Source: Clostridium sp. AT4 (GTDB lineage: Bacteria > Bacillota > Clostridia > Lachnospirales > Lachnospiraceae). Taken from it: a stretch of DNA of 64,000 bases. The position numbers and the translations under genes were made by a program. Under the pieces are notes generated by a model, which had not been told where the DNA came from, made no database searches, and saw nothing but the letters and a program-made list of their open reading frames with translations. The DNA is taken from NCBI RefSeq assembly GCF_001517625.2, contig NZ_LN999827.1, positions 515,348 to 579,347 on the forward strand. Direction: 5' to 3'. Of this stretch, positions 1-64,000 are shown piece after piece; position 1 is the stretch's first letter; each line of letters starts with the position of its first letter.

Positions 1-948
1 TCGGTTCATATCCTGGCAGGTATCTTTGATCCATCCCAGTTTTTCTGCCTCCCGGATGCATTCCAGACTTCCAATCCTTCTCTGCTGTTTGGGGCGGAAT
101 GCCCTGACAGTAAAGCTTATGAGTTCTCCCAGTGTCAGCGGATCATCCGGACGGAAGCGATCATCCGGTGTAGTCTCTGGATCAATAAGGTTTTCATCCC
201 AGGCCGCCTGAATCTGCTCCGCATCATACTCATAACGGCTTAAGTCACAATACTCACCCTGCCAGGGGCGTCTGAGCGTTGGTTTCACTGCTTTCAGGAA
301 CAGAAATACAAACTGCGCCCGTGGCATTTCCTCCAAGGGATGGAGATATCGCACGCAGGGGTCTAAAAGACCGTATTTCATCGCCTGCTTGAGCATTTCC
401 ACATCCTTTTTGGTCAGGCTGCGGCAGTCCTCATAGGGGAGCTCCGGCAGATCCATGCTCAGATTAGGCCGCTCCTCGATCCTGCTGCTTTCTGCCTGTC
501 CCTGAGGACGAAGGGACAGATCCGGTTCCCAGCCACCAGAAACGGTATGGTTCATATGACTGCACAGCGGCTCAATTCTCAGCCTCCGTATTTCTTTTAC
601 CATCATATCGGCCAGAAGAGCTCCGCCGTAATCATTTACATGGGTGGTATCATTAAAATAATTCTGGCAGGTCTCCGGCCCCATGGAACAGAATGCTTCA
701 AAAGTCAGGCTGTGAAGGTCAATCACAGGAACGTTCATCTCCTGCCCCACACGTCGGATACTGTCTGCATGAGCCTCCAGCAGATCATACCAGCCCTTTT
801 CGTCCCGAACCGGAATCCGGCTCATAGGGGTAACAAGCACCAGTACAGCGCCCAGCCTCCTGGTTTCCATTACATAGCGGCGAACATTGGACGCAAACTG
901 ATCATAGGCCTTTAAATTCCTGCGCTTCTGGTCATTTTTCCGTAGCAT
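1..948 (-). pseudogene. SGNH/GDSL-family esterase, N-terminus missing (runs off left edge)
   Basis: The minus-strand frame is open from an ATG at 948 to the left edge and reads as an SGNH hydrolase of the rhamnogalacturonan acetylesterase type. The C-terminal catalytic block is visible as NDTTHVNDYGG (Asp-x-x-His), preceded by LVLVTPMSRIPV. About 190 further residues follow, rich in F-R-P-D-D-P-L-T-L-G-E-L and resembling SLH or similar repeats. The frame begins at KNDQKRRNLKAYDQF, which matches the end of the family's G-H-N-D block. The oxyanion Gly, the nucleophile Ser and all sequence before them are absent, because the GH112 stop lies only 63 bp upstream. A short frame from an ATG at 985 (starting MAEYRFTDQC) stops after 17 codons and may be the old N-terminus. 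I infer an internal deletion. It would have deacetylated pectin, fitting its neighbours. Confidence 0.6.
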
Positions 949-1010
949 TTTCAAAGCATTGATCTGTAAATCTGTACTCTGCCATCTCTTTTACCTGCGC
1001 TTTTTTATGA

Positions 1011-3236
1011 TTATATTTCTATCATACAGCTGCCGCAGGGCTCCAGATCCACTTCCTTTACGGCACCGCCCAGGGTGATCTTCAAGTGCTGAGGCCGATC
1101 AGAATTATTGACTGCCACTGCCTTTCCTGAACAGTGGAAATAGGCTGCTTCACAATATATGTTATCTCCCAGCTGCGCTTTTTCCTCTTCCTTTCCCGCT
1201 GCCTTTAAGAGCAGTTCCAGAAGAAAACGGCTGTTTTCAACGCTGTATGTAAAATGTGACAGGTAAATGCCGCAGCCCTTTCCATAAGGGTGATAGGTCA
1301 GCTTAGGGCTATGTACCTCTTCTCCAATCGGGCTGTAGGCCACATCCTCCGCCAACACCTGTACATTAAAATCTGTAAGATAAATACCTTCCGTTCCTTT
1401 CAGGCTTCCTGCAATCGAATCAAGCTCTTTTTTGCTGAATACACTGTCATCTCCAAAGAATTTCTCTGCCTTTTTATAAGAAATCCGCCCATGACAGCAC
1501 CGTTCGCCCGTATCCTGATCTACGCCCAGCACATCTGCAAGACGGAAATTCGTCATATATCCTTTTATCATAGAAGGCTGGCATACTCCCAGGATACATC
1601 CGCCCTCCTCTGCATAGCTTCTGAGTTTTTCCAGTACCCGGCTGTCGTTCCACTGCTCTCCGCCGCTCCATGCGCTTCCTGCAAAGCCTGCATTGATAAT
1701 TACATCATAGTCAGAAAGCTCCTGCTCCCTTATATCCTCAAAATCAATGTAATCCACCTTTACCGGCCAGCCGGACAATGCCTCATTGATATGTATCAGA
1801 TCATTCTGCCAGGTCTCATGGAAATGGCCGGAAAGTGTCCAGGAGCGTGTTTTTCCCCAGGCAGTCAGCACTCCCACATGAAGGCGCAGAAGCTGGGGCT
1901 CTCCCTCCTCATGAAGAGCCTTTATGGCTCTGAATTCATCTGCAGTCCGGCTGATATATTCCACAAAATCAGGATAATCCTCTAACAGATGCAGGTACCC
2001 TCCCAAACCGATCCGGTCAATTTTTGCCCGGAGCATGGCTCTTCTTGCCGCAATCCAGTATTTTTCAGCATCTCTTTTGGGATCTCCATTTCCGGAAAAG
2101 GTAGGCGCCCCTCCAAGTCCCACAGGGAACAGATAGGGATGAAGGCGAACCTCATGAACCGGAGCGTCCACACCTGCACACAGGCGGACCTCATAGCCTG
2201 AAAAGATACATTTGATGATACCGTCAAATCCAAATTCTGTAAATGTTGGGAAATAAGGCTCCAGTCCTACCCAGCTGTCATCATAAAACACATAGGCCTC
2301 TTTTCCATAGGAATGAACCAGATCTACCAGCTGCTTTCCAAAAGAAATCACAAAACGGTTGGTGAATTTCATATAATCCAGCTGCTTTTTGCCGGGAGCC
2401 ATATGAGTCGCGTGAAGGCGTCCCTGATTGATAAAATCCTCAGAGGTCAGGCCATAGCCGTATTCCTTCTCAAACTCCTTCAAAGCCCTGGGGCTTACGG
2501 TGAAGTCATAGGAGCCCCAGTCTGTGAAATGGTTTCTATGGCGTTCATCCTCTCCCCAGATCCAAACGAAGTTGTAGAAAAGAGAGGTAAAACGTACCAC
2601 CGTGGTATCCGGATTTTCCCCGCACCAGTTTTTCAGCCAGGAAAGCAGATATTCCTGCGTATCCGGGTAACGGGGATCAACGGGCATCAGATGCTCTTTA
2701 TCCCAGTGATTTGTAACATGATTATACATATTGATCTCTTCCCAGATCCGATATGCTAGGAAATTCACCGTATAATCGTGATATGCCCTGATTCCTGCAA
2801 CCGTCACAGTGCCCTGCGCCTCATCAAAGGTCCACTGCTCTCTGGGAACCTCTACATTGTCCGTGCGGTCAAACACCTGCCAGAATTCCAGAGAATCCTC
2901 TGAACCATTTACAAGAAACTGCTCCTTAAAATAGCCGTCCAGAAGGCCGATTATTACTGTATCTGCTTTTGCAGTTTTGGGAGCAGACATGAGAAATGTC
3001 TGCTGCAGACGGTCCATATGGGCTCTGGCCCATTCATTGTGGTCCCGGATGATGCAGATCGTGGAATAGATCTCATAGCCTGCATTTACGATTTCATCTG
3101 AAAGCCTGGTTCCGTCTGAATCACGGATCACATCTGCCCCCCATTGATCTGCCAGCTCCAGTGTCAAAGCCTCGCAGCCTGCCTCTCCCGGAAGTGTAAA
3201 GCTGCCCTTTGTATGCGGATATTTTGTATGTTCCAT
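1011..3236 (-). CDS. GH112 galactosyl phosphorylase (galactosyl-rhamnose or galacto-N-biose phosphorylase)
   Basis: GH112 enzymes split beta-galactosides with phosphate to give alpha-galactose-1-phosphate. Known specificities are galacto-N-biose/lacto-N-biose and D-galactosyl-1,4-L-rhamnose. The protein spans the whole family: a TIM-barrel N-terminal half, with the likely acid/base Asp in the FYDDSWVG segment, then a Rossmann-like glutamine-amidotransferase fold (DYDVIINAGFAG, EEGGCILGVCQPS) and a C-terminal beta domain. There is no signal peptide, so it is cytoplasmic. The frame can extend to an ATG at 3299, overlapping GH105 by 32 bp. I chose the ATG at 3236 because the extra 21 residues are charged and unlike the family, though its Shine-Dalgarno sequence is weak. 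The last-but-one place in a pectin operon argues for galactosyl-rhamnose as substrate; this is inference. Confidence 0.88.
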   Translation of the reverse strand: MEHTKYPHTKGSFTLPGEAGCEALTLELADQWGADVIRDSDGTRLSDEIVNAGYEIYSTICIIRDHNEWARAHMDRLQQTFLMSAPKTAKADTVIIGLLDGYFKEQFLVNGSEDSLEFWQVFDRTDNVEVPREQWTFDEAQGTVTVAGIRAYHDYTVNFLAYRIWEEINMYNHVTNHWDKEHLMPVDPRYPDTQEYLLSWLKNWCGENPDTTVVRFTSLFYNFVWIWGEDERHRNHFTDWGSYDFTVSPRALKEFEKEYGYGLTSEDFINQGRLHATHMAPGKKQLDYMKFTNRFVISFGKQLVDLVHSYGKEAYVFYDDSWVGLEPYFPTFTEFGFDGIIKCIFSGYEVRLCAGVDAPVHEVRLHPYLFPVGLGGAPTFSGNGDPKRDAEKYWIAARRAMLRAKIDRIGLGGYLHLLEDYPDFVEYISRTADEFRAIKALHEEGEPQLLRLHVGVLTAWGKTRSWTLSGHFHETWQNDLIHINEALSGWPVKVDYIDFEDIREQELSDYDVIINAGFAGSAWSGGEQWNDSRVLEKLRSYAEEGGCILGVCQPSMIKGYMTNFRLADVLGVDQDTGERCCHGRISYKKAEKFFGDDSVFSKKELDSIAGSLKGTEGIYLTDFNVQVLAEDVAYSPIGEEVHSPKLTYHPYGKGCGIYLSHFTYSVENSRFLLELLLKAAGKEEEKAQLGDNIYCEAAYFHCSGKAVAVNNSDRPQHLKITLGGAVKEVDLEPCGSCMIEI

Positions 3237-3267
3237 TTTCTCTGCCTGCCCTTTGGCACTCTCCCTC

Positions 3268-4314
3268 CTACAGCGCTCCGTCGCCTGTAAATTTTTCATA
3301 ATTAAGGACCGTACCGAAGAATGCCAGCGCCATTCCCTGGCCCCATCCCTGGATCCAGCGTTTGGAAATGCTCCGGTATCCCTCTCTGTCCTTCATCACT
3401 GCTGTTCCGCCGGATACATTCATTACCTTTCCATCCTCAGAAATATTTTCCAAAATTCCTGTGATGGCTTTGTTAATATATTTAATATGAAGAGAATTTC
3501 CCTTTAACACCATAGCTGCTGCGATTCCGGCAGAGGCAGAAACCTCCTCATAGGACTCCGGATCATCCAGAATGGTTCTCCAGAGGCCATTTTCCGTCTG
3601 CAGCGTCTTTAAAACAGCCAGCTGTTCATTTAAACTTCCTACTATTTCCAGATACTTTGGATAGAGATAGCACTGAGGAAGGATATGAGCCACCTGAGAC
3701 ATGGTAAAAGCAGCCCAGCAGTTGGCTCTTCCCCAGTAAAATCCGCTCATGTGATCCTTTGCAATATTGTCATATCCATGATACCAGAGGCCGGTGCGCT
3801 CATTCTGCAGATACTGGATATGCCAGTACCACTGGTTTAAAGCATCCTCCACCAGTTCTGGATGTTCAAACATAACGCCTGCCCGCAGCATGAAAAATGC
3901 AGCCATAAACAGGGTATCTGCCCAGCACTGCTCCGGAAAATCATTATTTGCAGATACTGTGTGCTGAAGAACATGATCCCCAAAGCGCAGAGCATGGTTT
4001 GTGAGGTAATCCAGCTTATCGTCTATGATCTTTTTATAAGTCTCATCACCCGTTTCCTTATAGAGCGTCAGAAGCACATGACCCATGGCGCAGGTATTTA
4101 CCGTAAAGTCCGGAAGCCCTAGGCTGATCAGCTCATCTACCCTCTCTTTTACCATATCAAGGTACTTCTTATTTCCTGTCGCTTCATAGGCCTCCGTTAT
4201 GCCGTAATAAGCTACACCGCAGGGCCAGTCCCAGGTCATATCCATGTTCATGGTGCGCTCTGCCACTTTGTCTACAACCGCCTCAAGCTGAGCTTTATCA
4301 TAGTTCAGTTTCAT
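3268..4314 (-). CDS. GH105 unsaturated rhamnogalacturonyl hydrolase (YteR/YesR-like)
   Basis: Family GH105 hydrates the 4,5-unsaturated galacturonate at the end of oligomers released by rhamnogalacturonan lyases, freeing the next sugar. The 348-residue length, the (alpha/alpha)6-barrel helix pattern, the CWADTLFMAAFF segment carrying the expected catalytic Asp and the WGRANCWAAF motif are all typical of YteR-type enzymes. No signal peptide is visible, so it should act in the cytoplasm on imported oligosaccharides. It lies 102 bp downstream of the second permease gene and directly before the GH112 gene. A TAG stop is followed at once by AGGAGGG, which could serve the next gene. Confidence 0.9.
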   Translation of the reverse strand: MKLNYDKAQLEAVVDKVAERTMNMDMTWDWPCGVAYYGITEAYEATGNKKYLDMVKERVDELISLGLPDFTVNTCAMGHVLLTLYKETGDETYKKIIDDKLDYLTNHALRFGDHVLQHTVSANNDFPEQCWADTLFMAAFFMLRAGVMFEHPELVEDALNQWYWHIQYLQNERTGLWYHGYDNIAKDHMSGFYWGRANCWAAFTMSQVAHILPQCYLYPKYLEIVGSLNEQLAVLKTLQTENGLWRTILDDPESYEEVSASAGIAAAMVLKGNSLHIKYINKAITGILENISEDGKVMNVSGGTAVMKDREGYRSISKRWIQGWGQGMALAFFGTVLNYEKFTGDGAL

Positions 4315-4416
4315 TTTCCTTTCCTTTCTGTACCGGGCAATTTTGTGTCTATACCTCGGTTTTTGTCCATTTTAATACGGTATTTTCTCTTTTTCTATCA
4401 CTATATTGCTCTTTTA

Positions 4417-5262
4417 TCATCCCTTTAGTCCAGATGTGCTGATTCCCTCTACCAGATATCTCTGGAAGAAAATAAAAATCAGAACGGAAGGAAGAATAGA
4501 AAGAGAGGCCATGGCAAACATGGCACCATAGTCGGAGGATGAGCCGGGATCGCAGAACAGTTTTAATGCCAAACTCACCGGATACTTGGCTGACTTATTT
4601 ACATAAAGCAGTGCGGAAAGGAAATCATCCCATCTCCACATAAAGGAGAAAATCCCAGCTGTAACAAGAGCCGGTTTAATCAGAGGCAGGATGATCTTTG
4701 TAAAAATAGATACATAAGAACAGCCGTCAATCTTTGCGGCCTCATCCAGATCTCTTGGGATTCCTGAAATAAAGTTAGAAATCAGGTATACGAAAAAGCC
4801 CTGGATAGCAAAGAAATAAGGAACGATCAGCGGCATATAGCTGCCCACCCAGTTAAGTTTCTGATACCACAGATACTGAGGGATCATAAGAACCTGGGCC
4901 GGAAGCATCATGGATAAAAGCATGGCGGAAAACAGAAGCTTTTTCCCCTTAAACTTAAATCTGGCAAATCCGTAAGCAACGATGGCAGAAGAGATCACTG
5001 TTCCAATGGTAGCCACTACTGAAATAAACAGGGAATTTTTAAAAAATGTGGCGAATGTTACCTTCGCAAAGCCTTTCCAGCCATTTATATAATTTTCAAA
5101 GGTAAATGTTTCCGGAATCAGGCTTCCTGCTGTCTGAAAAATGGTATTGGTTGGTTTAAAGGAGCTCATTACCATCCAGATCAGAGGATAAATCATAACC
5201 AGGCCAACAGCAAATACCAGTATATGATAGATAACCGCTTTGACTGCTCTTTTCTCTTTCAT
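4417..5262 (-). CDS. ABC sugar transporter permease, CUT1 family (MalG/LplC-like)
   Basis: This is the second inner-membrane permease of a carbohydrate ABC importer. It has about six membrane segments, beginning with an N-terminal anchor (YHILVFAVGLVMIYPLIWMV), and the cytoplasmic EAA loop EAAKIDGCSYVSIFTKIILP that contacts the ATPase. Length (281 aa) and the short N-terminus are standard for the MalG side. It starts 3 bp after the preceding permease gene ends, so the two are translationally linked. No ATPase gene is nearby; CUT1 importers of this group often share one MsmX-like ATPase encoded elsewhere. The pectin-enzyme context suggests an RG-I oligosaccharide substrate. Confidence 0.92.
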   Translation of the reverse strand: MKEKRAVKAVIYHILVFAVGLVMIYPLIWMVMSSFKPTNTIFQTAGSLIPETFTFENYINGWKGFAKVTFATFFKNSLFISVVATIGTVISSAIVAYGFARFKFKGKKLLFSAMLLSMMLPAQVLMIPQYLWYQKLNWVGSYMPLIVPYFFAIQGFFVYLISNFISGIPRDLDEAAKIDGCSYVSIFTKIILPLIKPALVTAGIFSFMWRWDDFLSALLYVNKSAKYPVSLALKLFCDPGSSSDYGAMFAMASLSILPSVLIFIFFQRYLVEGISTSGLKG

Positions 5263-5265
5263 TGC

Positions 5266-6156
5266 TTAACCCTCCTCATATACCCAGAATTTTTTGGTTG
5301 CAAACAGCAGCAGTGTAATAGCTCCGATAATAGCAAGCATTACCCAGGCTAAAGCAGCACCGTAGCCGGTATTGTAAAACTCAAAGGATTGCTGATACAT
5401 ATAAACGGTGTAAAACAGCGTGGAATTCATGGGCTTTCCCTGGGTGATAATGTAGCTCTGAGTAAATGCCAGAAATCCATTGATCATCTGCATCACCAGA
5501 TTAAAGAAAATGGTAGGAGTAAGAAGAGGAAGGGTAATCCTGAAAAACTTCTGGATTCCATTGGCTCCATCTACCTCTGCCGCCTCATAAAGCTCCTTTG
5601 AAATCTGCTTTAACGCAGATAAAAAAATCAGCATGGAGGATCCAAACTGCCATACAGCCAAAAGAATCAAAACCCAGATGGCAGTTTTTGTATTTCCCAG
5701 CCATGCAAAGGTAGTTTCAATTCCTACAGCGCCCAGCAGACGGTTAACTACACCATCCGTAGCAAACATTCTCTTCCACAGAATCGCCACAGCTACGGAA
5801 CCTCCGATAATAGATGGAAGGTAGTAGGCTGCACGATAAAAGCCGCTCATCTTTGAATTTTTTAACAGCAGCATTGCTACGATCAGCGCAAAGACCAGTC
5901 TTAAAGGCACAGATACCAGTGCAAAATAAAAGGTAACGCCGATTGCTTTATAAAAGGTCTCATCCTGAAACATCTTCACAAAATTATCCAGTCCTGTAAA
6001 TACAGGCGGAGAAAGAATATCATATTTGCAGAATGAGTAGTAAAGGGATATTCCCATTGGTACGATCATAAACAGCAAAAATCCAATGGTAAATGGAAGG
6101 GTGAAAATAATACCTGCCGTACTTTCTTTGCTTAAGGCTTTTTTGAATGGATTCAT
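5266..6156 (-). CDS. ABC sugar transporter permease, CUT1 family (MalF/LplB-like)
   Basis: This is the first permease of the importer: about six transmembrane segments and an EAA loop (LYEAAEVDGANGIQKFFRITLP). An upstream ATG at 6189 is open, but the ATG at 6156 (MNPFKKALSKEST) has a strong AGAGGAGG sequence 7 bp ahead and gives the normal short cytoplasmic N-terminus, so I start there. It sits about 100 bp after the binding-protein gene and 3 bp before the second permease. It would form a heterodimer with that permease. Confidence 0.92.
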   Translation of the reverse strand: MNPFKKALSKESTAGIIFTLPFTIGFLLFMIVPMGISLYYSFCKYDILSPPVFTGLDNFVKMFQDETFYKAIGVTFYFALVSVPLRLVFALIVAMLLLKNSKMSGFYRAAYYLPSIIGGSVAVAILWKRMFATDGVVNRLLGAVGIETTFAWLGNTKTAIWVLILLAVWQFGSSMLIFLSALKQISKELYEAAEVDGANGIQKFFRITLPLLTPTIFFNLVMQMINGFLAFTQSYIITQGKPMNSTLFYTVYMYQQSFEFYNTGYGAALAWVMLAIIGAITLLLFATKKFWVYEEG

Positions 6157-6258
6157 CCTATTTCCTCCTCTAAAAACTTCTGCCTGCATACGTTTATAAC
6201 CGCAGCAGGCAGAACCCTAAGAAACCTGTTTTATTTCTATTTCTGAAAATGAAATTTA

Positions 6259-7617
6259 TTATTTGGAAGCCATAATCTCATTTCCTTTAGTAAACAGCTC
6301 CTGTGCTGCCTCCTCTGATGTCATCTGGCCATATGCCACCTTCTCCTCTAACTGCAGCAAAAGCTCTGTAACCTCGCTGGAGCCGTTTGGCATTGGAGGA
6401 TCAATCTGTGAAGAAGCAGGTGATACAACCTCATTGATAAACTTAATACTTTCCTGAATCGCAGGATCAAGGCTTGGAGACAGTTCGGCAGCTACCTTCT
6501 CAGACAGCGGCACTCCGCGTTCTGCCAAAAGAATATTGTTTGCATCCATACTGTTGATCCAGTAGTCGATAATCTTTACTGCTTCCTCCGGATTTGCTGC
6601 ATTGGCAGATACAGAGAAAAACTGAGCAGGCTTCAGGAAATCCGATTTAGCCGGATCAGCAGAAGGCCAGGTAGTAATGCCGATTTCAGGCATATCCTCC
6701 GGCTTGCAGTTCTCATATGCCCCAATCTGATTAGACCAGCAGAATACACACCAGGATCTGGAATCTTCACTTGCACCATATACGAAAGGATCCTGTTCTA
6801 CAGAGCCTGGGGTAATCTCAGCGTAGATGCTCGGATCTACATGCCAGCCTTCCTTTACGCCATCCTCAAATACCTTAAAAATGGGTACAAATTCATCTGC
6901 GCTTTCCACATTTAATTTGCCTTCACCATACATAGAATGACCGTTTGCACGAATCATGTACTGGACGATTTCCTGCGTTACGCCGTATGCCATATTGGTA
7001 CGGTAGCCTGTTTTTTCCTTAACAGTTTTGCAGACCTCAATAAACTCATCCAGAGTCATATTATCCTTGATCGTAACACCTGCTGCATCTGTTACTGCCT
7101 TGTTGTACAACAGGGCCGGTGCGTTAATGCCAATGGGTACGGCATAAAGCTTTCCGTCTACCTTACCGGAATTTAAAACATCTGCATTCGCATCATCCAG
7201 GTTCAGAGTACCATCTTCCACATAAGGAGTCAGGTCTAAAAGCAAGTTATTCTTTGCATACTGATCCAGATATGCATAATCCATCTGAACTACATCCGGA
7301 AGGGAATTTCCTGCAGATGCAGTTGCCAGTTTATTCCAGTAATCACCCCATTCAGAAAACTGTCCGTCCAGTGTAACTCCTGGATTCAGCTCTGTATATT
7401 TATCTAATGCTGCCTGCGTTCTTTCATTGCGGACCTGATTGCCCCACCATGCAACAGTCAGGCTCTTTTCACCACCATCCGCTGCTTCAGAACCGGCTGC
7501 TTCTGTCTTGGCTGCTCCATCAGCCGAAGCCTCTTCTTGCGCTCCTCCTGAACACCCAGTCAGACTCATTGCGGCCATCAGACCTGCCATCACCAGTGCA
7601 ATGTTTCGTTTTTTCAT
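6259..7617 (-). CDS. Extracellular sugar-binding lipoprotein of ABC importer
   Basis: A 452-residue family-1 solute-binding protein. The N-terminus has a lipoprotein signal (KKRNIALVMAGLMAAMS followed by LTGC), so it is anchored outside the membrane by the lipidated Cys. An acidic, Ala/Glu-rich linker follows, then the mature domain beginning LTVAWWGNQVRNERTQAALD. It is the first gene of the operon and would capture oligosaccharides for the two permeases. The neighbouring GH105, GH112 and esterase genes suggest rhamnogalacturonan fragments as ligand. It is divergent from the YesM-like sensor gene, which probably controls it. Confidence 0.93.
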   Translation of the reverse strand: MKKRNIALVMAGLMAAMSLTGCSGGAQEEASADGAAKTEAAGSEAADGGEKSLTVAWWGNQVRNERTQAALDKYTELNPGVTLDGQFSEWGDYWNKLATASAGNSLPDVVQMDYAYLDQYAKNNLLLDLTPYVEDGTLNLDDANADVLNSGKVDGKLYAVPIGINAPALLYNKAVTDAAGVTIKDNMTLDEFIEVCKTVKEKTGYRTNMAYGVTQEIVQYMIRANGHSMYGEGKLNVESADEFVPIFKVFEDGVKEGWHVDPSIYAEITPGSVEQDPFVYGASEDSRSWCVFCWSNQIGAYENCKPEDMPEIGITTWPSADPAKSDFLKPAQFFSVSANAANPEEAVKIIDYWINSMDANNILLAERGVPLSEKVAAELSPSLDPAIQESIKFINEVVSPASSQIDPPMPNGSSEVTELLLQLEEKVAYGQMTSEEAAQELFTKGNEIMASK

Positions 7618-7688
7618 AAGACATACCCTCCTGTTTTATTGTGCATCCGCTGTCTGCACCTTTAAGCTTCGTTTCAACTGCTGATTTT

Positions 7689-7694
7689 ATTATA
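7689..7694 (-). promoter_or_regulatory. Candidate -10 box of the pectin ABC operon
   Basis: On the minus strand a TATAAT lies about 70 bp upstream of the binding-protein ATG. No good -35 sits 16-18 bp further upstream, as expected for a promoter that needs an activator such as the neighbouring AraC-type response regulator. The 228-bp gap to the divergent sensor gene is the likely control region. Confidence 0.4.
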
Positions 7695-7769
7695 CTCCTC
7701 CCTTTTCCGATTCCGTGATAGGTAAAACCGATATTCGTGTTCAAAAAACAGACCTGTTTTCTGTATTGA

Positions 7770-7798
7770 TTGCATAACTTCTGATTTATATGTATACT
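7770..7798 (+). promoter_or_regulatory. Sigma-A promoter of the sensor/regulator pair
   Basis: TTGCAT and TATACT are separated by exactly 17 bp, ending 47 bp before the sensor kinase start. The match is close to consensus, so basal expression of the two-component system is likely. Confidence 0.6.
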
Positions 7799-7845
7799 AA
7801 ATCCTGTTACAGAATTACACATCTTTTACAGGAAAGGCATCCCTT

Positions 7846-9675
7846 ATGAGCTATGGTTCCCACGGTTTTATATCCTTTGCAGCCCGTTCAATCCGGTATC
7901 GATTAAACAATCTTCCTTTATTTCAGAAGATACTTTTTATTGTGTTAAATAATGTATTTCTCATTATGGTTCTCTCACTCTTTGGTCTACGCCTATACAC
8001 AGGAGCCTACAATGAACTTCTTTATAAGACCACAGCCGGCAATCTGACCCACTCAGCCTATACGATTTCTGACAGCCTGAAAAGTATTGAAAACGTATCC
8101 TCTACCATCCTTGCTGCTCCAGAAATCCAAATTTCTCTCTCTGCTATTGCAGAGCTCAATGACCGGGCCGCCTGGACAAACGCCAACCGGGTCATCATCA
8201 ATTCTCTTCAGACCTATCATTCCTCTGTAAAAGACAACGGCGCATCTTTTCTGATGATCCAAAATGAACATTTCCATAATTCTACTTATACCATGTGGAA
8301 AAGCAAGCTTTCCGAAGAGCGCCTTCAGGAGGCTATCGAGGTGGCTGAACAAAAAAAGGGCGCTGTGGTATGGATCCCCGCTGATCCCGGAAGCAATGCC
8401 CTCCTCATGAGCCGCGAAATCCGGAAGGTAGATAATCTTTCTCTGAAGCATCTGGGAACTCTGGTGGTTTATGTAGATTTAAATAATATTATCCGCAAGG
8501 CAAACGCTGCTGCGACTCAATACTCCGACAGCCAGTATATTCTTTGCAGCAAAGACCAGAAAATCTATGTGCCGGAAGAATTTTCTGATTCTCTTGCGGA
8601 CAAGATCATTTCTTCCTCTTCAGAAAAATACCAAACGTTAAAACTGGATTCTCATACCTATTTTACAGTGCATAATACGATTCCCGGTTACGGACTGGAA
8701 TACTACAGCCTGGTTTCCTATGATGAAATCATACATACCCTTCACACCTCTGCGGCATTTATTCTTTTTATCCTGTTTGCAGGCGTTGTCCTGATTGTTT
8801 TTATTTCCTATTGCCTGATCCGCTCTATTTTAAAACATTTTAAAATTCTGCTGAAAAAAATGGACAAATTCAGCCGGGATGAAGCAGCGCTTTTAAGTAC
8901 AAAATACGATTCCGAATATGCCTACCGCAAGGATGAAATCGGGCGGCTCCATCAGGGTTTTGAACGTATGACCGCACGAATCCAAAATCTGGTAAATACA
9001 AATTATGTTAATGAAATCCTTGCAAAAGAGGCACAGATTAAAGCCTTAGAATCCCAGATCAATCCCCATTTTCTCTACAATACGCTGGAATCCATCAACT
9101 GGCGGGCAAAGGCGGTCAACAATCGGGAGATTTCTCTTATGACAGAATCCCTTGGCTCTCTTCTGAGAGCTACTTTAAGCAACAAAAAATCTCTTGTTAC
9201 ACTGTCCTATGAGCTTAATCTGATTCTGTCCTATATCACGATCCAGCAGATCCGTTTTGAGGAACGCCTGGACTACCGGGAACAGGTTCCCGATGGACTG
9301 AAAAATGCCTTGATTCCTCCCCTTACGCTGCAGCCTCTGGTAGAAAACGCCATACACTATGCCTTAGAAGAAATGACTGAAACCTGCTATATTACCATTT
9401 TAGCTGCAGAAACAGATAAAACAGGAAAAAACGGGGAGCGCTGTATCCGCATCTCTGTAACGAACAGCGGCTCAAGCTTTGATGAAGATCTCCTGGAACT
9501 GCTTAAACAGCATAAAAAACAGCCCAGCCGTTCCGGAATTGGTCTTTTAAATATTGACAAACGTATTAAACTGTTATTTGGTGAAGACTATGGTTTGTCC
9601 CTGTTTAATCAGGAAGACTGCGCCGTAGCATCCATTACTATTCCATATCGCACGGAGGAAACTGTCTCATGTTAA
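7846..9675 (+). CDS. YesM-type sensor histidine kinase
   Basis: A membrane sensor of the two-component group that pairs with AraC-type response regulators and controls carbohydrate loci in Firmicutes. Visible parts are an N-terminal membrane helix (FQKILFIVLNNVFLIMVLSLFG), a roughly 250-residue extracytoplasmic dCache-like sensor region, a second helix (FILFILFAGVVLIVFISYCL), a HAMP stretch, the His-kinase motif QINPHFLYNTLESINWRA with the phospho-accepting His, and a C-terminal HATPase with LVENAIHYA and RSGIGLLNIDKRI. It overlaps the regulator gene by 7 bp. The ligand is unknown; a pectin oligomer is inferred from the divergent importer operon. Confidence 0.93.
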   Translation: MSYGSHGFISFAARSIRYRLNNLPLFQKILFIVLNNVFLIMVLSLFGLRLYTGAYNELLYKTTAGNLTHSAYTISDSLKSIENVSSTILAAPEIQISLSAIAELNDRAAWTNANRVIINSLQTYHSSVKDNGASFLMIQNEHFHNSTYTMWKSKLSEERLQEAIEVAEQKKGAVVWIPADPGSNALLMSREIRKVDNLSLKHLGTLVVYVDLNNIIRKANAAATQYSDSQYILCSKDQKIYVPEEFSDSLADKIISSSSEKYQTLKLDSHTYFTVHNTIPGYGLEYYSLVSYDEIIHTLHTSAAFILFILFAGVVLIVFISYCLIRSILKHFKILLKKMDKFSRDEAALLSTKYDSEYAYRKDEIGRLHQGFERMTARIQNLVNTNYVNEILAKEAQIKALESQINPHFLYNTLESINWRAKAVNNREISLMTESLGSLLRATLSNKKSLVTLSYELNLILSYITIQQIRFEERLDYREQVPDGLKNALIPPLTLQPLVENAIHYALEEMTETCYITILAAETDKTGKNGERCIRISVTNSGSSFDEDLLELLKQHKKQPSRSGIGLLNIDKRIKLLFGEDYGLSLFNQEDCAVASITIPYRTEETVSC

Positions 9676-11171
9676 AACTTATTATTACTGATGATGAACG
9701 CATCATACGTGAAACCATTTCCACAATTATCAATTGGAAGCAATATGATATTGAACTGGTAGGCCTTTGCAAAAATGGTCTGGAAGCCTATGATACAATC
9801 CTGGATGAAACGCCGGATATTGTATTGACTGATATAAGAATGCCCGGAATGGACGGTCTAGAGCTGATTCGTCGGATTTCCGAAACAGATCTGAACACCC
9901 AGTTCATTATCCTCTCTGGTTACGGAGAATTTGAATATGCGAAAATGGCCATGAAATATGGAGTCCGCCATTATCTGCTCAAGCCCTGCAGTGAAGTGCA
10001 GATTCTTGAAAGCATACAGGAAATTGCTCAGGACTGTTACCGAAAAAGCAGTCTGGAACGCTCCTATCCCGCTATGAGCAGTATAAGGCACAATGTTATT
10101 TTTACAATCCTTAACAATGCCATCTGCCAAAACCGTCCTTATGATGAAATTATGCGCGCCTATGATCCGTATATGGATTTTTATTTTTCATCCTATCATC
10201 TTTTCTATATCTATTTTCTGGAACAGAAGGATCTGGAGGAGTTTTTACAGCAGCTTAAACCCTATGCTGACAGCCATTTTCCCGAAGTTACCATACATGG
10301 CATCTACGTCAACTGTACGCTGCTGCTGTTTTTTAAGGAATTTGCAGGAAATTATCAGGATCTGTCCCAATTTTTTTCCAGCATAAAATTCCCCGGACGC
10401 AGCCCTTCCCTTGAAACAGAGGATTTGTCCTTTAAAAATCTTCAGACTCTTCTGGAAACTGTTTTAGATAAAGTAAAACGTTTCAGTATGATCTACTATA
10501 TCAATGACTTCCGCATCCTATCCAGCTGCAACTACAGCTTCATTATGGAAGAAGCGGAAAAACAGCTGTCAGAGGCTTTGCAAACTGGACGAACAGAGTC
10601 TGCCGACAGTCTGATTAACTTGCTTTCAGAAGTAACTGATCTGTCATTTCTCAAGCAGCTTTCCAATTCCCTGTTGCTGAAAATCACAGCTTCTGACAAC
10701 CGTCTTTCCACCATTGATCTGACGGAATGGCTTTTAAATGTAAACAGAGAACGGAATTTAGAGCAGCTTAAGCTTACCCTTGCAGAAAAGCTGAGAAAGC
10801 TTTTATCGGCTAAGCCTCAGACTTCCTCCATCAGCGCCATGACCCAGCAGATCTGCGACTATGTAAACGAACACCTCTCTGATCCCAACCTGACCTTAAA
10901 GCGGATTGCAGAGCAGCATCTGTTTATGAACACAGACTATGTCAGTAAAAAATTTCAAAAGGAAACTGGCACCCGTTTTTCCAGCTATCTCACCGATGTC
11001 CGAATCGAACGGGCCAAACAGCTGCTTGTCTCTGCCGAAAGCGATAAGATTCAGACCATAGCAGAGCAGGTGGGCTGCGGAAACAGTCCGCAGTATTTTT
11101 CTCAGCTGTTTAAGAAAAAAACCGGCATGACCCCCAGTTCCTATATAGCCCGCCTTCACGGTGAAGGGTGA
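9669..11171 (+). CDS. YesN-type response regulator with AraC DNA-binding domain
   Basis: The partner of the preceding kinase. Residues 1-125 are a receiver domain: acidic pocket ITDDE, phospho-acceptor Asp in DIVLTDIRMPGMDG, Lys in HYLLKPCS. A long middle region of about 260 residues has no motif I recognise, as is usual for YesN. The last 100 residues hold two AraC helix-turn-helix motifs (LTLKRIAEQHLFMNTDYVSK and the signature IQTIAEQVGCGNSPQYFSQLFKK). It is the likely activator of the divergent ABC/GH operon. Its 3' end overlaps the convergent AraC gene by 16 bp. Confidence 0.93.
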   Translation: MLKLIITDDERIIRETISTIINWKQYDIELVGLCKNGLEAYDTILDETPDIVLTDIRMPGMDGLELIRRISETDLNTQFIILSGYGEFEYAKMAMKYGVRHYLLKPCSEVQILESIQEIAQDCYRKSSLERSYPAMSSIRHNVIFTILNNAICQNRPYDEIMRAYDPYMDFYFSSYHLFYIYFLEQKDLEEFLQQLKPYADSHFPEVTIHGIYVNCTLLLFFKEFAGNYQDLSQFFSSIKFPGRSPSLETEDLSFKNLQTLLETVLDKVKRFSMIYYINDFRILSSCNYSFIMEEAEKQLSEALQTGRTESADSLINLLSEVTDLSFLKQLSNSLLLKITASDNRLSTIDLTEWLLNVNRERNLEQLKLTLAEKLRKLLSAKPQTSSISAMTQQICDYVNEHLSDPNLTLKRIAEQHLFMNTDYVSKKFQKETGTRFSSYLTDVRIERAKQLLVSAESDKIQTIAEQVGCGNSPQYFSQLFKKKTGMTPSSYIARLHGEG

Positions 11172-12118
11172 GATTTTTTATACTGCATAGGAGTCTGAGC
11201 GGTAGCCTTGCGGAATACCCGTTCAAAATAGGGAAGGCTTCCAAATCCTGTTTCCATTGCTATCTCTGTCATAGTCAATGACGTCTCCCTGAGCAGAATC
11301 TGGGCCTTTTTAATGCGGCAGATATTTTGATATTCATTGACTGTAAAACCTGTAACTGTTCGGAAAATCCGTGTCAAATAGGAACGGCTGATAAAAAAAT
11401 GGGCTGCCAGATCATCTAGGCAGAGTTTTCCTGCGGAATGATTCTGCAGATAAATCGCAATTTCATGAACCTTCTGATACATTCCCGTATGAACTATATT
11501 GGTCTGTCCTGGCTCCTTCCATCCTTCCGCCTCTGCCCTGCTTCTGGTTCGTATCAGAATCAGAAGCAGCTGAGCCGTATACAGCCGCACCATCCCCTCC
11601 GCCGTTCTCTTTTCCGTATCTGACCATCCGGGTGCACTTTGGGACATACTCATTTCGTTTTTTACCTTTTCCAGCTGCTCCAGCACCTGTTTCCATTCGC
11701 CGTCCGAAAAACAGGTAATTCCCCGATACTGCTCTCCAAACTCCAAAAGTCCCCGGAAACCGCAAAGTTTCAAAAGGCAGCTTAAAGCTTCTCCCTCTAG
11801 CTGCAAAAGAAACCGGTGATGACTTTTTCCGTTTCCTGCCGGACAGGTTTTATGAATCTGGTTTTGATCGACCAGAATCGCCATCTGCTCCTTCATGTGA
11901 TAGGTATCCTGCTCTACAAAGTAAAACCGCTCTCCTTCTAAAAGGAAATACAGCTCCAGACTCTGGTGAAAATGACGGCTTACCATGGAAAAACTGTGCC
12001 TGCGCACTGCTTCTTCTGCAAAAATACCGGAAATCTCCTCCTGAAATAAAATTTCCGGTTCCTCTCCCAACTGTTCGGAGGTGAGATAGATCGTATCCTT
12101 TTCTGTATTTTCTCCCAT
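11156..12118 (-). CDS. AraC-family transcriptional regulator (cupin sensor + AraC HTH)
   Basis: A one-component regulator of 320 residues. The N-terminal half looks like an AraC arabinose-binding cupin (HFHQSLELYFLLEGERFYFVEQ), the usual sugar pocket. The C-terminal 100 residues carry the double helix-turn-helix (LCLDDLAAHFFISRSYLTRIFR and LTMTEIAMETGFGSLPYFERVFRK). It is divergent from the GH4 gene across a 195-bp gap and convergent with the YesN-type gene, so it probably controls the GH4 gene, itself or the whole pectin locus. The inducer is not evident. Confidence 0.9.
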   Translation of the reverse strand: MGENTEKDTIYLTSEQLGEEPEILFQEEISGIFAEEAVRRHSFSMVSRHFHQSLELYFLLEGERFYFVEQDTYHMKEQMAILVDQNQIHKTCPAGNGKSHHRFLLQLEGEALSCLLKLCGFRGLLEFGEQYRGITCFSDGEWKQVLEQLEKVKNEMSMSQSAPGWSDTEKRTAEGMVRLYTAQLLLILIRTRSRAEAEGWKEPGQTNIVHTGMYQKVHEIAIYLQNHSAGKLCLDDLAAHFFISRSYLTRIFRTVTGFTVNEYQNICRIKKAQILLRETSLTMTEIAMETGFGSLPYFERVFRKATAQTPMQYKKSHPSP

Positions 12119-12148
12119 CTTCTGACCTGCCTACTTTATTTTTCTGCT

Positions 12149-12177
12149 ATTATACTGCAAGTTCTTCCGATTTTCTA
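12149..12177 (-). promoter_or_regulatory. Candidate promoter of the AraC gene
   Basis: TAGAAA and a perfect TATAAT on the minus strand are 17 bp apart, 31 bp upstream of the AraC ATG. The -35 matches only four of six positions. The rest of this 195-bp gap, towards GH4, is AT-rich and has no clear promoter of its own. Confidence 0.45.
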
Positions 12178-12313
12178 CGCTTTTTGTAGCCGATTAGATA
12201 ATAACATTAAAAAATCATCTGATTTTATTAGCATTCACCACATCCATTGAGTAAAATATAAATCAGCAAATACTTATAAACATTCGTACAGAGATTTTTA
12301 GGAGGGTAAGATC

Positions 12314-13717
12314 ATGAACTACAGCAATAACAAAGTATCGGATATTCAAATTGCCTATATCGGAGGCGGTTCCAGAGGCTGGGCCTGGACCTTTATGACG
12401 GATCTGGCTCTGGACGATCAGATCAGCGGAACCATCAGACTTTATGACATTGACCGTCAGGCAGCGGAAAACAACGCAGTGATCGGAAATCACCTTATGA
12501 GCCGGGAGGACGCAAAGGGTGACTGGAAATTTGAAGTAAAGGACAGCTTACAGGATGTTCTGACAGGCTGTGACTTTGCCGTTATCTCCATCCTTCCAGG
12601 TACCTTTGATGAAATGGCGTCCGATGTTCATCTTCCCGAACGCCTCGGCATCTATCAGTCTGTAGGCGATACTGCCGGCCCCGGAGGAATGATCCGCGCT
12701 CTGCGCACGATTCCTATGTTTGTAGAAATCGCAGAAGCCATCCGGGATTACGCACCGGACTGCTGGGTTATCAATTACACCAACCCCATGTCCCTGTGTG
12801 TAAAAACCCTTTATCATGTATTCCCTGAGATCAAAGCCTTTGGCTGCTGCCATGAGGTATTTGGCACACAGAAGGTATTAAAGGGAATCTACGAGGAAGA
12901 AACCGGTGACACGATTGAAGACTGGCACGATGTTCATGTAAATGTAGTGGGAATCAATCATTTTACCTGGTTTACAGAAGCAAACTATAAGGGTGTTGAT
13001 CTTTTCCCCGTATATAAAAACTATATTTCCAAACACTTTGAAGATGGCTATGAACTTGAAGGTGAAAACTGGATGAATTCTTCTTTCAAATGCGCTCACC
13101 GGGTAAAAATGGATCTCTTTAACCGTTTCGGTCTCATTGCTGCCGCAGGCGACCGCCATCTGGCTGAATTTATGCCCGGAAACGAATACCTGAATGATCC
13201 AGAAACCGTACATTCCTGGAAATTCGGCCTGACTACCGTGGACTGGAGAAAGAACGATTTACAGAAGCGCCTGGAGAGAAGCCACAGACTGGCAAATGCT
13301 GAGGAAGAAGTAACTTTAGAGCCTACAGGTGAGGAGGGCATCCTCTTAATCAAAGCCCTTTGCGGTCTGGATCGTTTTGTAAGCAATGTAAACATCCCCA
13401 ATACAGCCCTTCAGATCCCCAATCTGCCTGCTAACGCCCTGGTGGAAACGAATGCGCTCTTTGACTTAGACAGCATTCATCCGGTTGCCGCAGGTGCACT
13501 TTCTGAAGACGTGAAAGCTCTGATCATGCCTCATGTAGAAAACCATGAGCGCATCTTAAAGGCTGCCCTTACCTGTGACGAAGAACTGGTAGTAACCGCC
13601 TTTATGAACGATCCGATCGTAAAGGGCAAAAATCCTTCCGAACAGGAAATCCGGGAACTGGTTCACGATATGCTTGTAAATACAAAAGCTTACCTGCCGG
13701 AGGGTTGGAAGCTGTAA
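12314..13717 (+). CDS. GH4 family glycosidase, alpha-galacturonidase-like (CHEV motif)
   Basis: GH4 enzymes use NAD+ and Mn2+ and cleave by oxidation-elimination. Seen here are the nucleotide-binding start IAYIGGGSRGWAWTF, the NYTNPMS segment, the metal-binding Cys-His in FGCCHEVFG and VVGINHFTWF. The tetrad after the Cys separates GH4 groups. CHEV, as I recall the literature, marks the alpha-galacturonidases such as Bacillus LplD, whereas alpha-galactosidases and alpha-glucosidases have other residues. Length 467 aa is normal. AGGAGGG sits 8 bp before the ATG. It would release galacturonate from the non-reducing end of pectin oligomers in the cytoplasm, completing the locus. Confidence 0.85.
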   Translation: MNYSNNKVSDIQIAYIGGGSRGWAWTFMTDLALDDQISGTIRLYDIDRQAAENNAVIGNHLMSREDAKGDWKFEVKDSLQDVLTGCDFAVISILPGTFDEMASDVHLPERLGIYQSVGDTAGPGGMIRALRTIPMFVEIAEAIRDYAPDCWVINYTNPMSLCVKTLYHVFPEIKAFGCCHEVFGTQKVLKGIYEEETGDTIEDWHDVHVNVVGINHFTWFTEANYKGVDLFPVYKNYISKHFEDGYELEGENWMNSSFKCAHRVKMDLFNRFGLIAAAGDRHLAEFMPGNEYLNDPETVHSWKFGLTTVDWRKNDLQKRLERSHRLANAEEEVTLEPTGEEGILLIKALCGLDRFVSNVNIPNTALQIPNLPANALVETNALFDLDSIHPVAAGALSEDVKALIMPHVENHERILKAALTCDEELVVTAFMNDPIVKGKNPSEQEIRELVHDMLVNTKAYLPEGWKL

Positions 13718-13725
13718 AAACAGGC

Positions 13726-15177
13726 TTATTTCCACACAAACCGCAGATCCGCAATCCGTACCTCATCTCCCGGATTCAGTTCTGCGGTTTCATTGGCCGC
13801 CAGCAAAACACCTGCTACGGTAGTTCCGTTCGTAGAGTTTAAATCAGTGACTGTAATTTTGTCTTCTGTACGGTCAAGGCGGAGATGAAACCGACTGACT
13901 GTTTTATAATCGAGAACATAATCTGCCAGTTCTTTATGCTTCCCAATAACAAAGGGATAATAGGGAATTTCTATGGAGGATATTTCCGGATGGAGGGCTG
14001 TAAGGCCGTGACACTCTTCTGCTTCCGGATGGACGGACAAAACCGTAGTCTGGAAATCCTCCGGAGGCGGGGAAGCTATTGAAGCAGCGTTTGTTCTTAA
14101 AGAAGACTCTGTACTGCTGTTTTCTATTTCTTCCTCTGCCCCCTCCTCATCTTCATACAGAATACGCCAGGGATCCTCTTCATCCCTGGTATTTTTTATC
14201 TGTTTCTCTGTATCCGCCGGTTTCTTTTCTCTTCTTTCCCAGAAAATGACTGCCAAAATCGTAAAAACCTCTGCCACAGCTGCGCCTATGACCAGATAAA
14301 AGCTGAGATTTAAAAGTGTTTCTATTCCTCTCAGAAACCAGATTCCCAGAGAGATCAGGCTGAACATGCCTGCTGTGGCTGCCATACGTTTTAAAAGCTG
14401 TTTTCCAATATTTTTTTCAGACTGCCTTTTCTTTTCGCATAATTCAGTCTGTCCGGCAGCCTCCTGCGGTAAATCCGTGGAAGTTTGCCGCGGCAAAGCT
14501 GTTTTATTCGATCTTCCTTCTGCTTTTTGCAATGCTCCCGAAGTATCCCGTACTTCATCCTCCCCGGTCTTTTGTATCCCCTTAATCCGTTCCGCCTTTT
14601 GACCAGCCTCCTGCGGCGGACGGCCTGTTTTCTCCTCAGCCACAATCTTTACCAGATCTTCAATCCCATAATTTTCCTTTAAGCTCTCCTGATACAAACC
14701 ATAAGCCAATACCACACAGTCCTTGTCCCTATGATCCACATGTTTTAAAAGGTATTGGAGAAAATGGCTGAGTTCTGCTGCAAAATCTCCCTTTCCTCCC
14801 GGAACTGCACAGAGCCCTATTTCAAAACGCTCTGGTTCCGCATAGATCAATTCCGGCGTTAGAAGAATCCCTCCACTCTCTAAAAGATATTTTTCCATCT
14901 CCTCCAAAGCCCGGTAAAGCTGCCAGAACAAACTTCTGACCTGCTCCCCTGTCATTGCATGAGTTTCCAATATCCGCTCCAGCGGCTGGCGGGATGTGAT
15001 ATCGTAACAGTAAATTTCCCTTCCTTCTTCATAACGCACTCTCATGGGAAGCAGTCCCCGGATTCTGTTCTGTTCCAGCATTCCTGCCTCCCAGGCTCCC
15101 TTTTCCCTCTGCTCCTCATCTTCTGTTTCAATGGTAAGATAGCTGCGCTTCATCTCACGGATATAGCTGATCTTCAT
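13726..15177 (-). CDS. FHA-domain membrane protein of the Tad locus (DUF6382-like N-terminus)
   Basis: The last gene of the Tad operon. The N-terminal 190 residues resemble the DUF6382 domain found with FHA in Firmicutes Tad loci (SYLTIETEDEE, EQVRSLFWQLYRAL). A charged low-complexity linker follows, then two adjacent membrane helices around residues 270-320, another acidic linker and a C-terminal FHA domain with its phosphothreonine-binding signature (FVIGKHKE, VSRFHLRL, DLNSTNGT). FHA domains read Ser/Thr phosphorylation, so it may link pilus assembly to a kinase. Its start overlaps the end of the upstream pseudopilin by 23 bp. It is convergent with GH4 with 8 bp between stops and no terminator seen. 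Confidence 0.82.
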   Translation of the reverse strand: MKISYIREMKRSYLTIETEDEEQREKGAWEAGMLEQNRIRGLLPMRVRYEEGREIYCYDITSRQPLERILETHAMTGEQVRSLFWQLYRALEEMEKYLLESGGILLTPELIYAEPERFEIGLCAVPGGKGDFAAELSHFLQYLLKHVDHRDKDCVVLAYGLYQESLKENYGIEDLVKIVAEEKTGRPPQEAGQKAERIKGIQKTGEDEVRDTSGALQKAEGRSNKTALPRQTSTDLPQEAAGQTELCEKKRQSEKNIGKQLLKRMAATAGMFSLISLGIWFLRGIETLLNLSFYLVIGAAVAEVFTILAVIFWERREKKPADTEKQIKNTRDEEDPWRILYEDEEGAEEEIENSSTESSLRTNAASIASPPPEDFQTTVLSVHPEAEECHGLTALHPEISSIEIPYYPFVIGKHKELADYVLDYKTVSRFHLRLDRTEDKITVTDLNSTNGTTVAGVLLAANETAELNPGDEVRIADLRFVWK

Positions 15178-15556
15178 CCTCTTCCCCCAGTTTCTCTATC
15201 AATGTAATCTTCCGCAGAAATGTTTCCGGGCGAAAGCGTCGGAGCCGGATCTCCTTTTCCCAGTTTTCTGCCCGCCCTGCCGCACGAATCCATTTCCCCT
15301 CTTCTCTCAGAGAAAGCCGGTCATCCTTCATGTGGAGCCTCAATCCTTTGTTTTTCTGAAAAAAGGCCTCTATTTCTTCTAAATCCACAGTTTTCTCATG
15401 ACGTGCCTTTTCTGCCGCCTCATGAACGGTCATTGCACACGATACCTGATCATGGATTCTGCCTGCCTCTGTAATGATCGTACCAATCCCAAATAAAATC
15501 ACTGCCATCACACCGGCTGCTTCCACGGTAAAGCTTCCCTTTAAATGCTTTTCCAT
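15155..15556 (-). CDS. Small TadE-like pseudopilin
   Basis: A 133-residue protein with a short basic leader and a class III-type prepilin motif, KGSFTVEAAGVMAVILFGIGT. The cleavage site would follow the Gly, with Glu at +5, and a single membrane helix continues from it. The remaining 90 residues are charged, largely helical and outside the membrane. It is probably processed by one of the two A24 peptidases of this locus and built into, or needed for, the Tad pilus. No specific family name can be given. Confidence 0.7.
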   Translation of the reverse strand: MEKHLKGSFTVEAAGVMAVILFGIGTIITEAGRIHDQVSCAMTVHEAAEKARHEKTVDLEEIEAFFQKNKGLRLHMKDDRLSLREEGKWIRAAGRAENWEKEIRLRRFRPETFLRKITLIEKLGEEDEDQLYP

Positions 15557-15574
15557 TTTCCTGCCTCCCCTCTG

Positions 15575-16078
15575 TCACCAAAAAAGTAAAAACACCGCTG
15601 CCAAAAGAACAAAGGGTAAAAAGGGAAGGCGTTCCTTTCCCCGATCTGCTGCTTTATCTCCTTTCCATATCCGACGAACCATGAGAAAGGAGCTCACAGG
15701 AAAACACAGCAGAAGACTGGCACTAAAAAGAAATACTGTCTTTATAAACCCCAGATAACATCCGGCAGCCAGAAAGAAAAAACCATCCCCAAGACCCACG
15801 GCCTCCTGGGTAACATAGGCCAGGGAAAGAAGAAAGATCCCTACACAGGCCGCTCCCAGCAGCTGTAAAACAGCATAGGCCGGAGTACAAACTGCCCTCC
15901 AGCTGCCCAAAGCACCCGATACAGCCGCAAATCTTCCTGCCTGCAAGAGAATCCCCGTGGCTCCTCCAACAATGAACGTTCCGATATGAATGGAACCCCA
16001 TTTTAAATCCTGCCAGGCCGCCAGAGCTGTGAATGTCCAGAAAGCTGTTACGATTGCTGTTTCAAACCACTGTTCCAT
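15575..16078 (-). CDS. Prepilin peptidase (A24 family), second copy in the Tad locus
   Basis: A polytopic aspartic peptidase of 167 residues. The two catalytic Asp are visible in AAWQDLKWGS and in the GxGD motif of EAVGLGDGFFFLAAG. Five to six membrane segments follow the TadV/TadE-peptidase pattern without the zinc/methylase domain of PilD. The frame is open further upstream, but the ATG at 16078 overlaps the upstream gene's stop as TAATG, which fixes the start by translational coupling. A different A24 peptidase is encoded at the operon's front (23790-24362), so this one may serve the TadE/TadG-like substrates next to it. Confidence 0.85.
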   Translation of the reverse strand: MEQWFETAIVTAFWTFTALAAWQDLKWGSIHIGTFIVGGATGILLQAGRFAAVSGALGSWRAVCTPAYAVLQLLGAACVGIFLLSLAYVTQEAVGLGDGFFFLAAGCYLGFIKTVFLFSASLLLCFPVSSFLMVRRIWKGDKAADRGKERLPFLPFVLLAAVFLLFW

Positions 16079-17136
16079 TATTTGCTTCCCCTTCCGCAAT
16101 AACTGCACTCCCCCAGATGCTCCACTTCGCTTAAGGGCACGGTCTGCACATACGCACGAATCGCCCCGCACTGTCCCGTACTGTGATATCTTGTTCCCCA
16201 TGGCATGATAAAAAAAGGCCCTTTTGAATCAGCCGCTTTGCAGGATGGACATGGATAATACCGTTTCCCCTCCTGATTACGCAGTCCATCCATCTCACCT
16301 GCCTGCACCTGTTTTAAATCATTAAACAGATAATGACAGTTCCTGTTTCTATGATACCGTGTCGAATTACGGCCAACATAAACCATTTCCTCCATTTCGT
16401 CCTCTCCCGGCAGCAAATTTCCCTTTCGGTTTCCCTCTGCTCCGGTCCACAGACGTCTGACACACACCGCTTCTGCCTTTATGCTGTCTATACGAAATAC
16501 AGAAAATGGAAGCGGCATCCTGTATGTCATTACAATACGAACCATGTCATTTTCTATAGCTGTTCTCATAAACGAAACATCTCTGACCCATTTTTTATCT
16601 ATCCGTCCCAAAACCATTGCTTCAATCCCTGCCTGGGCAGCAAATCCAAAAATATCTTTCATACCATCTGGGGCCAGCTCATCCCTGCTCTCATCCATCT
16701 GCCCCTCTCTTTCCTTTCCCAAAAGCCAGGCGCTGTATGCATACTGGCTGATTTCTTCCCCCACAGTTTCTACCGCTGCCTGAATCTGTCTCTGCCGGTC
16801 CATCATCCTCATAGGGATCAGAAGTATGACACAGAGAAACACAAACAAAGGAAATACCAGTGCCGCCTCCAGCGTCAGACTGCCGCGGATTCGATTGCCC
16901 GCATGATATTTCTTTATATGACAAGGAATCCGTTTCATCTGAAAGGCCCATGAGGATACTCTCTTTTCGGAAACTCGGATCCTTTTTAAATAGTTCTGCA
17001 TATCTGTGTCTGTTCGTACTTGGAGAGGTGCGATTTTCATTGAATGATGGTTCTGACAGGTATGTTCCTGATGGATCATTGATCGTAAGGAGTAGCGTGT
17101 TATATGAAGTTGTATTGGATTCCGAAAAAAGAGCAT
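16078..17136 (-). CDS. TadE-like pseudopilin with long leader and two Cys/His motifs
   Basis: A protein of about 352 residues. A TadE-type segment, RIRGSLTLEAALVFPLFVF, appears near residue 87, with Gly then Glu at +5. It is preceded by an unusually long basic N-terminal extension. AGGAGG is 9 bp before the ATG at 17136 but only 3 bp before the ATG at 17142, so I use 17136. The last 100 residues contain two copies of a pattern RYHxxxxC (STRYHRNRNC and GTRYHSTGQC), each followed by CxxC (CPSC, CSYC). They resemble small Ada-like metal-binding units and should lie outside the membrane. The function of this tail is unknown. Confidence 0.72.
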   Translation of the reverse strand: MLFFRNPIQLHITRYSLRSMIHQEHTCQNHHSMKIAPLQVRTDTDMQNYLKRIRVSEKRVSSWAFQMKRIPCHIKKYHAGNRIRGSLTLEAALVFPLFVFLCVILLIPMRMMDRQRQIQAAVETVGEEISQYAYSAWLLGKEREGQMDESRDELAPDGMKDIFGFAAQAGIEAMVLGRIDKKWVRDVSFMRTAIENDMVRIVMTYRMPLPFSVFRIDSIKAEAVCVRRLWTGAEGNRKGNLLPGEDEMEEMVYVGRNSTRYHRNRNCHYLFNDLKQVQAGEMDGLRNQEGKRYYPCPSCKAADSKGPFFIMPWGTRYHSTGQCGAIRAYVQTVPLSEVEHLGECSYCGRGSK

Positions 17137-17170
17137 CCTCATGAGCCTCCTTTCCTAAAAATTATCTGTT

Positions 17171-19108
17171 TTATTCATCATCCAGATAGCTGCCGGAAAC
17201 AGCCATCCGTATTTTTTGTCTGTCTTTCCACGGACCGCCGGAAAAAAACACAGGTTTTCCACAAAACTCCGCTTCCATTTCCACCATGCAGGTACAACCT
17301 GCCATGCAGAAATCCGGTTGTTCCGTTCTGAGTTCTGTCTGTATCACATCCATCATACGGTAAACCCGTTCTTCACTGTATCCGCCAAAAAGCATCAGCC
17401 GAAGATAGCCTTTGTGATCCAGACCATCTTCCTCTTTCTCCCCTTTCCCTATCCCATCCGGCAGACGGCCTTTGGCCCCCAGATCAAGAAGGCCCTGTAA
17501 ATCCAGCTTCCACTGAGAACTGCTTTTTACAAGAGGTACCTTTCCGCCTTCCAAAAGACAGCGCACATCCGCCAGCGCCTCCCCCAGCGCCCAGACCGTC
17601 ATAATGAAAAATGACAATACCGCTGCAAGCGGAGCCATCCCTGTACCTCCTGCAATCACTATGGCAAGGGAGCGGGCTTCCTCCCTTTTAACAGGATCCC
17701 TCAGAATATGAGCCAGATTCATCCCCTGGCGCAATGCTGTCAGACGAAGGACAGAAGCCTCCAGATTCTCCCTGTCTTTCTCCTTCCCATACAGAATATA
17801 CTCCAGCTGGTAAAAGGATGGCGGCTCTGGCTTAAAGGCAGAAAAATAACGGATCCCGTATTCAGACACGAGAAGGCGGTCCAAAAGAGTTTGTACGCCA
17901 AGGTTACGCTTCCCTTCTCCGGCTGGATTACCTGGTGTTCTCTCCTTTGAAGGAAACCCATTCAGCTTTAAACTGCGCCCTGATACGACCGTCCCTTCCG
18001 GAAGTACCAGTTCCAAAATCCCTTTGGACGCCAGATCGCCGATCCGTTCCAGCCATCCCTCCTTTTCCTTATCCTTTACGCCAAATTCCATTCCCAGGCT
18101 CAGCATGGGATATCGTGAAAAATGACTGCGCACCGGGGCCCACAGAGCTTCTTCATCCAGTTCGTCATCTTCATCATCCGGCTCCCAGCTGTCAATATAA
18201 TCCATGACATCCTCCGCTTCCCGGATAATATTTTCCAGAAAAAGGATATTTTCCTGGCTTTTTTCCCGTAAAGCCCCAATCTCCATCCGCCTCTGCCCAT
18301 CCTTTTCGGTATATGTTTTATACTGGGCGAATTCCTCCCTTAAAGCCTCTCTTGATCCATCGCTCAGATCCTCTCTTGACTCAAAATCCTGCCGGCTTTC
18401 CTTCAAAGCTTCGTTTAAACGGTCCGCTCTCTTTTCATAGGCCGTTACCAGAGAAGGAAGCTTTTTTAATATTTTTATCATGCTCTCTGCCCTGCGGATC
18501 AAGCCGCTTCCATCCAGATCGTCCAGACAGCGCTTTCCCTGTTCCCAGTTCTGTCTTTGTTCTTCAAGCCTCCCGTTTATCTTTTCCAGCGCTGCCTCCA
18601 CACGGACCGCTTCTCTGGTATGGCCTTCATAGCGGACAGAACAGACATTTATCCCCTCTGCATCCTTAAACTGGCTGAGCATTTCTCTGGCTCCATTTTC
18701 ATCCATGCTGTCCCAGATCATGTCTATAAGCCCAAACTTCATATAGTCCAGGATTTCCTGCTCAAAGTAGGCTCCCTGTCCCTCTGTAAGCATTACTGCA
18801 TCCTTCCTGTCTGTGTCCACAAGAGTTACCGGATACCAGTTTTCCGCCTCTGCATAAGGAGCAAAAAAATCGCCAAATTCCTGTTCCAGTCTTTCCTTTT
18901 CCCCTGTTTCAAGTCCCAGGATCCGGTAATTCTCCCACAGCCCCCTGTGGTACTGCGCCATCACCGAATCCATAGAAGAATCTGCCGCCATCTGCAGATA
19001 CAATCTGGCTCCCGTCTCTCTGGCCGATTCCACAACTACCAAAAGAAGCGTCATGATACTGACCAGGATCATCGTGAGAAAGACCGTCACTTCCCCCCTG
19101 TACCTCAT
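17171..19108 (-). CDS. TadG-like large pseudopilin (DUF5702-like)
   Basis: A 645-residue protein starting with a membrane helix, GEVTVFLTMILVSIMTLLL followed by VVVESARETGARLYLQMAAD, the pattern of TadG/DUF5702 proteins that resemble TadE with E at the usual place. A long, charged, helical extracellular region follows (coiled-coil-prone around residues 180-310), and a hydrophobic segment (LAIVIAGGTGMAPLAAVLSFFIMTV) sits near residue 490. Its start overlaps the Flp gene's stop by one base. It probably acts as a minor pilus or anchoring component. Sequence detail beyond the N-terminus matches no motif I know. Confidence 0.7.
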   Translation of the reverse strand: MRYRGEVTVFLTMILVSIMTLLLVVVESARETGARLYLQMAADSSMDSVMAQYHRGLWENYRILGLETGEKERLEQEFGDFFAPYAEAENWYPVTLVDTDRKDAVMLTEGQGAYFEQEILDYMKFGLIDMIWDSMDENGAREMLSQFKDAEGINVCSVRYEGHTREAVRVEAALEKINGRLEEQRQNWEQGKRCLDDLDGSGLIRRAESMIKILKKLPSLVTAYEKRADRLNEALKESRQDFESREDLSDGSREALREEFAQYKTYTEKDGQRRMEIGALREKSQENILFLENIIREAEDVMDYIDSWEPDDEDDELDEEALWAPVRSHFSRYPMLSLGMEFGVKDKEKEGWLERIGDLASKGILELVLPEGTVVSGRSLKLNGFPSKERTPGNPAGEGKRNLGVQTLLDRLLVSEYGIRYFSAFKPEPPSFYQLEYILYGKEKDRENLEASVLRLTALRQGMNLAHILRDPVKREEARSLAIVIAGGTGMAPLAAVLSFFIMTVWALGEALADVRCLLEGGKVPLVKSSSQWKLDLQGLLDLGAKGRLPDGIGKGEKEEDGLDHKGYLRLMLFGGYSEERVYRMMDVIQTELRTEQPDFCMAGCTCMVEMEAEFCGKPVFFSGGPWKDRQKIRMAVSGSYLDDE

Positions 19109-19305
19109 CAGTAAACCTCTTTGGATTTGCTGTTGATCTGTTTGAAAATGTTTTCCAGCAATGTATTGATCTGCTTCTTAAAAATGATTACAAGGCCTAT
19201 AAGGACTACCAGTATCAGCACCAGCTCAATCACCCCCACGCCGGATTCATCTGCCGCAAACGCCCTAATGTCCTTTAAATTTTCTCTGTCCTTCTGTAAT
19301 TCCAT
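19108..19305 (-). CDS. Flp-type pilin
   Basis: A 65-residue prepilin: a hydrophilic leader of about 25 residues, then ADESGVGVIELVLILVVLIG with cleavage predicted after Gly and Glu at +5 of the mature protein. A short tail (KQINTLLENIFKQIN) follows. This is the main fibre subunit of the Tad pilus. It lies 41 bp after the TadC gene, with a good AGGAGGAAAGAG sequence before the start. Confidence 0.85.
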   Translation of the reverse strand: MELQKDRENLKDIRAFAADESGVGVIELVLILVVLIGLVIIFKKQINTLLENIFKQINSKSKEVY

Positions 19306-19346
19306 ACGCTCTTTCCTCCTTCTCGTTTATTTGATCAATCTGTTCT

Positions 19347-20621
19347 TTATCCAAAGGCCAGCCAGGCAGGAACGGCAATCATTACCATTACTACTGCCAG
19401 CAAAAGAAACAGGGGAATTAAAAGTCTCGTTCCGGCTTCCTCCCCCAGCCGTCTGGCCTGATGTTTGCGCTGTTCAAAGGCATCTGCCATTTCCAGGCGC
19501 AGCCGTTCCCTTAAGCTTCTGGCCCCGTTTTTCCGGCTCTGCTCCAAAAGGGCAGCCAGCTTCATATACGGCTGCAGGCCACAGCGGCTTCCAAATTCAT
19601 AAAATGCCTGACTTTCAGAAACACCGCTTTTTAACTGGCTCTCCGTCAGAACCATTTCTTCATATATATACCGCTTCTGGTGCACCCCATGTTCCACCGA
19701 CCGGCGGTAATCAACAGCAATCCGTTCCCAGGCACTTCGGATACTCATTCCTGCCCCCAGAAAAATGATAAGACGCGATAAAACCTCTGAATAGTCAAGG
19801 AGCATCTGCTGTCTGCGGCGTTCCTCCTGTTTTTTCAGATCCACCGTTTCCTTAAGCGTTATCAAAAACGCTCCCGCCAGACCAAGTGCCGTAAGAGAAA
19901 GGATGGGCGGAAGCCCTCCCGGAATATCATAGCTCAGCCGATTCCCCTCCTGAAACTGAGGCAGGGAAAATGCACTTTCATACCGACTGTCCTGCTCCAT
20001 CTCTTTTATCTGCTCTTCCAGATCTTTTGCAGCCCTCTGAACCGGCGTCATAAGAGGCGGTTTTATCCTTACAGGAATTTCATATTCTCTGGGCCAGTTC
20101 CCGTCTGTGAGCCGCACAAAAAGCACTGCCTGCTCCCCTTGCTCCGGCACTCCCTCCCCATGTATCTGTCCGTCTGATCCTAAAAGATCAGGAGAGCCGG
20201 ATCGCCAGCTTAAATCTACCCCATATTCCGGGAGCTCTGAAATAAGCTTTAAAGGCAGCCGCACCTCTTCCAGTGAAGGATTATCCCCTAAAATATACCC
20301 CGGAAGTTCCCCTATAACCTGCTCATAAACTGCCTCAGCCTCCTTCTCTGTATATTGCTCTGCCTCAAGGATCAGTTCCAGACGCTCCGGCTCCCTGCTG
20401 TCTGCCAGCCCCCTTACTTCCAGCAGATATGTCTCTTCTTCCTGTCCCAAAGGATTTCTGTTTAAAATGTATCCGTCCTTTAAAACCGGATCAAATCCCC
20501 CTGAATACTGGGCTAAAATACCTAAAAACAGTCCTGCGGCCGCACATGCCAGCTGCTTTTTCCAGCGTGACATTGTTTCCCTTTTCCAGAAGCCTTCCCT
20601 TCTCCCACTCCATTTCTTCAA
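19347..20621 (-). CDS. TadC-like platform protein with extracellular Ig-like N-terminal domain
   Basis: A type II/IV secretion F-domain platform protein of 424 residues. The C-terminal 190 residues are TadC-like (LLDYSEVLSRLIIFLGAGMS, then a final helix LLIPLFLLLAVVMVMIAVPA). Unusually, residues 20-230 form an insertion between a first membrane helix and a second one (ILSLTALGLAGAFLITL). The insertion should face outside and resembles an atrophied bacterial Ig-like domain (LPEYGVDLSWRSGSPDLLGS). The start is a TTG with AAGGGGG 8 bp ahead; an ATG at 20573 is the alternative. Confidence 0.78.
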   Translation of the reverse strand: MKKWSGRREGFWKRETMSRWKKQLACAAAGLFLGILAQYSGGFDPVLKDGYILNRNPLGQEEETYLLEVRGLADSREPERLELILEAEQYTEKEAEAVYEQVIGELPGYILGDNPSLEEVRLPLKLISELPEYGVDLSWRSGSPDLLGSDGQIHGEGVPEQGEQAVLFVRLTDGNWPREYEIPVRIKPPLMTPVQRAAKDLEEQIKEMEQDSRYESAFSLPQFQEGNRLSYDIPGGLPPILSLTALGLAGAFLITLKETVDLKKQEERRRQQMLLDYSEVLSRLIIFLGAGMSIRSAWERIAVDYRRSVEHGVHQKRYIYEEMVLTESQLKSGVSESQAFYEFGSRCGLQPYMKLAALLEQSRKNGARSLRERLRLEMADAFEQRKHQARRLGEEAGTRLLIPLFLLLAVVMVMIAVPAWLAFG

Positions 20622-20633
20622 TTCTTTGCCCCC

Positions 20634-21560
20634 TTATATCTCAATATCCAGAATCTTTCCAGACAGCATGACTGCTCCCATATAAAAAGCCAGACATAAG
20701 GTCATAATCAGTCTTCCCATCCAGGTTCCATACATAATGTCAAAAAATCCCGGAGAGGTGAAATCAATATAGAGAATCATTCCAAAAGGAATGCCATTCA
20801 TGATTTTCTGTTCAAAGATCCGTGCCGCTGTCATGGTCTGTATTTCTTCCTGAACCTGGATCTTATCCCGGATTACCCCCGCGCTCTGCCGGATGATCTC
20901 TACCAGCTCCCCACCGCTTCTGCGGGCCATTCCAAATACCTGAGCAAAGTGATCCACATCCTGAATCCCGCTCCGTTCTCCAAATTCGGCAAGAAGCTGC
21001 TCCACCGGCCGGTTCATCCGAACCCCTGCTGCCAGACGTTCAAATTCTTCTGTGATCATAGCGTCTTTTCCGTACAGCGCTTCCAATTCCCGCACGCTCA
21101 TAAAAAGACCATTTTCCAGCGAATATCCTGCGCTTAAAAAAGAAGATAAAACCTGGATCGCCTCTTTAAACTGCAGCGTCAGCTGCCGCAGCCTTTTCTT
21201 TTTCAGATCCTTCTTTTTATAAATAGGATACAAAAAACCAAGAGGCATAAGGAGAATAAAGGCAAAAAAACTCCGGTAAAACACATAGGCAGTAAGACCG
21301 CAAAGCCCCAGTCCGATTGCCGAAAGCCCCATATATTCTTTAGCAGACAAACGGTAAACCCGGTAATCCTCTCCATCCGGAGCCCGGGGCTTCGGGCTGC
21401 CCCGCAGGGAAATCCTCCTGCCTGGCTGCCCTTTTCTCCCGGTTTTCACGGCAGTTTTCTCCCATTTTTTCCCTTTTGTCCTAACAATTTCCTGTATCTC
21501 CAAGCTTTTCCCTATTTTTAAGTTCACCCGTCTTTTCAAGCCGCCCTGTTTCTCTGTCAT
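20634..21560 (-). CDS. TadB-like platform protein
   Basis: An inner-membrane F-domain protein of 308 residues. Visible are a membrane helix pair (YMGLSAIGLGLCGLTAYVFY, FFAFILLMPLGFLYPIYK), the T2SSF core (AIQVLSSFLSAGYSLENGLF, FAQVFGMARRSGGELVEII) and C-terminal helices. It would assemble the pilus with the CpaF ATPase. The ATG at 21560 has GAGGAG 10 bp ahead but lies 80 bp inside the cpaF gene. A GTG at 21449 with GGGAG would avoid the overlap and drop a basic 37-residue extension. Confidence 0.85.
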   Translation of the reverse strand: MTEKQGGLKRRVNLKIGKSLEIQEIVRTKGKKWEKTAVKTGRKGQPGRRISLRGSPKPRAPDGEDYRVYRLSAKEYMGLSAIGLGLCGLTAYVFYRSFFAFILLMPLGFLYPIYKKKDLKKKRLRQLTLQFKEAIQVLSSFLSAGYSLENGLFMSVRELEALYGKDAMITEEFERLAAGVRMNRPVEQLLAEFGERSGIQDVDHFAQVFGMARRSGGELVEIIRQSAGVIRDKIQVQEEIQTMTAARIFEQKIMNGIPFGMILYIDFTSPGFFDIMYGTWMGRLIMTLCLAFYMGAVMLSGKILDIEI

Positions 21561-22683
21561 ATCTGTACAGCTCCTCTGTTTCTATTTCTCCCATAGATAT
21601 ACCTCTTACCTCCACAATGGAAAGTACCTTTCTGCTTCCGTCTCCCAGCCGTCCCAGATGAACCAGAATATCCAAAGCCGAAGCGATCTGGCTTCGGACC
21701 GCCTCCAGCGGCAGTCTGGCTCCCATTAAAACCATAGTTTCCAGACGGTTCAGCATATCTCTGGCTGAATTGCTGTGGCCCGTTGAGAGAGAACCCGGAT
21801 GGCCTGTGTTCATAGCCTGCAACATATCCAGAGCCTCGGCGCCTCTTACCTCTCCCACGATGATCCGATCCGGATTCATCCTCAGCGAAGCCCGGATTAA
21901 CTGGCTGATGGTAATCTGTCCCTTTCCCTCTGTATTGGCGTCCCTTGTCTCTAAACGCACCAGATTGGGAACCTGAGAAATCTGCAGCTCTGCCGAATCT
22001 TCAATGGTAATTACCCGCTCCGTTCTGGGAATAAAGGATGACAGGGCATTTAAAAATGTCGTCTTTCCTGAATTGGTTCCCCCGCTGACAAAAATATTGT
22101 ACCGGGCAGCTACCAGCCCTTCCAGAAACTGTGCCGCTTCCTCTGTAACAGCCCCAACGCCAATCAGCTTTTCCATCGTGATCGGTTCCGGAAACTTTCG
22201 TATAGTCACCACCGGGCCGTCCAGCGCAACCGGAGGCAGCACGATATGAACGCGGGAGCCATCCTCCAGACGGGCATCTGCAATGGGCGAAGACACATTT
22301 ACCACCCGGTTTACACGCCCTACGATCTGCTGGATAATATCCTCCAGCTGCTCCGGCCGTTCAAATCTCCGTTCCCACAGAGCTGTTCCGTCTTTTCTTT
22401 CGATAAAAATCTTCCCGGCTCCATTTACCATGATCTCTGTTACATTTCTGTCATCTAACAGCTCCTGTAAGATGTCCAGACGCCGAAAACTGTCATAAAG
22501 GCTGCTCCTGAGCCACAGCCGCTCTTTAAGAGGCAGAAATAGTTCCTGCCCTTTTTCCCGGATCGCACGGTCAATCTGTTCGTAAAGCTCATCATCCTCC
22601 ATGCGGCTGCATTCCTGAAGCTGTTCCATAATCTTCTGGCGCAGCTCTTCGCGGATTCCCTCCCTTGGATTTCTTTCAGTCAT
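21481..22683 (-). CDS. cpaF: CpaF/TadA pilus-assembly ATPase
   Basis: A hexameric secretion ATPase of about 400 residues that powers Tad pilus assembly at the inner face of the membrane. Diagnostic segments are MVNGAGKIFIERKDG, the Walker A loop VSGGTNSGKTTFLNAL, ITIEDSAELQI, the RLETRDAN Asp-box region and the Walker B/His-box RIIVGEVRGAEALDMLQAMN with TGHPGSLSTGHSNS. All expected residues are intact. It overlaps the TadZ gene's stop by 8 bp. Confidence 0.96.
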   Translation of the reverse strand: MTERNPREGIREELRQKIMEQLQECSRMEDDELYEQIDRAIREKGQELFLPLKERLWLRSSLYDSFRRLDILQELLDDRNVTEIMVNGAGKIFIERKDGTALWERRFERPEQLEDIIQQIVGRVNRVVNVSSPIADARLEDGSRVHIVLPPVALDGPVVTIRKFPEPITMEKLIGVGAVTEEAAQFLEGLVAARYNIFVSGGTNSGKTTFLNALSSFIPRTERVITIEDSAELQISQVPNLVRLETRDANTEGKGQITISQLIRASLRMNPDRIIVGEVRGAEALDMLQAMNTGHPGSLSTGHSNSARDMLNRLETMVLMGARLPLEAVRSQIASALDILVHLGRLGDGSRKVLSIVEVRGISMGEIETEELYRYDRETGRLEKTGELKNREKLGDTGNC

Positions 22684-23677
22684 TTCCCCCTCCTCCCTCT
22701 AAAAGAGCCCGGACAAAATCTCCCATCTCTCCCCAGAGAAGCTGATCCATGCAGTTTTCCATGCTGCTCAAAGGCCGTGTCTTTGGAAGACGGAGACGGC
22801 AGATTTTTTCTTTAAGGGAAACCGCGCCTGCAGCTGACAGATACCTGTCAAATGCCTGCAGCTTGGCCCTGGATACCGGATCCTCTAAAACCGGCAGATA
22901 CACCCCGTCACAGCAGTCCAGCAGCGCCGCCGATCCCCTTCCCATGTGGCCCATATCCACTACCAGCCGCCTGTATCCGCTTTCCCTGGCAATACGCCTT
23001 AAAAGAAGGGCTAATTCCTCGGGCTCCATCTGGTCCAGATCTTCCCCATAAGCTGCCGGCGGGATCATGTCAACCTGTCCCACAGAGCACACCATGGCCC
23101 GGAGCTTCATCCAGTTAAAGCTTCCCTGACGGCAGAGATAAAGCACATCCGAAAAATCCTGATTCACTTCTCCTCCCAAAATAGCCTCAAATCCTGCAAA
23201 TTCCTCCAGGCTGATAAAAAGTACCGATTCCGTTCTGGACAATACCTGGGCCAAGGTCAATGCAAGGGCTGTTTTTCCGCAGCGGTTCACCGGAGAGTAC
23301 ACACCCAAAATCTGCGCACCCATTCCCGAAAGAGCCAGTGCAGGCTCCGGAGGAGCTGTACAGTAGCAGGTCATGACCTCCCGCAAAATCCCTTCTCCCG
23401 ACTGAAACCGATAAATAGAGGGTTCCTCCTTCCCTATGGAAAACTCTCCGCCGCAGAGCACCATTTTTAAACCTGCTTTCACTTCATCTGCGGCCGCTTT
23501 TACAGTCTCTCCTACTAAAAGAATTTCAATTTCATGGCTGTCTCCGTACTCTTTTAACCGTTCCAGATTCGAAAAGGCCATCGCTGTAAAAGGAATGGTC
23601 TCCCTCCGGTTTACATACTCTGCCAGCCTTCTGGCATAAAGCGCATCCTCATCATACACCGCCATTATTTTTACCAT
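22676..23677 (-). CDS. TadZ/CpaE-like ATPase
   Basis: A ParA/MinD-superfamily protein that positions Tad machines. The N-terminal 120 residues look like a receiver-like domain without phosphorylation motifs. The ATPase part begins LGVYSPVNRCGKTALALTLA, a deviant Walker A that keeps GKT but has lost the first Lys of the MinD form, as many TadZ proteins have. RRLVVDMGHMGRGSAALLD looks like the Walker B strand. AGGAGGAG lies 5 bp before the ATG. It is the second gene of the operon and overlaps cpaF by 8 bp. Confidence 0.85.
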   Translation of the reverse strand: MVKIMAVYDEDALYARRLAEYVNRRETIPFTAMAFSNLERLKEYGDSHEIEILLVGETVKAAADEVKAGLKMVLCGGEFSIGKEEPSIYRFQSGEGILREVMTCYCTAPPEPALALSGMGAQILGVYSPVNRCGKTALALTLAQVLSRTESVLFISLEEFAGFEAILGGEVNQDFSDVLYLCRQGSFNWMKLRAMVCSVGQVDMIPPAAYGEDLDQMEPEELALLLRRIARESGYRRLVVDMGHMGRGSAALLDCCDGVYLPVLEDPVSRAKLQAFDRYLSAAGAVSLKEKICRLRLPKTRPLSSMENCMDQLLWGEMGDFVRALLEGGGGND

Positions 23678-23789
23678 CTTTACTCCTCCTGCTGTATTTC
23701 TGATTTTCTTCCCTTCTCTGCCTTACCCGGCCTGTGGATGCCACGCCTCCTCTGCCATGCGCCTCCTCCCACTGCCTCAGGCTCCCCGT

Positions 23790-24362
23790 TCACAGCCTCT
23801 GCCATATCTCTGCCGCGGCTGCTCCCACAAAAAAGCAGGCTCCCAGCGGGATGACCGCCTCTCTTCCGTCCCTTGAGGGATCATAATATATTTCCATCAT
23901 TCTGCTTTGAAAACTGTGCCTGATATAGGCTGATAAATAAAGAAATCGTTTGACCATGCTGCCCTGCCGCAGCATTTTAAGAAGAGCCAGAACTGCTCCT
24001 AACATAAATCCGATCGTTAAGGCCTTTAGACCATCCCGAACCCCCAGCCATGCAGTAAACAAGGCTGCCATTTTTACATCCCCAGCTCCGATCATCCCCC
24101 TTCGGTATATGGGAAATCCCAATATCACCACTGTAATCAGACGGATCACAAAACCGGCCGCAAACAAACTGCGTTCTGCCATACTTCCCTCTCCCCAAGT
24201 CAGCGCTCCGCTGATTCCGGCGATCAACGCAAATCCCAGATATCGGTTGGAAATCCTGTACTCCCTGATATCTCCTGCCGCAGCTGCTGCCATAAAAAGC
24301 CAATATAAAAATTTACATACAAAATACAGACTATATTCCTCCTTCCAGAAAAAACGACGCAT
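23790..24362 (-). CDS. Prepilin peptidase, TadV-like (A24 family)
   Basis: The first gene of the Tad operon. The catalytic Asp residues are in AAAAAGDIREYRISN and in the GxGD motif GMIGAGDVKMAALF. About six membrane segments are present in 190 residues, and the PilD-type zinc domain is absent. It would cut the leader of the Flp pilin. It is followed by a 112-bp gap before tadZ that holds no further gene. Confidence 0.9.
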   Translation of the reverse strand: MRRFFWKEEYSLYFVCKFLYWLFMAAAAAGDIREYRISNRYLGFALIAGISGALTWGEGSMAERSLFAAGFVIRLITVVILGFPIYRRGMIGAGDVKMAALFTAWLGVRDGLKALTIGFMLGAVLALLKMLRQGSMVKRFLYLSAYIRHSFQSRMMEIYYDPSRDGREAVIPLGACFFVGAAAAEIWQRL

Positions 24363-24508
24363 ACTGCCCTGAAACCCCTCTGTTTGCGCGTCTGTCCTCT
24401 GCTGTGATCTGCTTAAAAATCTGAAATTCTCTCCCCGACAGGGGATGGACTCTCATAAGAATTACAAAATTAGAATTAAAAATAGAATTTTGAAATGAAT
24501 GTTACTAC

Positions 24509-24537
24509 ATTATGCCCCACCCTCCGACAAAAGTCAA
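24509..24537 (-). promoter_or_regulatory. Sigma-A promoter of the Tad operon
   Basis: On the minus strand TTGACT and CATAAT are spaced by exactly 17 bp, placing a transcript start near 24502, about 140 bp before the prepilin peptidase ATG. The 369-bp gap 24363-24731 holds this promoter, an AT-rich stretch just downstream of it (24465-24500) and the divergent ArsR promoter; no gene is seen in it. Confidence 0.7.
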
Positions 24538-24660
24538 GGGCTATTTTCATTTTACACCATATTTTTCCCTTCATCTGTTCATTTTATCAAATTGTGTCGT
24601 TCTAATGAATAATTTATCACTTTTTCCATTTTATTTTTTATGCATTTTACCCATTTTATC

Positions 24661-24712
24661 TTGACCCGCATTCATCACAATGGTAAAATAGCATTAGTTT
24701 AAAATTTTAAAC
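24661..24712 (+). promoter_or_regulatory. ArsR-gene promoter with palindromic operator
   Basis: TTGACC (24661) and TAAAAT (24684) are 17 bp apart. The predicted transcript start falls at the first base of a perfect 16-bp palindrome, GTTTAAAATTTTAAAC (24697-24712), which lies just before the ribosome-binding site. A repressor bound there would block initiation, so autoregulation by the ArsR-like protein is likely. Confidence 0.65.
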
Positions 24713-24731
24713 CAAAGGAGGAGATCAAAGG

Positions 24732-25085
24732 ATGACCACTGCGGCAGAACTGCAGAAGCAGTTTCATTCCTGTATGCCTATATTCATTGCCCTTGGTGAT
24801 AAAGTCCGGCTTTCCATCATAGAAGCCCTAACGGAAAATGCCATGGCACTGGATTCACCAGGCGTATCGGTGGATTTTGCAGATCACGCTATGAATGTAA
24901 ACGAGATCACCCGGCGCACCAGCCTGTCGCGTCCGGCCATCTCCCATCATTTAAAAATATTGAAAGCCGCCGGACTAGTAGATGTCCGCGAGGACGGCAC
25001 TGCCAATTACTACTATCTCACCCTCCGGGAGCCTACCAGGCAGCTGATGGAACTGGGTTTCCGGATTGAAGAATTTATACTTTAA
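24732..25085 (+). CDS. ArsR-family winged-helix regulator
   Basis: A 117-residue DNA-binding protein. The winged helix is clear: FIALGDKVRLSIIEAL, then the recognition helix in LSRPAISHHLKILKAAGLVDV and the wing EDGTANYYYLTL. The ELCVCDL-type Cys metal site of arsenic and cadmium sensors is not present, and the protein has essentially one Cys, so it should not be a thiol metal sensor of the classic kind. The loop between helices 2 and 3 is longer than usual (SPGVSVDFADHAMNVNEITR). AAGGAGGAG precedes the start. Its only obvious target is its own promoter and possibly the downstream genes. Confidence 0.87.
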   Translation: MTTAAELQKQFHSCMPIFIALGDKVRLSIIEALTENAMALDSPGVSVDFADHAMNVNEITRRTSLSRPAISHHLKILKAAGLVDVREDGTANYYYLTLREPTRQLMELGFRIEEFIL

Positions 25086-25213
25086 AAAGACTTCGGTTCT
25101 ATTCCCCAATCCTGCATATAATGGTATTTTTCGGATATACTGACTGTGTTACCGGTAAATCCGTCAAAATCCGCTCTGCCGTTTTGGGCAGACGCGCAGG
25201 GAGATAATATTCT

Positions 25214-25453
25214 ATGAGTGATTGGATGAAGGCCGTTTGCCAGACCGCAGCAGCCACTCTTAAAAAACAGGATCCGCAGCTTCTTCGCCTGAGGGCCGAG
25301 ATTGAAGATACCAGACATGCCATTGAAACGGCCAGAAACCATTTTGAGCAGGAAGTAGATCCTACACTGATCGACTGCTGTATTTATGAATGGAATGCAG
25401 CGCAGCTGCGTTACCAGTTCCTTTTAAGAAAATTTAAAAGCCGGGAGCTTTGA
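25214..25453 (+). CDS. DUF2508 family protein (YaaL-like)
   Basis: A small 79-residue, mostly helical protein. The C-terminal stretch VDPTLIDCCIYEWNAAQLRY followed by FLLRKFK matches the conserved end of DUF2508 proteins of Firmicutes, whose function is unknown. No signal peptide or membrane segment. GGGAGA precedes the ATG. It ends just before the GH13 gene. Confidence 0.7.
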   Translation: MSDWMKAVCQTAAATLKKQDPQLLRLRAEIEDTRHAIETARNHFEQEVDPTLIDCCIYEWNAAQLRYQFLLRKFKSREL

Positions 25454-25482
25454 CTCCCGGCAGAATTGCGAGGACAACAACT

Positions 25483-26823
25483 ATGAGCACTTGGTATGAA
25501 AAAGCAGTTTTTTATCATATGTATCCCCTTGGTATGACCGGTGCCCCAAAGCAGAATACCGGAACAGAACAGACAGACCGGTTTGATGAGCTGGAATTAT
25601 GGATTCCACATATAAAAGCGCTGGGCTGCAATGCCATTTACATAGGCCCCCTTTTTGAATCCACCAGCCATGGCTATGATACCAGAAATTACAAACAGAC
25701 CGACCGCCGTCTGGGCTCCAACGAAGACTTCCGTCATTTCATTTCCCTCTGCCATGAAAACGGGATCAGAGTCGTCGTAGACGGGGTATTCAACCACACG
25801 GGACGGGAATTTTTTGCCTTCAAAGACATTCAGGAAAAGAAATGGGATTCCCCCTATAAAGACTGGTACAAGGGCGTAAACTTTGACTGGTCAAGCCCTC
25901 TGGGAGACCCTTTCGGCTATGAGGCCTGGCAGGGACATTTTGAACTTCCCTGTCTCAACCATGCCAATCCCCAGGTCTGCCGGTATCTCTTTGACGTGAT
26001 CTGGTTCTGGGTCGACACCTTTGACATTGACGGCATCCGTCTGGACTGCGCAAACGTACTTGATTTCCATTTTATGGAAGAAATGCGCCGGGAAACGAAA
26101 ACCATGAAAGAGGATTTCTGGCTCATGGGAGAAGTCATCCACGGAGACTATGGCCGCTGGGTCAATGACCATATGCTCCACTCTGTAACCAACTACGAAC
26201 TCCACAAGAGCATTTACTCCGGCTTTAACGACCACAATTTCTTTGAAATCGCCCACAATGTACGCCGTCTGGAGGCTATCGGACGCAGTCTGTACACCTT
26301 TGTAGACAACCATGATGAGGATCGAATTGCCAGTAAGCTTCGTACAAAGGAGCATCTGCTTCCCGTATACACCTGCCTGATGACCCTTCCGGGCATCCCA
26401 TCCATCTACTACGGAGGCGAATGGGGAATCGAAGGGAAACGGACGCCCTCCTGCGACGACGCCCTGCGGCCTGCCATTTCACCAGATGCGTTTGATTCCC
26501 TCCGCTGTACCCTTACAGACCGTATTTCAAAGCTGAGTATCATTCATCAGGAGAATGAAGAGCTTCATATGGGACGCTATCAGGAACTGCTTTTAACCAA
26601 CCGTCAATACGCCTTTGCCAGACACGGTGAACACAGCCTGATCATTACCGCTTTAAACAATGACGATAACGAAGCTGTATTAAATATTCCTGTTCCCATG
26701 GCTGCCTCTCAGGCTGTAAATCTTCTTGAGGATGGCGAGATCCTCCCCATTCGAGACGGAAAACTGCAGATTACATTAAAGGGCTGTGACGGAGCAGTTC
26801 TTAAGATCAAGGGGGAACCGTAA
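25483..26823 (+). CDS. GH13 alpha-amylase family enzyme
   Basis: A cytoplasmic alpha-glucan or maltodextrin hydrolase (no signal peptide). The four GH13 regions are intact: VVVDGVFNHTG, DGIRLDCANV with the nucleophile Asp, WLMGEVIHGD with the acid/base Glu, and TFVDNHDEDRI. It lacks the CBM34/CBM48 N-terminal domain and is short (446 aa). I use the ATG at 25483 (MSTWYEKAVFYHMYP), which has GAGGA 8 bp ahead, rather than the upstream frame from 25450 that overlaps the previous gene. It is followed with a 1-bp gap by glgB, so the pair probably remodels glycogen or maltodextrin. Confidence 0.88.
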   Translation: MSTWYEKAVFYHMYPLGMTGAPKQNTGTEQTDRFDELELWIPHIKALGCNAIYIGPLFESTSHGYDTRNYKQTDRRLGSNEDFRHFISLCHENGIRVVVDGVFNHTGREFFAFKDIQEKKWDSPYKDWYKGVNFDWSSPLGDPFGYEAWQGHFELPCLNHANPQVCRYLFDVIWFWVDTFDIDGIRLDCANVLDFHFMEEMRRETKTMKEDFWLMGEVIHGDYGRWVNDHMLHSVTNYELHKSIYSGFNDHNFFEIAHNVRRLEAIGRSLYTFVDNHDEDRIASKLRTKEHLLPVYTCLMTLPGIPSIYYGGEWGIEGKRTPSCDDALRPAISPDAFDSLRCTLTDRISKLSIIHQENEELHMGRYQELLLTNRQYAFARHGEHSLIITALNNDDNEAVLNIPVPMAASQAVNLLEDGEILPIRDGKLQITLKGCDGAVLKIKGEP

Positions 26824-26824
26824 T

Positions 26825-28792
26825 ATGGCTGCAAGAAAAAGCACACCGGCAAAACCAACCGCTGCCGCAAAAAAAACAGGAACTTCTTCCAGAGCTTCAG
26901 CGCCTGCCGGAACAGGTATGATCTCGGAGCTGGACTGCTATCTCTTCGGAGCCGGCACTCATTATGATATTTACCAGAAACTGGGGGCTCATCCCATGAC
27001 TTTTAAAGGAAAATCAGGGATTTATTTTGCCGTTTGGGCTCCGCATGCAGAGCAGGTTCATCTGGTAGGCGACTTCAATGGCTGGAACCCTGATGCCAAT
27101 CCCATGAAAAAAATCTCTGATATGGGAATCTGGGAATACTTTAACCCAGGTATGAAAACAGGTGAACTCTACAAATTTGCCATTACTACCGATACGGGAA
27201 AAATCCTTTATAAGGCCGATCCCTTTGCTTTCAGCGCAGAATACAGACCCGGCACCGCTTCTGTAACAGCCGACCTCTCCGGCTTTTCCTGGGCAGATAC
27301 AGACTGGATCACCAAGCGGGCTCAGAAAGACCCTGAAAAGCAGCCCATGAGCATCTATGAAGTTCATCTGGGCTCCTGGCGTAAAAAGAACCGCCCGGAA
27401 AAAGATGGCTGCTATACATATATCGAGGCCGCCCATGAGCTGGCTGCCTATGTGAAGGAAATGGGATACACCCATGTAGAGCTTATGGGAATTGCGGAAC
27501 ATCCCTATGACGGCTCCTGGGGCTATCAGGTAACCGGATATTTTGCGCCTACCTCCCGATATGGCTCGCCAAAGGATTTCATGTATTTTGTAAATTATCT
27601 CCATAAAAACGGTATCGGCGTCATTTTGGACTGGGTACCTGCCCATTTTCCAAAGGACGCCCACGGACTGGCTGATTTTGACGGCCATCCCCTCTATGAA
27701 TATGAAGATCCGCGCAAGGGCGAACATCCGGACTGGGGCACAAAGGTTTTTGATTACGGAAAAAACGAGGTCAAGGACTTCCTCATCAGCAATGCCCTTT
27801 ACTGGGTAGAGCAGTACCATGTGGATGGTTTGAGAGTGGATGCAGTTGCTTCCATGCTCTATCTGGACTATGGCCGCCAGGACGGACAGTGGGTACCCAA
27901 TATCTACGGCGGAAACCAGAATCTGGAGGCCATTGAGTTTTTCAAGCACTTAAATACTGTCGTTCAGGGACGCAATCTCGGCGTACTGATGATCGCGGAA
28001 GAATCTACCGCCTGGCCCAATGTGACAAAGCATCCGGAGCAGGACGGACTGGGCTTTACCTTTAAGTGGAACATGGGCTGGATGCACGATTTTCTGGAGT
28101 ACATGAAGCTGGATCCCTATTTCCGCAAATATAACCACAACCGGATGACTTTCAGCCTGACTTATTTTAACAGCGAAAATTATATCCTGGTGTTGTCCCA
28201 TGACGAGGTAGTTCATTTAAAATGCTCCATGATCAACAAAATGCCCGGTCTGGGAGAAGACAAGTTTTCCAACCTGAAAGCCGGATATACCTTTATGCTG
28301 GGCCATCCGGGCAAAAAGCTGCTCTTTATGGGACAGGATTTCGGCCAGTGGCATGAATGGGATGAAAAGGTGGCTCTGGACTGGCATCTGGCAGATGAAG
28401 ACAGCCACAGAAAGCTTCAGGAATACGTCCGTGATCTGCTGCACATTTATAAAAAATATCCCTGTCTGTACCGTCTGGACAATGACTGGAACGGTTTTGA
28501 ATGGGTAAATGCCAACGACGGGGACCGAAGTATTTTCAGCTTTATCCGCAGAGATGAAACCGGCAAAAAGAACCTGTTGTTTGTTATAAATTTCACACCC
28601 GTAGCCCGTCCCGACTACCGGGTAGGAGTTCCTAAAAAATGTAAATATACGCTGCTACTGGACAATGAACACGGTGCCTACAAGGCTTCTCAGTGTCCTT
28701 CCTACACATCCGTCAAGGGAGAATGCGATGGAAAGCCCTATTCTGTGGCCTATCCTCTCCCCGCTTATGGTACGGCCATCTTCCGATTTTAA
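26825..28792 (+). CDS. glgB: 1,4-alpha-glucan branching enzyme
   Basis: GlgB transfers glucan segments to make alpha-1,6 branches in glycogen. The CBM48 domain (KSGIYFAVWAPHAEQVHLVG, DFNGWNPDANPM) and the GH13 barrel are complete: VILDWVPAHFPKDAHG, DGLRVDAVASMLYLDYGR, MIAEESTAWP and LVLSHDEVVH are the family signatures, with the YGSPKDF(M) branching-enzyme motif. An Ala/Lys/Pro-rich tail of about 30 residues precedes the domains, which is unusual. The ATG at 26825 is one base after the stop of the upstream enzyme. No glgC, glgA or glgP gene is in the window. Confidence 0.95.
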   Translation: MAARKSTPAKPTAAAKKTGTSSRASAPAGTGMISELDCYLFGAGTHYDIYQKLGAHPMTFKGKSGIYFAVWAPHAEQVHLVGDFNGWNPDANPMKKISDMGIWEYFNPGMKTGELYKFAITTDTGKILYKADPFAFSAEYRPGTASVTADLSGFSWADTDWITKRAQKDPEKQPMSIYEVHLGSWRKKNRPEKDGCYTYIEAAHELAAYVKEMGYTHVELMGIAEHPYDGSWGYQVTGYFAPTSRYGSPKDFMYFVNYLHKNGIGVILDWVPAHFPKDAHGLADFDGHPLYEYEDPRKGEHPDWGTKVFDYGKNEVKDFLISNALYWVEQYHVDGLRVDAVASMLYLDYGRQDGQWVPNIYGGNQNLEAIEFFKHLNTVVQGRNLGVLMIAEESTAWPNVTKHPEQDGLGFTFKWNMGWMHDFLEYMKLDPYFRKYNHNRMTFSLTYFNSENYILVLSHDEVVHLKCSMINKMPGLGEDKFSNLKAGYTFMLGHPGKKLLFMGQDFGQWHEWDEKVALDWHLADEDSHRKLQEYVRDLLHIYKKYPCLYRLDNDWNGFEWVNANDGDRSIFSFIRRDETGKKNLLFVINFTPVARPDYRVGVPKKCKYTLLLDNEHGAYKASQCPSYTSVKGECDGKPYSVAYPLPAYGTAIFRF

Positions 28793-28947
28793 GTAAAAGG
28801 GAATTGTTACCAGTGTATTTCCCAAAAGTACGTTAAAAATTTATCAAATTTAGTATGTACTTTTTACCGCCCTTGTAGTAGAATAAGTACAGTGCGGCGG
28901 GAAACCGGCGCAGTACCGTATATAATGTGTGGAAGGAGAGTATGATT

Positions 28948-29697
28948 ATGGCAAGAGAATTAGTTTTCACAAGTGAAAAGAAAACCGTTTATCGTGACGG
29001 CAGCACTGCCATCAAGGAATTCTGTGATGGATTCCCGAAAGCCGAGGTTCTGAATGAAGCCCTGTGCAACGCGCGGGTGGAGGATATCGAGGCGCTCAAC
29101 GTTCCTAAGATCCTGGGGGTTTCTGTTGTTGATGGAAAATGGTCCATCCTGAAGGAATACGTAGAGGGAAAGACCTTACAGCAGTTAATGGATGAAAATC
29201 CGGACAAGCTGGAAGAATACATGGAAGGCATGGTGGATCTCCACCTTCTGATCCATAAGCAGGCCTGCCCTCTGTTAAACAAACTGAAGGAAAAAACCAT
29301 CCGCGCCCTCAAATCCGTGGAGCAGCTGGACGACAGCACACGCTATGAGCTGATGACCAGACTGGACGGAATGCCCAAGCATACCAAGCTCTGCCACGGC
29401 GATTTCAATCCATCCAACATCATCGTAGGTGATGATGGCAAATGGTATGTCATTGACTGGGTACATGCTTCCCAGGGAAATGCCAGCGCCGATGTGGCGA
29501 GAACCTACCTTCTGTTAAGCTTAAAGGACCGCAAAAGAGCGGAGCTGTACATGGATCTGTTCTGCGAAAAAACCGGTACAGAAAAACGCTATGTGCAGGG
29601 CTGGCTCCCTGTAGTAGCCGCAGCTCAGCTGGCCTATAAGCGTCCTGAGGAAAAGGAGCTCTTAGAGAGCTGGATCAATGTATTTGAGTATCAGTAA
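28948..29697 (+). CDS. Aminoglycoside/choline-kinase-like phosphotransferase of unknown substrate
   Basis: A 250-residue APH-fold kinase. The catalytic loop LCHGDFNPSNIIVGDDG (Asp and Asn) and the metal-binding VIDWVHASQGN are intact, and the N-terminal ATP lobe contains VYRDGSTAIKEF. The ATG at 28948 lies 9 bp from AAGGAG, while earlier start codons are too close to it. The family covers antibiotic, choline, homoserine and protein/sugar kinases, and nothing visible assigns this one. The 150-bp upstream gap contains an 8-bp inverted repeat (AAAAGTAC / GTACTTTT) that could be an operator. Confidence 0.75.
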   Translation: MARELVFTSEKKTVYRDGSTAIKEFCDGFPKAEVLNEALCNARVEDIEALNVPKILGVSVVDGKWSILKEYVEGKTLQQLMDENPDKLEEYMEGMVDLHLLIHKQACPLLNKLKEKTIRALKSVEQLDDSTRYELMTRLDGMPKHTKLCHGDFNPSNIIVGDDGKWYVIDWVHASQGNASADVARTYLLLSLKDRKRAELYMDLFCEKTGTEKRYVQGWLPVVAAAQLAYKRPEEKELLESWINVFEYQ

Positions 29698-29736
29698 ACA
29701 GTAGACCGATCTTACATATCACATTATTTAGGGTTC

Positions 29737-29775
29737 AAAAAGGCCCTCCGAAGCTGATTTCGGAGAGCCTTTTTC
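29737..29775. terminator. Intrinsic terminator between convergent genes
   Basis: Stem AAAAAGGCCCTCCGAA with its complement TTCGGAGAGCCTTTTT around a short loop, flanked by A and T runs on both sides. It can stop transcription of the kinase gene on the plus strand and of the sensor gene on the minus strand. Confidence 0.85.
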
Positions 29776-29776
29776 T

Positions 29777-32134
29777 TTATGTATCTTCCCATTCGCTGGA
29801 ATCAGACGGTATTTCCTCCGCTATTCGTTCCGCCTTCCTCTCCCGCCGTTCCACAGGAAAAGCTACCTGGGCTTTAAACAGATCGCCGTCAATACTGATG
29901 ATAAACTCTCCCTTCTGAAGCTGTGTTAAGCTTCTTGCAATGGAAAGTCCCAATCCGCTGCCTTCTGTGGTTCTTGCCACATCGCCCCGTACAAATCGCT
30001 CTGTAAGCTCATCCGGACTGATATTCAAAGGCTTTTCAGAAATATTCTTGATCGTAAATACGGCCTTATCTCCCTCTTCTCTTACGTCTACATAGACGCG
30101 GCTGCCCTCCTGGGCATATTTAAAGGCGTTCGTATACAGATTTTCCAGAACTCTCCACAGGCGCCTTCCATCTGCCCGGATCATAATGATCTCCTCCGGC
30201 AGCGTCTGGATCAGCTCCAGACGGCGCAGAGCAAAACGCTCTTCAAACTCACCGTTTGTCTGCTGAACCAGCTCTACCAGGTTAATATCCGAAACCTCCA
30301 GCTTCAGATTGCCTGAACTGGCCTTTGAGGCTTCTACCAGATCTTCTGTCAGCGTCTTTAATCTCTGAGACTTCTGATCCAGCACCTCCAGATAAGCGGC
30401 GATTTTGGGATCCTGGATTTTCTGCCGCTTTAAGAGATCTACATAGTTAATAATAGAAGTAAGAGGCGTCTTGATATCATGGGACACATTGGTGATCAAA
30501 TCTGCCTTTAACCGCTCGCTTTTTACCTTTTCCTGAAGAGCAGTGTCCAGACCGCTGGTAATATTATTGATATGCTCTCCCATTTTCTTTTCCTTGCCTG
30601 TGAGCATGGAAGTGTCCAGACGGTAGCCCGTATCTCCGGTAGAAATGGTACTGATGGCCTGATCCAGCAGATCTCTCTGGCAGGCTTCCCTAAACAGCCG
30701 GTGAAATACCCAGCCGTCGAGCCATACAAACAGCACAAGCACAACATAATACATGATCCGGTAGCTGATCCGTTCTCCTCTGGTTGTAAATAAAAAGAGA
30801 ATCAGCCACATCATAAAGCCGTTGCAGCCTAAAAAAGTAAGATAACACAGCGCTCCGCCTACTGCATAGCTGGTCTTTTCCCGATAAGCTTTAAATGCCG
30901 CAGTCCCTCTTTTTCCAAGACTCCCCGTCCAAAGCGTTCCGGCCTTGTATCGGCGCAGAAGACTGAAACCGCAGGGAACTGCACAGCTGTAAATGATCAG
31001 ATATCGAAGCATCTTATTCCAGAAAGGCAGATGTTCCTCACTGAAAAAAAGACCGATTACCATCATTCCAAGCCGTTTCCCCCACAAAAGGAGCACCGCT
31101 GCTGCTACAGCCCCCAGGAGAATGCATACCTCCGTAGGAATCCGGTCAACCGGATAAAGGCGTATCTCGCTGTCCAGATTGTCTGTATGTCCCGACAGGA
31201 ACACCAGCCATACTAACGCCGCAAACAGACCGATGAATCCGACAATTACTCCGCCCATTCCCATAATAAACGCATTTCTCACACTGCGGTACTGGGCAGA
31301 CTCTTCGGAATAGCTGTCAACATAAGGATATGTGGTATCAACCGAAACCACCAGATAATTCTGGTCATTATTATTCGGATTCCATGTTTCCAAAAGAGCA
31401 GCCGCATTCTGGGGAATGACCGCCAGATTCGTATCCATACGAATGGTATTTCCGGGAATAAACAGGTATTTTCCAAATCCTCTCAGCTCATCCAGCGAAA
31501 GTTCCGGTACATTGGTATACACCGTTTCCACTCCTTCATCGCTCTTATAAACTACCCGGAAGCGCACATTGGTCTGGTGCTCCATGAAATTGTAATAAAT
31601 AGAATAATACTGTCCCAGACATTCCAGAATATCCAGAGCCAGTTCTTCCTTTGTCATCCGGGTTTCCATTTCACCCATGCTCAGAAAATCAAAGCCTGTA
31701 TTCAAAAACTGGACTGTAACCTCCATGTCGTCATCGTCCATGGACATAGGGGAACCCTGAACCGTAAAGTTTTCTCCCAGATAGTAGCCCCTGATCCTGG
31801 CATACCGGACGATCTGATCCAGTGTCCAGTCCTCATCTACCCCCGGCCCATCCGTAAGCCGGACAATGGGCTTGCTCATATCCAGCTGTCCGTTTGTTTC
31901 AAAGAGATCCTTATAGCCGATATATGTAAAAATATTTTCTATATCTTTTCCCAGCTTCATGCTGAAGGTATCAGAGTCCTCGTAGGTTTCCTCATAGACC
32001 CAGCTGATCCCTCTTCCGTAGCCTCCGTTTAAATACATGGCGCTGATGCCCGCCAGGGCCATAGCGAGGAATATCACTGAAAGAAGGGATAAAACCACCT
32101 TCTGAATACGTATTTTCTTTCTGTTCTGCTCCAT
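29777..32134 (-). CDS. Membrane sensor histidine kinase
   Basis: A 785-residue kinase that pairs with the OmpR-type regulator 8 bp upstream. Order of parts: N-terminal helix (VVLSLLSVIFLAMALAGISA), an extracytoplasmic region of about 240 residues, a cluster of about five membrane helices (residues 290-470), then HisKA with the phospho-accepting His in NVSHDIKTPLTSIINYVDLL, and HATPase with LENLYTNAFKYA and TEGSGLGLSIARSL. The multi-helix middle makes it unlike simple two-helix sensors. The signal is unknown; the upstream wall-hydrolase gene hints at a cell-envelope role. Confidence 0.9.
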   Translation of the reverse strand: MEQNRKKIRIQKVVLSLLSVIFLAMALAGISAMYLNGGYGRGISWVYEETYEDSDTFSMKLGKDIENIFTYIGYKDLFETNGQLDMSKPIVRLTDGPGVDEDWTLDQIVRYARIRGYYLGENFTVQGSPMSMDDDDMEVTVQFLNTGFDFLSMGEMETRMTKEELALDILECLGQYYSIYYNFMEHQTNVRFRVVYKSDEGVETVYTNVPELSLDELRGFGKYLFIPGNTIRMDTNLAVIPQNAAALLETWNPNNNDQNYLVVSVDTTYPYVDSYSEESAQYRSVRNAFIMGMGGVIVGFIGLFAALVWLVFLSGHTDNLDSEIRLYPVDRIPTEVCILLGAVAAAVLLLWGKRLGMMVIGLFFSEEHLPFWNKMLRYLIIYSCAVPCGFSLLRRYKAGTLWTGSLGKRGTAAFKAYREKTSYAVGGALCYLTFLGCNGFMMWLILFLFTTRGERISYRIMYYVVLVLFVWLDGWVFHRLFREACQRDLLDQAISTISTGDTGYRLDTSMLTGKEKKMGEHINNITSGLDTALQEKVKSERLKADLITNVSHDIKTPLTSIINYVDLLKRQKIQDPKIAAYLEVLDQKSQRLKTLTEDLVEASKASSGNLKLEVSDINLVELVQQTNGEFEERFALRRLELIQTLPEEIIMIRADGRRLWRVLENLYTNAFKYAQEGSRVYVDVREEGDKAVFTIKNISEKPLNISPDELTERFVRGDVARTTEGSGLGLSIARSLTQLQKGEFIISIDGDLFKAQVAFPVERRERKAERIAEEIPSDSSEWEDT

Positions 32135-32142
32135 AGGTCCAC

Positions 32143-32838
32143 CTACTGTTTTTCAATCTTGTATCCTACGCCCCAGACTACTTTAAGATACTTCGGCTCT
32201 CTTGGGTTAATCTCAATTTTTTCCCTGATATGGCGGATATGGACCGCTACTGTATTGTCTGCCCCGATTGCTTCCTCATTCCATATCTGTTCATATATTT
32301 CATCAATGGAAAATACCTTGCCCGCATTCTTTACCAAAAGCAGGAGAATATTATACTCGATAGGAGTCAGCTTAATGGGTTCTCCGTCTACTGTAACCTC
32401 TTTATTATCATCATTGATCTGAAGGCCGCCGCACTTGTAAACCTGATCCTGCTCCTGCTGGTTTAAGTTGCCAAGCTGTGTATAGCGGCGCAGCTGGGAC
32501 TTGACTCTGGCAACCAGCTCCAGAGGATTAAACGGCTTTGTAATATAGTCATCTGCCCCGATATTCAATCCCAGGATCTTGTCTGTATCCTCAGATTTGG
32601 CAGACAGGATGATAATGGGGATGCTGCTGTTTTCCCTTACCTTAAGAGTCGTCCGGATACCATCCAGTCCGGGCATCATTACGTCCAGGATCAGCAGGTC
32701 TGCGGAGTTATTTTCCAGATATTCCAGGGCCTCATAGCCGTCATACGCCTTAATTACCTTGTAGCCTTCTCCTGTAAGATAAATATCAATGGCTTCCACA
32801 ATCTGCTTGTCATCGTCGCATACTAAAATTGTCTGCAT
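32143..32838 (-). CDS. OmpR/PhoB-family response regulator
   Basis: Receiver domain (TILVCDDDKQIVEAI, phospho-acceptor Asp in DLLILDVMMPGLDG, Lys in DYITKPFNP) followed by a winged-helix DNA-binding domain (LTPIEYNILLLLVKNAGKVFS, VAVHIRHIREKIE, LKVVWGVGYKIE). The reading frame is open further upstream, but MQTILVCDDD at 32838 is the natural start, with GGGAGGAAA 6 bp ahead. The kinase gene follows after 8 bp, in one transcript. Confidence 0.94.
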   Translation of the reverse strand: MQTILVCDDDKQIVEAIDIYLTGEGYKVIKAYDGYEALEYLENNSADLLILDVMMPGLDGIRTTLKVRENSSIPIIILSAKSEDTDKILGLNIGADDYITKPFNPLELVARVKSQLRRYTQLGNLNQQEQDQVYKCGGLQINDDNKEVTVDGEPIKLTPIEYNILLLLVKNAGKVFSIDEIYEQIWNEEAIGADNTVAVHIRHIREKIEINPREPKYLKVVWGVGYKIEKQ

Positions 32839-32869
32839 TTGTATTTCCTCCCATTTTTTTCCAAAACGC

Positions 32870-32901
32870 ACACATCCGCGGGACATGTGCCGCGGATGTG
32901 T
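32870..32901 (-). terminator. 12-bp perfect GC-rich hairpin before the response-regulator gene
   Basis: ACACATCCGCGG and its exact complement CCGCGGATGTGT enclose an 8-base loop. It lies between the wall-hydrolase stop (32946) and the regulator start (32838). On the minus strand only a weak T tract (GCGTTTTGG) follows, so it may end the hydrolase transcript partly or act as a leader structure. Confidence 0.6.
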
Positions 32902-32945
32902 TATGGCTTTGCCTGACTCTTTCTTTCAGAGATTCTCTGTAGCTT

Positions 32946-34559
32946 TTAGAAGATTCTCCATGCACAGATAAAGTTGTTTCTCCACCACTGGCTTAAGCTT
33001 CTGTGTACTACGCGGCCGTTACTGGAGGATGCGTCGATCACAGTCCCGCCTCCTGCCGCAATACCTACATGGCCGTTTACTACCACAATATCGCCGGCCT
33101 GAATATCATTAAAGTTGGTGATCTTCGTATAGCGTCCCACATTGCGCCAGCCGGAAGAAGTAAGGTAGCTCTGACGAACACCTACCTGATTCAGACACCA
33201 GTATACAAAACCGGAGCAGTCGAAGGCATTGGGACCCTTAGCTCCCCACACATAAGGACTTCCGATCTTGGATGAAGCCACAGATATCAAAGCAGATACG
33301 CCTGTACCGGAAGGTGCCTTCGGCGCAGAGGAAGAACCGCCCTGGCTGCCGTTATTTCCTGCCGGCTTCTTATTTCCGCCGCTTCCTCCCGTACTTCCTC
33401 CTCCAGTCTGTGCAGAGCTTCCTCCGCCGGAGTTTGCTGCCGGACGTCTCACATTGTCGCTGGTAAGCTTTGTCATGGTCTGGATGCCGACCTGACCATC
33501 TGCTGCCAGTCCGTTGCGGCTCTGGAAGTTTTTAACCGCCTGCTCTGTTACCTCTCCATAATATCCGGTCACATTGGCAGAGCTTAAATATCCATATTTG
33601 CTTAAAAGCTGCTGTACTCTGGTAACCGTTTCGCCCTGTTCGCCCAGCATCAATCCATTTGGACGAGCCGACGGATCATTTAAGGCAATACGGGTAGATG
33701 GACCCAGGTAGCCGTCTACGACCTGATCGTTTCTGGCCTGGAACTGCTTTACAGCAATCACTGTATCCTGTCCATAAGCGCCGTCCGGTGTGGTTGTAAG
33801 ATATCCTAATTCCTTCAGACGCTGCTGGCAAGCTAAAACCACCTCACTCTTTTCGCCGTAAGACAGGAGGTTGGGGCGGACCTCATCGCTGTACAGAAGG
33901 TTATAGGTTTTCTGTCCTACCTTTCCATCCGGGCTTAGGCCATTGACCTCCTGAAGCTTAATTACAGCAGCTTCCGTGGAATCTCCAAAATTACCAGTTA
34001 CCTGATCCGCCTTTGCCAGATAACCCAGCTCATAAAGACGCTGCTGGATCCGCTGTATATCGTCGCCCTGGGTTCCCTTGGAAACGGCATAATACTTGGC
34101 GTCCTCAGCCATCAGAGCCTCCCAGGTGGCATCTCCCACAATTCCATCCTGTGGCATCTCATTCTGCCTCTGGAAATGTTTTACAGCCTGAAGTGTTACC
34201 TGGCCGAAATAATCGGTAGGTTCATCATTATCCATAAATCCCAGATCCATGAGACGCTGCTGGAGCTTCTTTACGATCTCATGGCGGACGCCTTCCCTTA
34301 AGTACTCAGGAACCGGCTCCGCATTCTCCGGAAGCTCTACATCATCCAGATCGGGCAGGATCTGGCCGCTTAAGTTTAAAGGTGCGATAGCTTCTGTTTC
34401 CTCCTCAGGGGCTGCCGCCCGTGCCTGGGCCTGAGCCGGAGTTGCCGCTATCCCCCCTGCTGTCTGGTCTGCACAACCTCCCAGTGTGAGAGAGGCTGCC
34501 AGTATCCCTGAGGCCAGGGCATATGTAAGGTATTTTCTGTATCTAAATCTTTGGTTCAT
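32946..34559 (-). CDS. Secreted cell-wall hydrolase: four peptidoglycan-binding repeats + NlpC/P60
   Basis: A predicted lipoprotein of 537 residues. The signal ends in the lipobox LTLGGC, so I start at the ATG at 34559 (MNQRFRYRKYLTYALASG) and not at the more distant upstream ATG. Four PG_binding_1 repeats follow (for example VKKLQQRLMDLGF, IQRIQQRLYELGY, VLACQQRLKELGY, VTRVQQLLSKYGY). Next comes a Gly/Ser-rich linker and a C-terminal NlpC/P60 endopeptidase with the catalytic Cys in NAFDCSGFVYWCL and His in VVNGHVGIAAGG. It would cut peptide stems outside the cell. Confidence 0.93.
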   Translation of the reverse strand: MNQRFRYRKYLTYALASGILAASLTLGGCADQTAGGIAATPAQAQARAAAPEEETEAIAPLNLSGQILPDLDDVELPENAEPVPEYLREGVRHEIVKKLQQRLMDLGFMDNDEPTDYFGQVTLQAVKHFQRQNEMPQDGIVGDATWEALMAEDAKYYAVSKGTQGDDIQRIQQRLYELGYLAKADQVTGNFGDSTEAAVIKLQEVNGLSPDGKVGQKTYNLLYSDEVRPNLLSYGEKSEVVLACQQRLKELGYLTTTPDGAYGQDTVIAVKQFQARNDQVVDGYLGPSTRIALNDPSARPNGLMLGEQGETVTRVQQLLSKYGYLSSANVTGYYGEVTEQAVKNFQSRNGLAADGQVGIQTMTKLTSDNVRRPAANSGGGSSAQTGGGSTGGSGGNKKPAGNNGSQGGSSSAPKAPSGTGVSALISVASSKIGSPYVWGAKGPNAFDCSGFVYWCLNQVGVRQSYLTSSGWRNVGRYTKITNFNDIQAGDIVVVNGHVGIAAGGGTVIDASSSNGRVVHRSLSQWWRNNFICAWRIF

Positions 34560-34707
34560 GAAATTGCTCTTGATCCTTCCTTTGTATGACTCAGCCTGAA
34601 ATATGGCCGGATTTAACCATATGATACCGGATGTAAAATCCCGGTGTGCTGTCTCGTTCACTTTCAGTATCATATTATCATATTCCGATATAAATGGCGA
34701 GATTTTT

Positions 34708-35406
34708 TTACGGGATCAGCCCCCCTGACCGCTGAGGATGGCCTGATGCGTTCCTGCTTTTTCCACTTCTTTTAAATGGCTTCCGCTTAAAAAACGGCAC
34801 TCTGGCAGCTGCCGCCTCAGCCTGTCCGCTCTTCTGGAAGGAGCGGATCACCTCGTCCAGCTGGCGGAATCGCTCCTCTTCTTTCCGGTCTGAGGACTGA
34901 AGCAAAAGCTCCATTTCCCCGGATAGCTTTTCGTTTACAAGACTGCTGATATCCTGACTGAGCTTCTCATTATTAACCTCCAGAGCCCGTCCGATGATCA
35001 GGTTCATAATCTGCTGGAACTGGGCCATTCGTTCCTCCATAGAAACAGCCGGGATTGTTTCTGCCTGAACCGGCCTTAATGCCGCCAGACGTTCCTCCTC
35101 CTTAAACCCTCTTAAAGCGGCATCCATATCCTTTTCCAGCAGTTCGTCCGTAAGCTGCGCTCCATTTTCCCCATCCTGATGCAGAACCTGGTTTAGGGCA
35201 TGCTTAATGGCTTTCAGCTGATACCCCTTTTCCTTTAAGCTCTTTACCTGCCTAAACATACGGATATGAAAATCTGTATAATATCTGTGTCCCATCTCAT
35301 TTCTGGGAATATCCAGCTCCAGTTCTTCCTCCCAGTACCTTAATACATGGGCTTCCACATCCACCTTTCTGGACGCGTCTGATATAAGATAATGTACTTC
35401 ATCCAT
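34708..35406 (-). CDS. MerR-like DNA-binding protein
   Basis: The N-terminal 75 residues are a MerR-type winged helix (LRYWEEELELDIPRNEMGHR, FHIRMFRQVKSLKEKGYQLK). The rest is helical and coiled-coil-prone with a very basic tail (KRKPFKRSGKSRNASGHPQR), with no effector domain I recognise. I take the ATG at 35406 because AGGAG lies 13 bp ahead, while the ATG at 35424 has none. It lies between dnaB and the wall-hydrolase gene. Targets unknown. Confidence 0.8.
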   Translation of the reverse strand: MDEVHYLISDASRKVDVEAHVLRYWEEELELDIPRNEMGHRYYTDFHIRMFRQVKSLKEKGYQLKAIKHALNQVLHQDGENGAQLTDELLEKDMDAALRGFKEEERLAALRPVQAETIPAVSMEERMAQFQQIMNLIIGRALEVNNEKLSQDISSLVNEKLSGEMELLLQSSDRKEEERFRQLDEVIRSFQKSGQAEAAAARVPFFKRKPFKRSGKSRNASGHPQRSGGLIP

Positions 35407-35520
35407 AACTGTTCTCTCCTTCACACTGCTTAATGTAACGATCCTCCGCCGTGCCCTGCGCGGTTCGGTTTGACCTTACTTTTAATGTATGCGTTGAGAA
35501 CTGCTATTATGACTGAAATT

Positions 35521-36879
35521 TTAACCCTCTGAATTCCCGCCCTGAGGCCGTGCTGCATTGACGAACTTCGTGTACTCCGGCTTCCAGATTAGATTCACCG
35601 TTCCAATAGGGCCGTTACGCTGCTTTGCAATAATAACTTCAGCCTCGTTGGGATGCTCCGTATCTTTGTTGTAATAATCATCGCGGTATAAAAACATTAC
35701 CACATCCGCATCCTGCTCAATGGCTCCTGATTCTCGAAGATCCGAAAGCATGGGCCTGTGGTCTGTACGGGTCTCGCAGGCACGGGACAGCTGGGAAAGA
35801 GCGATCACAGGCGCATGAAGCTCTCTGGCAATAGCCTTTAAGGAACGGGAAATCTCGGAAATTTCCTGCTGGCGGTTGTCATTTCCGCCCTTTTTGCTGC
35901 CGCTCATCAGCTGCAGGTAGTCAATGATCACAAGGCTTAGACCGTGCTCCAGCTTCATTTTCCTGCACTTGGATCGAAGCTCTGTGATGGAAATGCCCGG
36001 CGTATCGTCAATGATCAGCTTGGAATTTCCGATCACGCCGATTCCCTCTACCACTGCATCCCAGTCTGCATCTGTAAGAGTACCGGTACGCAGCTTCTGG
36101 GAATCTACGTTCGATTCCATAGACAGCATACGGTTTACCAGCTGTTCCTTGGACATCTCCAGGCTGAATACCATACAGGGCAGATTTTTCCGCACGGATA
36201 CATAATCTACCACATTTAGCACAAAGGCCGTCTTTCCCATGGAGGGACGGGCAGCGATCAGGATAAAATCAGAGGGCTGAAAGCCGGACAGCTTGTAGTC
36301 CAGGTCAATAAAGCCGGACGGAATACCCGTAACTGTTCCCTGATTGCGGTAGGCGTCCTCGATCTTTTCCAGCACATTGATGGCAACCTGCTTGATGGGT
36401 ACAAATTCCTGCCCGCCCTTATTCTGAAGAAGGTCAAATACCGATTTCTCCGTATCTGCCAGAATATTTTCCAACGGTTCCTTTCCCGCATAGCAGGCCC
36501 CTGCAATCTCCTCTGTGGTCTTGATCAGCCGGCGCAGCACAGCCTTTTCGCTTACAATATTGGCATAGGATTTTATATTGGCCGAGGTAGGCACCATGGT
36601 CATAATATCCCTGACAAAGTCAAGGCTGCTGACCTCAGGGGGGACATCCTTTTCCTTCAAACGATCCTGCAGAGTAACCAGATCCACCGGTTTTCCCTCG
36701 TTAAAAAGCTCTACCATAGCATCAAACATAATGCCGTACTGCTGCTGATAAAAATCACTGCCTGTTATAATCTCTGACGCCGCGATCACAGCCTCCCGGT
36801 CCATCAGCATGGAGCCGATTACCGACTGCTCCGCTTCCAGACTGTGGGGAAGCACCCGCTTAATCAGGGCTTCTTCCAT
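35521..36879 (-). CDS. dnaB: Replicative DNA helicase DnaB
   Basis: The hexameric fork helicase, 452 residues. N-terminal primase-binding domain (PHSLEAEQSVIGSMLMDREA), Walker A ARPSMGKTAFVLNV, the LVIIDYLQLM Walker B and the SQLSRACETRTDHRPMLSDL motif are all intact. No intein. It follows rplI and gdpP in the order seen in many Firmicutes, and starts 128 bp after the end of rplI. Confidence 0.97.
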   Translation of the reverse strand: MEEALIKRVLPHSLEAEQSVIGSMLMDREAVIAASEIITGSDFYQQQYGIMFDAMVELFNEGKPVDLVTLQDRLKEKDVPPEVSSLDFVRDIMTMVPTSANIKSYANIVSEKAVLRRLIKTTEEIAGACYAGKEPLENILADTEKSVFDLLQNKGGQEFVPIKQVAINVLEKIEDAYRNQGTVTGIPSGFIDLDYKLSGFQPSDFILIAARPSMGKTAFVLNVVDYVSVRKNLPCMVFSLEMSKEQLVNRMLSMESNVDSQKLRTGTLTDADWDAVVEGIGVIGNSKLIIDDTPGISITELRSKCRKMKLEHGLSLVIIDYLQLMSGSKKGGNDNRQQEISEISRSLKAIARELHAPVIALSQLSRACETRTDHRPMLSDLRESGAIEQDADVVMFLYRDDYYNKDTEHPNEAEVIIAKQRNGPIGTVNLIWKPEYTKFVNAARPQGGNSEG

Positions 36880-37007
36880 GACTCTTTCCTCCTACTATAA
36901 TATTTGCCAAACCTGCGCTCCGGAATTTTCTGTCCGGAAGCCTGCGAAAACAGGACGGCGCATCCCTTCCTTCCGGAATACGATACGCCGCCCCCTTTAC
37001 GTCCTTT

Positions 37008-37454
37008 TTACGCTTCTACTACCTTCACAGCCAGCTTTGCAGTCACTTCCTTGTGAAGCTTAACTGCTACCTCAAAGCTTCCGATGGCCTTGATGGGATC
37101 GTTTAAAACGATCTTCTTCTTATCAATATCCAGCCCCAGCTGATCGGCTGCTGCCTTGGCAATTTCCTTGGAAGAAACAGCGCCAAAGGCTCTTCCGCCT
37201 TCTCCTGCCTTGATCGAAACAACCACCTTGGACTTTTCAATCTTCTCTCCCAGCTCCTTAGCCGCTGCCAGCTGCTCTGCTGCAACTTTCGCATCATTTG
37301 CCTTCTGAAGCTTTAAGTCGTTTAAATTCTTGGCAGTTGCCTCTACTCCCAGCTTTTTAGGCAGGATAAAGTTTCTCGCATAGCCGTCATTTACCTTTAC
37401 AACCTGACCTTTTTTTCCAAGTGCCTTTACATCCTCTAATAATACAATTTCCAT
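37008..37454 (-). CDS. rplI: 50S ribosomal protein L9
   Basis: Length 148 residues with the L9 N-terminal signature [20 protein letters not shown] and [16 protein letters not shown], the long connecting helix and the C-terminal RNA-binding domain ([15 protein letters not shown]). It lies 21 bp downstream of gdpP. Confidence 0.97.
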
Positions 37455-37475
37455 ATTGATCCATCCTTTCTGTCT

Positions 37476-39524
37476 CTATGATACGTCGCCCTCTTCCAGC
37501 ATCTGCCGGATTACTTCTTTCAGGCGGTCTTTTGCCTCCTGTATGGAAACGCCCTGCATCTGGGCTCCGGCGATGGTACGGTGGCCGCCGCCGCCCAGCT
37601 TCTCCATCATTACCTGTACATTGACCTCGTCAATGGAACGGGCGCTGAAATAAATGGTATTATTGTAATCGGTGAGAACCACGGAAGCTTTTATTCCCTT
37701 GATCTCAAGGAGTTCATTAGCCACCTGGGCTCCGGTAATCGTCGGACTGTCAAGCCCCTCTGCCGGGCACACGCTGATGGCAAACGCATCCATATACACC
37801 TCTGCCACCCGCACAGCCTCTGCCTTGGCCTGATAATCCTTCATATTTTCCCTGAACAGCTTGCGCACTCTCGTAATGTCCGCCCCGCTTCTTCGCAGGA
37901 AGGCCGCTGCCTCAAAGGTACGCACGCCGGTCTGATTTGTAAAATTCTGGGTATCAATCACAATACCCGCATACATGGCGTCTGCCTCTGCAGGCCGCAC
38001 CTTGATGCCGTCTGCAATATACTGCAGCACCTCTGCCACCATTTCACAGGTAGAAGAAGCATAGGGCTCTACATAGGAAAGCACCGCATTGTCAATAACC
38101 TCGTTGCTGGTTCTGTGGTGGTCCAGCACAACGATCGTCCGCACCAGGCGCAGAAGGGACGGCTCATCTGTAATGCTGGGACGGTTTACATCCACCACCA
38201 CAAGCATGGTGCCTGCATCTGCCAGCTCTGCCGCCTGAGGCCCTTTTAGGAACATATCGTCCGGATATTCCGCATTGTCCAGGAAGCGCTCCATCATGGG
38301 ACGGACGGAGGAAGTAACCTCATTGAGCACAATATTGGCCTTTTTATTCATGGACATGGCGATCCGGTAAATGCCGATGGCTGCGCCGAAGGCGTCAATA
38401 TCTGCCAGACGGTGGCCCATGATCAGCAGCCGATCCTTATTTTCCATCAGTTCCCGCAGGGCGTGGGCCTTTACACGGGCCTTCACTCGGGTTGTCTTTT
38501 CCATCTGCTGTGCCTTGCCGCCATAATACTGGATCTTATCCGAATCCTTTACGACCGCCTGGTCGCCGCCCCGTCCCAGAGCCATATCAATCGAGGTTCT
38601 GGCATACTCATAATTCTGAGCATAACTTTCACCGTTCATGCCGATACCGATACTTAAGGTCACGGCCATCTCATTTCCGATATTAACAGTCTTTACATCT
38701 TCCAGAATGGGGAAACGGGACTCCTGCATCTTAGCCATGTGCTGCTGGCAGATTGCAAAGAAATATTTATCCTTTTCAATCTTTTTTACAATGCCGTTCA
38801 TGGAAGCAATATACTTGCTGATCTTACGGTCGATCAGGGCCGTAAGCAGGGATCGCCGCACTTCTTCCACGCTTTCAAGCGCTTCTTCGTAATTATCCAG
38901 ATAAATCAGTCCTGCTACCAGTTTCTGATCATTGACCTGCTGTTTGTATTTTAACGTCTGGGTCTCATCCATGAGATAGACAGCCGTAATGCCGCCTTCT
39001 CCCGTTTCCAGACCATTATCAGCCACGGCCTGAGACAAGGAAGCAATCGCCAGCTCCCGCAGGTCTACCCGGTAATTTCTCTCCAAATATGAGCTGTGTA
39101 TGCTCACTGTCTCTCCGCCTGTAGCCAGCATTTCCTTCGTAACCTCCGGAAACAGGGCCGTCAGATTAGGCGCTGCCGTCTTATCTTCCCCTAAGATCAA
39201 TGAAAACTCGCGGTTCATCCACAAAAGACGCCCCGTCCGGTCTGCCACTGCATAGGGAACCAGCATTTCTTTCAGGATATCCTGCTTGCTCTGATCGTAA
39301 GCTTCCGCAAATGCGATCAGTCCTGCCAGGATTCCCCTTTTTCTGGAACAGTAAAGCCACAGCGCAATTCCAATATAGACAAGAGTAAAAGCCGAAACAA
39401 TGATTCCCGCCGTAAACGACACCGCCCCCACAGCTGCCGCAAGCAGGACCATAAAGACTGTCAAATACAGCGGCCACTGCAGATATACGCGAAATGTCCA
39501 CCGCATCTTTCCTTTATCTTTCAT
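37476..39524 (-). CDS. gdpP: Cyclic-di-AMP phosphodiesterase GdpP (DHH family)
   Basis: Hydrolyses c-di-AMP to pApA. 682 residues in the usual order: two membrane helices at the N-terminus, a PAS domain, a degenerate GGDEF domain (no intact GGDEF signature) and DHH/DHHA1 domains with IMGHRLADIDAFGAAIG, VVDVNRPS, VLDHHRTSNEV and the GGGGHRTIAGAQM loop. The first gene of the gdpP-rplI-dnaB unit; a good promoter lies 50-80 bp upstream. Confidence 0.95.
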   Translation of the reverse strand: MKDKGKMRWTFRVYLQWPLYLTVFMVLLAAAVGAVSFTAGIIVSAFTLVYIGIALWLYCSRKRGILAGLIAFAEAYDQSKQDILKEMLVPYAVADRTGRLLWMNREFSLILGEDKTAAPNLTALFPEVTKEMLATGGETVSIHSSYLERNYRVDLRELAIASLSQAVADNGLETGEGGITAVYLMDETQTLKYKQQVNDQKLVAGLIYLDNYEEALESVEEVRRSLLTALIDRKISKYIASMNGIVKKIEKDKYFFAICQQHMAKMQESRFPILEDVKTVNIGNEMAVTLSIGIGMNGESYAQNYEYARTSIDMALGRGGDQAVVKDSDKIQYYGGKAQQMEKTTRVKARVKAHALRELMENKDRLLIMGHRLADIDAFGAAIGIYRIAMSMNKKANIVLNEVTSSVRPMMERFLDNAEYPDDMFLKGPQAAELADAGTMLVVVDVNRPSITDEPSLLRLVRTIVVLDHHRTSNEVIDNAVLSYVEPYASSTCEMVAEVLQYIADGIKVRPAEADAMYAGIVIDTQNFTNQTGVRTFEAAAFLRRSGADITRVRKLFRENMKDYQAKAEAVRVAEVYMDAFAISVCPAEGLDSPTITGAQVANELLEIKGIKASVVLTDYNNTIYFSARSIDEVNVQVMMEKLGGGGHRTIAGAQMQGVSIQEAKDRLKEVIRQMLEEGDVS

Positions 39525-39572
39525 ATCCTTCCTCCAATTTGTACCCGAAAATGGAATACGCCTATCTTATAG

Positions 39573-39601
39573 AGTATACCATATCTGCCCGGATTCGTCC
39601 A
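39573..39601 (-). promoter_or_regulatory. Extended -10 promoter of gdpP-rplI-dnaB
   Basis: Minus strand: TGGACG and TATACT spaced by 17 bp, with TGG directly before the -10 forming an extended -10. The remaining gap to the IS110 element holds an AT-rich stretch and no gene. Confidence 0.6.
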
Positions 39602-39802
39602 TTGGAAAACGGATTTTGAAACGCAGGAGCTTTCATAAGCCTTTTCCAAACCGTAAGGCAAAATAAAAGATACGCACAAAAAACGGTTTACACGCAAAAA
39701 AGAATCGAATATAGTAGGAATGACAGCAGAGAATATCTTTAATACAGGAGTATTAGTGTGAAAGAAAGTAGAGGAAAGCCATAGATTGGCGCACTTGAAT
39801 AA

Positions 39803-39812
39803 GCTGTCTAAA
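39803..39812 (+). repeat. Direct repeat at left end of IS110 element
   Basis: GCTGTCTAAA, identical to the copy at 41272-41281. In IS110 elements such short matches at the two ends reflect the core and guide-matched sequences and not a target duplication made by cleavage. Confidence 0.5.
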
Positions 39813-39913
39813 GCAGGCAACTTTTTGAAGTGTTATAGAGTTAGGAAATTAGTTCAAGAAGCGAATGGTTCATCAGGAGGAAGTAATCCTTCTCGTTGCA
39901 ATAGTTTCCTGGC

Positions 39914-41128
39914 TTATTTGATAGCCTTCGCTTTTTGTTTTTCAACAAGAGCTACAGGCATATCGATTTTGTAAAGATCGCTCGGATTCCACTGCTCACC
40001 AGTAGACAGCATCTGGTAGATGGCGGTAAGAATCATACGGGCAATAGCGATAATGGCTCTTTTCTTGCCACGACGTTTAACAAGAGATTCATATTTCTTT
40101 TTGTAGTAAGGAGATTTGTCAGATTTTACGGCTGCATGAGCACACTGTACTAATGCAGGTTTGAGGTAGACTCCGGCACGTGTAATCCGGACAGATTTCT
40201 TCTTACCAGCAGATTCATTGCTGCCAGGTGTTAAACCAGCCCAGCAACATAAACGTTTGGAACTTGAGAACTGAGACATATCAGTGCCAATTTCGGAGAT
40301 GATAGTGATTGCACTATCACGTTTGACACCCGGAATGGTACAGAGGAACTGGACAGCATTTTCAAAATCAGTGTTAGAAGAAATCATATTTTCTATCATT
40401 TTATCAACATCATTGATTTCGGCTGTGATATAATCCATATGTGCGCGGACAAGGCGCATACGGTATTTTTGGGCATCAGTCATCTGATATCCTTCGACGG
40501 ATTCTATAACAGCATCTTCTTTGGATTTGAGGCTCCGAAGAAGTTTTGATGCGATTTCTTCGTGGTTAATGGATGAACCCGATTGTTCAAGCAGATAGTC
40601 GATAATGGATGTGGATGACTTCCCAAAGATATCGGAAACAACAGAATCTAATGCAACATTGCAAACAGTAAGAGCATTCTGATATCTATTCTTTTCACTT
40701 GAACGGCAGGAAACAAGCTTGTAACGATAGCGAGTGTATTCCCTGAGAATACGGACTTTCTTGCAGGGAATATAACTGCCTTTGACAAGTCCAAGACGGA
40801 ACAAATCCCCAATCCATTTAGAATCTTTTGTATCATCTTTGTTGCCTTTCACCGCCTTTACCCATTTAGGATTGGCAATGACAACATTGATATCATCTTC
40901 CAGAAGATTAAAGACAGGAACCCAGTATTTACCTGTGGATTCCATGCAGACATCATGGCAATCATTGTCGAGAAGCCATTGCTTGAATTCAAGAATTGAA
41001 TTGTTAAAGGTGGAAAAACGCTTCTTTTGGTAAGAAGGCTCAATGCCGCCGGTAGTTTTTACAATTGTGGCAACGAGAAAAGATTTGTGAACATCGACAC
41101 CACAACAGGTTTGATAAGTAACTTTCAT
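39914..41128 (-). CDS. IS110-family transposase
   Basis: A DEDD/serine recombinase of about 404 residues. The N-terminal RuvC-like domain starts CCGVDVHKSFLVATIVK, with the first catalytic Asp, followed by VCMESTGKYWVPVFNLLEDD. The C-terminal Transposase_20 domain has LCTIPGVKRDSAITIISEIG and LCCWAGLTPGSNESAGKKKS, which carries the Ser region. I start at the ATG at 41128 (MKVTYQTCCG) where GGAGT is 7 bp ahead. The gene is intact, so the element may be active. Confidence 0.93.
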   Translation of the reverse strand: MKVTYQTCCGVDVHKSFLVATIVKTTGGIEPSYQKKRFSTFNNSILEFKQWLLDNDCHDVCMESTGKYWVPVFNLLEDDINVVIANPKWVKAVKGNKDDTKDSKWIGDLFRLGLVKGSYIPCKKVRILREYTRYRYKLVSCRSSEKNRYQNALTVCNVALDSVVSDIFGKSSTSIIDYLLEQSGSSINHEEIASKLLRSLKSKEDAVIESVEGYQMTDAQKYRMRLVRAHMDYITAEINDVDKMIENMISSNTDFENAVQFLCTIPGVKRDSAITIISEIGTDMSQFSSSKRLCCWAGLTPGSNESAGKKKSVRITRAGVYLKPALVQCAHAAVKSDKSPYYKKKYESLVKRRGKKRAIIAIARMILTAIYQMLSTGEQWNPSDLYKIDMPVALVEKQKAKAIK

Positions 41129-41271
41129 AGTCAGACTCCTTTCGTGAATGATAAGAAGCCATTGACTGAACTGCCACACAATTAAACGAAAGGCTTAAAC
41201 AATTCTTAGTGTACGGATTCATGATGCCACTTATTTGTGCTTGAAAAGGCAGAACTTACACTGATTAATAT

Positions 41272-41281
41272 GCTGTCTAAA
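41272..41281 (+). repeat. Direct repeat at right end of IS110 element
   Basis: Second copy of GCTGTCTAAA, 1,469 bp from the first. The 141 bp between the transposase start and this repeat are non-coding and could hold the structured bridge RNA described for the IS110 family. Confidence 0.5.
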
Positions 41282-41388
41282 ACGAAGGAAGTTATTACAA
41301 CTCCTCCTCCCGTGCTTTGTAGTGTAGCTTCTTGCAAACTATTTTACAGCACAGTGTAGAGAGTTGGAACACTTTCATTACTATTTGT

Positions 41389-41407
41389 GCCGCCAGCCGA
41401 AGGCGGC
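41389..41407 (+). promoter_or_regulatory. Small GC hairpin before the YitT gene
   Basis: GCCGCC / GGCGGC with a 7-base loop ends 6 bp before the ribosome-binding site of the YitT-family gene. It has no following T run. It may affect translation or block read-through from the adjacent insertion sequence. Confidence 0.35.
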
Positions 41408-41422
41408 GGAATGGAGATTCAT

Positions 41423-42277
41423 ATGAAAAAATCAGACTTTATGAAAGAATTTATAGTAATAACCTTTGCCACCCTCATTGTTTCAGCCGCCGTGTTCTTC
41501 TTTCTGATCCCCAGTCAGGTGTCTGTAGGAAGCATATCCGGTCTGGCTATGATCCTCGGCAATATCATCCCTCTCCATATCTCCATCATTACTTTTATCC
41601 TTAACGGGCTTTTGCTGATAATCGGCTTTCTCCTGATCGGAAAGGAATTTGGCGCAAAAACGGTTTACACCTCTCTTCTGCTTCCATTATTTTTAAGGAT
41701 ATTTGAAATATGGTTCCCCGATTTTTCATCCATTAACGGCGATCCCTTTCTGGATATGGTCTGCTATATCTTTGTTGTAAGCATCGGACTTGCAATTTTA
41801 TTCCGGGAAAATGCCTCCTCCGGGGGACTGGATATTGTGGCAAAGCTGTTAAACAAATATTTCCGCATGGACATGGGAAAAGCCATGGCGCTTCCCGGTA
41901 TGTGCGTGGCCCTGTCCTCTATCCTGTTTTATGATAAAAAGCTGGTCGTTTTAAGCCTTTTAGGCACCTATTTAAACGGGCTTGTACTGGATCACTTCAT
42001 ATTCGGCCTGAATCTGAAAAAACGAGTCTGCATCATCTCTGAAAAAGAAGCTGAAATACGCAGTTTTATCCTAAACCGCCTTCACAGCGGCGCTACCATC
42101 TATGAAGGCCGGGGCGCCTATGACGGTCAGCCTAAAACAGAGATCATTACCATCGTGGATAAAAATGAATACGCCCTTTTGATGTCGTATCTTTTAAAAA
42201 CAGACCCTTCCGCCTTTGTCACAGTTTACACGGTCAGCGAAGTAATCTACCGGCCGAAACCCCGCCAAATTTTATAA
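41423..42277 (+). CDS. YitT-family membrane protein (DUF161 + DUF2179)
   Basis: An integral membrane protein of 285 residues with five to six helices in the N-terminal two thirds (FIVITFATLIVSAAVFFFLI, ISIITFILNGLLLIIGFLLI). GSISGLAMILGNI is a typical YitT segment, and the C-terminal DUF2179 domain reads VCIISEKEAEIRSFILNRLH. Family function is unknown. The ATG at 41423 has GGAG 7 bp ahead. The IS110 element lies directly upstream and may have replaced its promoter. Confidence 0.87.
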   Translation: MKKSDFMKEFIVITFATLIVSAAVFFFLIPSQVSVGSISGLAMILGNIIPLHISIITFILNGLLLIIGFLLIGKEFGAKTVYTSLLLPLFLRIFEIWFPDFSSINGDPFLDMVCYIFVVSIGLAILFRENASSGGLDIVAKLLNKYFRMDMGKAMALPGMCVALSSILFYDKKLVVLSLLGTYLNGLVLDHFIFGLNLKKRVCIISEKEAEIRSFILNRLHSGATIYEGRGAYDGQPKTEIITIVDKNEYALLMSYLLKTDPSAFVTVYTVSEVIYRPKPRQIL

Positions 42278-42296
42278 AATAATTTCATTCCCCCTC

Positions 42297-42325
42297 TTGA
42301 TTTTTCCCCGCTCATGTGATATTAT
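42297..42325 (+). promoter_or_regulatory. Promoter of the tRNA-Tyr/tRNA-Leu unit
   Basis: TTGATT and TATTAT spaced by exactly 17 bp, ending 25 bp before tRNA-Tyr. Confidence 0.7.
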
Positions 42326-42350
42326 TATCACTGCTTATCAAACAAAGCAT

Positions 42351-42432
42351 GGGCGAATTCCCGAGTGGCCAAAGGGGACAGACTGTAAATCTGCTGGCAC
42401 TGCCTTCGGTGGTTCGAATCCACCTTCGCCCA
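42351..42432 (+). tRNA. tRNA-Tyr (GTA)
   Basis: An 82-base class II tRNA. Acceptor GGGCGAA pairs with TTCGCCC, with discriminator A. The anticodon loop is CTGTAAA (GTA), there is a long variable arm, and the T loop is GGTTCGAATCC. The CCA end is not encoded. Confidence 0.95.
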
Positions 42433-42524
42433 GTTGCATACCAGAGTAAGCTTAAGAGCATCAGTGCTTTGCATGTAAAGGCTCTTGTTTTCAGCCCAAG
42501 TATGCATATACTCCTATATGGAAT

Positions 42525-42610
42525 GCCGCAGTGGCGGAACTGGCAGACGCCCGGGACTTAAAATCCCGTGGGTAGTGATACCCGTACCGGTTCGATTCCG
42601 GTCTGCGGCA
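42525..42610 (+). tRNA. tRNA-Leu (TAA)
   Basis: An 86-base class II tRNA. Acceptor GCCGCAG pairs with CTGCGGC, discriminator A. Anticodon TAA in ACTTAAAAT, long variable arm (TGGGTAGTGATACCCG) and T arm CCGGTTCGATTCCGG. CCA is not encoded. Its 3' end is the attachment site of the integrated element, and the gene stays intact. Confidence 0.96.
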
Positions 42611-42612
42611 TT
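42588..42612 (+). repeat. Attachment site, tRNA side (att core)
   Basis: A 25-bp sequence covering the T arm, acceptor 3' strand and two bases beyond tRNA-Leu, starting CGGTTCGATTCC and ending GCGGCATT. It is identical to 47467-47491. Confidence 0.9.
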
Positions 42613-42624
42613 AGTTAAAAATGG

Positions 42625-42660
42625 GAGAAACGTTGAATTTACAGCGTTTCTCTTATTTTT
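42625..42660 (+). terminator. Element-borne terminator after tRNA-Leu
   Basis: GAGAAACG and CGTTTCTC with a 12-base loop, followed by TTATTTTTTT. It lies 15 bp after the tRNA, inside the element, and replaces the tRNA's original terminator displaced to 47499. Confidence 0.8.
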
Positions 42661-42673
42661 TTGTTTTAAAATG

Positions 42674-42692
42674 TTTGAACACCTTTGAACAC
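42674..42692 (+). repeat. Integrase arm-site repeats, left
   Basis: Two direct copies of TTTGAACAC, 10 bp apart start to start, 62 bp inside the left core. A matching pair lies 58 bp inside the right core, as expected for arm-type sites of a tyrosine integrase. Confidence 0.65.
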
Positions 42693-42693
42693 T

Positions 42694-43950
42694 TTATGAT
42701 GAAATACCAAGATTCTGAAAAGCAAGCCTGTCATTCTTCCTCTTATTGACATTCCGCAAGTAATGCAATGTTGTAGCTGTCTCACTATGTCCCATTAAAT
42801 AACTAAGGGTTGTAAGATTATTTCCGTCAAAAGCTGTTGAAGCATTGTAAAAGCGGATTTTATGACTGGAATGATAAGGAACACCGGCTTCTTTGCAATA
42901 TTTCTTCAAACGGCGATTAAAGCTGTCTGTTGTCATAATCTCGCCGTTGGGTTCAAAGACATATATTCCATTTGGATTTAATTCCTTTGCTTTGTGAAGA
43001 ATTTTAAGTGCTTCGTCTGTAAGGAACTGTTTACGGAATCCATGAGAAGTATTTCCTTTCATTTGATTTACTACTTTTACTTTTCGGCTTGAGAATGTTA
43101 AATCATCATTCAATGTACGTTCACAGGTCGCCTGTCTGTGAAGATATACAAGCCTGTTATTGTAGTCAATATCTTCCCAACGGATAGCTTTTGTTTCTCC
43201 AACACGGATAAAGAGATAGAAAGATAACTGTATTGCAAGAGAATATGGTTCTATGATACACCGAAGATAATTTAATAACTTATGCGTATCATCACGGGAA
43301 AATACATTGTCACTTTGTACTTCTACTGGCTTATAGGTAAACTGTTTGAAATTCACATCAGAGACAGGATTATGTGATATAATTTCTTCTTCAATCGCAT
43401 AACTCATGATTCCATTCAAAACAGAACGGGCATTACTGACTCGCTTGTGCGTGAACTGTCGGTCTTTTGTAGCTTCTCTGAAAAAGCGGATAAGCGTGAT
43501 TGGTTTGATTTCGCCTATCTTCATTTTAACAAGTTCTGTATCTTTGAAAAATCTATTCCATTCAGATACATATTCTTGAATTGTTTTTGCTTTTACGGAA
43601 GTATAATCTCTTTTATACAAAAGCCATTCAGCATATAATTCTTCTAGTGTGACATTCTGACGGTTTTCAGCTTTCTGCTTTTCGATATAAAATCTGATGA
43701 TTTCTTTTTCAAGGTTCTCTTTACTCTTCCTCTTAACAGGACGGCGTTTGTTAGGTTTGGTTTCATCGGGTAAATAAGTACGCCAGCTTTTTTCTGATTC
43801 CGAGTAATAAATTTCATATTTGTGATTCTTCAAGATTTTTTTATTTGCCATAATTTTAAAATCTTTGAAGACTTCATCTGTGGTCATGTTAGCACAGGTG
43901 GCTAACGTATTCAATAATGTTATATCTGAAAACGTAACGGGATTATCCAT
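42694..43950 (-). CDS. Tyrosine-type integrase
   Basis: A phage/ICE-type site-specific recombinase of 418 residues. The N-terminal AP2-like arm-binding region (KYEIYYSESEKSWRTYLPDE), a SAM-like core-binding domain (LEELYAEWLLYKRDYTSVKA) and the catalytic domain are all present. Catalytic residues: Arg in LFIRVGETKAIRWEDI, His and Arg in SSHKIRFYNAS, His in LMGHSETATT and Tyr in LHYLRNV. It would join and excise the element at tRNA-Leu. Its ATG overlaps the Rep stop by 8 bp, so both are made from one transcript. Confidence 0.94.
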   Translation of the reverse strand: MDNPVTFSDITLLNTLATCANMTTDEVFKDFKIMANKKILKNHKYEIYYSESEKSWRTYLPDETKPNKRRPVKRKSKENLEKEIIRFYIEKQKAENRQNVTLEELYAEWLLYKRDYTSVKAKTIQEYVSEWNRFFKDTELVKMKIGEIKPITLIRFFREATKDRQFTHKRVSNARSVLNGIMSYAIEEEIISHNPVSDVNFKQFTYKPVEVQSDNVFSRDDTHKLLNYLRCIIEPYSLAIQLSFYLFIRVGETKAIRWEDIDYNNRLVYLHRQATCERTLNDDLTFSSRKVKVVNQMKGNTSHGFRKQFLTDEALKILHKAKELNPNGIYVFEPNGEIMTTDSFNRRLKKYCKEAGVPYHSSHKIRFYNASTAFDGNNLTTLSYLMGHSETATTLHYLRNVNKRKNDRLAFQNLGISS

Positions 43951-44797
43951 AAGATTCCCCCTTTACGCAAGGATTTTCTTTTTTAATTTTGATGTAGATA
44001 ACACTGCTGTCCTTTAAGCATGAACCAGTAGATAAGAAAGCGTTGGTATCGTAAATTTGCCTTGTGTATTCTTTCTGAAAGACGATATTTTCTTTTTGTA
44101 AGTCATGTAAAATGTCTTCGGTCAGCATGACTTTTGTTTCGTGTGGAACTTTCAGATTTTGAGATTTAAAAAAGGCTTTTTTCTTATGTTCTTTCAAATC
44201 AAGGTCTTTTCCAAAATACTTGCTAAGATAACGACCTCTGTTTTCTTTGCTGTCTACATCAATGCGATTGATTTTAATAAATCCATGTGACCATAAATTC
44301 TGTAATTTTTCTTTTGCTATATACGGAAAATCAAAGAAAATAACATGATAATGGATTGCTCCACGCTTCTGTTTCTCCCACGTTGCAAGGTATTTTAATA
44401 ACTGGGTTTTGGTATGGTACAAATAATAATTTAATCGCTGGATAAAATACTTAAATTCACGGTTAGTTATCAGGATTTCCTGAATGTTTTCTTTAAATGT
44501 CAGCGTTACAAATTTTGTTTTGTTATCAAAGTTGCAGTCAACAATACGGGCAATATCCCAACGAGCCTGTTCGTAATGTTTCTGCTTGCGTTTTAAACTG
44601 TCATATTGCTTATGAGCTGACATTTCATCAAATTTTTTTCGGTTACTTGTGTCTGTTAAATCTGCCTTTTCTTTCGAGTGAATAAAAATAGGGTTTTCGT
44701 AAATATATACTTCTTTTGTAGTAGGAGTTTCAATGATTTTCGTATTGTATGCAAAACACTCTTTTGTTTTGCTCACGAATCTCACCTCATATCCCAA
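43943..44797 (-). CDS. HUH-type rolling-circle replication initiator
   Basis: A 284-residue Rep resembling the REP_ORF2/inovirus Gp2-like group. Motif 1 is seen as KFVTLTFKENI, the metal-binding HUH motif as KRGAIHYHVIFFD (His-Tyr-His), and the nicking motif 3 as GRYLSKYFGKDL, with Tyr and the following Lys. The N-terminal region is charged and helical. Such proteins nick one strand at a double-strand origin and start rolling-circle replication. No helicase domain is attached. It is Lys/Phe/Tyr-rich like the rest of the element. It might also serve as a mobilisation relaxase; this is inference. Confidence 0.78.
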   Translation of the reverse strand: MGYEVRFVSKTKECFAYNTKIIETPTTKEVYIYENPIFIHSKEKADLTDTSNRKKFDEMSAHKQYDSLKRKQKHYEQARWDIARIVDCNFDNKTKFVTLTFKENIQEILITNREFKYFIQRLNYYLYHTKTQLLKYLATWEKQKRGAIHYHVIFFDFPYIAKEKLQNLWSHGFIKINRIDVDSKENRGRYLSKYFGKDLDLKEHKKKAFFKSQNLKVPHETKVMLTEDILHDLQKENIVFQKEYTRQIYDTNAFLSTGSCLKDSSVIYIKIKKENPCVKGESYG

Positions 44798-44872
44798 TTT
44801 TTGTAATGAATGTTCCGATTGTTTTCGGAAGATGTTGTTTTATATATCAAGTATAGTTAGAAGAAACTCTTC

Positions 44873-44935
44873 TCTCATGTAGGTCAGCCAGTCAGCACCT
44901 ATGACGTTGTCCGGCACTGACTGTCTGACGTGAGA
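44873..44935. other. Imperfect inverted repeat upstream of rep
   Basis: Left arm TCTCATGTAGGTCAG and CAGTCAG, right arm CTGACTG and TCTGACGTGAGA, forming an imperfect stem of about 22 bp around a 15-base centre. It lies between the DUF961-like gene and rep. It could be the origin nicked by Rep, or a weak terminator. Confidence 0.45.
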
Positions 44936-44939
44936 ATGA

Positions 44940-45260
44940 TTATTTCATTCCAGCTTTTCTGATATTGTCAGCCTCTGCCTTAACAGAAAGGCGTCCATTG
45001 TAGAGACTTGCCCATGTATGTAACCCCTCAAATGAGACAGGAACTTGTCCTTTCTGCTCAAGTTCTTCATTGGAGACAAGCTGGGTATTAGCTCTTACGC
45101 CGACCTTGACTTTTTCAAACTTTAACTTTGGAAGAAGAACGGTGTAGTAAAATCCTAATTTTTCCTTTGTAGAAAAGTCTACCCATTCAGAAACTTCTAC
45201 TAACTGAAACTGTTCTTCCAACTTGTTAGGATTTAAAATAAAGTCATTTCCTCGAATCAA
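44940..45260 (-). CDS. Small DUF961/YdcP-like protein
   Basis: A 106-residue acidic protein without signal peptide or membrane helix. It is the first gene of the minus-strand operon, with a strong GGAGG (AAGGAGGTGA) before the ATG. The layout of a beta-rich core (KLGFYYTVLLPKLKFEKVKV) and a C-terminal SVKAEADNIRK resembles the DUF961 proteins at the start of Tn916/ICEBs1-type conjugation modules, but the match is by eye and weak. It may bind single-stranded DNA next to Rep. Otherwise hypothetical. Confidence 0.55.
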   Translation of the reverse strand: MIRGNDFILNPNKLEEQFQLVEVSEWVDFSTKEKLGFYYTVLLPKLKFEKVKVGVRANTQLVSNEELEQKGQVPVSFEGLHTWASLYNGRLSVKAEADNIRKAGMK

Positions 45261-45277
45261 TATATCACCTCCTTCGG

Positions 45278-45396
45278 AATATCTGATTATCAGATATTAA
45301 GATATTCATATAATACAACAGAAAAAATATAATGTCAAGAAAAATATCTAAATATCCGATAAAAAGATTGACAGACAAAAAATGTTGAAATATAAT
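45278..45396. promoter_or_regulatory. Divergent consensus promoters with palindromic operator
   Basis: Plus strand: TTGACA (45368) and TATAAT (45391), spacing 17, for the repressor. Minus strand: TTGACA (45333-45338) and TATTAT (45310-45315), spacing 17, for the DUF961-rep-int operon. An operator candidate AATATCTGA-tta-TCAGATATT (45278-45298) lies just downstream of the minus promoter, and a related ATATCTAAATATCCGAT lies between the promoters (45343-45359). Confidence 0.75.
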
Positions 45397-45419
45397 GGTG
45401 CTTATAAAGGAGGTTCAGT

Positions 45420-45836
45420 ATGAATAAAATAAAAGAACTGCGGAAAGAAAATAATATTACAGTTGCAGAGTTGGCAAAGGAATTAGGGATATCACAAAGT
45501 ATGCTGACAAATTATGAAAACGGGAATGGAACGCCAAGAGATGAATCCATATGGGAAAAGCTGTCGCAGATATTTGGAGTGAGTAAAAGTCACGTTATGG
45601 GATTGACTACAGATATTGAAACGACAAACAAGACAAAGCGGTTGAGAGTGGTCGTGGATATGTCTCAGCCAGTATCCATTCAACCTAAAAGTCAGACAGA
45701 CCTTGATGTACTGACAAAGCTGGACTTAATAGACAGTGATGATATGGGAGAAGTGCTGAAGTTCTTAGATAAACTTTTAGCCCAAAGCAAATATGAGGGG
45801 CGGAGAGAAACACTGATAGAATACGTTGCAGAATAA
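45420..45836 (+). CDS. XRE/CI-type repressor
   Basis: 138 residues with an N-terminal helix-turn-helix (IKELRKENNITVAELAKELG, then ISQSMLTNYENGNGTPRD) and a C-terminal region without the Ser/Lys protease motifs of LexA-type repressors. AAGGAGG precedes the start. It faces the DUF961-rep-int operon across the two consensus promoters and probably keeps it silent. How it would be relieved is not visible. Confidence 0.87.
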   Translation: MNKIKELRKENNITVAELAKELGISQSMLTNYENGNGTPRDESIWEKLSQIFGVSKSHVMGLTTDIETTNKTKRLRVVVDMSQPVSIQPKSQTDLDVLTKLDLIDSDDMGEVLKFLDKLLAQSKYEGRRETLIEYVAE

Positions 45837-45838
45837 TA

Positions 45839-45919
45839 AACGTTTCCGAAGCCGTCCACTTGCCCAGCCGACCCGCCGCCCTGTTAGGAACCGTCGCTCT
45901 GGGCATCCTGCGGAACGTT
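45839..45919. other. GC-rich nested hairpin within the AT-rich element
   Basis: Outer arms AACGTTTCCG and CGGAACGTT (one bulge) and inner arms TGCCCAG (45861) and CTGGGCA (45899) enclose a C/G-rich core. No reading frame fits. It lies directly after the repressor stop. The composition is unlike the rest of the element. It is a candidate origin or structured RNA. Confidence 0.5.
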
Positions 45920-45970
45920 AGTTTTTGAAAGAATACGAACAAAAAGGAATATGCATTGCAAGTTTTAAAA

Positions 45971-46019
45971 GGATAGCAGACAGCACCATGAATGAAGTGT
46001 TGTCATGCTATTCTTTTTT
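45971..46019. terminator. Intrinsic terminator after the repressor
   Basis: GGATAGCAGACAGCAC pairs with GTGTTGTCATGCTATTC and is followed by TTTTTT on the plus strand. It overlaps the last codons of the minus-strand hypothetical gene. Confidence 0.8.
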
Positions 46020-46295
46020 GCCATATTCAATCATTACCGTTTTGAAAGGTTCGCTGTGATCCAGTGGAAACCAAGCCGGATAGTAGAGGTTGATTTCAAG
46101 GGTGGTGGGTGTTCCATTGATTCGATTATGCTCTGCTTCAATTTCTTGAATGGTATCGTTGATTCCCCAATATTTATAAACAGTCACAGATAATCGGGTA
46201 TCTCGTGTGTCTTGATTACTAAAGGACATACTGTTAGTGACATGATAATCGGGGAGTCTAATGTAATAATAAATTCCAGCCAGTAAGCAGAGCAA
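46008..46295 (-). CDS. Hypothetical protein, possibly 5'-truncated
   Basis: A frame of about 95 residues beginning with a hydrophobic segment (LLCLLAGIYYYIRLP), like a signal anchor, followed by a hydrophilic domain (LSVTVYKYWGINDTIQEIEA). The only start is a TTG without a clear ribosome-binding site, and the frame continues open for 60 bp upstream without an ATG. It may therefore be the remainder of a small lipoprotein gene cut off by a rearrangement. No family recognised. Confidence 0.4.
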   Translation of the reverse strand: MLCLLAGIYYYIRLPDYHVTNSMSFSNQDTRDTRLSVTVYKYWGINDTIQEIEAEHNRINGTPTTLEINLYYPAWFPLDHSEPFKTVMIEYGKKE

Positions 46296-46366
46296 TGTAA
46301 GTGTTGTTAGTACCTCACTATATAGTGAAAGAATTATTAAATATACTTTGTGTAGGGGTGATATGC

Positions 46367-46582
46367 ATGAATTATGGACATTTGGAATTAAGGATAGAAG
46401 AACTGTTGCAAGAAAAAGGTATCAGCAAGAATACCATTTGTAAGGAACTGGATATACCGAGGTCAAATTTTAACAGATATTGCAGAAATGAATTTCAAAG
46501 ACTGGATGCGAATTTAATCTGTAAATTGTGCCATTATTTTGGCTGTGAAGTCGGAGAAGTGATTATCTATGTAAAAGAATAG
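46367..46582 (+). CDS. Small XRE-family regulator
   Basis: A 71-residue Cro/CI-type protein, nearly all helix-turn-helix (LRIEELLQEKGISKNTICKE, IPRSNFNRYCRNEFQRLDAN, LCHYFGCEVGEVIIY). The ATG at 46367 is 8 bp after AGGGG. A terminator follows. It could control the downstream reductase gene or the element's excision; nothing in the sequence decides this. Confidence 0.75.
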   Translation: MNYGHLELRIEELLQEKGISKNTICKELDIPRSNFNRYCRNEFQRLDANLICKLCHYFGCEVGEVIIYVKE

Positions 46583-46618
46583 TGGAGTGTTGCTGTTAAT
46601 GGCATGGAGTGAATAAAA

Positions 46619-46656
46619 GGGTATGCTGAGATATGGAAGTCTCTCATGCCTTTTTT
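46619..46656 (+). terminator. Terminator after the small XRE gene
   Basis: GGTATGCTGAGA pairs with TCTCTCATGCC (one mismatch) and is followed by TTTTTT. It separates the regulator from the dihydrofolate reductase gene. Confidence 0.75.
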
Positions 46657-46658
46657 GC

Positions 46659-46687
46659 TTGTGCATTTTATAAAATAGAATTATACT
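46659..46687 (+). promoter_or_regulatory. Candidate promoter of the dihydrofolate reductase gene
   Basis: TTGTGC and TATACT spaced by 17 bp, about 130 bp before the start codon. The leader contains a small inverted repeat, GACAAA / TTTGTC. Confidence 0.4.
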
Positions 46688-46816
46688 GTGAGTAGTGGAA
46701 ACTGGACAAACTAGAATTTGTCGAGCTGGTTAGTTCGAGATAATTTTGAGTTTGTTAAGATGTGGTGCACTTGATGGAATCACAGGTACGACATCATATT
46801 ATGGAGGATGAAATAG

Positions 46817-47311
46817 ATGATAGGTTTGATTGTTGCGAGGTCAAAGAATAATGTTATAGGCAAGAATGGTAATATACCATGGAAAATAAAGGGAGAACAA
46901 AAGCAATTTAGAGAGTTAACAACGGGTAATGTGGTTATTATGGGGCGAAAGTCTTATGAAGAAATCGGTCATCCGTTGCCTAATAGAATGAATATTGTTG
47001 TTTCCACCACAACAGAGTATCAAGGAGATAATTTAGTTTCAGTTAAATCATTAGAAGATGCATTATTATTGGCTAAAGGACGAGATGTATACATATCTGG
47101 TGGATATGGACTATTTAAGGAAGCTTTGCAAATAGTAGATAAAATGTATATCACAGAAGTAGATTTAAATATTGAAGATGGAGATACATTCTTTCCAGAA
47201 TTTGATATCAATGATTTTGAAGTTTTGATAGGGGAAACACTTGGTGAGGAAGTGAAATATACGAGAACATTTTATGTAAGGAAAAATGAATTGAGTAGAT
47301 TTTGGATTTAG
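46817..47311 (+). CDS. dfrF: Trimethoprim-insensitive-type dihydrofolate reductase (DfrF-like)
   Basis: Reduces dihydrofolate to tetrahydrofolate with NADPH. The 164-residue protein has the family landmarks: MIGLIVARSKNNVIGKNGNI at the N-terminus, PWKIKGEQKQF, VVIMGRKSYEEIGHPLPNR, the GGYGLF NADPH loop and MYITEVDLNIEDGDTFFPEF. From memory the sequence closely matches the acquired DfrF of enterococci and streptococci; I could not run a comparison. The AT-rich gene, its place as cargo beside the right att site and its own promoter all support acquisition by transfer. GGAGGATGAAATAG precedes the start. Confidence 0.85.
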   Translation: MIGLIVARSKNNVIGKNGNIPWKIKGEQKQFRELTTGNVVIMGRKSYEEIGHPLPNRMNIVVSTTTEYQGDNLVSVKSLEDALLLAKGRDVYISGGYGLFKEALQIVDKMYITEVDLNIEDGDTFFPEFDINDFEVLIGETLGEEVKYTRTFYVRKNELSRFWI

Positions 47312-47388
47312 GGTGTTTTCATAAATATATTGCTTTTTATGCATATATAAATTGTTGTAAGACAAATTCCAGTTTGAGGGTGGAAATC

Positions 47389-47408
47389 TTTGAACACTTT
47401 TTGAACAC
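47389..47408 (+). repeat. Integrase arm-site repeats, right
   Basis: Two direct copies of TTTGAACAC, 11 bp apart, 58 bp from the right core and matching the pair at 42674-42692. Confidence 0.65.
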
Positions 47409-47466
47409 CGAGACCGTGATGAAGTCTTCAAAGCCCCTTTCTATCAGTATTTGTGATTATTTGAAA

Positions 47467-47491
47467 CGGTTCGATTCCGGTCTGCGGCATT
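47467..47491 (+). repeat. Attachment site, distal side (att core)
   Basis: Second copy of the 25-bp core. It is only the 3' end of tRNA-Leu and does not form a tRNA gene. Confidence 0.9.
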
Positions 47492-47498
47492 TGATTTT

Positions 47499-47530
47499 AA
47501 CCTCTGTTTCTTTTGAAACAGAGGTTTTTT
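47499..47530 (+). terminator. Original tRNA-Leu terminator, displaced by the element
   Basis: AACCTCTGTTTC and GAAACAGAGGTT with a 4-base loop, then TTTT. It sits 8 bp after the att core, where a tRNA terminator would be before insertion. Confidence 0.8.
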
Positions 47531-47550
47531 GCTGTATATTTAACAGAAAC

Positions 47551-47593
47551 AAAAGTGCTGCCGGAACGCAGATTCGTTCCTTCAGCGCTTTTT
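47551..47593. terminator. Bidirectional terminator
   Basis: AAAAGTGCTG...GGAACG pairs with CGTTCC...CAGCGCTTTTT. It lies just past the 3' end of the minus-strand opine dehydrogenase remnant. Confidence 0.75.
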
Positions 47594-47607
47594 CTTTTTA
47601 TATCCGT

Positions 47608-48048
47608 TTATTCAGAAACCTTTCTGGGCGTTCCTGTGATACGCAGATATTCCGAATCCCAGTCATAAGACGGAGGAAGAAGGGTATGGGGATTTCCCTT
47701 TATTTCCTTTGTAGGGGATACCAGACGGCACGAGCCGATATTTCCCTGCATCTCGCCCACAATCACCTTTTTGTCTTCCAGCTTCTTTTTCAGAGTAATG
47801 GAAGCACAGTTTCCTGCTGAGAAGCATACGATCTGCCCATCCTTCAGATGGGGTGCAATCCAGTCCGTAATGGCCTCGTGGCGTTTTGCCATAGCAGAGA
47901 CAAGCACTACCTCAGCCTCCACCAGGGCTTCCTCTACATCAAACGTAATGCTGTAGATCACCGCATGGCCGGTTCCGCAGCTGCCAACCAAATCCACACC
48001 ATTCCCATCTGCCTGAATGGCCTTTAAGCAAGTTATGTGCCAACATAT
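47608..48048 (-). pseudogene. Opine dehydrogenase-like gene remnant
   Basis: The frame reads as the middle of an NAD(P)-binding opine/octopine dehydrogenase-type protein: ITFDVEEALVEAEVVLVSAM, LKDGQIVCFSAGNCASITLK, VIVGEMQGNIGSCRL. The N-terminal GxGxxG nucleotide-binding start is missing, and the frame begins after a TAA with no proper start codon. After SPTKEIKG the sequence jumps to a short tail (LLPPSYDWDSEYLRITGTPR), so most of the C-terminal catalytic domain is also gone. A non-functional remnant is likely. Confidence 0.65.
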
Positions 48049-48164
48049 TTACTCTCAAAAATCAGGGAAAAGCGGCATTTTTATCCAGATATGGGCATTA
48101 GAAGGATAATTTTTTGATATGAATATTGTTTTTCTTCCATCACGAACGATTATTTTTTAAAAAA

Positions 48165-48201
48165 GGGTACTGCAAACTCAATGTTTCCGTTTGCAATACC
48201 C
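48165..48201 (-). terminator. Terminator with 13-bp stem
   Basis: GGGTACTGCAAAC pairs with GTTTGCAATACCC (one G-T pair) around 11 bases. On the minus strand it is followed by TTTTTT. It ends transcription coming from the GH13 gene and the Rpn remnant. Confidence 0.85.
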
Positions 48202-48212
48202 TTTGAAATATT

Positions 48213-48450
48213 TTATGCAATTTCCTGCTCAAACTCCTCTACTGTAGAGGCCCTGGCAGCCTTTTTAAGCCATACCCCCAGCGTCTCCAGATCCGTTTCG
48301 CTGCGGATTCGCTTTTCCAAAGTTTCCGAAATTGGGCCTATATCATACCTTCTGCATTTCCCTTCTCAATTCCGACCGATAAAATGCTCATTTTTACGCC
48401 CTCCCATTCTTCTGATTCCTTTACCTCAGATACAACCTGATCCAGCTTTA
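48213..48450 (-). pseudogene. Rpn-family nuclease/transposase C-terminal remnant with frameshift
   Basis: On the minus strand one frame reads LDQVVSEVKESEEWEGVKMS, ending in a TAG after GNAEGMI. The next frame then reads ISETLEKRIRSETDLETLGV, WLKKAARASTVEEFEQEIA and stop. Both halves match the C-terminal tail style of Rpn (PD-(D/E)XK) proteins of gut Clostridia. The nuclease domain is absent, replaced by the GH13 gene, whose stop abuts this remnant. Confidence 0.6.
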
Positions 48451-50565
48451 AAGCACTTCCTCCCCACCCACAAACCGCGACTCGATCACCGGATAAAACG
48501 CCTCTGGCCGGGACACGAAGACAGCGCCACCATATGGCGGCATGATAACTTTCAACATCCCATTTTCCACACGGTAAAACACGATTCCTGCGTTATACCC
48601 ATCCTCAAAGGTCAAGATCGGCCTGCCAAGGATCATATCGTCCGTAATTCCCAGCTGCCATACAGGGATCTCCATCACAGCCGGTTCGGGGCGGTTGGAT
48701 ATCACGGTAATGGTCTGGTGATCCCCGCTCATTCTTCCGTAGGCGATCTGATGCCGTCCTGCAAAAAGAGGTTTCAGCGCGCCTTTGCGCAGCGCCGGAA
48801 TCCGCTTGTGGATTCCGGTCATATACCGGTGAAATTCAATCAGTTCCAGATCCTCCTTCCCCCAGGGATAGGTTCTTCTGCTGTCAGGGTCTGTCCATCC
48901 GCAGACGCCCGCTTCATCACCGTAATACAGAGTCGGAGCTCCGGGCCAGGTCATCTGGATGACTACAGCCTCCCTGAGAACCGGCTTTTTCACATGCTCC
49001 GAGGCACGCTCCGGCCCCATATTCCCCAAACGTCCTACAATCTGGTTCGTCCGGGTAAGAAAGCGGGAATGGTCGTGGTTGGAAAGCTGGTTCATGGCCG
49101 TGAAAATCGTATTTGTCTGCATCCGGCTCATGTGGTAATTCATTGCTCTGAAAAACGCCTCTCCATCGCCGTAAAGAGCGCCGTTATAACCGTCGCTGTG
49201 CTTCTCCATCCCTGTCAAAAACCAGGTCACGGGCTCCATAAACGCATCATAATTCATAATGGAATCCCACTGATCCCCCTGAAGCCAGCTGGCGGGATCG
49301 CCATAGTGCTCCGCCAGGATCAGAACCTCCGGATTTACTTCCTTTACAGCCTTTCGAAACATCTGCCAGAACGTATGGTTATACTCTGCCGTATGCCCCA
49401 GGTCAGCCGCCACATCCAGACGCCAGCCGTCTACGCTGTAAGGCGGGGAAATCCATTTTTTTGCCACATTTAAAATGTATTTTACCAGCTTTTCAGAACC
49501 CTCATAATTAAGCTTAGGCAGCGTATCATGACCCCACCAGCCGTCGTACGTCCTGTTTCTTGGCCATGCTTCATCACTGTCGTCGTGAAACTGGAAAAAG
49601 CTGTGGTACGGGCTGTCCTTGGCAAGATATGCTCCCGGCTCATAATCTCCGGAACGCTCGTAAATCTCCTCCACATCCAGCCATTTATTAAAGGAACCGC
49701 AGTGGTTAAACACACCATCCAGAATCACCTTCATTCCCCGTCTGTGGATCTCCTCAACCAGCTCCGCAAACAGGGCGTCGCTGGCTTCCAGATTTTCTCT
49801 GGCTGCCGCACGGGTCACATACCGCTCCGCCTGTCGGTTGTCCGTTCCATTTTTATCCACCAGCTTTCCTCCGTCTTTGACAATCCGGCCAAAATGAGGA
49901 TCAATGTGCTCATAATCCTGGCAGTCATACTTATGGTTAGACGGCGATACAAAAACAGGGTTCAGATAAATAGCCTCCACTCCCAGGCTCTGTATATAAT
50001 CCAGCTTGTCCCCGACACCTTTTAAATCTCCGCCGTAAAAGCAGCCTACATCCATGGTAGACGGATTTCTCCCCCAGTCTTTTACCCGGTATACAGGCTT
50101 TCCGATATATACATATTCCATAGATTCCACATCATTGTCCGGATCTCCATTGCAGAAGCGGTCTGTAAAAATCTGGTACATCACTGCTCCCTTAGCCCAG
50201 TCAGGCGTATAAAATCCCGGTGTGATTTTGAAATTAAATTCCGGATCTGCCTCATCCACCGGACCCAAACGGTTATACAGGCAGATCTCCTTATTCTTTT
50301 TCACTTTAAAATGATAAAGCACTTGATCGGAAGCTACTACGATCTCGTGCTCATAATAATCAAAATATGGATCAGAAGCTGTCTTCTTCATAACAGCCTC
50401 CTTCTCCCCTTCTATATAATATACCTGATCCGCGTCCGCTTTTGCGGTACGCAGCCGCAGACGTACCCGTTCCCCTTCTTTCGGCTCCATAGGGCTGCGG
50501 TAATCCTCTGTTTCTGCTGAAAACAGCGCCTCCCGATTGATCTTATTTGTTCCCTCTTCTTTCAC
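48448..50565 (-). CDS. GH13 neopullulanase/cyclomaltodextrinase-like enzyme
   Basis: A 705-residue cytoplasmic glucan hydrolase (no signal peptide). An N-terminal CBM34-like domain (RVRLRLRTAKADADQVYYIE) is followed by the GH13 barrel with KVILDGVFNHCG, DGWRLDVAADLG (nucleophile Asp), EVLILAEHYGDPASWL (acid/base Glu) and MNQLSNHDHSRFL. A C-terminal beta domain follows. The CBM34 plus GPDW-like TPDWAKGAVMYQIFTDRFCN start places it with maltogenic amylase/neopullulanase-type enzymes acting on maltodextrins. It stands alone, with terminators on both sides. Confidence 0.9.
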   Translation of the reverse strand: MKEEGTNKINREALFSAETEDYRSPMEPKEGERVRLRLRTAKADADQVYYIEGEKEAVMKKTASDPYFDYYEHEIVVASDQVLYHFKVKKNKEICLYNRLGPVDEADPEFNFKITPGFYTPDWAKGAVMYQIFTDRFCNGDPDNDVESMEYVYIGKPVYRVKDWGRNPSTMDVGCFYGGDLKGVGDKLDYIQSLGVEAIYLNPVFVSPSNHKYDCQDYEHIDPHFGRIVKDGGKLVDKNGTDNRQAERYVTRAAARENLEASDALFAELVEEIHRRGMKVILDGVFNHCGSFNKWLDVEEIYERSGDYEPGAYLAKDSPYHSFFQFHDDSDEAWPRNRTYDGWWGHDTLPKLNYEGSEKLVKYILNVAKKWISPPYSVDGWRLDVAADLGHTAEYNHTFWQMFRKAVKEVNPEVLILAEHYGDPASWLQGDQWDSIMNYDAFMEPVTWFLTGMEKHSDGYNGALYGDGEAFFRAMNYHMSRMQTNTIFTAMNQLSNHDHSRFLTRTNQIVGRLGNMGPERASEHVKKPVLREAVVIQMTWPGAPTLYYGDEAGVCGWTDPDSRRTYPWGKEDLELIEFHRYMTGIHKRIPALRKGALKPLFAGRHQIAYGRMSGDHQTITVISNRPEPAVMEIPVWQLGITDDMILGRPILTFEDGYNAGIVFYRVENGMLKVIMPPYGGAVFVSRPEAFYPVIESRFVGGEEVL

Positions 50566-50648
50566 AATGAATTCCTTACCTTTTCATAATGATTCATACT
50601 ATTTTGAATTAGCATCTCTATTGTATCTGAATTTACTTAAATATACAA

Positions 50649-50701
50649 GGAAAATCCCGCAATCCGGTGAATGTCCCACGCGCACAAAGCCCGGATTTTC
50701 C
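50649..50701. repeat. 9-bp inverted repeat in the GH13-ftsH gap
   Basis: GGAAAATCC and GGATTTTCC, 35 bp apart. One of three inverted repeats in the 412-bp gap 50566-50977, which contains no gene I can support. Confidence 0.4.
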
Positions 50702-50720
50702 TCATTGTTTTTATAAAGTG

Positions 50721-50748
50721 AAAAGCCTGGCGGGGTAGCCAGGCTTTT
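50721..50748. terminator. Terminator hairpin downstream of ftsH
   Basis: AAAAGCCTGGC and GCCAGGCTTTT, 11 bp and perfect, with a 6-base loop. It is A/T-flanked on both strands. It probably ends the long minus-strand transcript that runs through ftsH. Confidence 0.75.
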
Positions 50749-50831
50749 CAGGAGAAGGTATTTCGTTTCTTATGGGGTGTAGCAAAAACTATATAATGTA
50801 TTGGGGGGGTTACGTCTATTATAATAGCACA

Positions 50832-50875
50832 GGCGGAGAAAAAAGTGTGCACAAACATGCATTTTTTTCTCCGCC
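50832..50875. repeat. 13-bp perfect inverted repeat downstream of ftsH
   Basis: GGCGGAGAAAAAA and TTTTTTCTCCGCC around an 18-base centre that itself contains GTGTGCAC. It lies about 100 bp after the ftsH stop. It may be a further terminator or an mRNA-stabilising structure. Confidence 0.55.
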
Positions 50876-50977
50876 CTTTACAGTCAAAATAACGATTGAA
50901 TTTCGCAAATACGAATCAAGCTCCGTTTTTATGCTCAAAACGTTTCTGTTTTTTCTCAAACAAATGAAATCTAGCCT

Positions 50978-52804
50978 TTATGCCTTTACTTCAGTCTCAG
51001 CAAAAAGGCCCTCAAACTCATCCTGTCCGATCTTTTCCTTCTCGATCAGAAGAGCCGCACAGGAATGAAGCACATCCTCATGGTCGCAGATGATCTGCTT
51101 TGCCTTTGCATAGCATTCGTCTACAATCCTCTTTACTTCCTCGTCAATGACATCTGCAATTCCATTTCCATAAGACTTGGTATGCGCCAGATCACGGCCG
51201 ATAAATACCTCATCCTCATCACTGCCGTACCGGATCATTCCCACACGTTCGGACATACCGTACTGGGTCACCATAGCTCTTGCCAGCTGAGTGGCCTGCT
51301 TGATATCCTGAGAAGCGCCGGTTGTCACATCCTTAAAGATCAGCTCCTCTGCAATGCGTCCGCCCAGATCCACCATGATGCTCTGAAGCATACGGCCTCT
51401 GGTGTTGAACATCTCATCCTTTTCCGGAAGAGGCATGGTGTAGCCTGCAGCCCCCATACCGGTAGGGATAATGGAAACCGTATGAACCGGCCCCACATCC
51501 GGAAGCACATGGAACAGGATCGCGTGGCCTGCCTCATGGTAAGCTGTGATCTTTTTATCCTTTTCGGAAATAACCTTGCTCCTTTTTTCAGCTCCGATCC
51601 CCACCTTTACAAAAGCCCGGTCAATATCATTTTGACGGATAAAACGGCGGTTTTCTCTTGCAGAAAGGATTGCTGCCTCATTCATCAGGTTTTCCAGATC
51701 CGCGCCTGTAAAGCCGGAGGTCGTCTGAGCTACCCGGTGCAGATCCACGTCCTCTCCCAGGGGCTTTTCCTTGGAATGAACCTTTAAGATCTCTTCCCTT
51801 CCCTTTACATCCGGCCGTCCCACAGCAACCTTGCGGTCAAACCGGCCGGGACGCAGGATCGCAGGATCCAGGATATCTACACGGTTGGTAGCCGCCATGA
51901 CAATAATTCCCTCGTTGATCCCAAAACCATCCATCTCTACCAGAAGCTGGTTTAAGGTCTGCTCTCTCTCATCATGGCCTCCGCCCATACCGGTTCCTCT
52001 GCGGCGGGCTACTGCATCGATCTCGTCGATAAATACAATACAGGGAGCATTCTTCTTAGCTTCTTCAAAAAGGTCGCGGACACGGGATGCACCTACACCT
52101 ACAAACATTTCCACAAAATCAGAACCGGAAATAGAGAAAAACGGAACTCCAGCTTCTCCGGCCACTGCCTTGGCAAGAAGGGTTTTTCCTGTTCCCGGAG
52201 GGCCTACAAGAAGAAGTCCCTTGGGGATCCTGGCTCCCACGCTGGTATATTTCTGAGGATTCTTCAGGAAATCAACTACTTCTTCCAGTTCTTCCTTCTC
52301 CTCCTCAAGTCCTGCTACCCGTGAAAAGTTCACTTTGCTGTCACGGCTGAGCCTTGCGCGGCTTCTGCCGAAATTCATCATTCTGGCATTTGCTCCGTTC
52401 CCGGCCGCCCCGCGGTTCATCATCGTAATAATCACAATTACCACAACAATAGAAAGGAGAAACGGCATCACAACAGTAAGCATGGTATTTTCCTGCGGTA
52501 CGCCTTCTACTGCATAATCAATGTTGCGGTCCCTGAGCAGCTGTTCTACTTCCTTTACATCCGAAACGTTCTGACGGGCGATCCGGTCTCCCTCCAGAGT
52601 CAGGGTTACTGTACCCGTAGGTGCCTGGGGATTCTGGCTGATTACCGCCTCCTCCACCTTTTCCGTATCGAGAACCTGTAAAAACTCCTGATAAGTAAGC
52701 CTGTCTCCTGACCCTGCCGTAGACGTAAATTTAAACGCAAAGGCCAGCAGTACCAGCATCATAATGAGAAATACAAATCCTCTGAATGTCTGCTGCTGTC
52801 TCAA
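50978..52804 (-). CDS. ftsH: ATP-dependent zinc metalloprotease FtsH
   Basis: A membrane-bound AAA+ protease of 608 residues that degrades membrane and regulatory proteins. Two N-terminal helices ([35 protein letters not shown]) flank the extracytoplasmic domain. The AAA module has Walker [14 protein letters not shown], Walker [12 protein letters not shown] and the SRH with RPGRFDR. The zinc site is HEAGHAI with a downstream Asp. It is the last gene of the hup-to-ftsH block, 53 bp from hpt. Confidence 0.97.
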
Positions 52805-52856
52805 TGTCTGCCTCCTTCAATCAAATGATGTAATACTCTGTACATACCAAAGGACA

Positions 52857-53387
52857 TCAGTCCTCCTGCTCTACTACTCCGATGTAGGGCAGATTTCTGT
52901 ACTTCTGGTCAAAATCCAGACCGTATCCCACTACGAACTCATCCGGAATGGTAAAACAGGTATAGTCTACCTTTACCTGCTTCTTCACACGTCGCTCCGG
53001 CTTGTCAAGAAGGGTGCACAGACGGATATCCGCCGGGCCTCTCTGTTTTAATACCTCGATCAGATATGCCAGTGTCTGGCCGGAATCAATAATATCCTCC
53101 ACAATGAGAACATGTTTCCCCTCCAGCGGCTCATCCAGATCCTTGATGATACGCACTACACCGCTGGATACAGTGCCTGAGCCGTAGCTGGATACAGACA
53201 TAAAGTCCATGGATACGGGAATGGTCAGTCTCTTGGCCAGTTCACAGGTAAAGAACACGCCTCCCTTTAAAATACAGATCAGATGGACGTGCTTTCCCTC
53301 ATAATCTCTGTTAATAAGCTCTGCTACCTCATTGATTCTCTCGTCTACTTCCTTCTCTGTGAGCAATACGCGGATCTTATCTGCCAT
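52857..53387 (-). CDS. hpt: Hypoxanthine phosphoribosyltransferase
   Basis: Purine salvage enzyme converting hypoxanthine/guanine and PRPP to nucleotides. 176 residues with the LICILKGGVFFTCELAKRL loop, the PRPP-binding motif VLIVEDIIDSGQTLAYL and the purine-binding IPDEFVVGYGLDF. It sits between tilS and ftsH, the conserved Firmicutes order. Confidence 0.97.
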   Translation of the reverse strand: MADKIRVLLTEKEVDERINEVAELINRDYEGKHVHLICILKGGVFFTCELAKRLTIPVSMDFMSVSSYGSGTVSSGVVRIIKDLDEPLEGKHVLIVEDIIDSGQTLAYLIEVLKQRGPADIRLCTLLDKPERRVKKQVKVDYTCFTIPDEFVVGYGLDFDQKYRNLPYIGVVEQED

Positions 53388-53404
53388 GATTTTATCCTCC
53401 GTTT

Positions 53405-54847
53405 TTAATCTTTTCTTTTTGCAGGCAGCTTCCTTTCCTCACTGTCGGGAAGTTCTGCCTGAAATACTCTTTTTGTCGCTTCGTCTATCTTGTAATCGCT
53501 GCTGATGCGGTATCCGATAACCCACATCACACGGTTTCCGTCTGCCAGAACAGGAATCCGGTCACGAAGCTCAGAAGGGATTTTTTCATCGATCATATAC
53601 CTTCTGAGAGGCTTGTGAACCCCTGGCGAAAGGGCCAGCTCATCTCCTGGCTGTCTGGTCCTGATAACGGGCGTACCCTTTATTTTATCACAGTCAAACC
53701 ATTTCGTATACATATTTTTAGGAATTGAAAGGCCTTTTTTGTAAGAAAATACAGTAAAAACCGGCTTTGGAAGAAAATCCAGCCCTTCTGATGCCCCCTC
53801 TTTCTCCCTGTTCTTCCCAGAAAATGCTTTTATTCCCCCAATCCGTATCCCCCCATATTCTCTCCTGGCCTCAAGACCATACGGAAGATCGATCCGGCGT
53901 CCTGGCTGCCGGTCAAACAGCTCCGCAGCAGCCTGACCGTGAACCAGTCCCAGATCCTTTGATGAACCAGCCAGCTCCTTTAAAACCTCCATCACTGCGT
54001 ACAGCTGTAAAATGGCATCGGCCTCTTTGAACGGTTTTTCCGGCAGAAAAATGCTCCTGGTTCCATTATTCTCATCCAACGCCCATATCTCAAGCCACCG
54101 TCCTGCCTGCTGCCTTAAATAGCTGTCCGCCATTGCCGCCAGCTTTCCCATGCGCAGGATATTGGCCCCGGCTCCAGGATTGATCCGTTTCTCCACCGCC
54201 GGAAGGATCTCCCTGCGGATGCGGTTTCTGGTATAATGGTCTGTATGATTGGTGGAATCCTCCTTCCATGAAAACCCTCTCTCCCTCAGGTATTCCCGTA
54301 TTTCTTCTCCGCTTACATCCAAAAGAGGACGGATCACATTTCCACGCACATAAGGCATCCCCTTTAACCCTCCCAGGCCGCTGCCGCGAAACAGGTTATA
54401 TAAAATGGTTTCTGCCTGATCCCCGCTGTGATGGGCCACTGCTGTTTTCACTGAGGAGGTGCCTGCCCCTGGCTCCTCTGATTCCCACTTTTTTCCTTCT
54501 GACTCAAAGCTTTCATACCGCAGGATACGACCTGCCTCCTCTTCTGAAATCCCCTCTCTGTCCGCCAGTCCCCTTACATCTGCATAAATAAGGGAAAAAG
54601 GCACGGAAAGCTCCCGGCAGAGTTCCTCTGCAAACCGGCTGTCCCGGTCCGCCTCCTCTCCCCGCAGCCCATGATGGACATGAACGGCCCTCAGCCGAAT
54701 TCCCAGAATATCTCTCAACTGAACTAGGATCCGCAGCAGGCATACCGAATCTGCGCCGCCGGACAGCGCCGCCATCACCCGGTCTCCCGGCTTCACCATA
54801 TGATGTTCTTTTATCGTCTTTCTGACCCGTTCTGTCAGCTTATCCAT
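53405..54847 (-). CDS. tilS: tRNA(Ile)-lysidine synthase
   Basis: Modifies C34 of the CAU-anticodon tRNA-Ile to lysidine with ATP. 480 residues. PP-loop VMAALSGGADSVCLLRIL at the N-terminus, VHVHHGLRGEEADRD, HHSGDQAETILYNLFRGSGL, and the C-terminal TilS substrate-binding domain (TRQPGDELALSPGVHKPLRR). It follows spoIIE by 12 bp and hpt comes 17 bp later. Confidence 0.96.
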   Translation of the reverse strand: MDKLTERVRKTIKEHHMVKPGDRVMAALSGGADSVCLLRILVQLRDILGIRLRAVHVHHGLRGEEADRDSRFAEELCRELSVPFSLIYADVRGLADREGISEEEAGRILRYESFESEGKKWESEEPGAGTSSVKTAVAHHSGDQAETILYNLFRGSGLGGLKGMPYVRGNVIRPLLDVSGEEIREYLRERGFSWKEDSTNHTDHYTRNRIRREILPAVEKRINPGAGANILRMGKLAAMADSYLRQQAGRWLEIWALDENNGTRSIFLPEKPFKEADAILQLYAVMEVLKELAGSSKDLGLVHGQAAAELFDRQPGRRIDLPYGLEARREYGGIRIGGIKAFSGKNREKEGASEGLDFLPKPVFTVFSYKKGLSIPKNMYTKWFDCDKIKGTPVIRTRQPGDELALSPGVHKPLRRYMIDEKIPSELRDRIPVLADGNRVMWVIGYRISSDYKIDEATKRVFQAELPDSEERKLPAKRKD

Positions 54848-54859
54848 TGTCTTCTCTTT

Positions 54860-56275
54860 CTACTCCTTTTTCCAGATTCCTGCTGTAAGCACGGTCATAT
54901 CATCTCTGGCTCCCGGCACGAAGGAAAGGGCAAATTCCAAAATCCGTTCTGCCATCTCCTGGGGCGGCATAAAGTCCAGACTTTCCAGAAACTGGCACAT
55001 AGCCTGCTCCTTATCCTCTCCCGGAAGGGCATCTAACACCCCGTCTGTCACCATGATAATGTGATCCCCATCCCACAGCTTTCTGGACAGCATCACCGGC
55101 TCCGCTTCACTTAAAATCCCTGCCGGAACCTGCCCTGCTTCCAAAACCTCTGCCCCCTCCTGTCCCAGCACAAAGGTAGGCGCTGCCCCCAGCTTCATAA
55201 CATCCAGCACTCCTGTGTACAGATCCACGCAGCTCATGTCCAGAGCCGCCGGATGCTGCTCCGTTCCTGCCAGTAAAAGCACGGCATTTACCAGCTTAAA
55301 GGCTGCTCTGGGTCCAAAACCTGCTTCCAAAAGGTTTTCCGTCAGTTCTACCACTTGTCCGCTTTCCTCACAGGCCGGCTCACCGCAGCCCATGCCGTCG
55401 CAGAGACTGATCATGGCCTGACTTCCCGGACTTTCGCAGAAGGTATAATTATCCCCGGAACACCGTTCCCCCTGCTTCGGCACTCTGGCTGCCCCGTAAA
55501 GGAGCTGATACTCCCCATCCTCCTCAAAACGCACGGTTCCGCTCTGTCTTGTGATAATGCTGCGGCTGTCCTTTGCAGGGTTCCACCTCGTCCCGGGGAT
55601 CACCTCGCTCATAAGCTCTGAGGCATCCTTTGCAGTCATGCACCGTCCGTTGGTGGTGCGGGCTGTAACATAAGCCTCTCTTCTTCCGCTTTCATACTCC
55701 AGGATGAGCATATTTTCCACCGCCACATGGCACCTGCGGAACAGCTTTTTCATTATGTATCCATATTCCTCCGTTATATCTGCCGCCTGATCGATCTGAT
55801 GAGAAAATTCTCCCAGGATCAGGGACAGCTCGCGAAACTGGGATACCACTGCGTCACGGCTTTCCAGAAAACGGTTCTTCCAGGACAGATTCATGGCAGC
55901 ACGGGCCAGACTGCGGTTTAACTGGGCCAGATAATCCTCTTTTTTGCGGCAGCCGGCCAGAAAAGGGCGGGGCATGTCCTCCTTTTCGATCTGTCCTTTC
56001 TGTTCAAATGCCCGGAGAAGATAATACAGATAATAACTGTCCTCCCGCTCACTCTCTGCATAAATACCGCATTGGCTGCAGTCCTGGCACACCATGGATG
56101 CGGAAGTCTGCATAGCAGCCAGCCCGTCATCTCTTGTCAGGCTTCCTGTCTTGTGCATCCCCTCGTCAAAAGCTTTTGCCAGCCGCTCCATGGATCTTGC
56201 CATATCCTCCAATTTCCTGGCTGTATAATAATTTACATCTGATCTGCTTCTTACTTCCCGTCTTCCCGACAACAA
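54860..56275 (-). CDS. spoIIE: SpoIIE-type serine phosphatase lacking the membrane domain
   Basis: SpoIIE dephosphorylates SpoIIAA to release sigma-F in the forespore. Here the central region (YYTARKLEDMARSMERLAKA) and the PP2C phosphatase (SGDNYTFCE, SLCDGMGCGEPA, VTDGVLDALPG, GARDDMTVLTAG) are complete. The usual roughly 300-residue N-terminal membrane domain is missing, since divIC ends only about 140 bp upstream. The frame opens at an ATG at 56368 without a ribosome-binding site. A TTG at 56275 has GGAGGG 6 bp ahead and lies properly downstream of the tandem Spo0A boxes, so I start there (471 aa). The gene order divIC-spoIIE-tilS is the standard one. Confidence 0.85.
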   Translation of the reverse strand: MLSGRREVRSRSDVNYYTARKLEDMARSMERLAKAFDEGMHKTGSLTRDDGLAAMQTSASMVCQDCSQCGIYAESEREDSYYLYYLLRAFEQKGQIEKEDMPRPFLAGCRKKEDYLAQLNRSLARAAMNLSWKNRFLESRDAVVSQFRELSLILGEFSHQIDQAADITEEYGYIMKKLFRRCHVAVENMLILEYESGRREAYVTARTTNGRCMTAKDASELMSEVIPGTRWNPAKDSRSIITRQSGTVRFEEDGEYQLLYGAARVPKQGERCSGDNYTFCESPGSQAMISLCDGMGCGEPACEESGQVVELTENLLEAGFGPRAAFKLVNAVLLLAGTEQHPAALDMSCVDLYTGVLDVMKLGAAPTFVLGQEGAEVLEAGQVPAGILSEAEPVMLSRKLWDGDHIIMVTDGVLDALPGEDKEQAMCQFLESLDFMPPQEMAERILEFALSFVPGARDDMTVLTAGIWKKE

Positions 56276-56393
56276 AAAAATCCCTCCAATCTGCGCTGAC
56301 GGACTTCCAATACCAAAAAGCCCGCCTCTTATCCAGTATACGCAGACCGGAGAGGAAATATCTGTCATATTCAGTTAAAGGGTGCAAAAATCC

Positions 56394-56410
56394 TTCGACC
56401 CCATTCGACA
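56394..56410 (-). promoter_or_regulatory. Tandem Spo0A (0A) boxes upstream of spoIIE
   Basis: On the minus strand TGTCGAA, the consensus 0A box, is followed 10 bp later by GGTCGAA (six of seven). One-helical-turn spacing of direct 0A boxes is the activating layout at Spo0A-dependent sigma-A promoters. They lie directly after the divIC stop. Confidence 0.75.
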
Positions 56411-56416
56411 CACGAC

Positions 56417-56734
56417 TTACTGTCTGGGCTTTAAAAGGATCTCATCCGGATTTACCAGACCCAGCTTTTCCTTTGCTACTTCTTCTGCATACTGCTTGGT
56501 CTGTACATAAATTTTGTATTCCTCAAGCTCTCTGGTCCTGTTTTCCTCATCCTGGACCTGACGGGCCAAATCCGCTTCCTTCTGTCTGTAATCCAGGTCT
56601 GCCTGCTTTAAAGAAGCCCCTTTTGCATTTACAGCCACAGCAAGAGAAATGACTACCATAGTTATACCTATGATTGCCATCCGATTTTCCCATTTGCCGC
56701 GTCTTAAACGCTTTGACCTCCCATAATATGCCAT
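56417..56734 (-). CDS. divIC: Septum formation initiator DivIC/FtsB-like
   Basis: A bitopic division protein of 105 residues: basic cytoplasmic tail, one membrane helix (MAIIGITMVVISLAVAVNA), a coiled coil (DYRQKEADLARQVQDEENRT) and the C-terminal VAKEKLGLVNPDEILLKPRQ typical of DivIC. Its place before spoIIE and after yabQ is conserved. Confidence 0.92.
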   Translation of the reverse strand: MAYYGRSKRLRRGKWENRMAIIGITMVVISLAVAVNAKGASLKQADLDYRQKEADLARQVQDEENRTRELEEYKIYVQTKQYAEEVAKEKLGLVNPDEILLKPRQ

Positions 56735-56758
56735 CCCTGTTCTCCTGACTCCCGCTCT

Positions 56759-57103
56759 CTACGATCCGGAATTATCCTTTCTTGTTATTTTAAACCATCT
56801 GCTAAACTTTTTCAAGCACCGGAAGAAGATACGGCTCACAAAACGATCATATGCCGCCATACCTAAAAATACACCTGCTACGGCATAAAACCGAAAGCTT
56901 CCGTCATTCTGTTCATACAGCAGCATAAATACGGCTCCTCCAGCATAGATCCAGTAAAAAAAATCTTCCATTCCCATAAAAAGGGAATTATGATGGATCA
57001 AAAGGCGCAGCAGCCTTAAGCTGTCATAGACGATCATAAGCCATCCTCCCATAACCAGGCTCAAGCCTGTAAGAAGAAGCTCATAGCGGATACGCTCGCT
57101 CAT
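56759..57103 (-). CDS. yabQ: Spore cortex protein YabQ
   Basis: A small membrane protein of about 114 residues needed for spore cortex formation in Bacillus. About four hydrophobic segments are present (ELLLTGLSLVMGGWLMIVYD, FFYWIYAGGAVFMLLY), with the conserved YDSLRLLR stretch. AGGAGG lies 9 bp before the ATG at 57103; the open frame extends further into yabP, but those residues are not YabQ-like. Confidence 0.9.
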   Translation of the reverse strand: MSERIRYELLLTGLSLVMGGWLMIVYDSLRLLRLLIHHNSLFMGMEDFFYWIYAGGAVFMLLYEQNDGSFRFYAVAGVFLGMAAYDRFVSRIFFRCLKKFSRWFKITRKDNSGS

Positions 57104-57119
57104 CTGCCCCCACCTCCTA

Positions 57120-57407
57120 TCACTTAAAGAGGCGGGCAAACAGGGATTCTCCCGACCGCCGCAATGCTTCATTGGAACTGTAGGCAAAGCTTTCCACCGT
57201 TCCGTCCAGATCTACCTCTCCCTTTTCCAGAGTCAGACGGTTCACATGGAGATCCTTTCCCCGAATCGTCAAAAGTCCCATATCGGTATCCAGCACCACC
57301 TCATTTTCATCAAAGGACACACAGTCTGATACTCCGGTAATTCCGGCAGTCTTGCGATCCTGAATGGTGATCCGGTGGGGCCGGATGCTGCCAAGCGTTT
57401 CTTCCAT
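57120..57407 (-). CDS. yabP: Sporulation protein YabP
   Basis: A 95-residue YabP/YqfC-family protein (HRITIQDRKTAGITGVSDCV, VVLDTDMGLLTIRGKDLHVN, LEKGEVDLDGTVESFAYSSN). It localises to the outer forespore membrane in Bacillus. The ATG at 57407 is set by GGGGAGG 7 bp ahead, which is itself part of a 14-bp hairpin. It lies between rqcP and yabQ. Confidence 0.92.
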   Translation of the reverse strand: MEETLGSIRPHRITIQDRKTAGITGVSDCVSFDENEVVLDTDMGLLTIRGKDLHVNRLTLEKGEVDLDGTVESFAYSSNEALRRSGESLFARLFK

Positions 57408-57414
57408 ACAAAAA

Positions 57415-57467
57415 CCTCCCCATATATTCAGTTTAAGGGCAGTCCCTAAACCTAATATATGGGGAGG
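57415..57467 (-). promoter_or_regulatory. Hairpin sequestering the yabP ribosome-binding site
   Basis: CCTCCCCATATATT and AATATATGGGGAGG are perfect complements, with an inner 8-bp stem (GTTTAGGG / CCCTTAAAC with a bulge). The 3' arm contains the GGGGAGG of yabP and is followed by TTTTTG, so the same structure could act as a terminator for the upstream rqcP transcript. Confidence 0.75.
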
Positions 57468-57473
57468 CGGGCC

Positions 57474-57481
57474 ATTGTATG
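57474..57481 (-). promoter_or_regulatory. Candidate sigma-E -10 element of yabP
   Basis: CATACAAT on the minus strand matches the sigma-E -10 consensus. It would place the transcript start near 57467, the first base of the hairpin. No convincing -35 was found, so this is tentative. Confidence 0.35.
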
Positions 57482-57520
57482 CCACAGCCTGTTCCGAACC
57501 CCGGCCATCAGACCTTTGAC

Positions 57521-57760
57521 CTACAGATAACGGAACAGTTCCTTTGCTTCATCCTTTTTTACAGTTTCCTGTACATCCAGAACCTCAGCTCTTACAGCCT
57601 TTGCTCCGAACTGGATCTCGATAATATCGCCTGTTTTTACATTTAAGGACGCCTTAGCCGGTTTATCATTGACCAGGACGCGTCCTGCGTCGCAGGCTTC
57701 ATTGGCTACAGTCCTGCGTTTGATCAGGCGGGAAACCTTAAGAAACTTGTCAAGTCTCAT
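57521..57760 (-). CDS. rqcP: S4-domain RNA-binding protein RqcP (YabO/HSP15-like)
   Basis: A 79-residue S4 protein (MRLDKFLKVSRLIKRRTVAN, EACDAGRVLVNDKPAKASLN, VKTGDIIEIQFG). RqcP acts with RqcH in C-terminal alanine tailing of stalled chains on the 50S subunit. It follows hup by 3 bp. Confidence 0.93.
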   Translation of the reverse strand: MRLDKFLKVSRLIKRRTVANEACDAGRVLVNDKPAKASLNVKTGDIIEIQFGAKAVRAEVLDVQETVKKDEAKELFRYL

Positions 57761-57763
57761 GAA

Positions 57764-58042
57764 TTATTTATTAACCTCATCCTTTAATGCCTTGCCGGCC
57801 TTAAACTTTGGTGTCTTGGAAGCTGCGATGGTCATAGCCTCGCCTGTCTTGGGGTTTCTTCCCTCTCTTGCAGGTCTCTCAGCAACCTCAAAGTTACCAA
57901 ATCCAACTAACTGTACCTTGCCGCCGTTTACTAACTCCTCAGTTACAACATCTGTGAACGCTTTAACTGCCTTCTCAGCATCCTTCTTGGAAATCTCTGC
58001 CTTCTCAGCAACTGCTGCGATAAACTCTGTCTTATTCATCAA
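57764..58042 (-). CDS. hup: HU-family DNA-binding protein
   Basis: A 92-residue histone-like protein: MMNKTEFIAAVAEKAEISKK, ADVVT-like helix VKAFTDVVTEELVNGGKVQL, and the DNA-binding arm VGFGNFEVAERPAREGRNPK with TGEAMTIAASKTPKFKAGKA. It opens the hup-rqcP unit behind a near-consensus promoter. Confidence 0.97.
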   Translation of the reverse strand: MMNKTEFIAAVAEKAEISKKDAEKAVKAFTDVVTEELVNGGKVQLVGFGNFEVAERPAREGRNPKTGEAMTIAASKTPKFKAGKALKDEVNK

Positions 58043-58157
58043 TTTTTCCTCCTAGATGACGGGAGTCCTGAAATGAAAGCGCCACCCGGCGCAGACCCGT
58101 TTTAAACAGTCCTTCAGGAATCCGCTTCTTTCGATAATGTCAGTTTTTACCTTATCA

Positions 58158-58186
58158 TTTATATCTGTTTTGTTCAGATTTGTCAA
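58158..58186 (-). promoter_or_regulatory. Strong sigma-A promoter of hup
   Basis: Minus strand TTGACA and TATAAA spaced by exactly 17 bp. The -35 box contains the TGA stop codon of the upstream V-ATPase subunit D gene (58185-58183). The leader to hup is about 110 bp. Confidence 0.85.
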
Positions 58187-58806
58187 GGTTTTTCAGTCTT
58201 CATCCGCTTTATTACTTTAAGTCTTGTAAATTCCTCTCTTTCCTTCTCCTCAAGGGCATTGGAAATGGTTCTGGAAAGCGCTTCATAATGGGGAATTGTG
58301 ATGTTTTTTAAGGCATTGGCGCGCTTCTGGGTTTTCTTGATGGAATTAGCCAGGCGATAGGCAGAATTTTCCACCATGGAAAGCTTGATCGTAAGCTCCT
58401 TCACCCGTTCAAAGTGCTGTCTGGCAATGTCCAGAGACTCTGAAGTGTTATTAAAACCGTAAGCCACCTTCATAGGCCCCTGTTCATGACGCACCAGAGG
58501 GATTTCCGTTCCCATAATACTTCGTGCCTTGATCCCTACGCCGTCATCTACAGGCATGGACATGCCGATCTCCTGGACATAGTTGATCCCAAGCTCAATA
58601 TTCGCTTCCTGGAGAGCCTGGTACGCAGCCGTAAACACAGCGTCGATCTCCGACTGGATTCCCTTTGCCTCATCAATTAACCCCATCAGCTCCCGGATCA
58701 GGATATTTCTCTTTTTATCCATAAGACCATAGCCCATAGTGGCAAGCTTCAGGGAATTTTTAGCCGCGATCAGATTTCCTTTGGTGGGAAATGTATTCGG
58801 ATCCAT
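58183..58806 (-). CDS. ntpD: V-type ATPase subunit D
   Basis: Central rotor-shaft subunit, 207 residues, long antiparallel coiled coil (FPTKGNLIAAKNSLKLATMG, LMDKKRNILIRELMGLIDEA, and the basic C-terminal ALKNITIPHYEALSRTISNA). It is the last gene of the ATPase operon, 11 bp after subunit B. Confidence 0.96.
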   Translation of the reverse strand: MDPNTFPTKGNLIAAKNSLKLATMGYGLMDKKRNILIRELMGLIDEAKGIQSEIDAVFTAAYQALQEANIELGINYVQEIGMSMPVDDGVGIKARSIMGTEIPLVRHEQGPMKVAYGFNNTSESLDIARQHFERVKELTIKLSMVENSAYRLANSIKKTQKRANALKNITIPHYEALSRTISNALEEKEREEFTRLKVIKRMKTEKP

Positions 58807-58817
58807 GCTGCGTCACC

Positions 58818-60194
58818 TCACCTTTTCTCGTAAAACTGATCCAGAACCTTTGTATCAATACGGTCCAGTTCCTCTCTCGGAAGCATCCGAAGAAGCTCCC
58901 AGCCGATATCCAGGGTTTCTGTCATGGAACGGTTCTCATAGTGGGTCTGGCCGATAAAACGGCTCTCAAACTCCCGTCCGAATTCCAGATACTTTTTATC
59001 AAGAGGCGACAGCTCGTCCTCACCGATTACAGAAGCCAGCGCTCTTGCGTCTCCCACCTTGGCATAGCAGGAGAAAAGCTGGTTTGCCACATCCTGATGA
59101 TCTGCCCTGGTATAGCCCTCTCCGATGCCGTCCTTCATCAGACGGGACAGGGACGGAAGAACGCTGATGGGCGGATATACAGACTGGCTGTTTAACTGCC
59201 GGTCCAAAACGATCTGCCCTTCTGTGATATATCCCGTCAGGTCAGGGATGGGATGGGTAATATCATCATTGGGCATAGTCAAAATAGGGATCTGAGTCAC
59301 AGAGCCGTGACGGCCTGCCACAATCCCCGCTCTCTCGTAAAGAGAAGCCAGATCACTGTAGAGGTAGCCTGGGAATCCCTTTCTGGAAGGGATCTCACCC
59401 TTGGATGAGGAAACCTCACGCAGCGCCTCCGCATAGGAGGTCATATCCGTCAGGATAACCAGAATATGCATCCCCTTCTCATAGGCCAGGTATTCTGCCA
59501 GAGTCAGGGCGATCTTGGGAGTGATCAGCCTCTCTACCACCGGATCGTTTGCTAGATTGATAAACATGGCAACGTGCTCGGAAACGCCGCTCTCCTCAAA
59601 GGTTCTGCGGAAGAAATCCGCCACGTCATGCTTTACGCCCATAGCTCCGAAAACAATGGCAAAGGACTCATCCGAACCTTCTCCCAGAGACGCCTGCTGT
59701 ACGATCTGGGCTGCCAGCTGGTCATGGGGAAGGCCGTTTCCTGAAAAGATCGGCAGCTTCTGTCCCCGGATCAGGGTCGTAAGCCCGTCAATGGCGGAGA
59801 TGCCTGTGCGGATGTAGTTTCTGGGATATTCTCTGGAAACGGGATTTAGGGGCTGTCCGTTGATATCCAGACGCACATCGGAAATAATGTCTCCCAACCC
59901 GTCAATGGGTTCTCCGATTCCGTTAAAGGTCCGTCCCAGCATCTCCTCAGACACGGCAATCTCCATAGGATGTCCCGTAAGCCTTGTATGGGTATTCCGC
60001 AGAGCCATACCGTCTGTCCCCTCAAAAACCTGAATAATTGCCTTATCTCCATATATTTCGATAATACGGCCGATCTTTTTCGTGTTTCCGGCTACGGTCA
60101 TTTCCACGATCTCATCATATGCCGCATTCTGAACGCCCTCCAGAACCACCAGAGGGCCATTGATCTCACTTAAACCTAAATATTCAACTGCCAT
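58818..60194 (-). CDS. ntpB: V-type ATPase subunit B
   Basis: Non-catalytic hexamer subunit of 458 residues. It shows the family hallmarks but no Walker A P-loop, as expected ([20 protein letters not shown] at that place), plus [20 protein letters not shown] and [18 protein letters not shown]. Together with subunit A it forms the A3B3 head. Confidence 0.97.
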
Positions 60195-60205
60195 CTGAAT
60201 CCTCC

Positions 60206-61972
60206 TTATGCGTTGCGCTCCACTACATTTTCATAGAACCGGTCTACCTGGGTCTTATACTCGTCAAACAGATCCAGACGGTCATTAGGTACATCGTACT
60301 TGATGGAAATGATACGGTCAAAAATAGGATCCTCCTTCAGGACGGACATTGGCATACCCATGGAAATCAGGGTCTTTGACTTCTTGTACAAATATAAAAT
60401 AATCTCCATCATCTTAAACTGCTTCTTAAGGGGTACAGAGGTATCCTCTTTATGAAAGGCATTCTGCTGCAGAAAGCCCAGACGGATCACTCTGGCAATC
60501 TCCAGGACCAGCTTCTGATCATCCGGCAGAACATCAGAACCAATCAGCTTTACAATCTCCATCAGGCTGCTCTCCTGTGTCAGAAGAGCCATGAGACGGT
60601 TGCGGTAATCTACAAACTTCTGGTCTACGTTGTCCATATACCAGGAGGACAAATCATTTACATACTCGGAATAGCTGGTAAGCCAATGGATCGCCGGAAA
60701 ATGCCTTGCATAGGAAAGACTCTTATCCAGTCCCCAGAAGCAGCGCACAAAACGCTTGGTGTTCTGGGTCACAGGCTCGGAGAAATCGCCGCCCTGGGGT
60801 GACACAGCTCCGATAATCGTTACAGAGCCTTCTGTTCCGTTTAAATTGCGCATCATGCCTGCTCTCTCATAAAAGGCAGACAGACGGGATGCCAGGTAAG
60901 CCGGGAATCCCTCCTCTGCAGGCATCTCCTCCAGACGGCCGGACAGCTCTCTGAGCGCCTCAGCCCACCGGGAGGTAGAATCGGCCATAATAGCCACATG
61001 ATATCCCATATCCCTGTAATACTCAGCCAGGGTCAATCCGGCGTACAGGCTTGCCTCACGAGCCGCCACAGGCATATTGGAAGTATTGGCGATCAGTGTG
61101 GTGCGGTCCATCAGAGGATTTCCGCTCTTTGGATCGATCAGTTCTGAAAACTCCTCCAATACCTGAGTCATCTCATTTCCGCGCTCGCCGCAGCCGATAT
61201 AGATGATCACATCTGCATCGGACCACTTGGCGATCTGATGCTGTGTCATTGTCTTTCCGGTTCCGAAACCGCCGGGAATGGCAGCCGTACCTCCCTTTGC
61301 CAGAGGGAACATGGTATCCAGGATACGCTGTCCCGTAATCAGAGGGCGGGTAGCCGCAAAACGCTTGGCAGCGGGCCTTGGCACACGGATGGGCCACTTC
61401 TGGGTCATGGTCAGCTCCTTCTCAGAACCGTCCATCAGCTGAACTTTTACAAGCATATCATTGATCGTATACGATCCGTCCGGAACCACGTCAATGACAT
61501 AGCCCTCCATGTCCGGCGGAACCATGACCTTGTGTACGATCGCTCTTGTCTCCGGCACCTCTGCAATGATGGTTCCCGGCATCAGCCGTTCGCCCTTTTT
61601 CACTGTAATATGTGTATCCCATTTTTTGGAAGTATCCAGCGAGTCCACACTGATGCCCCGGCTGATGGAGTAACCGCTGCGCTCTGCGATCTTGCTTAAG
61701 GGTCGCTCAATTCCATCAAAAATATTACTTAGAATACCCGGAGCAAGGGTAACGGACACAGGCGCTCCCGTCCCGGTGACAACCTCTCCCGGCTTTAAGC
61801 CGCTGGTCTCCTCATAGACCTGGATCGTTGTCTTTTGTGAGGTAAGTCCGATGACTTCGCCTACCAGATTTTCCTTTCCAACGTACACCATTTCGTTCAT
61901 CTGGAAACCGGGATCTCCCTCCAGAGAAACCACAGGGCCGTTGATGCCGTAGATCACACCTGTCTTCGTCAT
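60206..61972 (-). CDS. ntpA: V-type ATPase catalytic subunit A
   Basis: Catalytic subunit of 588 residues. P-loop [39 protein letters not shown], the non-homologous insert of V-type A subunits ([20 protein letters not shown]) and [20 protein letters not shown]. The ATG directly follows the subunit E stop without a gap. Confidence 0.97.
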
Positions 61973-62563
61973 TTACTTACCTCCCAAATGAAATGTAAAA
62001 TCATGTCTGGCTTCCTTTAACTTGGTGTCAAAGGAATGATCGATCAGAACATGCTTGGACGGGACCACAGCCCGGATCCCCCCGCTGAAGGAATACTCGC
62101 TGATCTTTACCGTCACGTTATTGTGGAGAGCCAGTCTGCGGGCCTTATCCTCATCAGAGGGATCCATATAAACGATCAGCGCCTCATCTCCTGCGAATTC
62201 CTTAGCGCTCCGGATCTGCCGTTCCAGAAGCTCCTGATACTCTCTTGTTTCCATAAAATTCGCCAGCATATCCTTTACTTCCACGAACAGCTTATCCTTA
62301 AGCTCCTCCTGTCTGTGGCTTATTTCACGCTTTAAATCCAGCTGTCCGATGGAAAGCTTTTTATTTTTTTCACGCTCCAGCTTTTCCTTCTGGGCCTCCT
62401 CCTGCATGGCAGCCCTACGCTCTGCCTCTGCCTTATGCTCCTCAAAGGCCGCGTCCAGAGCCCGGACGCAGTCATCCAGCATACGGGCGCTTTTTTCTCT
62501 GGCATCTGTCATGCAGATTTCCTGAAAATGCTTCAGTTTTTCTTCTGTTGTCATGCGATTCAC
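61973..62563 (-). CDS. ntpE: V-type ATPase subunit E
   Basis: Peripheral stalk subunit, 196 residues: a long charged N-terminal helix (DAAFEEHKAEAERRAAMQEE) and a C-terminal globular domain binding the head (FSGGIRAVVPSKHVLIDHSF). The lower similarity usual for this subunit fits its position between F and A. Confidence 0.88.
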   Translation of the reverse strand: MNRMTTEEKLKHFQEICMTDAREKSARMLDDCVRALDAAFEEHKAEAERRAAMQEEAQKEKLEREKNKKLSIGQLDLKREISHRQEELKDKLFVEVKDMLANFMETREYQELLERQIRSAKEFAGDEALIVYMDPSDEDKARRLALHNNVTVKISEYSFSGGIRAVVPSKHVLIDHSFDTKLKEARHDFTFHLGGK

Positions 62564-62601
62564 CTGCTTTCTCTGAAAAAATGTGCCTGGGCGGCTGCGC
62601 C

Positions 62602-62910
62602 CTACAGCTTCAGTCCAATGGCTTCGTTTACATAAGAGGTGATAAAGTCCGGCTTGCGGCCGGTACCATGGCGGTCCGGGATCTCCACGATCAATGGAAG
62701 CCTGCGTTCCAGCTTTACATTATCGATGATCTCCGGAAATTCCCTGCCGAACTTCTCTGTCAGCAGGATAATGCCTATATCCTTATCGGCCAGGACCTTA
62801 TCCAGTTCCTGTTTCAGTTCCTCCCTCTCATGTACCACAGCCCCTTCAACACCTGCCAGCCTCATGCCGGTCCAGGTGTCGATGTTGTCGCTGATCAGAT
62901 ACATTTTCAT
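62602..62910 (-). CDS. V-type ATPase subunit F
   Basis: A 102-residue Rossmann-like rotor subunit (MYLISDNIDTWTGMRLAGVE, IGIILLTEKFGREFPEIIDN, LPLIVEIPDRHGTGRKPDFI). Its start overlaps the subunit K stop as TAATG. Confidence 0.94.
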   Translation of the reverse strand: MKMYLISDNIDTWTGMRLAGVEGAVVHEREELKQELDKVLADKDIGIILLTEKFGREFPEIIDNVKLERRLPLIVEIPDRHGTGRKPDFITSYVNEAIGLKL

Positions 62911-63350
62911 TACAGCTTACCAAGGATCATAAAGGAAATGATCAGACCGTACAGACACACACCTTCGGCAAGACCTACGAAGATTAAGGATTTACCAAGA
63001 ATCGAGCTGTCCTCACTGATAGCTCCTAACGCTGCGCTGGCTGCAGCAGATACTGCAATACCGCCGCCCAGACAGGAAAGACCAGTTGCAAGAGCTGCAG
63101 ATAAGTAACCCATACCGGCTGCAGATGACGCTGAACCGGCTGCGGAAGCCGCTTCCTCTGCCGCAAATGCATTTCCGTTAAACATCAGCACAGCCGCGAT
63201 CACCATGGTGCCGAAGAAAAGAAACAGATTTGCTCCCAGAGCTGTCTTATAGCGTCCTCTTGTCTTCTCTCCTGCCGCAAATGCTCCAAAGGGAACTCCG
63301 ATACTTAAAATAAGTGCTGCGCTCAATGTGATCTTAACTAATAAACTCAT
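62910..63350 (-). CDS. ntpK: V-type ATPase membrane rotor subunit K
   Basis: Proteolipid of 146 residues with four membrane helices in two hairpins. The ion-carrying Glu is in the last helix (IFVGLAEGVCLYGLIISFMI). The first hairpin has no matching Glu, as in V-type 16-kDa proteins. An Ala/Ser-rich loop (AEEAASAAGSASSAAGMG) joins the hairpins. Whether it carries H+ or Na+ cannot be told by eye. Confidence 0.95.
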   Translation of the reverse strand: MSLLVKITLSAALILSIGVPFGAFAAGEKTRGRYKTALGANLFLFFGTMVIAAVLMFNGNAFAAEEAASAAGSASSAAGMGYLSAALATGLSCLGGGIAVSAAASAALGAISEDSSILGKSLIFVGLAEGVCLYGLIISFMILGKL

Positions 63351-63388
63351 AATTTTGTTCTCCTTATATTGTAATTTTTTACATTTTC

Positions 63389-64000
63389 CTATCTTCCATA
63401 AGGCTCAAATGCCCGTCCGCTGCCCCGGTAGAAACGGCTGAACAGCTCATAATACTCCAGACGAAGCACCTGGATCCCCACGATCAGTCCCTCCATACCG
63501 CAGACAAAGAGGTTGCCGCCGATGACGATGCCCCAGTTGGGATCTCCCGCCTCAGCGCCAGCAAGCATCAGCACCACCTGCATCATGGCTGCATGGCTCA
63601 CTGCAAAGGCGCCCACACGAACAAAAGAAAGTGTGTTGGAAAAATAGCTTAAAAGCACTTCAAAGAGCTCGAAAATACCCTGAGTGATAAACATTCCCAC
63701 ACCGCCGGATATCTTCTCGGATTTTTTTTCCACCATAGCTGTCAGAGGCTCCTTAAAGAATATCACAGCCAGAGGGATCACAAACATAATAACCAGAACA
63801 ATCGTAGCAGGAAGGGTTTTTCCGCTCATATACAGCACGATCACGCTTGCCAGAGCCGCATAAAAGACAATGCCCGCAGCGCCGTTCGTATCAAACCAGA
63901 GTTTTTCCGTATCATGGACTCTGGCGCTGTTTATGATATTGAGGATCATGCACAAAAGAATAATACCCATACCGATCGCAATAGCAACCACAAACACGGT
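63389..64000 (-). CDS. ntpI: V-type ATPase subunit I, C-terminal part (cut by right edge)
   Basis: The membrane half of the a/I subunit: multiple helices, the conserved Arg in LSFVRVGAFAVSHAAMM that passes ions with the K ring, and the closing signature GLIVGIQVLRLEYYELFSRF then YRGSGRAFEPYG. The N-terminal soluble domain and start lie beyond the window. No subunit C gene lies between I and D, so it should be outside the window. Confidence 0.95.
   Translation of the reverse strand, partial: TVFVVAIAIGMGIILLCMILNIINSARVHDTEKLWFDTNGAAGIVFYAALASVIVLYMSGKTLPATIVLVIMFVIPLAVIFFKEPLTAMVEKKSEKISGGVGMFITQGIFELFEVLLSYFSNTLSFVRVGAFAVSHAAMMQVVLMLAGAEAGDPNWGIVIGGNLFVCGMEGLIVGIQVLRLEYYELFSRFYRGSGRAFEPYGR

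Follow-up and report, generated by a model that had tools for sequence, protein, structure and literature searches.

The 64,000-nt stretch of the Clostridium sp. AT4 genome analysed here (the window) contains an element of 4,879 bp, flanked by exact copies of the 3' end of a tRNA-Leu(UAA) gene. It is probably a compact integrative and mobilizable-type element (IME) in which Rep is the relaxase and transfer depends on a helper, a reading given a probability of about 0.72. The closest match is to the streptococcal class of IMEs whose relaxases are of PHA00330 type, the present element having no TcpA. As judged from sequence alone, att sites, a free site, spread between genera, a tRNA target that depends on the integrase, motif conservation and mosaicism are apparent. 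The original prediction had listed exact 25-bp att repeats, a complete tyrosine integrase, an HUH-type Rep, a repressor in a divergent arrangement and a dihydrofolate reductase cargo gene within an AT-rich unit of 4.9 kb, and all of these were recovered as described below.

The GC content of the element is 0.353, as compared with 0.477 across the remaining window. The integration target is tRNA-Leu (TAA) at 42524..42611 on the + strand (ARAGORN; Rfam RF00005), the 3' end of which is the att core. The exact 25-bp repeats lie on the + strand at 42588..42612 (tRNA side) and 47467..47491 (far end). The core common to relatives is 23 bp, CGGTTCGATTCCGGTCTGCGGCA (42588-42610), and the final TT of the 25-bp repeat is absent from some of them. 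Assuming equal base frequencies, about 3e-5 exact 23-mer repeats are expected by chance in 64 kb. Pairs of TTTGAACAC repeats on the tRNA side (42674..42692) and on the far side (47389..47408) are likely arm sites of the integrase; their distance to the core is constant within 1 nt in all 10 tRNA-side ends, and their offset is constant in all 10 far ends having the core.

The att core is present at both ends in nine of ten copies, and tRNA-Leu adjoins the integrase gene in all 10 readable copies. Where a sister integrase accompanies the same Rep backbone, tRNA-Pro lies next to it in 4/4 cases. By these associations, the tRNA target appears to depend on the integrase, and a swap of the integrase to change the target. 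The tRNA-Leu and att counts include locus L043, which is used in no other count. L063 (contig shared with L041) and L042 (Rep decayed, near tRNA-Pro) were excluded from the counts, and L056, whose contig ends within int, from the tRNA-side counts.

The tyrosine integrase of 418 aa (42694..43950, - strand) matches PF00589 (E 8e-14) and phrog_1. Its reading frame overlaps by 8 bp that of rep (43943..44797, - strand, TTG start), which encodes an HUH-type Rep and putative relaxase of 284 aa matching PF23343 (REP_ORF2-G2P, E 1e-22) and phrog_3419. All 12 aligned Reps have the HYH and YxxKY motifs without variation, and the Pfam scan of Rep gave no Rep_trans match.

Upstream of rep lies a conserved block, ACTTGATATATAAAACAACATCTTCCGAAAA (44822..44852, - strand), with a predicted nick at 44848/44847 on the - strand. 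The block resembles the annotated phiX174 origin and is retained across Rep identities of 54-100%. An adjoining hairpin (44883..44929, - strand) carries compensatory changes, with both sides altered in 3 of 16 pairs. In a crossover scan of 13 sequences (78 pairs, those with fewer than 1,500 aligned columns being skipped), 21 switches exceeded a cut of our own choosing, and one crossover was narrowed to 37 nt that include the block. At 22 loci with more distant Reps (identity 23-32%), no long block was observed ahead of rep; two of these loci (L024 and L025) have CTTGATA about 40 nt ahead of the listed rep frame, a match that may lack meaning. A search of pKCOM1281, pGTG5 and pHT926 did not find the block.

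A conserved 106-aa protein is encoded upstream of rep and int (44940..45260, - strand). It had been predicted to be DUF961; this identity was rejected, as a Pfam scan gave no match to the protein even at E values as high as 10, and the hhalign comparison with DUF961 proteins yielded a probability of 0.5%. The 138-aa repressor (45420..45836, + strand; Pfam HTH_3) is separated from the divergent gene by the palindrome ATATCTGATTATCAGATAT (45279..45297; perfect 9-bp arms and one central base), likely its operator. A nearly invariant, GC-rich hairpin-forming block (45852..45919, + strand) may, at a guess, be a single-strand origin; of 299 genomes of the family, 6 have it, at 8 places, and 2 of these places lie beyond known copies. 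Its assignment as oriT was discarded, there being neither a plasmid match nor an Rfam family. The gene at 46008..46295 (- strand) encodes a small protein, membrane-anchored in relatives, and lacks its 5' end as compared with intact copies. A small HTH_26 regulator of 71 aa (46367..46582, + strand) is preceded by the palindrome TCACTATATAGTGA (46315..46328), which L041 has too. No excisionase or TcpA was recognised among the genes of the element. As in an IME, the element encodes a site-specific integrase, is bounded by att sites on either side and has no mating-pore genes (ORFs, Pfam). The packaging, capsid or terminase genes of phage satellites and the Rep_trans/MobT relaxase, conjugation genes and DUF961 of the Tn916 family were not found in the element.

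The cargo gene, dfrF (46817..47311, + strand), encodes a trimethoprim-resistant dihydrofolate reductase of 164 aa (NCBIfam NF000333), which scores 380.7 bits on the DfrF model (cutoff 320) and is identical to two Enterococcus copies. It lies in a slot with a promoter-like sequence, TTGTGC-17-TATACT (46659..46687, + strand), a left boundary site (46705..46722, + strand) and an inverted right boundary site (47361..47376, - strand). The dfrF unit with both boundary sites recurs in enterococcal elements at 99.7-99.9% identity. Of the 14 sequences scanned, 11 have the promoter and left site in the slot (12 places with a spacing of 13-15 nt; shuffle p <=0.04), whereas they were not found there in L039, L043 and L059. 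For the right site, 4 of the 11 far ends gave a shuffle p >0.1.

The 18-bp boundary pattern with up to one mismatch occurs at 54 places in 50 of 391 genomes of the class, an excess over the backward-read control (16), and a third match in the window is located within rep. In 7 background loci (109 kb), no site was found at up to three mismatches. A genome-wide cassette system was rejected, as 12 of the 30 loci read have the site within a frame of >120 aa. Besides the locus of the window, only L133 among those 30 has a second site on the opposite strand, in the wrong order, within flanks of up to 1.5 kb, a reach that more distant partners would escape. It is doubtful that the slot is a true cassette-exchange site with inverted boundaries GACAAAYYRGAATTTG ... 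ACAAATYCCAGTTTG behind a conserved promoter, integron-like without a known recombinase. Small genes such as dfrF would then move between unrelated families (these Rep-type elements, enterococcal Rep_trans elements and perhaps Tn916-like ICEs), and strand exchange by Rep at the nick block would shuffle element halves.

Three further genera of the family have a Rep with 99% identity, and nearly identical integrase and Rep (~99%) occur in other genera at the same tRNA. When compared in 150-nt bins, the integrase/rep DNA of L037, L038, L039, L041 and L032 is 96-100% alike, whereas the tRNA flank of one relative of the same genus is only 83% alike, which argues for recent spread. Within the genus, this integrase is found in 1 of 17 genomes, several of the 17 being only 77-90% complete; the other 16 gave no integrase match above 31% identity, and in one of these, G119, the tRNA-Leu core is intact and free. 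Fixation of the region in all relatives, looked for as a test of the original prediction, was thus not found. Nor was membership in a larger ICE: other genera have the same compact gene order between att cores, so the element is not a fragment of one larger ICE. In three of the four Bacilli loci, rep and the small gene are separated by a large gene, and the two such genes checked match FtsK_SpoIIIE (TcpA-type); L066, a Bacilli relative, is without an FtsK gene, and the one Bacilli gene checked for DUF3173 was positive. A circular junction was sought in viral contigs, where the exact tRNA-side-end pattern gave no match and the exact far-end pattern one match, beside a prophage; no junction was seen.

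The original prediction had not recognised the element as a named one. However, elements of this kind have been described in streptococci (PMC5357655), so the class is not unknown. What stands is a compact site-specific Rep-integrase element, common to several genera, with a resistance gene; DUF961 and the unknown class do not. According to PMC5357655 and PMC5704250, streptococcal IME class 3 (Rel_PHA00330; e.g. IME_SpnA45_tRNAleu, IME_SanC238_tatD) has a relaxase-excisionase-integrase block, usually carries TcpA (2 of 21 members are without it, PMC5357655) and is proposed to rely on TcpA-bearing helpers; of its named members, one occupies tRNA-Leu and carries TcpA, and another has no coupling protein. 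By those descriptions, rather than by sequence comparison, PF23343 is equated with PHA00330, and the window element resembles class 3 in its Rep-like putative relaxase of phage-initiator type, the adjoining tyrosine integrase and the compact order. It differs from class 3, as there described, in its hosts, divergent repressor, cargo slot and dfrF, in having no recognised excisionase and in that, as in the non-Bacilli copies read, no FtsK/TcpA gene was seen to separate rep from the small gene.

The int-rep elements of the Enterococcus faecium plasmids pTT39_p1 and pQL50 share the order int, rep, small gene, divergent regulator, with a Rep 55% identical and the block with 1-2 changes at -78, but have DUF3173 or a small HTH gene between rep and int and other cargo, and reside on large plasmids. 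The enterococcal dfrF elements (NZ_CP033739, pELF_JHP35) likewise comprise integrase, Rep, regulator and cargo. However, the Rep of NZ_CP033739 is Rep_trans (PF02486), an excisionase is annotated and the integrase of pELF_JHP35 is annotated as Tn1545-type. ICEs of the Tn916/ICEBs1 family share a rolling-circle-type relaxase with the window element, which in contrast to them lacks conjugation genes and DUF961 and has a different Rep family; in two Tn916-like regions, mobT is separated from ardA by small variable genes, in one case with a similar right boundary. Among the publications listed (dfrF and mobile elements, Blautia, gut tRNA-Leu elements), no title describes the element, which is not proof of its being unpublished.

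Small circular plasmids encode related Reps, e.g. pKCOM1281 (4,956 bp; Rep 45% identical, no annotated integrase), and the element might thus be an integrated rolling-circle plasmid, with Rep merely replicating the excised circle and spread being passive or by transformation. This is unlikely, as an FtsK-type gene, annotated even on pKCOM1281 and found in Bacilli relatives, points to DNA transfer, and the recent spread spans several genera. Packaging into particles by a helper phage, as for a satellite or virus-like element, is quite unlikely. The Rep family does include phage initiators, six phage records encode Reps that match part of the protein at 31-44% identity, and three unannotated 'Bacteriophage sp.' records (human faeces, Mexico) hold parts of such elements; these may derive from a study of filtered, chloroform- and DNase-treated particles (PMC8361208), a putative link, the string 'MT83' being absent from the text of that paper. 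However, one of the three runs, by eye, into conjugative-looking genes, so this data set seems to contain bacterial DNA. Packaging and capsid families are absent from the window proteins and from 16 presumed cargo proteins of relatives, two IMG/VR scans using Rep found no relative, and the sole IMG/VR match to the far end is a prophage adjoining such an end. That the element is what is left of a larger ICE, or an island that has decayed and become immobile, is very improbable: the small membrane-protein gene is shortened here, and G214 and G104 have a broken rep and G005 a partial one, but Int, Rep and the repressor are open frames, the att cores and arm repeats are in place, and the compact order is repeated between att cores in other genera.

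For the helper-dependent IME, we infer excision, nicking and transfer as follows. The repressor would hold the 106-aa gene, rep and int low. On relief, Int would bind the core and arm repeats and excise a circle from tRNA-Leu, and Rep would initiate rolling-circle replication by a nick next to the hairpin, in the minus-strand sequence ACTTG^ATATATA (44848/44847). The resulting single strand would leave the cell by the conjugation pore that a resident conjugative element provides, Rep acting as the relaxase, be made double-stranded in the recipient, perhaps from the GC-rich hairpin, and reintegrate at tRNA-Leu; dfrF would be driven by the conserved promoter-like sequence. Possible helpers are the TrbL/VirB6, MobA/MobL and two large VirD4 genes of the host genome, though their VirD4-type coupling proteins count against this, TcpA helpers having been proposed for the published class. 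An FtsK-type gene is present in another element of the host genome (L044). A genome search with PF12846 (VirB4-type) gave no match above the cutoff, and one protein passes when scanned singly.

New here, as far as the sequences tell, are the phiX174-like block with its covarying hairpin, the crossover within 37 nt, the conserved promoter and boundary ahead of the cargo in most copies scanned, and the dfrF unit common to enterococcal elements. Rep-like relaxases of this class were previously proposed from gene order, and a precise predicted nick position, the change of tRNA target that goes with an integrase swap, and the shared cargo slot make this proposal directly testable. Given that the same DfrF protein occurs in enterococcal elements and that the element is shared with a Blautia strain, it is a plausible vehicle for dfrF among gut bacteria.

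The element is bounded by exact 25-bp att repeats at positions 42588–42612 and 47467–47491, and the former constitutes the 3' end of the tRNA-Leu(TAA) gene. The unit between the repeats is 4,879 bp with a GC content of 35%, as compared with 48% for the window. The minus strand carries a gene for a 106-aa protein, rep and int, with an 8 bp overlap between rep and int, and the plus strand encodes a repressor and a small HTH regulator as well as DfrF. Pfam assigned element proteins to the tyrosine integrase, REP_ORF2-G2P (Rep), HTH_3, HTH_26 and DHFR families, and the DHFR is the trimethoprim-resistant DfrF by NCBIfam (380.7 bits; model cutoff, 320). The HYH and YxxKY motifs of Rep are invariant in all 12 aligned Reps. 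A palindrome with 9-bp arms (45279–45297) lies between the divergent genes. A small membrane-protein gene at 46008–46295 is shortened at its 5' end relative to intact copies in relatives, and is also shortened in the Blautia locus L057. To the right of the element, a 129-aa frame with no Pfam match (47608–47997) may be what is left of an earlier gene.

Comparison of the element with L057 revealed ~83% identity up to position 44819 and a single differing position over the following 2.67 kb (44820–47489), which include dfrF. Four further loci (L037, L038, L041 and L032) are ~99% identical to the window on the left and alike to ~44856, after which identity is 80%. These switches at 44819/44820 and ~44856 place a past crossover among these copies at 44820–44856, most simply one in the window copy. 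Among up to 78 pairs, 21 strong switches were found, eight at 44801–44924 (six of which involve the window and thus are not independent), five at 45318–45376 and eight at 45918–46014.

The crossover interval contains the conserved minus-strand block ACTTGATATATAAAACAACATCTTCCGAAAA (44822–44852), which is identical in all 11 aligned copies and is predicted to hold the Rep nick site. The first 22 nt of the block (A or G at one place) recur with at most one change in four Bacilli loci (Rep identity 54–59%) and with one or two changes in two E. faecium elements (Rep identity 55%). The block resembles the phiX174 origin, annotated in its record as the A of AACTTG^ATAT, and shares with pC194 the sequence CTTGATA, the nick site of that plasmid. 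ACTTGATAT occurs once within the 64 kb window. A hairpin beside the block (44883–44929) has 16 consensus pairs, three of which show changes on both sides. The long block is absent from more distant Reps, and two of 22 distant loci (L024 and L025; Rep identity 25–27%) have CTTGATA ~40 nt upstream of the rep frame as listed. Ordinary homologous recombination in the conserved block and Rep-mediated exchange are indistinguishable as the source of the crossover. A GC-rich hairpin at 45852–45919 is nearly invariant and may, as a guess, be a single-strand origin; copies with 2–3 mismatches lie outside any recognised element at L051 (genome G165) and L054 (G102).

A Rep match is present in 27 of the 397 genomes of the family. 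Seven genomes, that of AT4 included, have a match of at least 70% identity that covers all or part of the protein, and rep is broken or partial in three of them (G214, G104 and G005). Scanning named genomes yielded 13 loci, including [Ruminococcus] torques, Blautia sp. Marseille-P3087, Faecalicatena orotica, Metasolibacillus and a Neobacillus MAG. In all ten copies readable on that side, int adjoins tRNA-Leu(TAA). A different integrase of 442 aa, broken in L062, also occurs with this Rep backbone, and its neighbour is tRNA-Pro in 4/4. The 23-bp core of the att repeat is present at both ends of nine of the ten tRNA-Leu copies; in the tenth, L038, no far end was located within the 14 kb examined. 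Paired TTTGAACAC repeats at constant offsets lie inside 10/10 tRNA-side ends and 10/10 far ends.

Among 17 genomes of the genus, some of them incomplete, this integrase occurs in AT4 only, others being at most 31% identical. An empty tRNA-Leu site was found in G119 of the same genus, where an intact core is followed by no element. In G397, the right-flank gene closely follows a tRNA-Leu of differing sequence. Loci L041 and L063, on one contig, include three tandem att copies (738–6540), with a broken-rep element and then a remnant whose zinc-ribbon cargo is flanked by similar boundary sites. The IMG/VR contig L163 has a member of this family of elements, and ~0.2 kb past its far end is a frame for a prophage-type integrase.

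A promoter-like sequence and the left boundary site, 13–15 nt apart, precede the cargo in 11 of the 14 sequences scanned. The cargo of relatives includes an SF0329 protein, a DUF3784 protein, an MFS transporter, a GNAT acetyltransferase and flavodoxin; where the promoter was not found or not sought, it is a MerR-TipAS regulator accompanied by a SnoaL-like protein, or a ResIII helicase. Three enterococcal plasmid records share the dfrF unit from 46698/46705 to 47376/47377 at 99.3–99.9% identity, i.e. from boundary site to boundary site, and DfrF is identical in the two enterococcal copies compared. In NZ_CP033739, the element around the unit has an initiator of the Rep_trans type. In two Tn916-like regions (L150 and L151), the mobT–ardA interval is occupied by variable small genes which, on visual inspection, look similar to cargo of this family; one of the two regions has a similar right boundary. 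The boundary sites may serve for exchange, as operators or as mRNA hairpins.

Rep-like relaxases are discussed for streptococcal IMEs and ICEBs1 in PMC5357655. By analogy with these systems, Rep would probably act both in replication of the excised circle and in transfer through the pore of a helper. Two host regions, one encoding TrbL/VirB6, MobA/MobL and VirD4 and the other MobL and VirD4, are possible helpers. Three of four Bacilli relatives have a large gene that separates rep from the small gene; it is FtsK-type in both that were tested, and no such gene was seen there in the other copies read. A plasmid version of this module is the 4,956 bp circular pKCOM1281 of Fusobacterium polymorphum, which encodes a 105-aa protein, an FtsK-type protein and a Rep 45% identical to that of the window and has no annotated integrase. 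The AT4 genome also has a second int-Rep-FtsK type element, with what look like identical copies at two contig ends (C4:209–4343 and the end of C2); its Rep and integrase are 32% and 31% identical to those of the window. Inside the resident ICE-like region (L096, 11467–17173, on contig C7 of AT4), genes for a serine recombinase and for a relaxase of MobA/MobL type may mark a nested mobilizable element.

IMEs with PHA00330-type relaxases, including one in a pneumococcal tRNA-Leu and one without a coupling protein, are already described in PMC5357655 and PMC5704250. The element resembles these streptococcal IMEs in anatomy, and by this comparison of anatomy it likely belongs to their class. Of interest here are the prediction of a nick site, the mapping of a crossover, the exchange of one integrase for another and the dfrF unit held in common with enterococcal plasmids.
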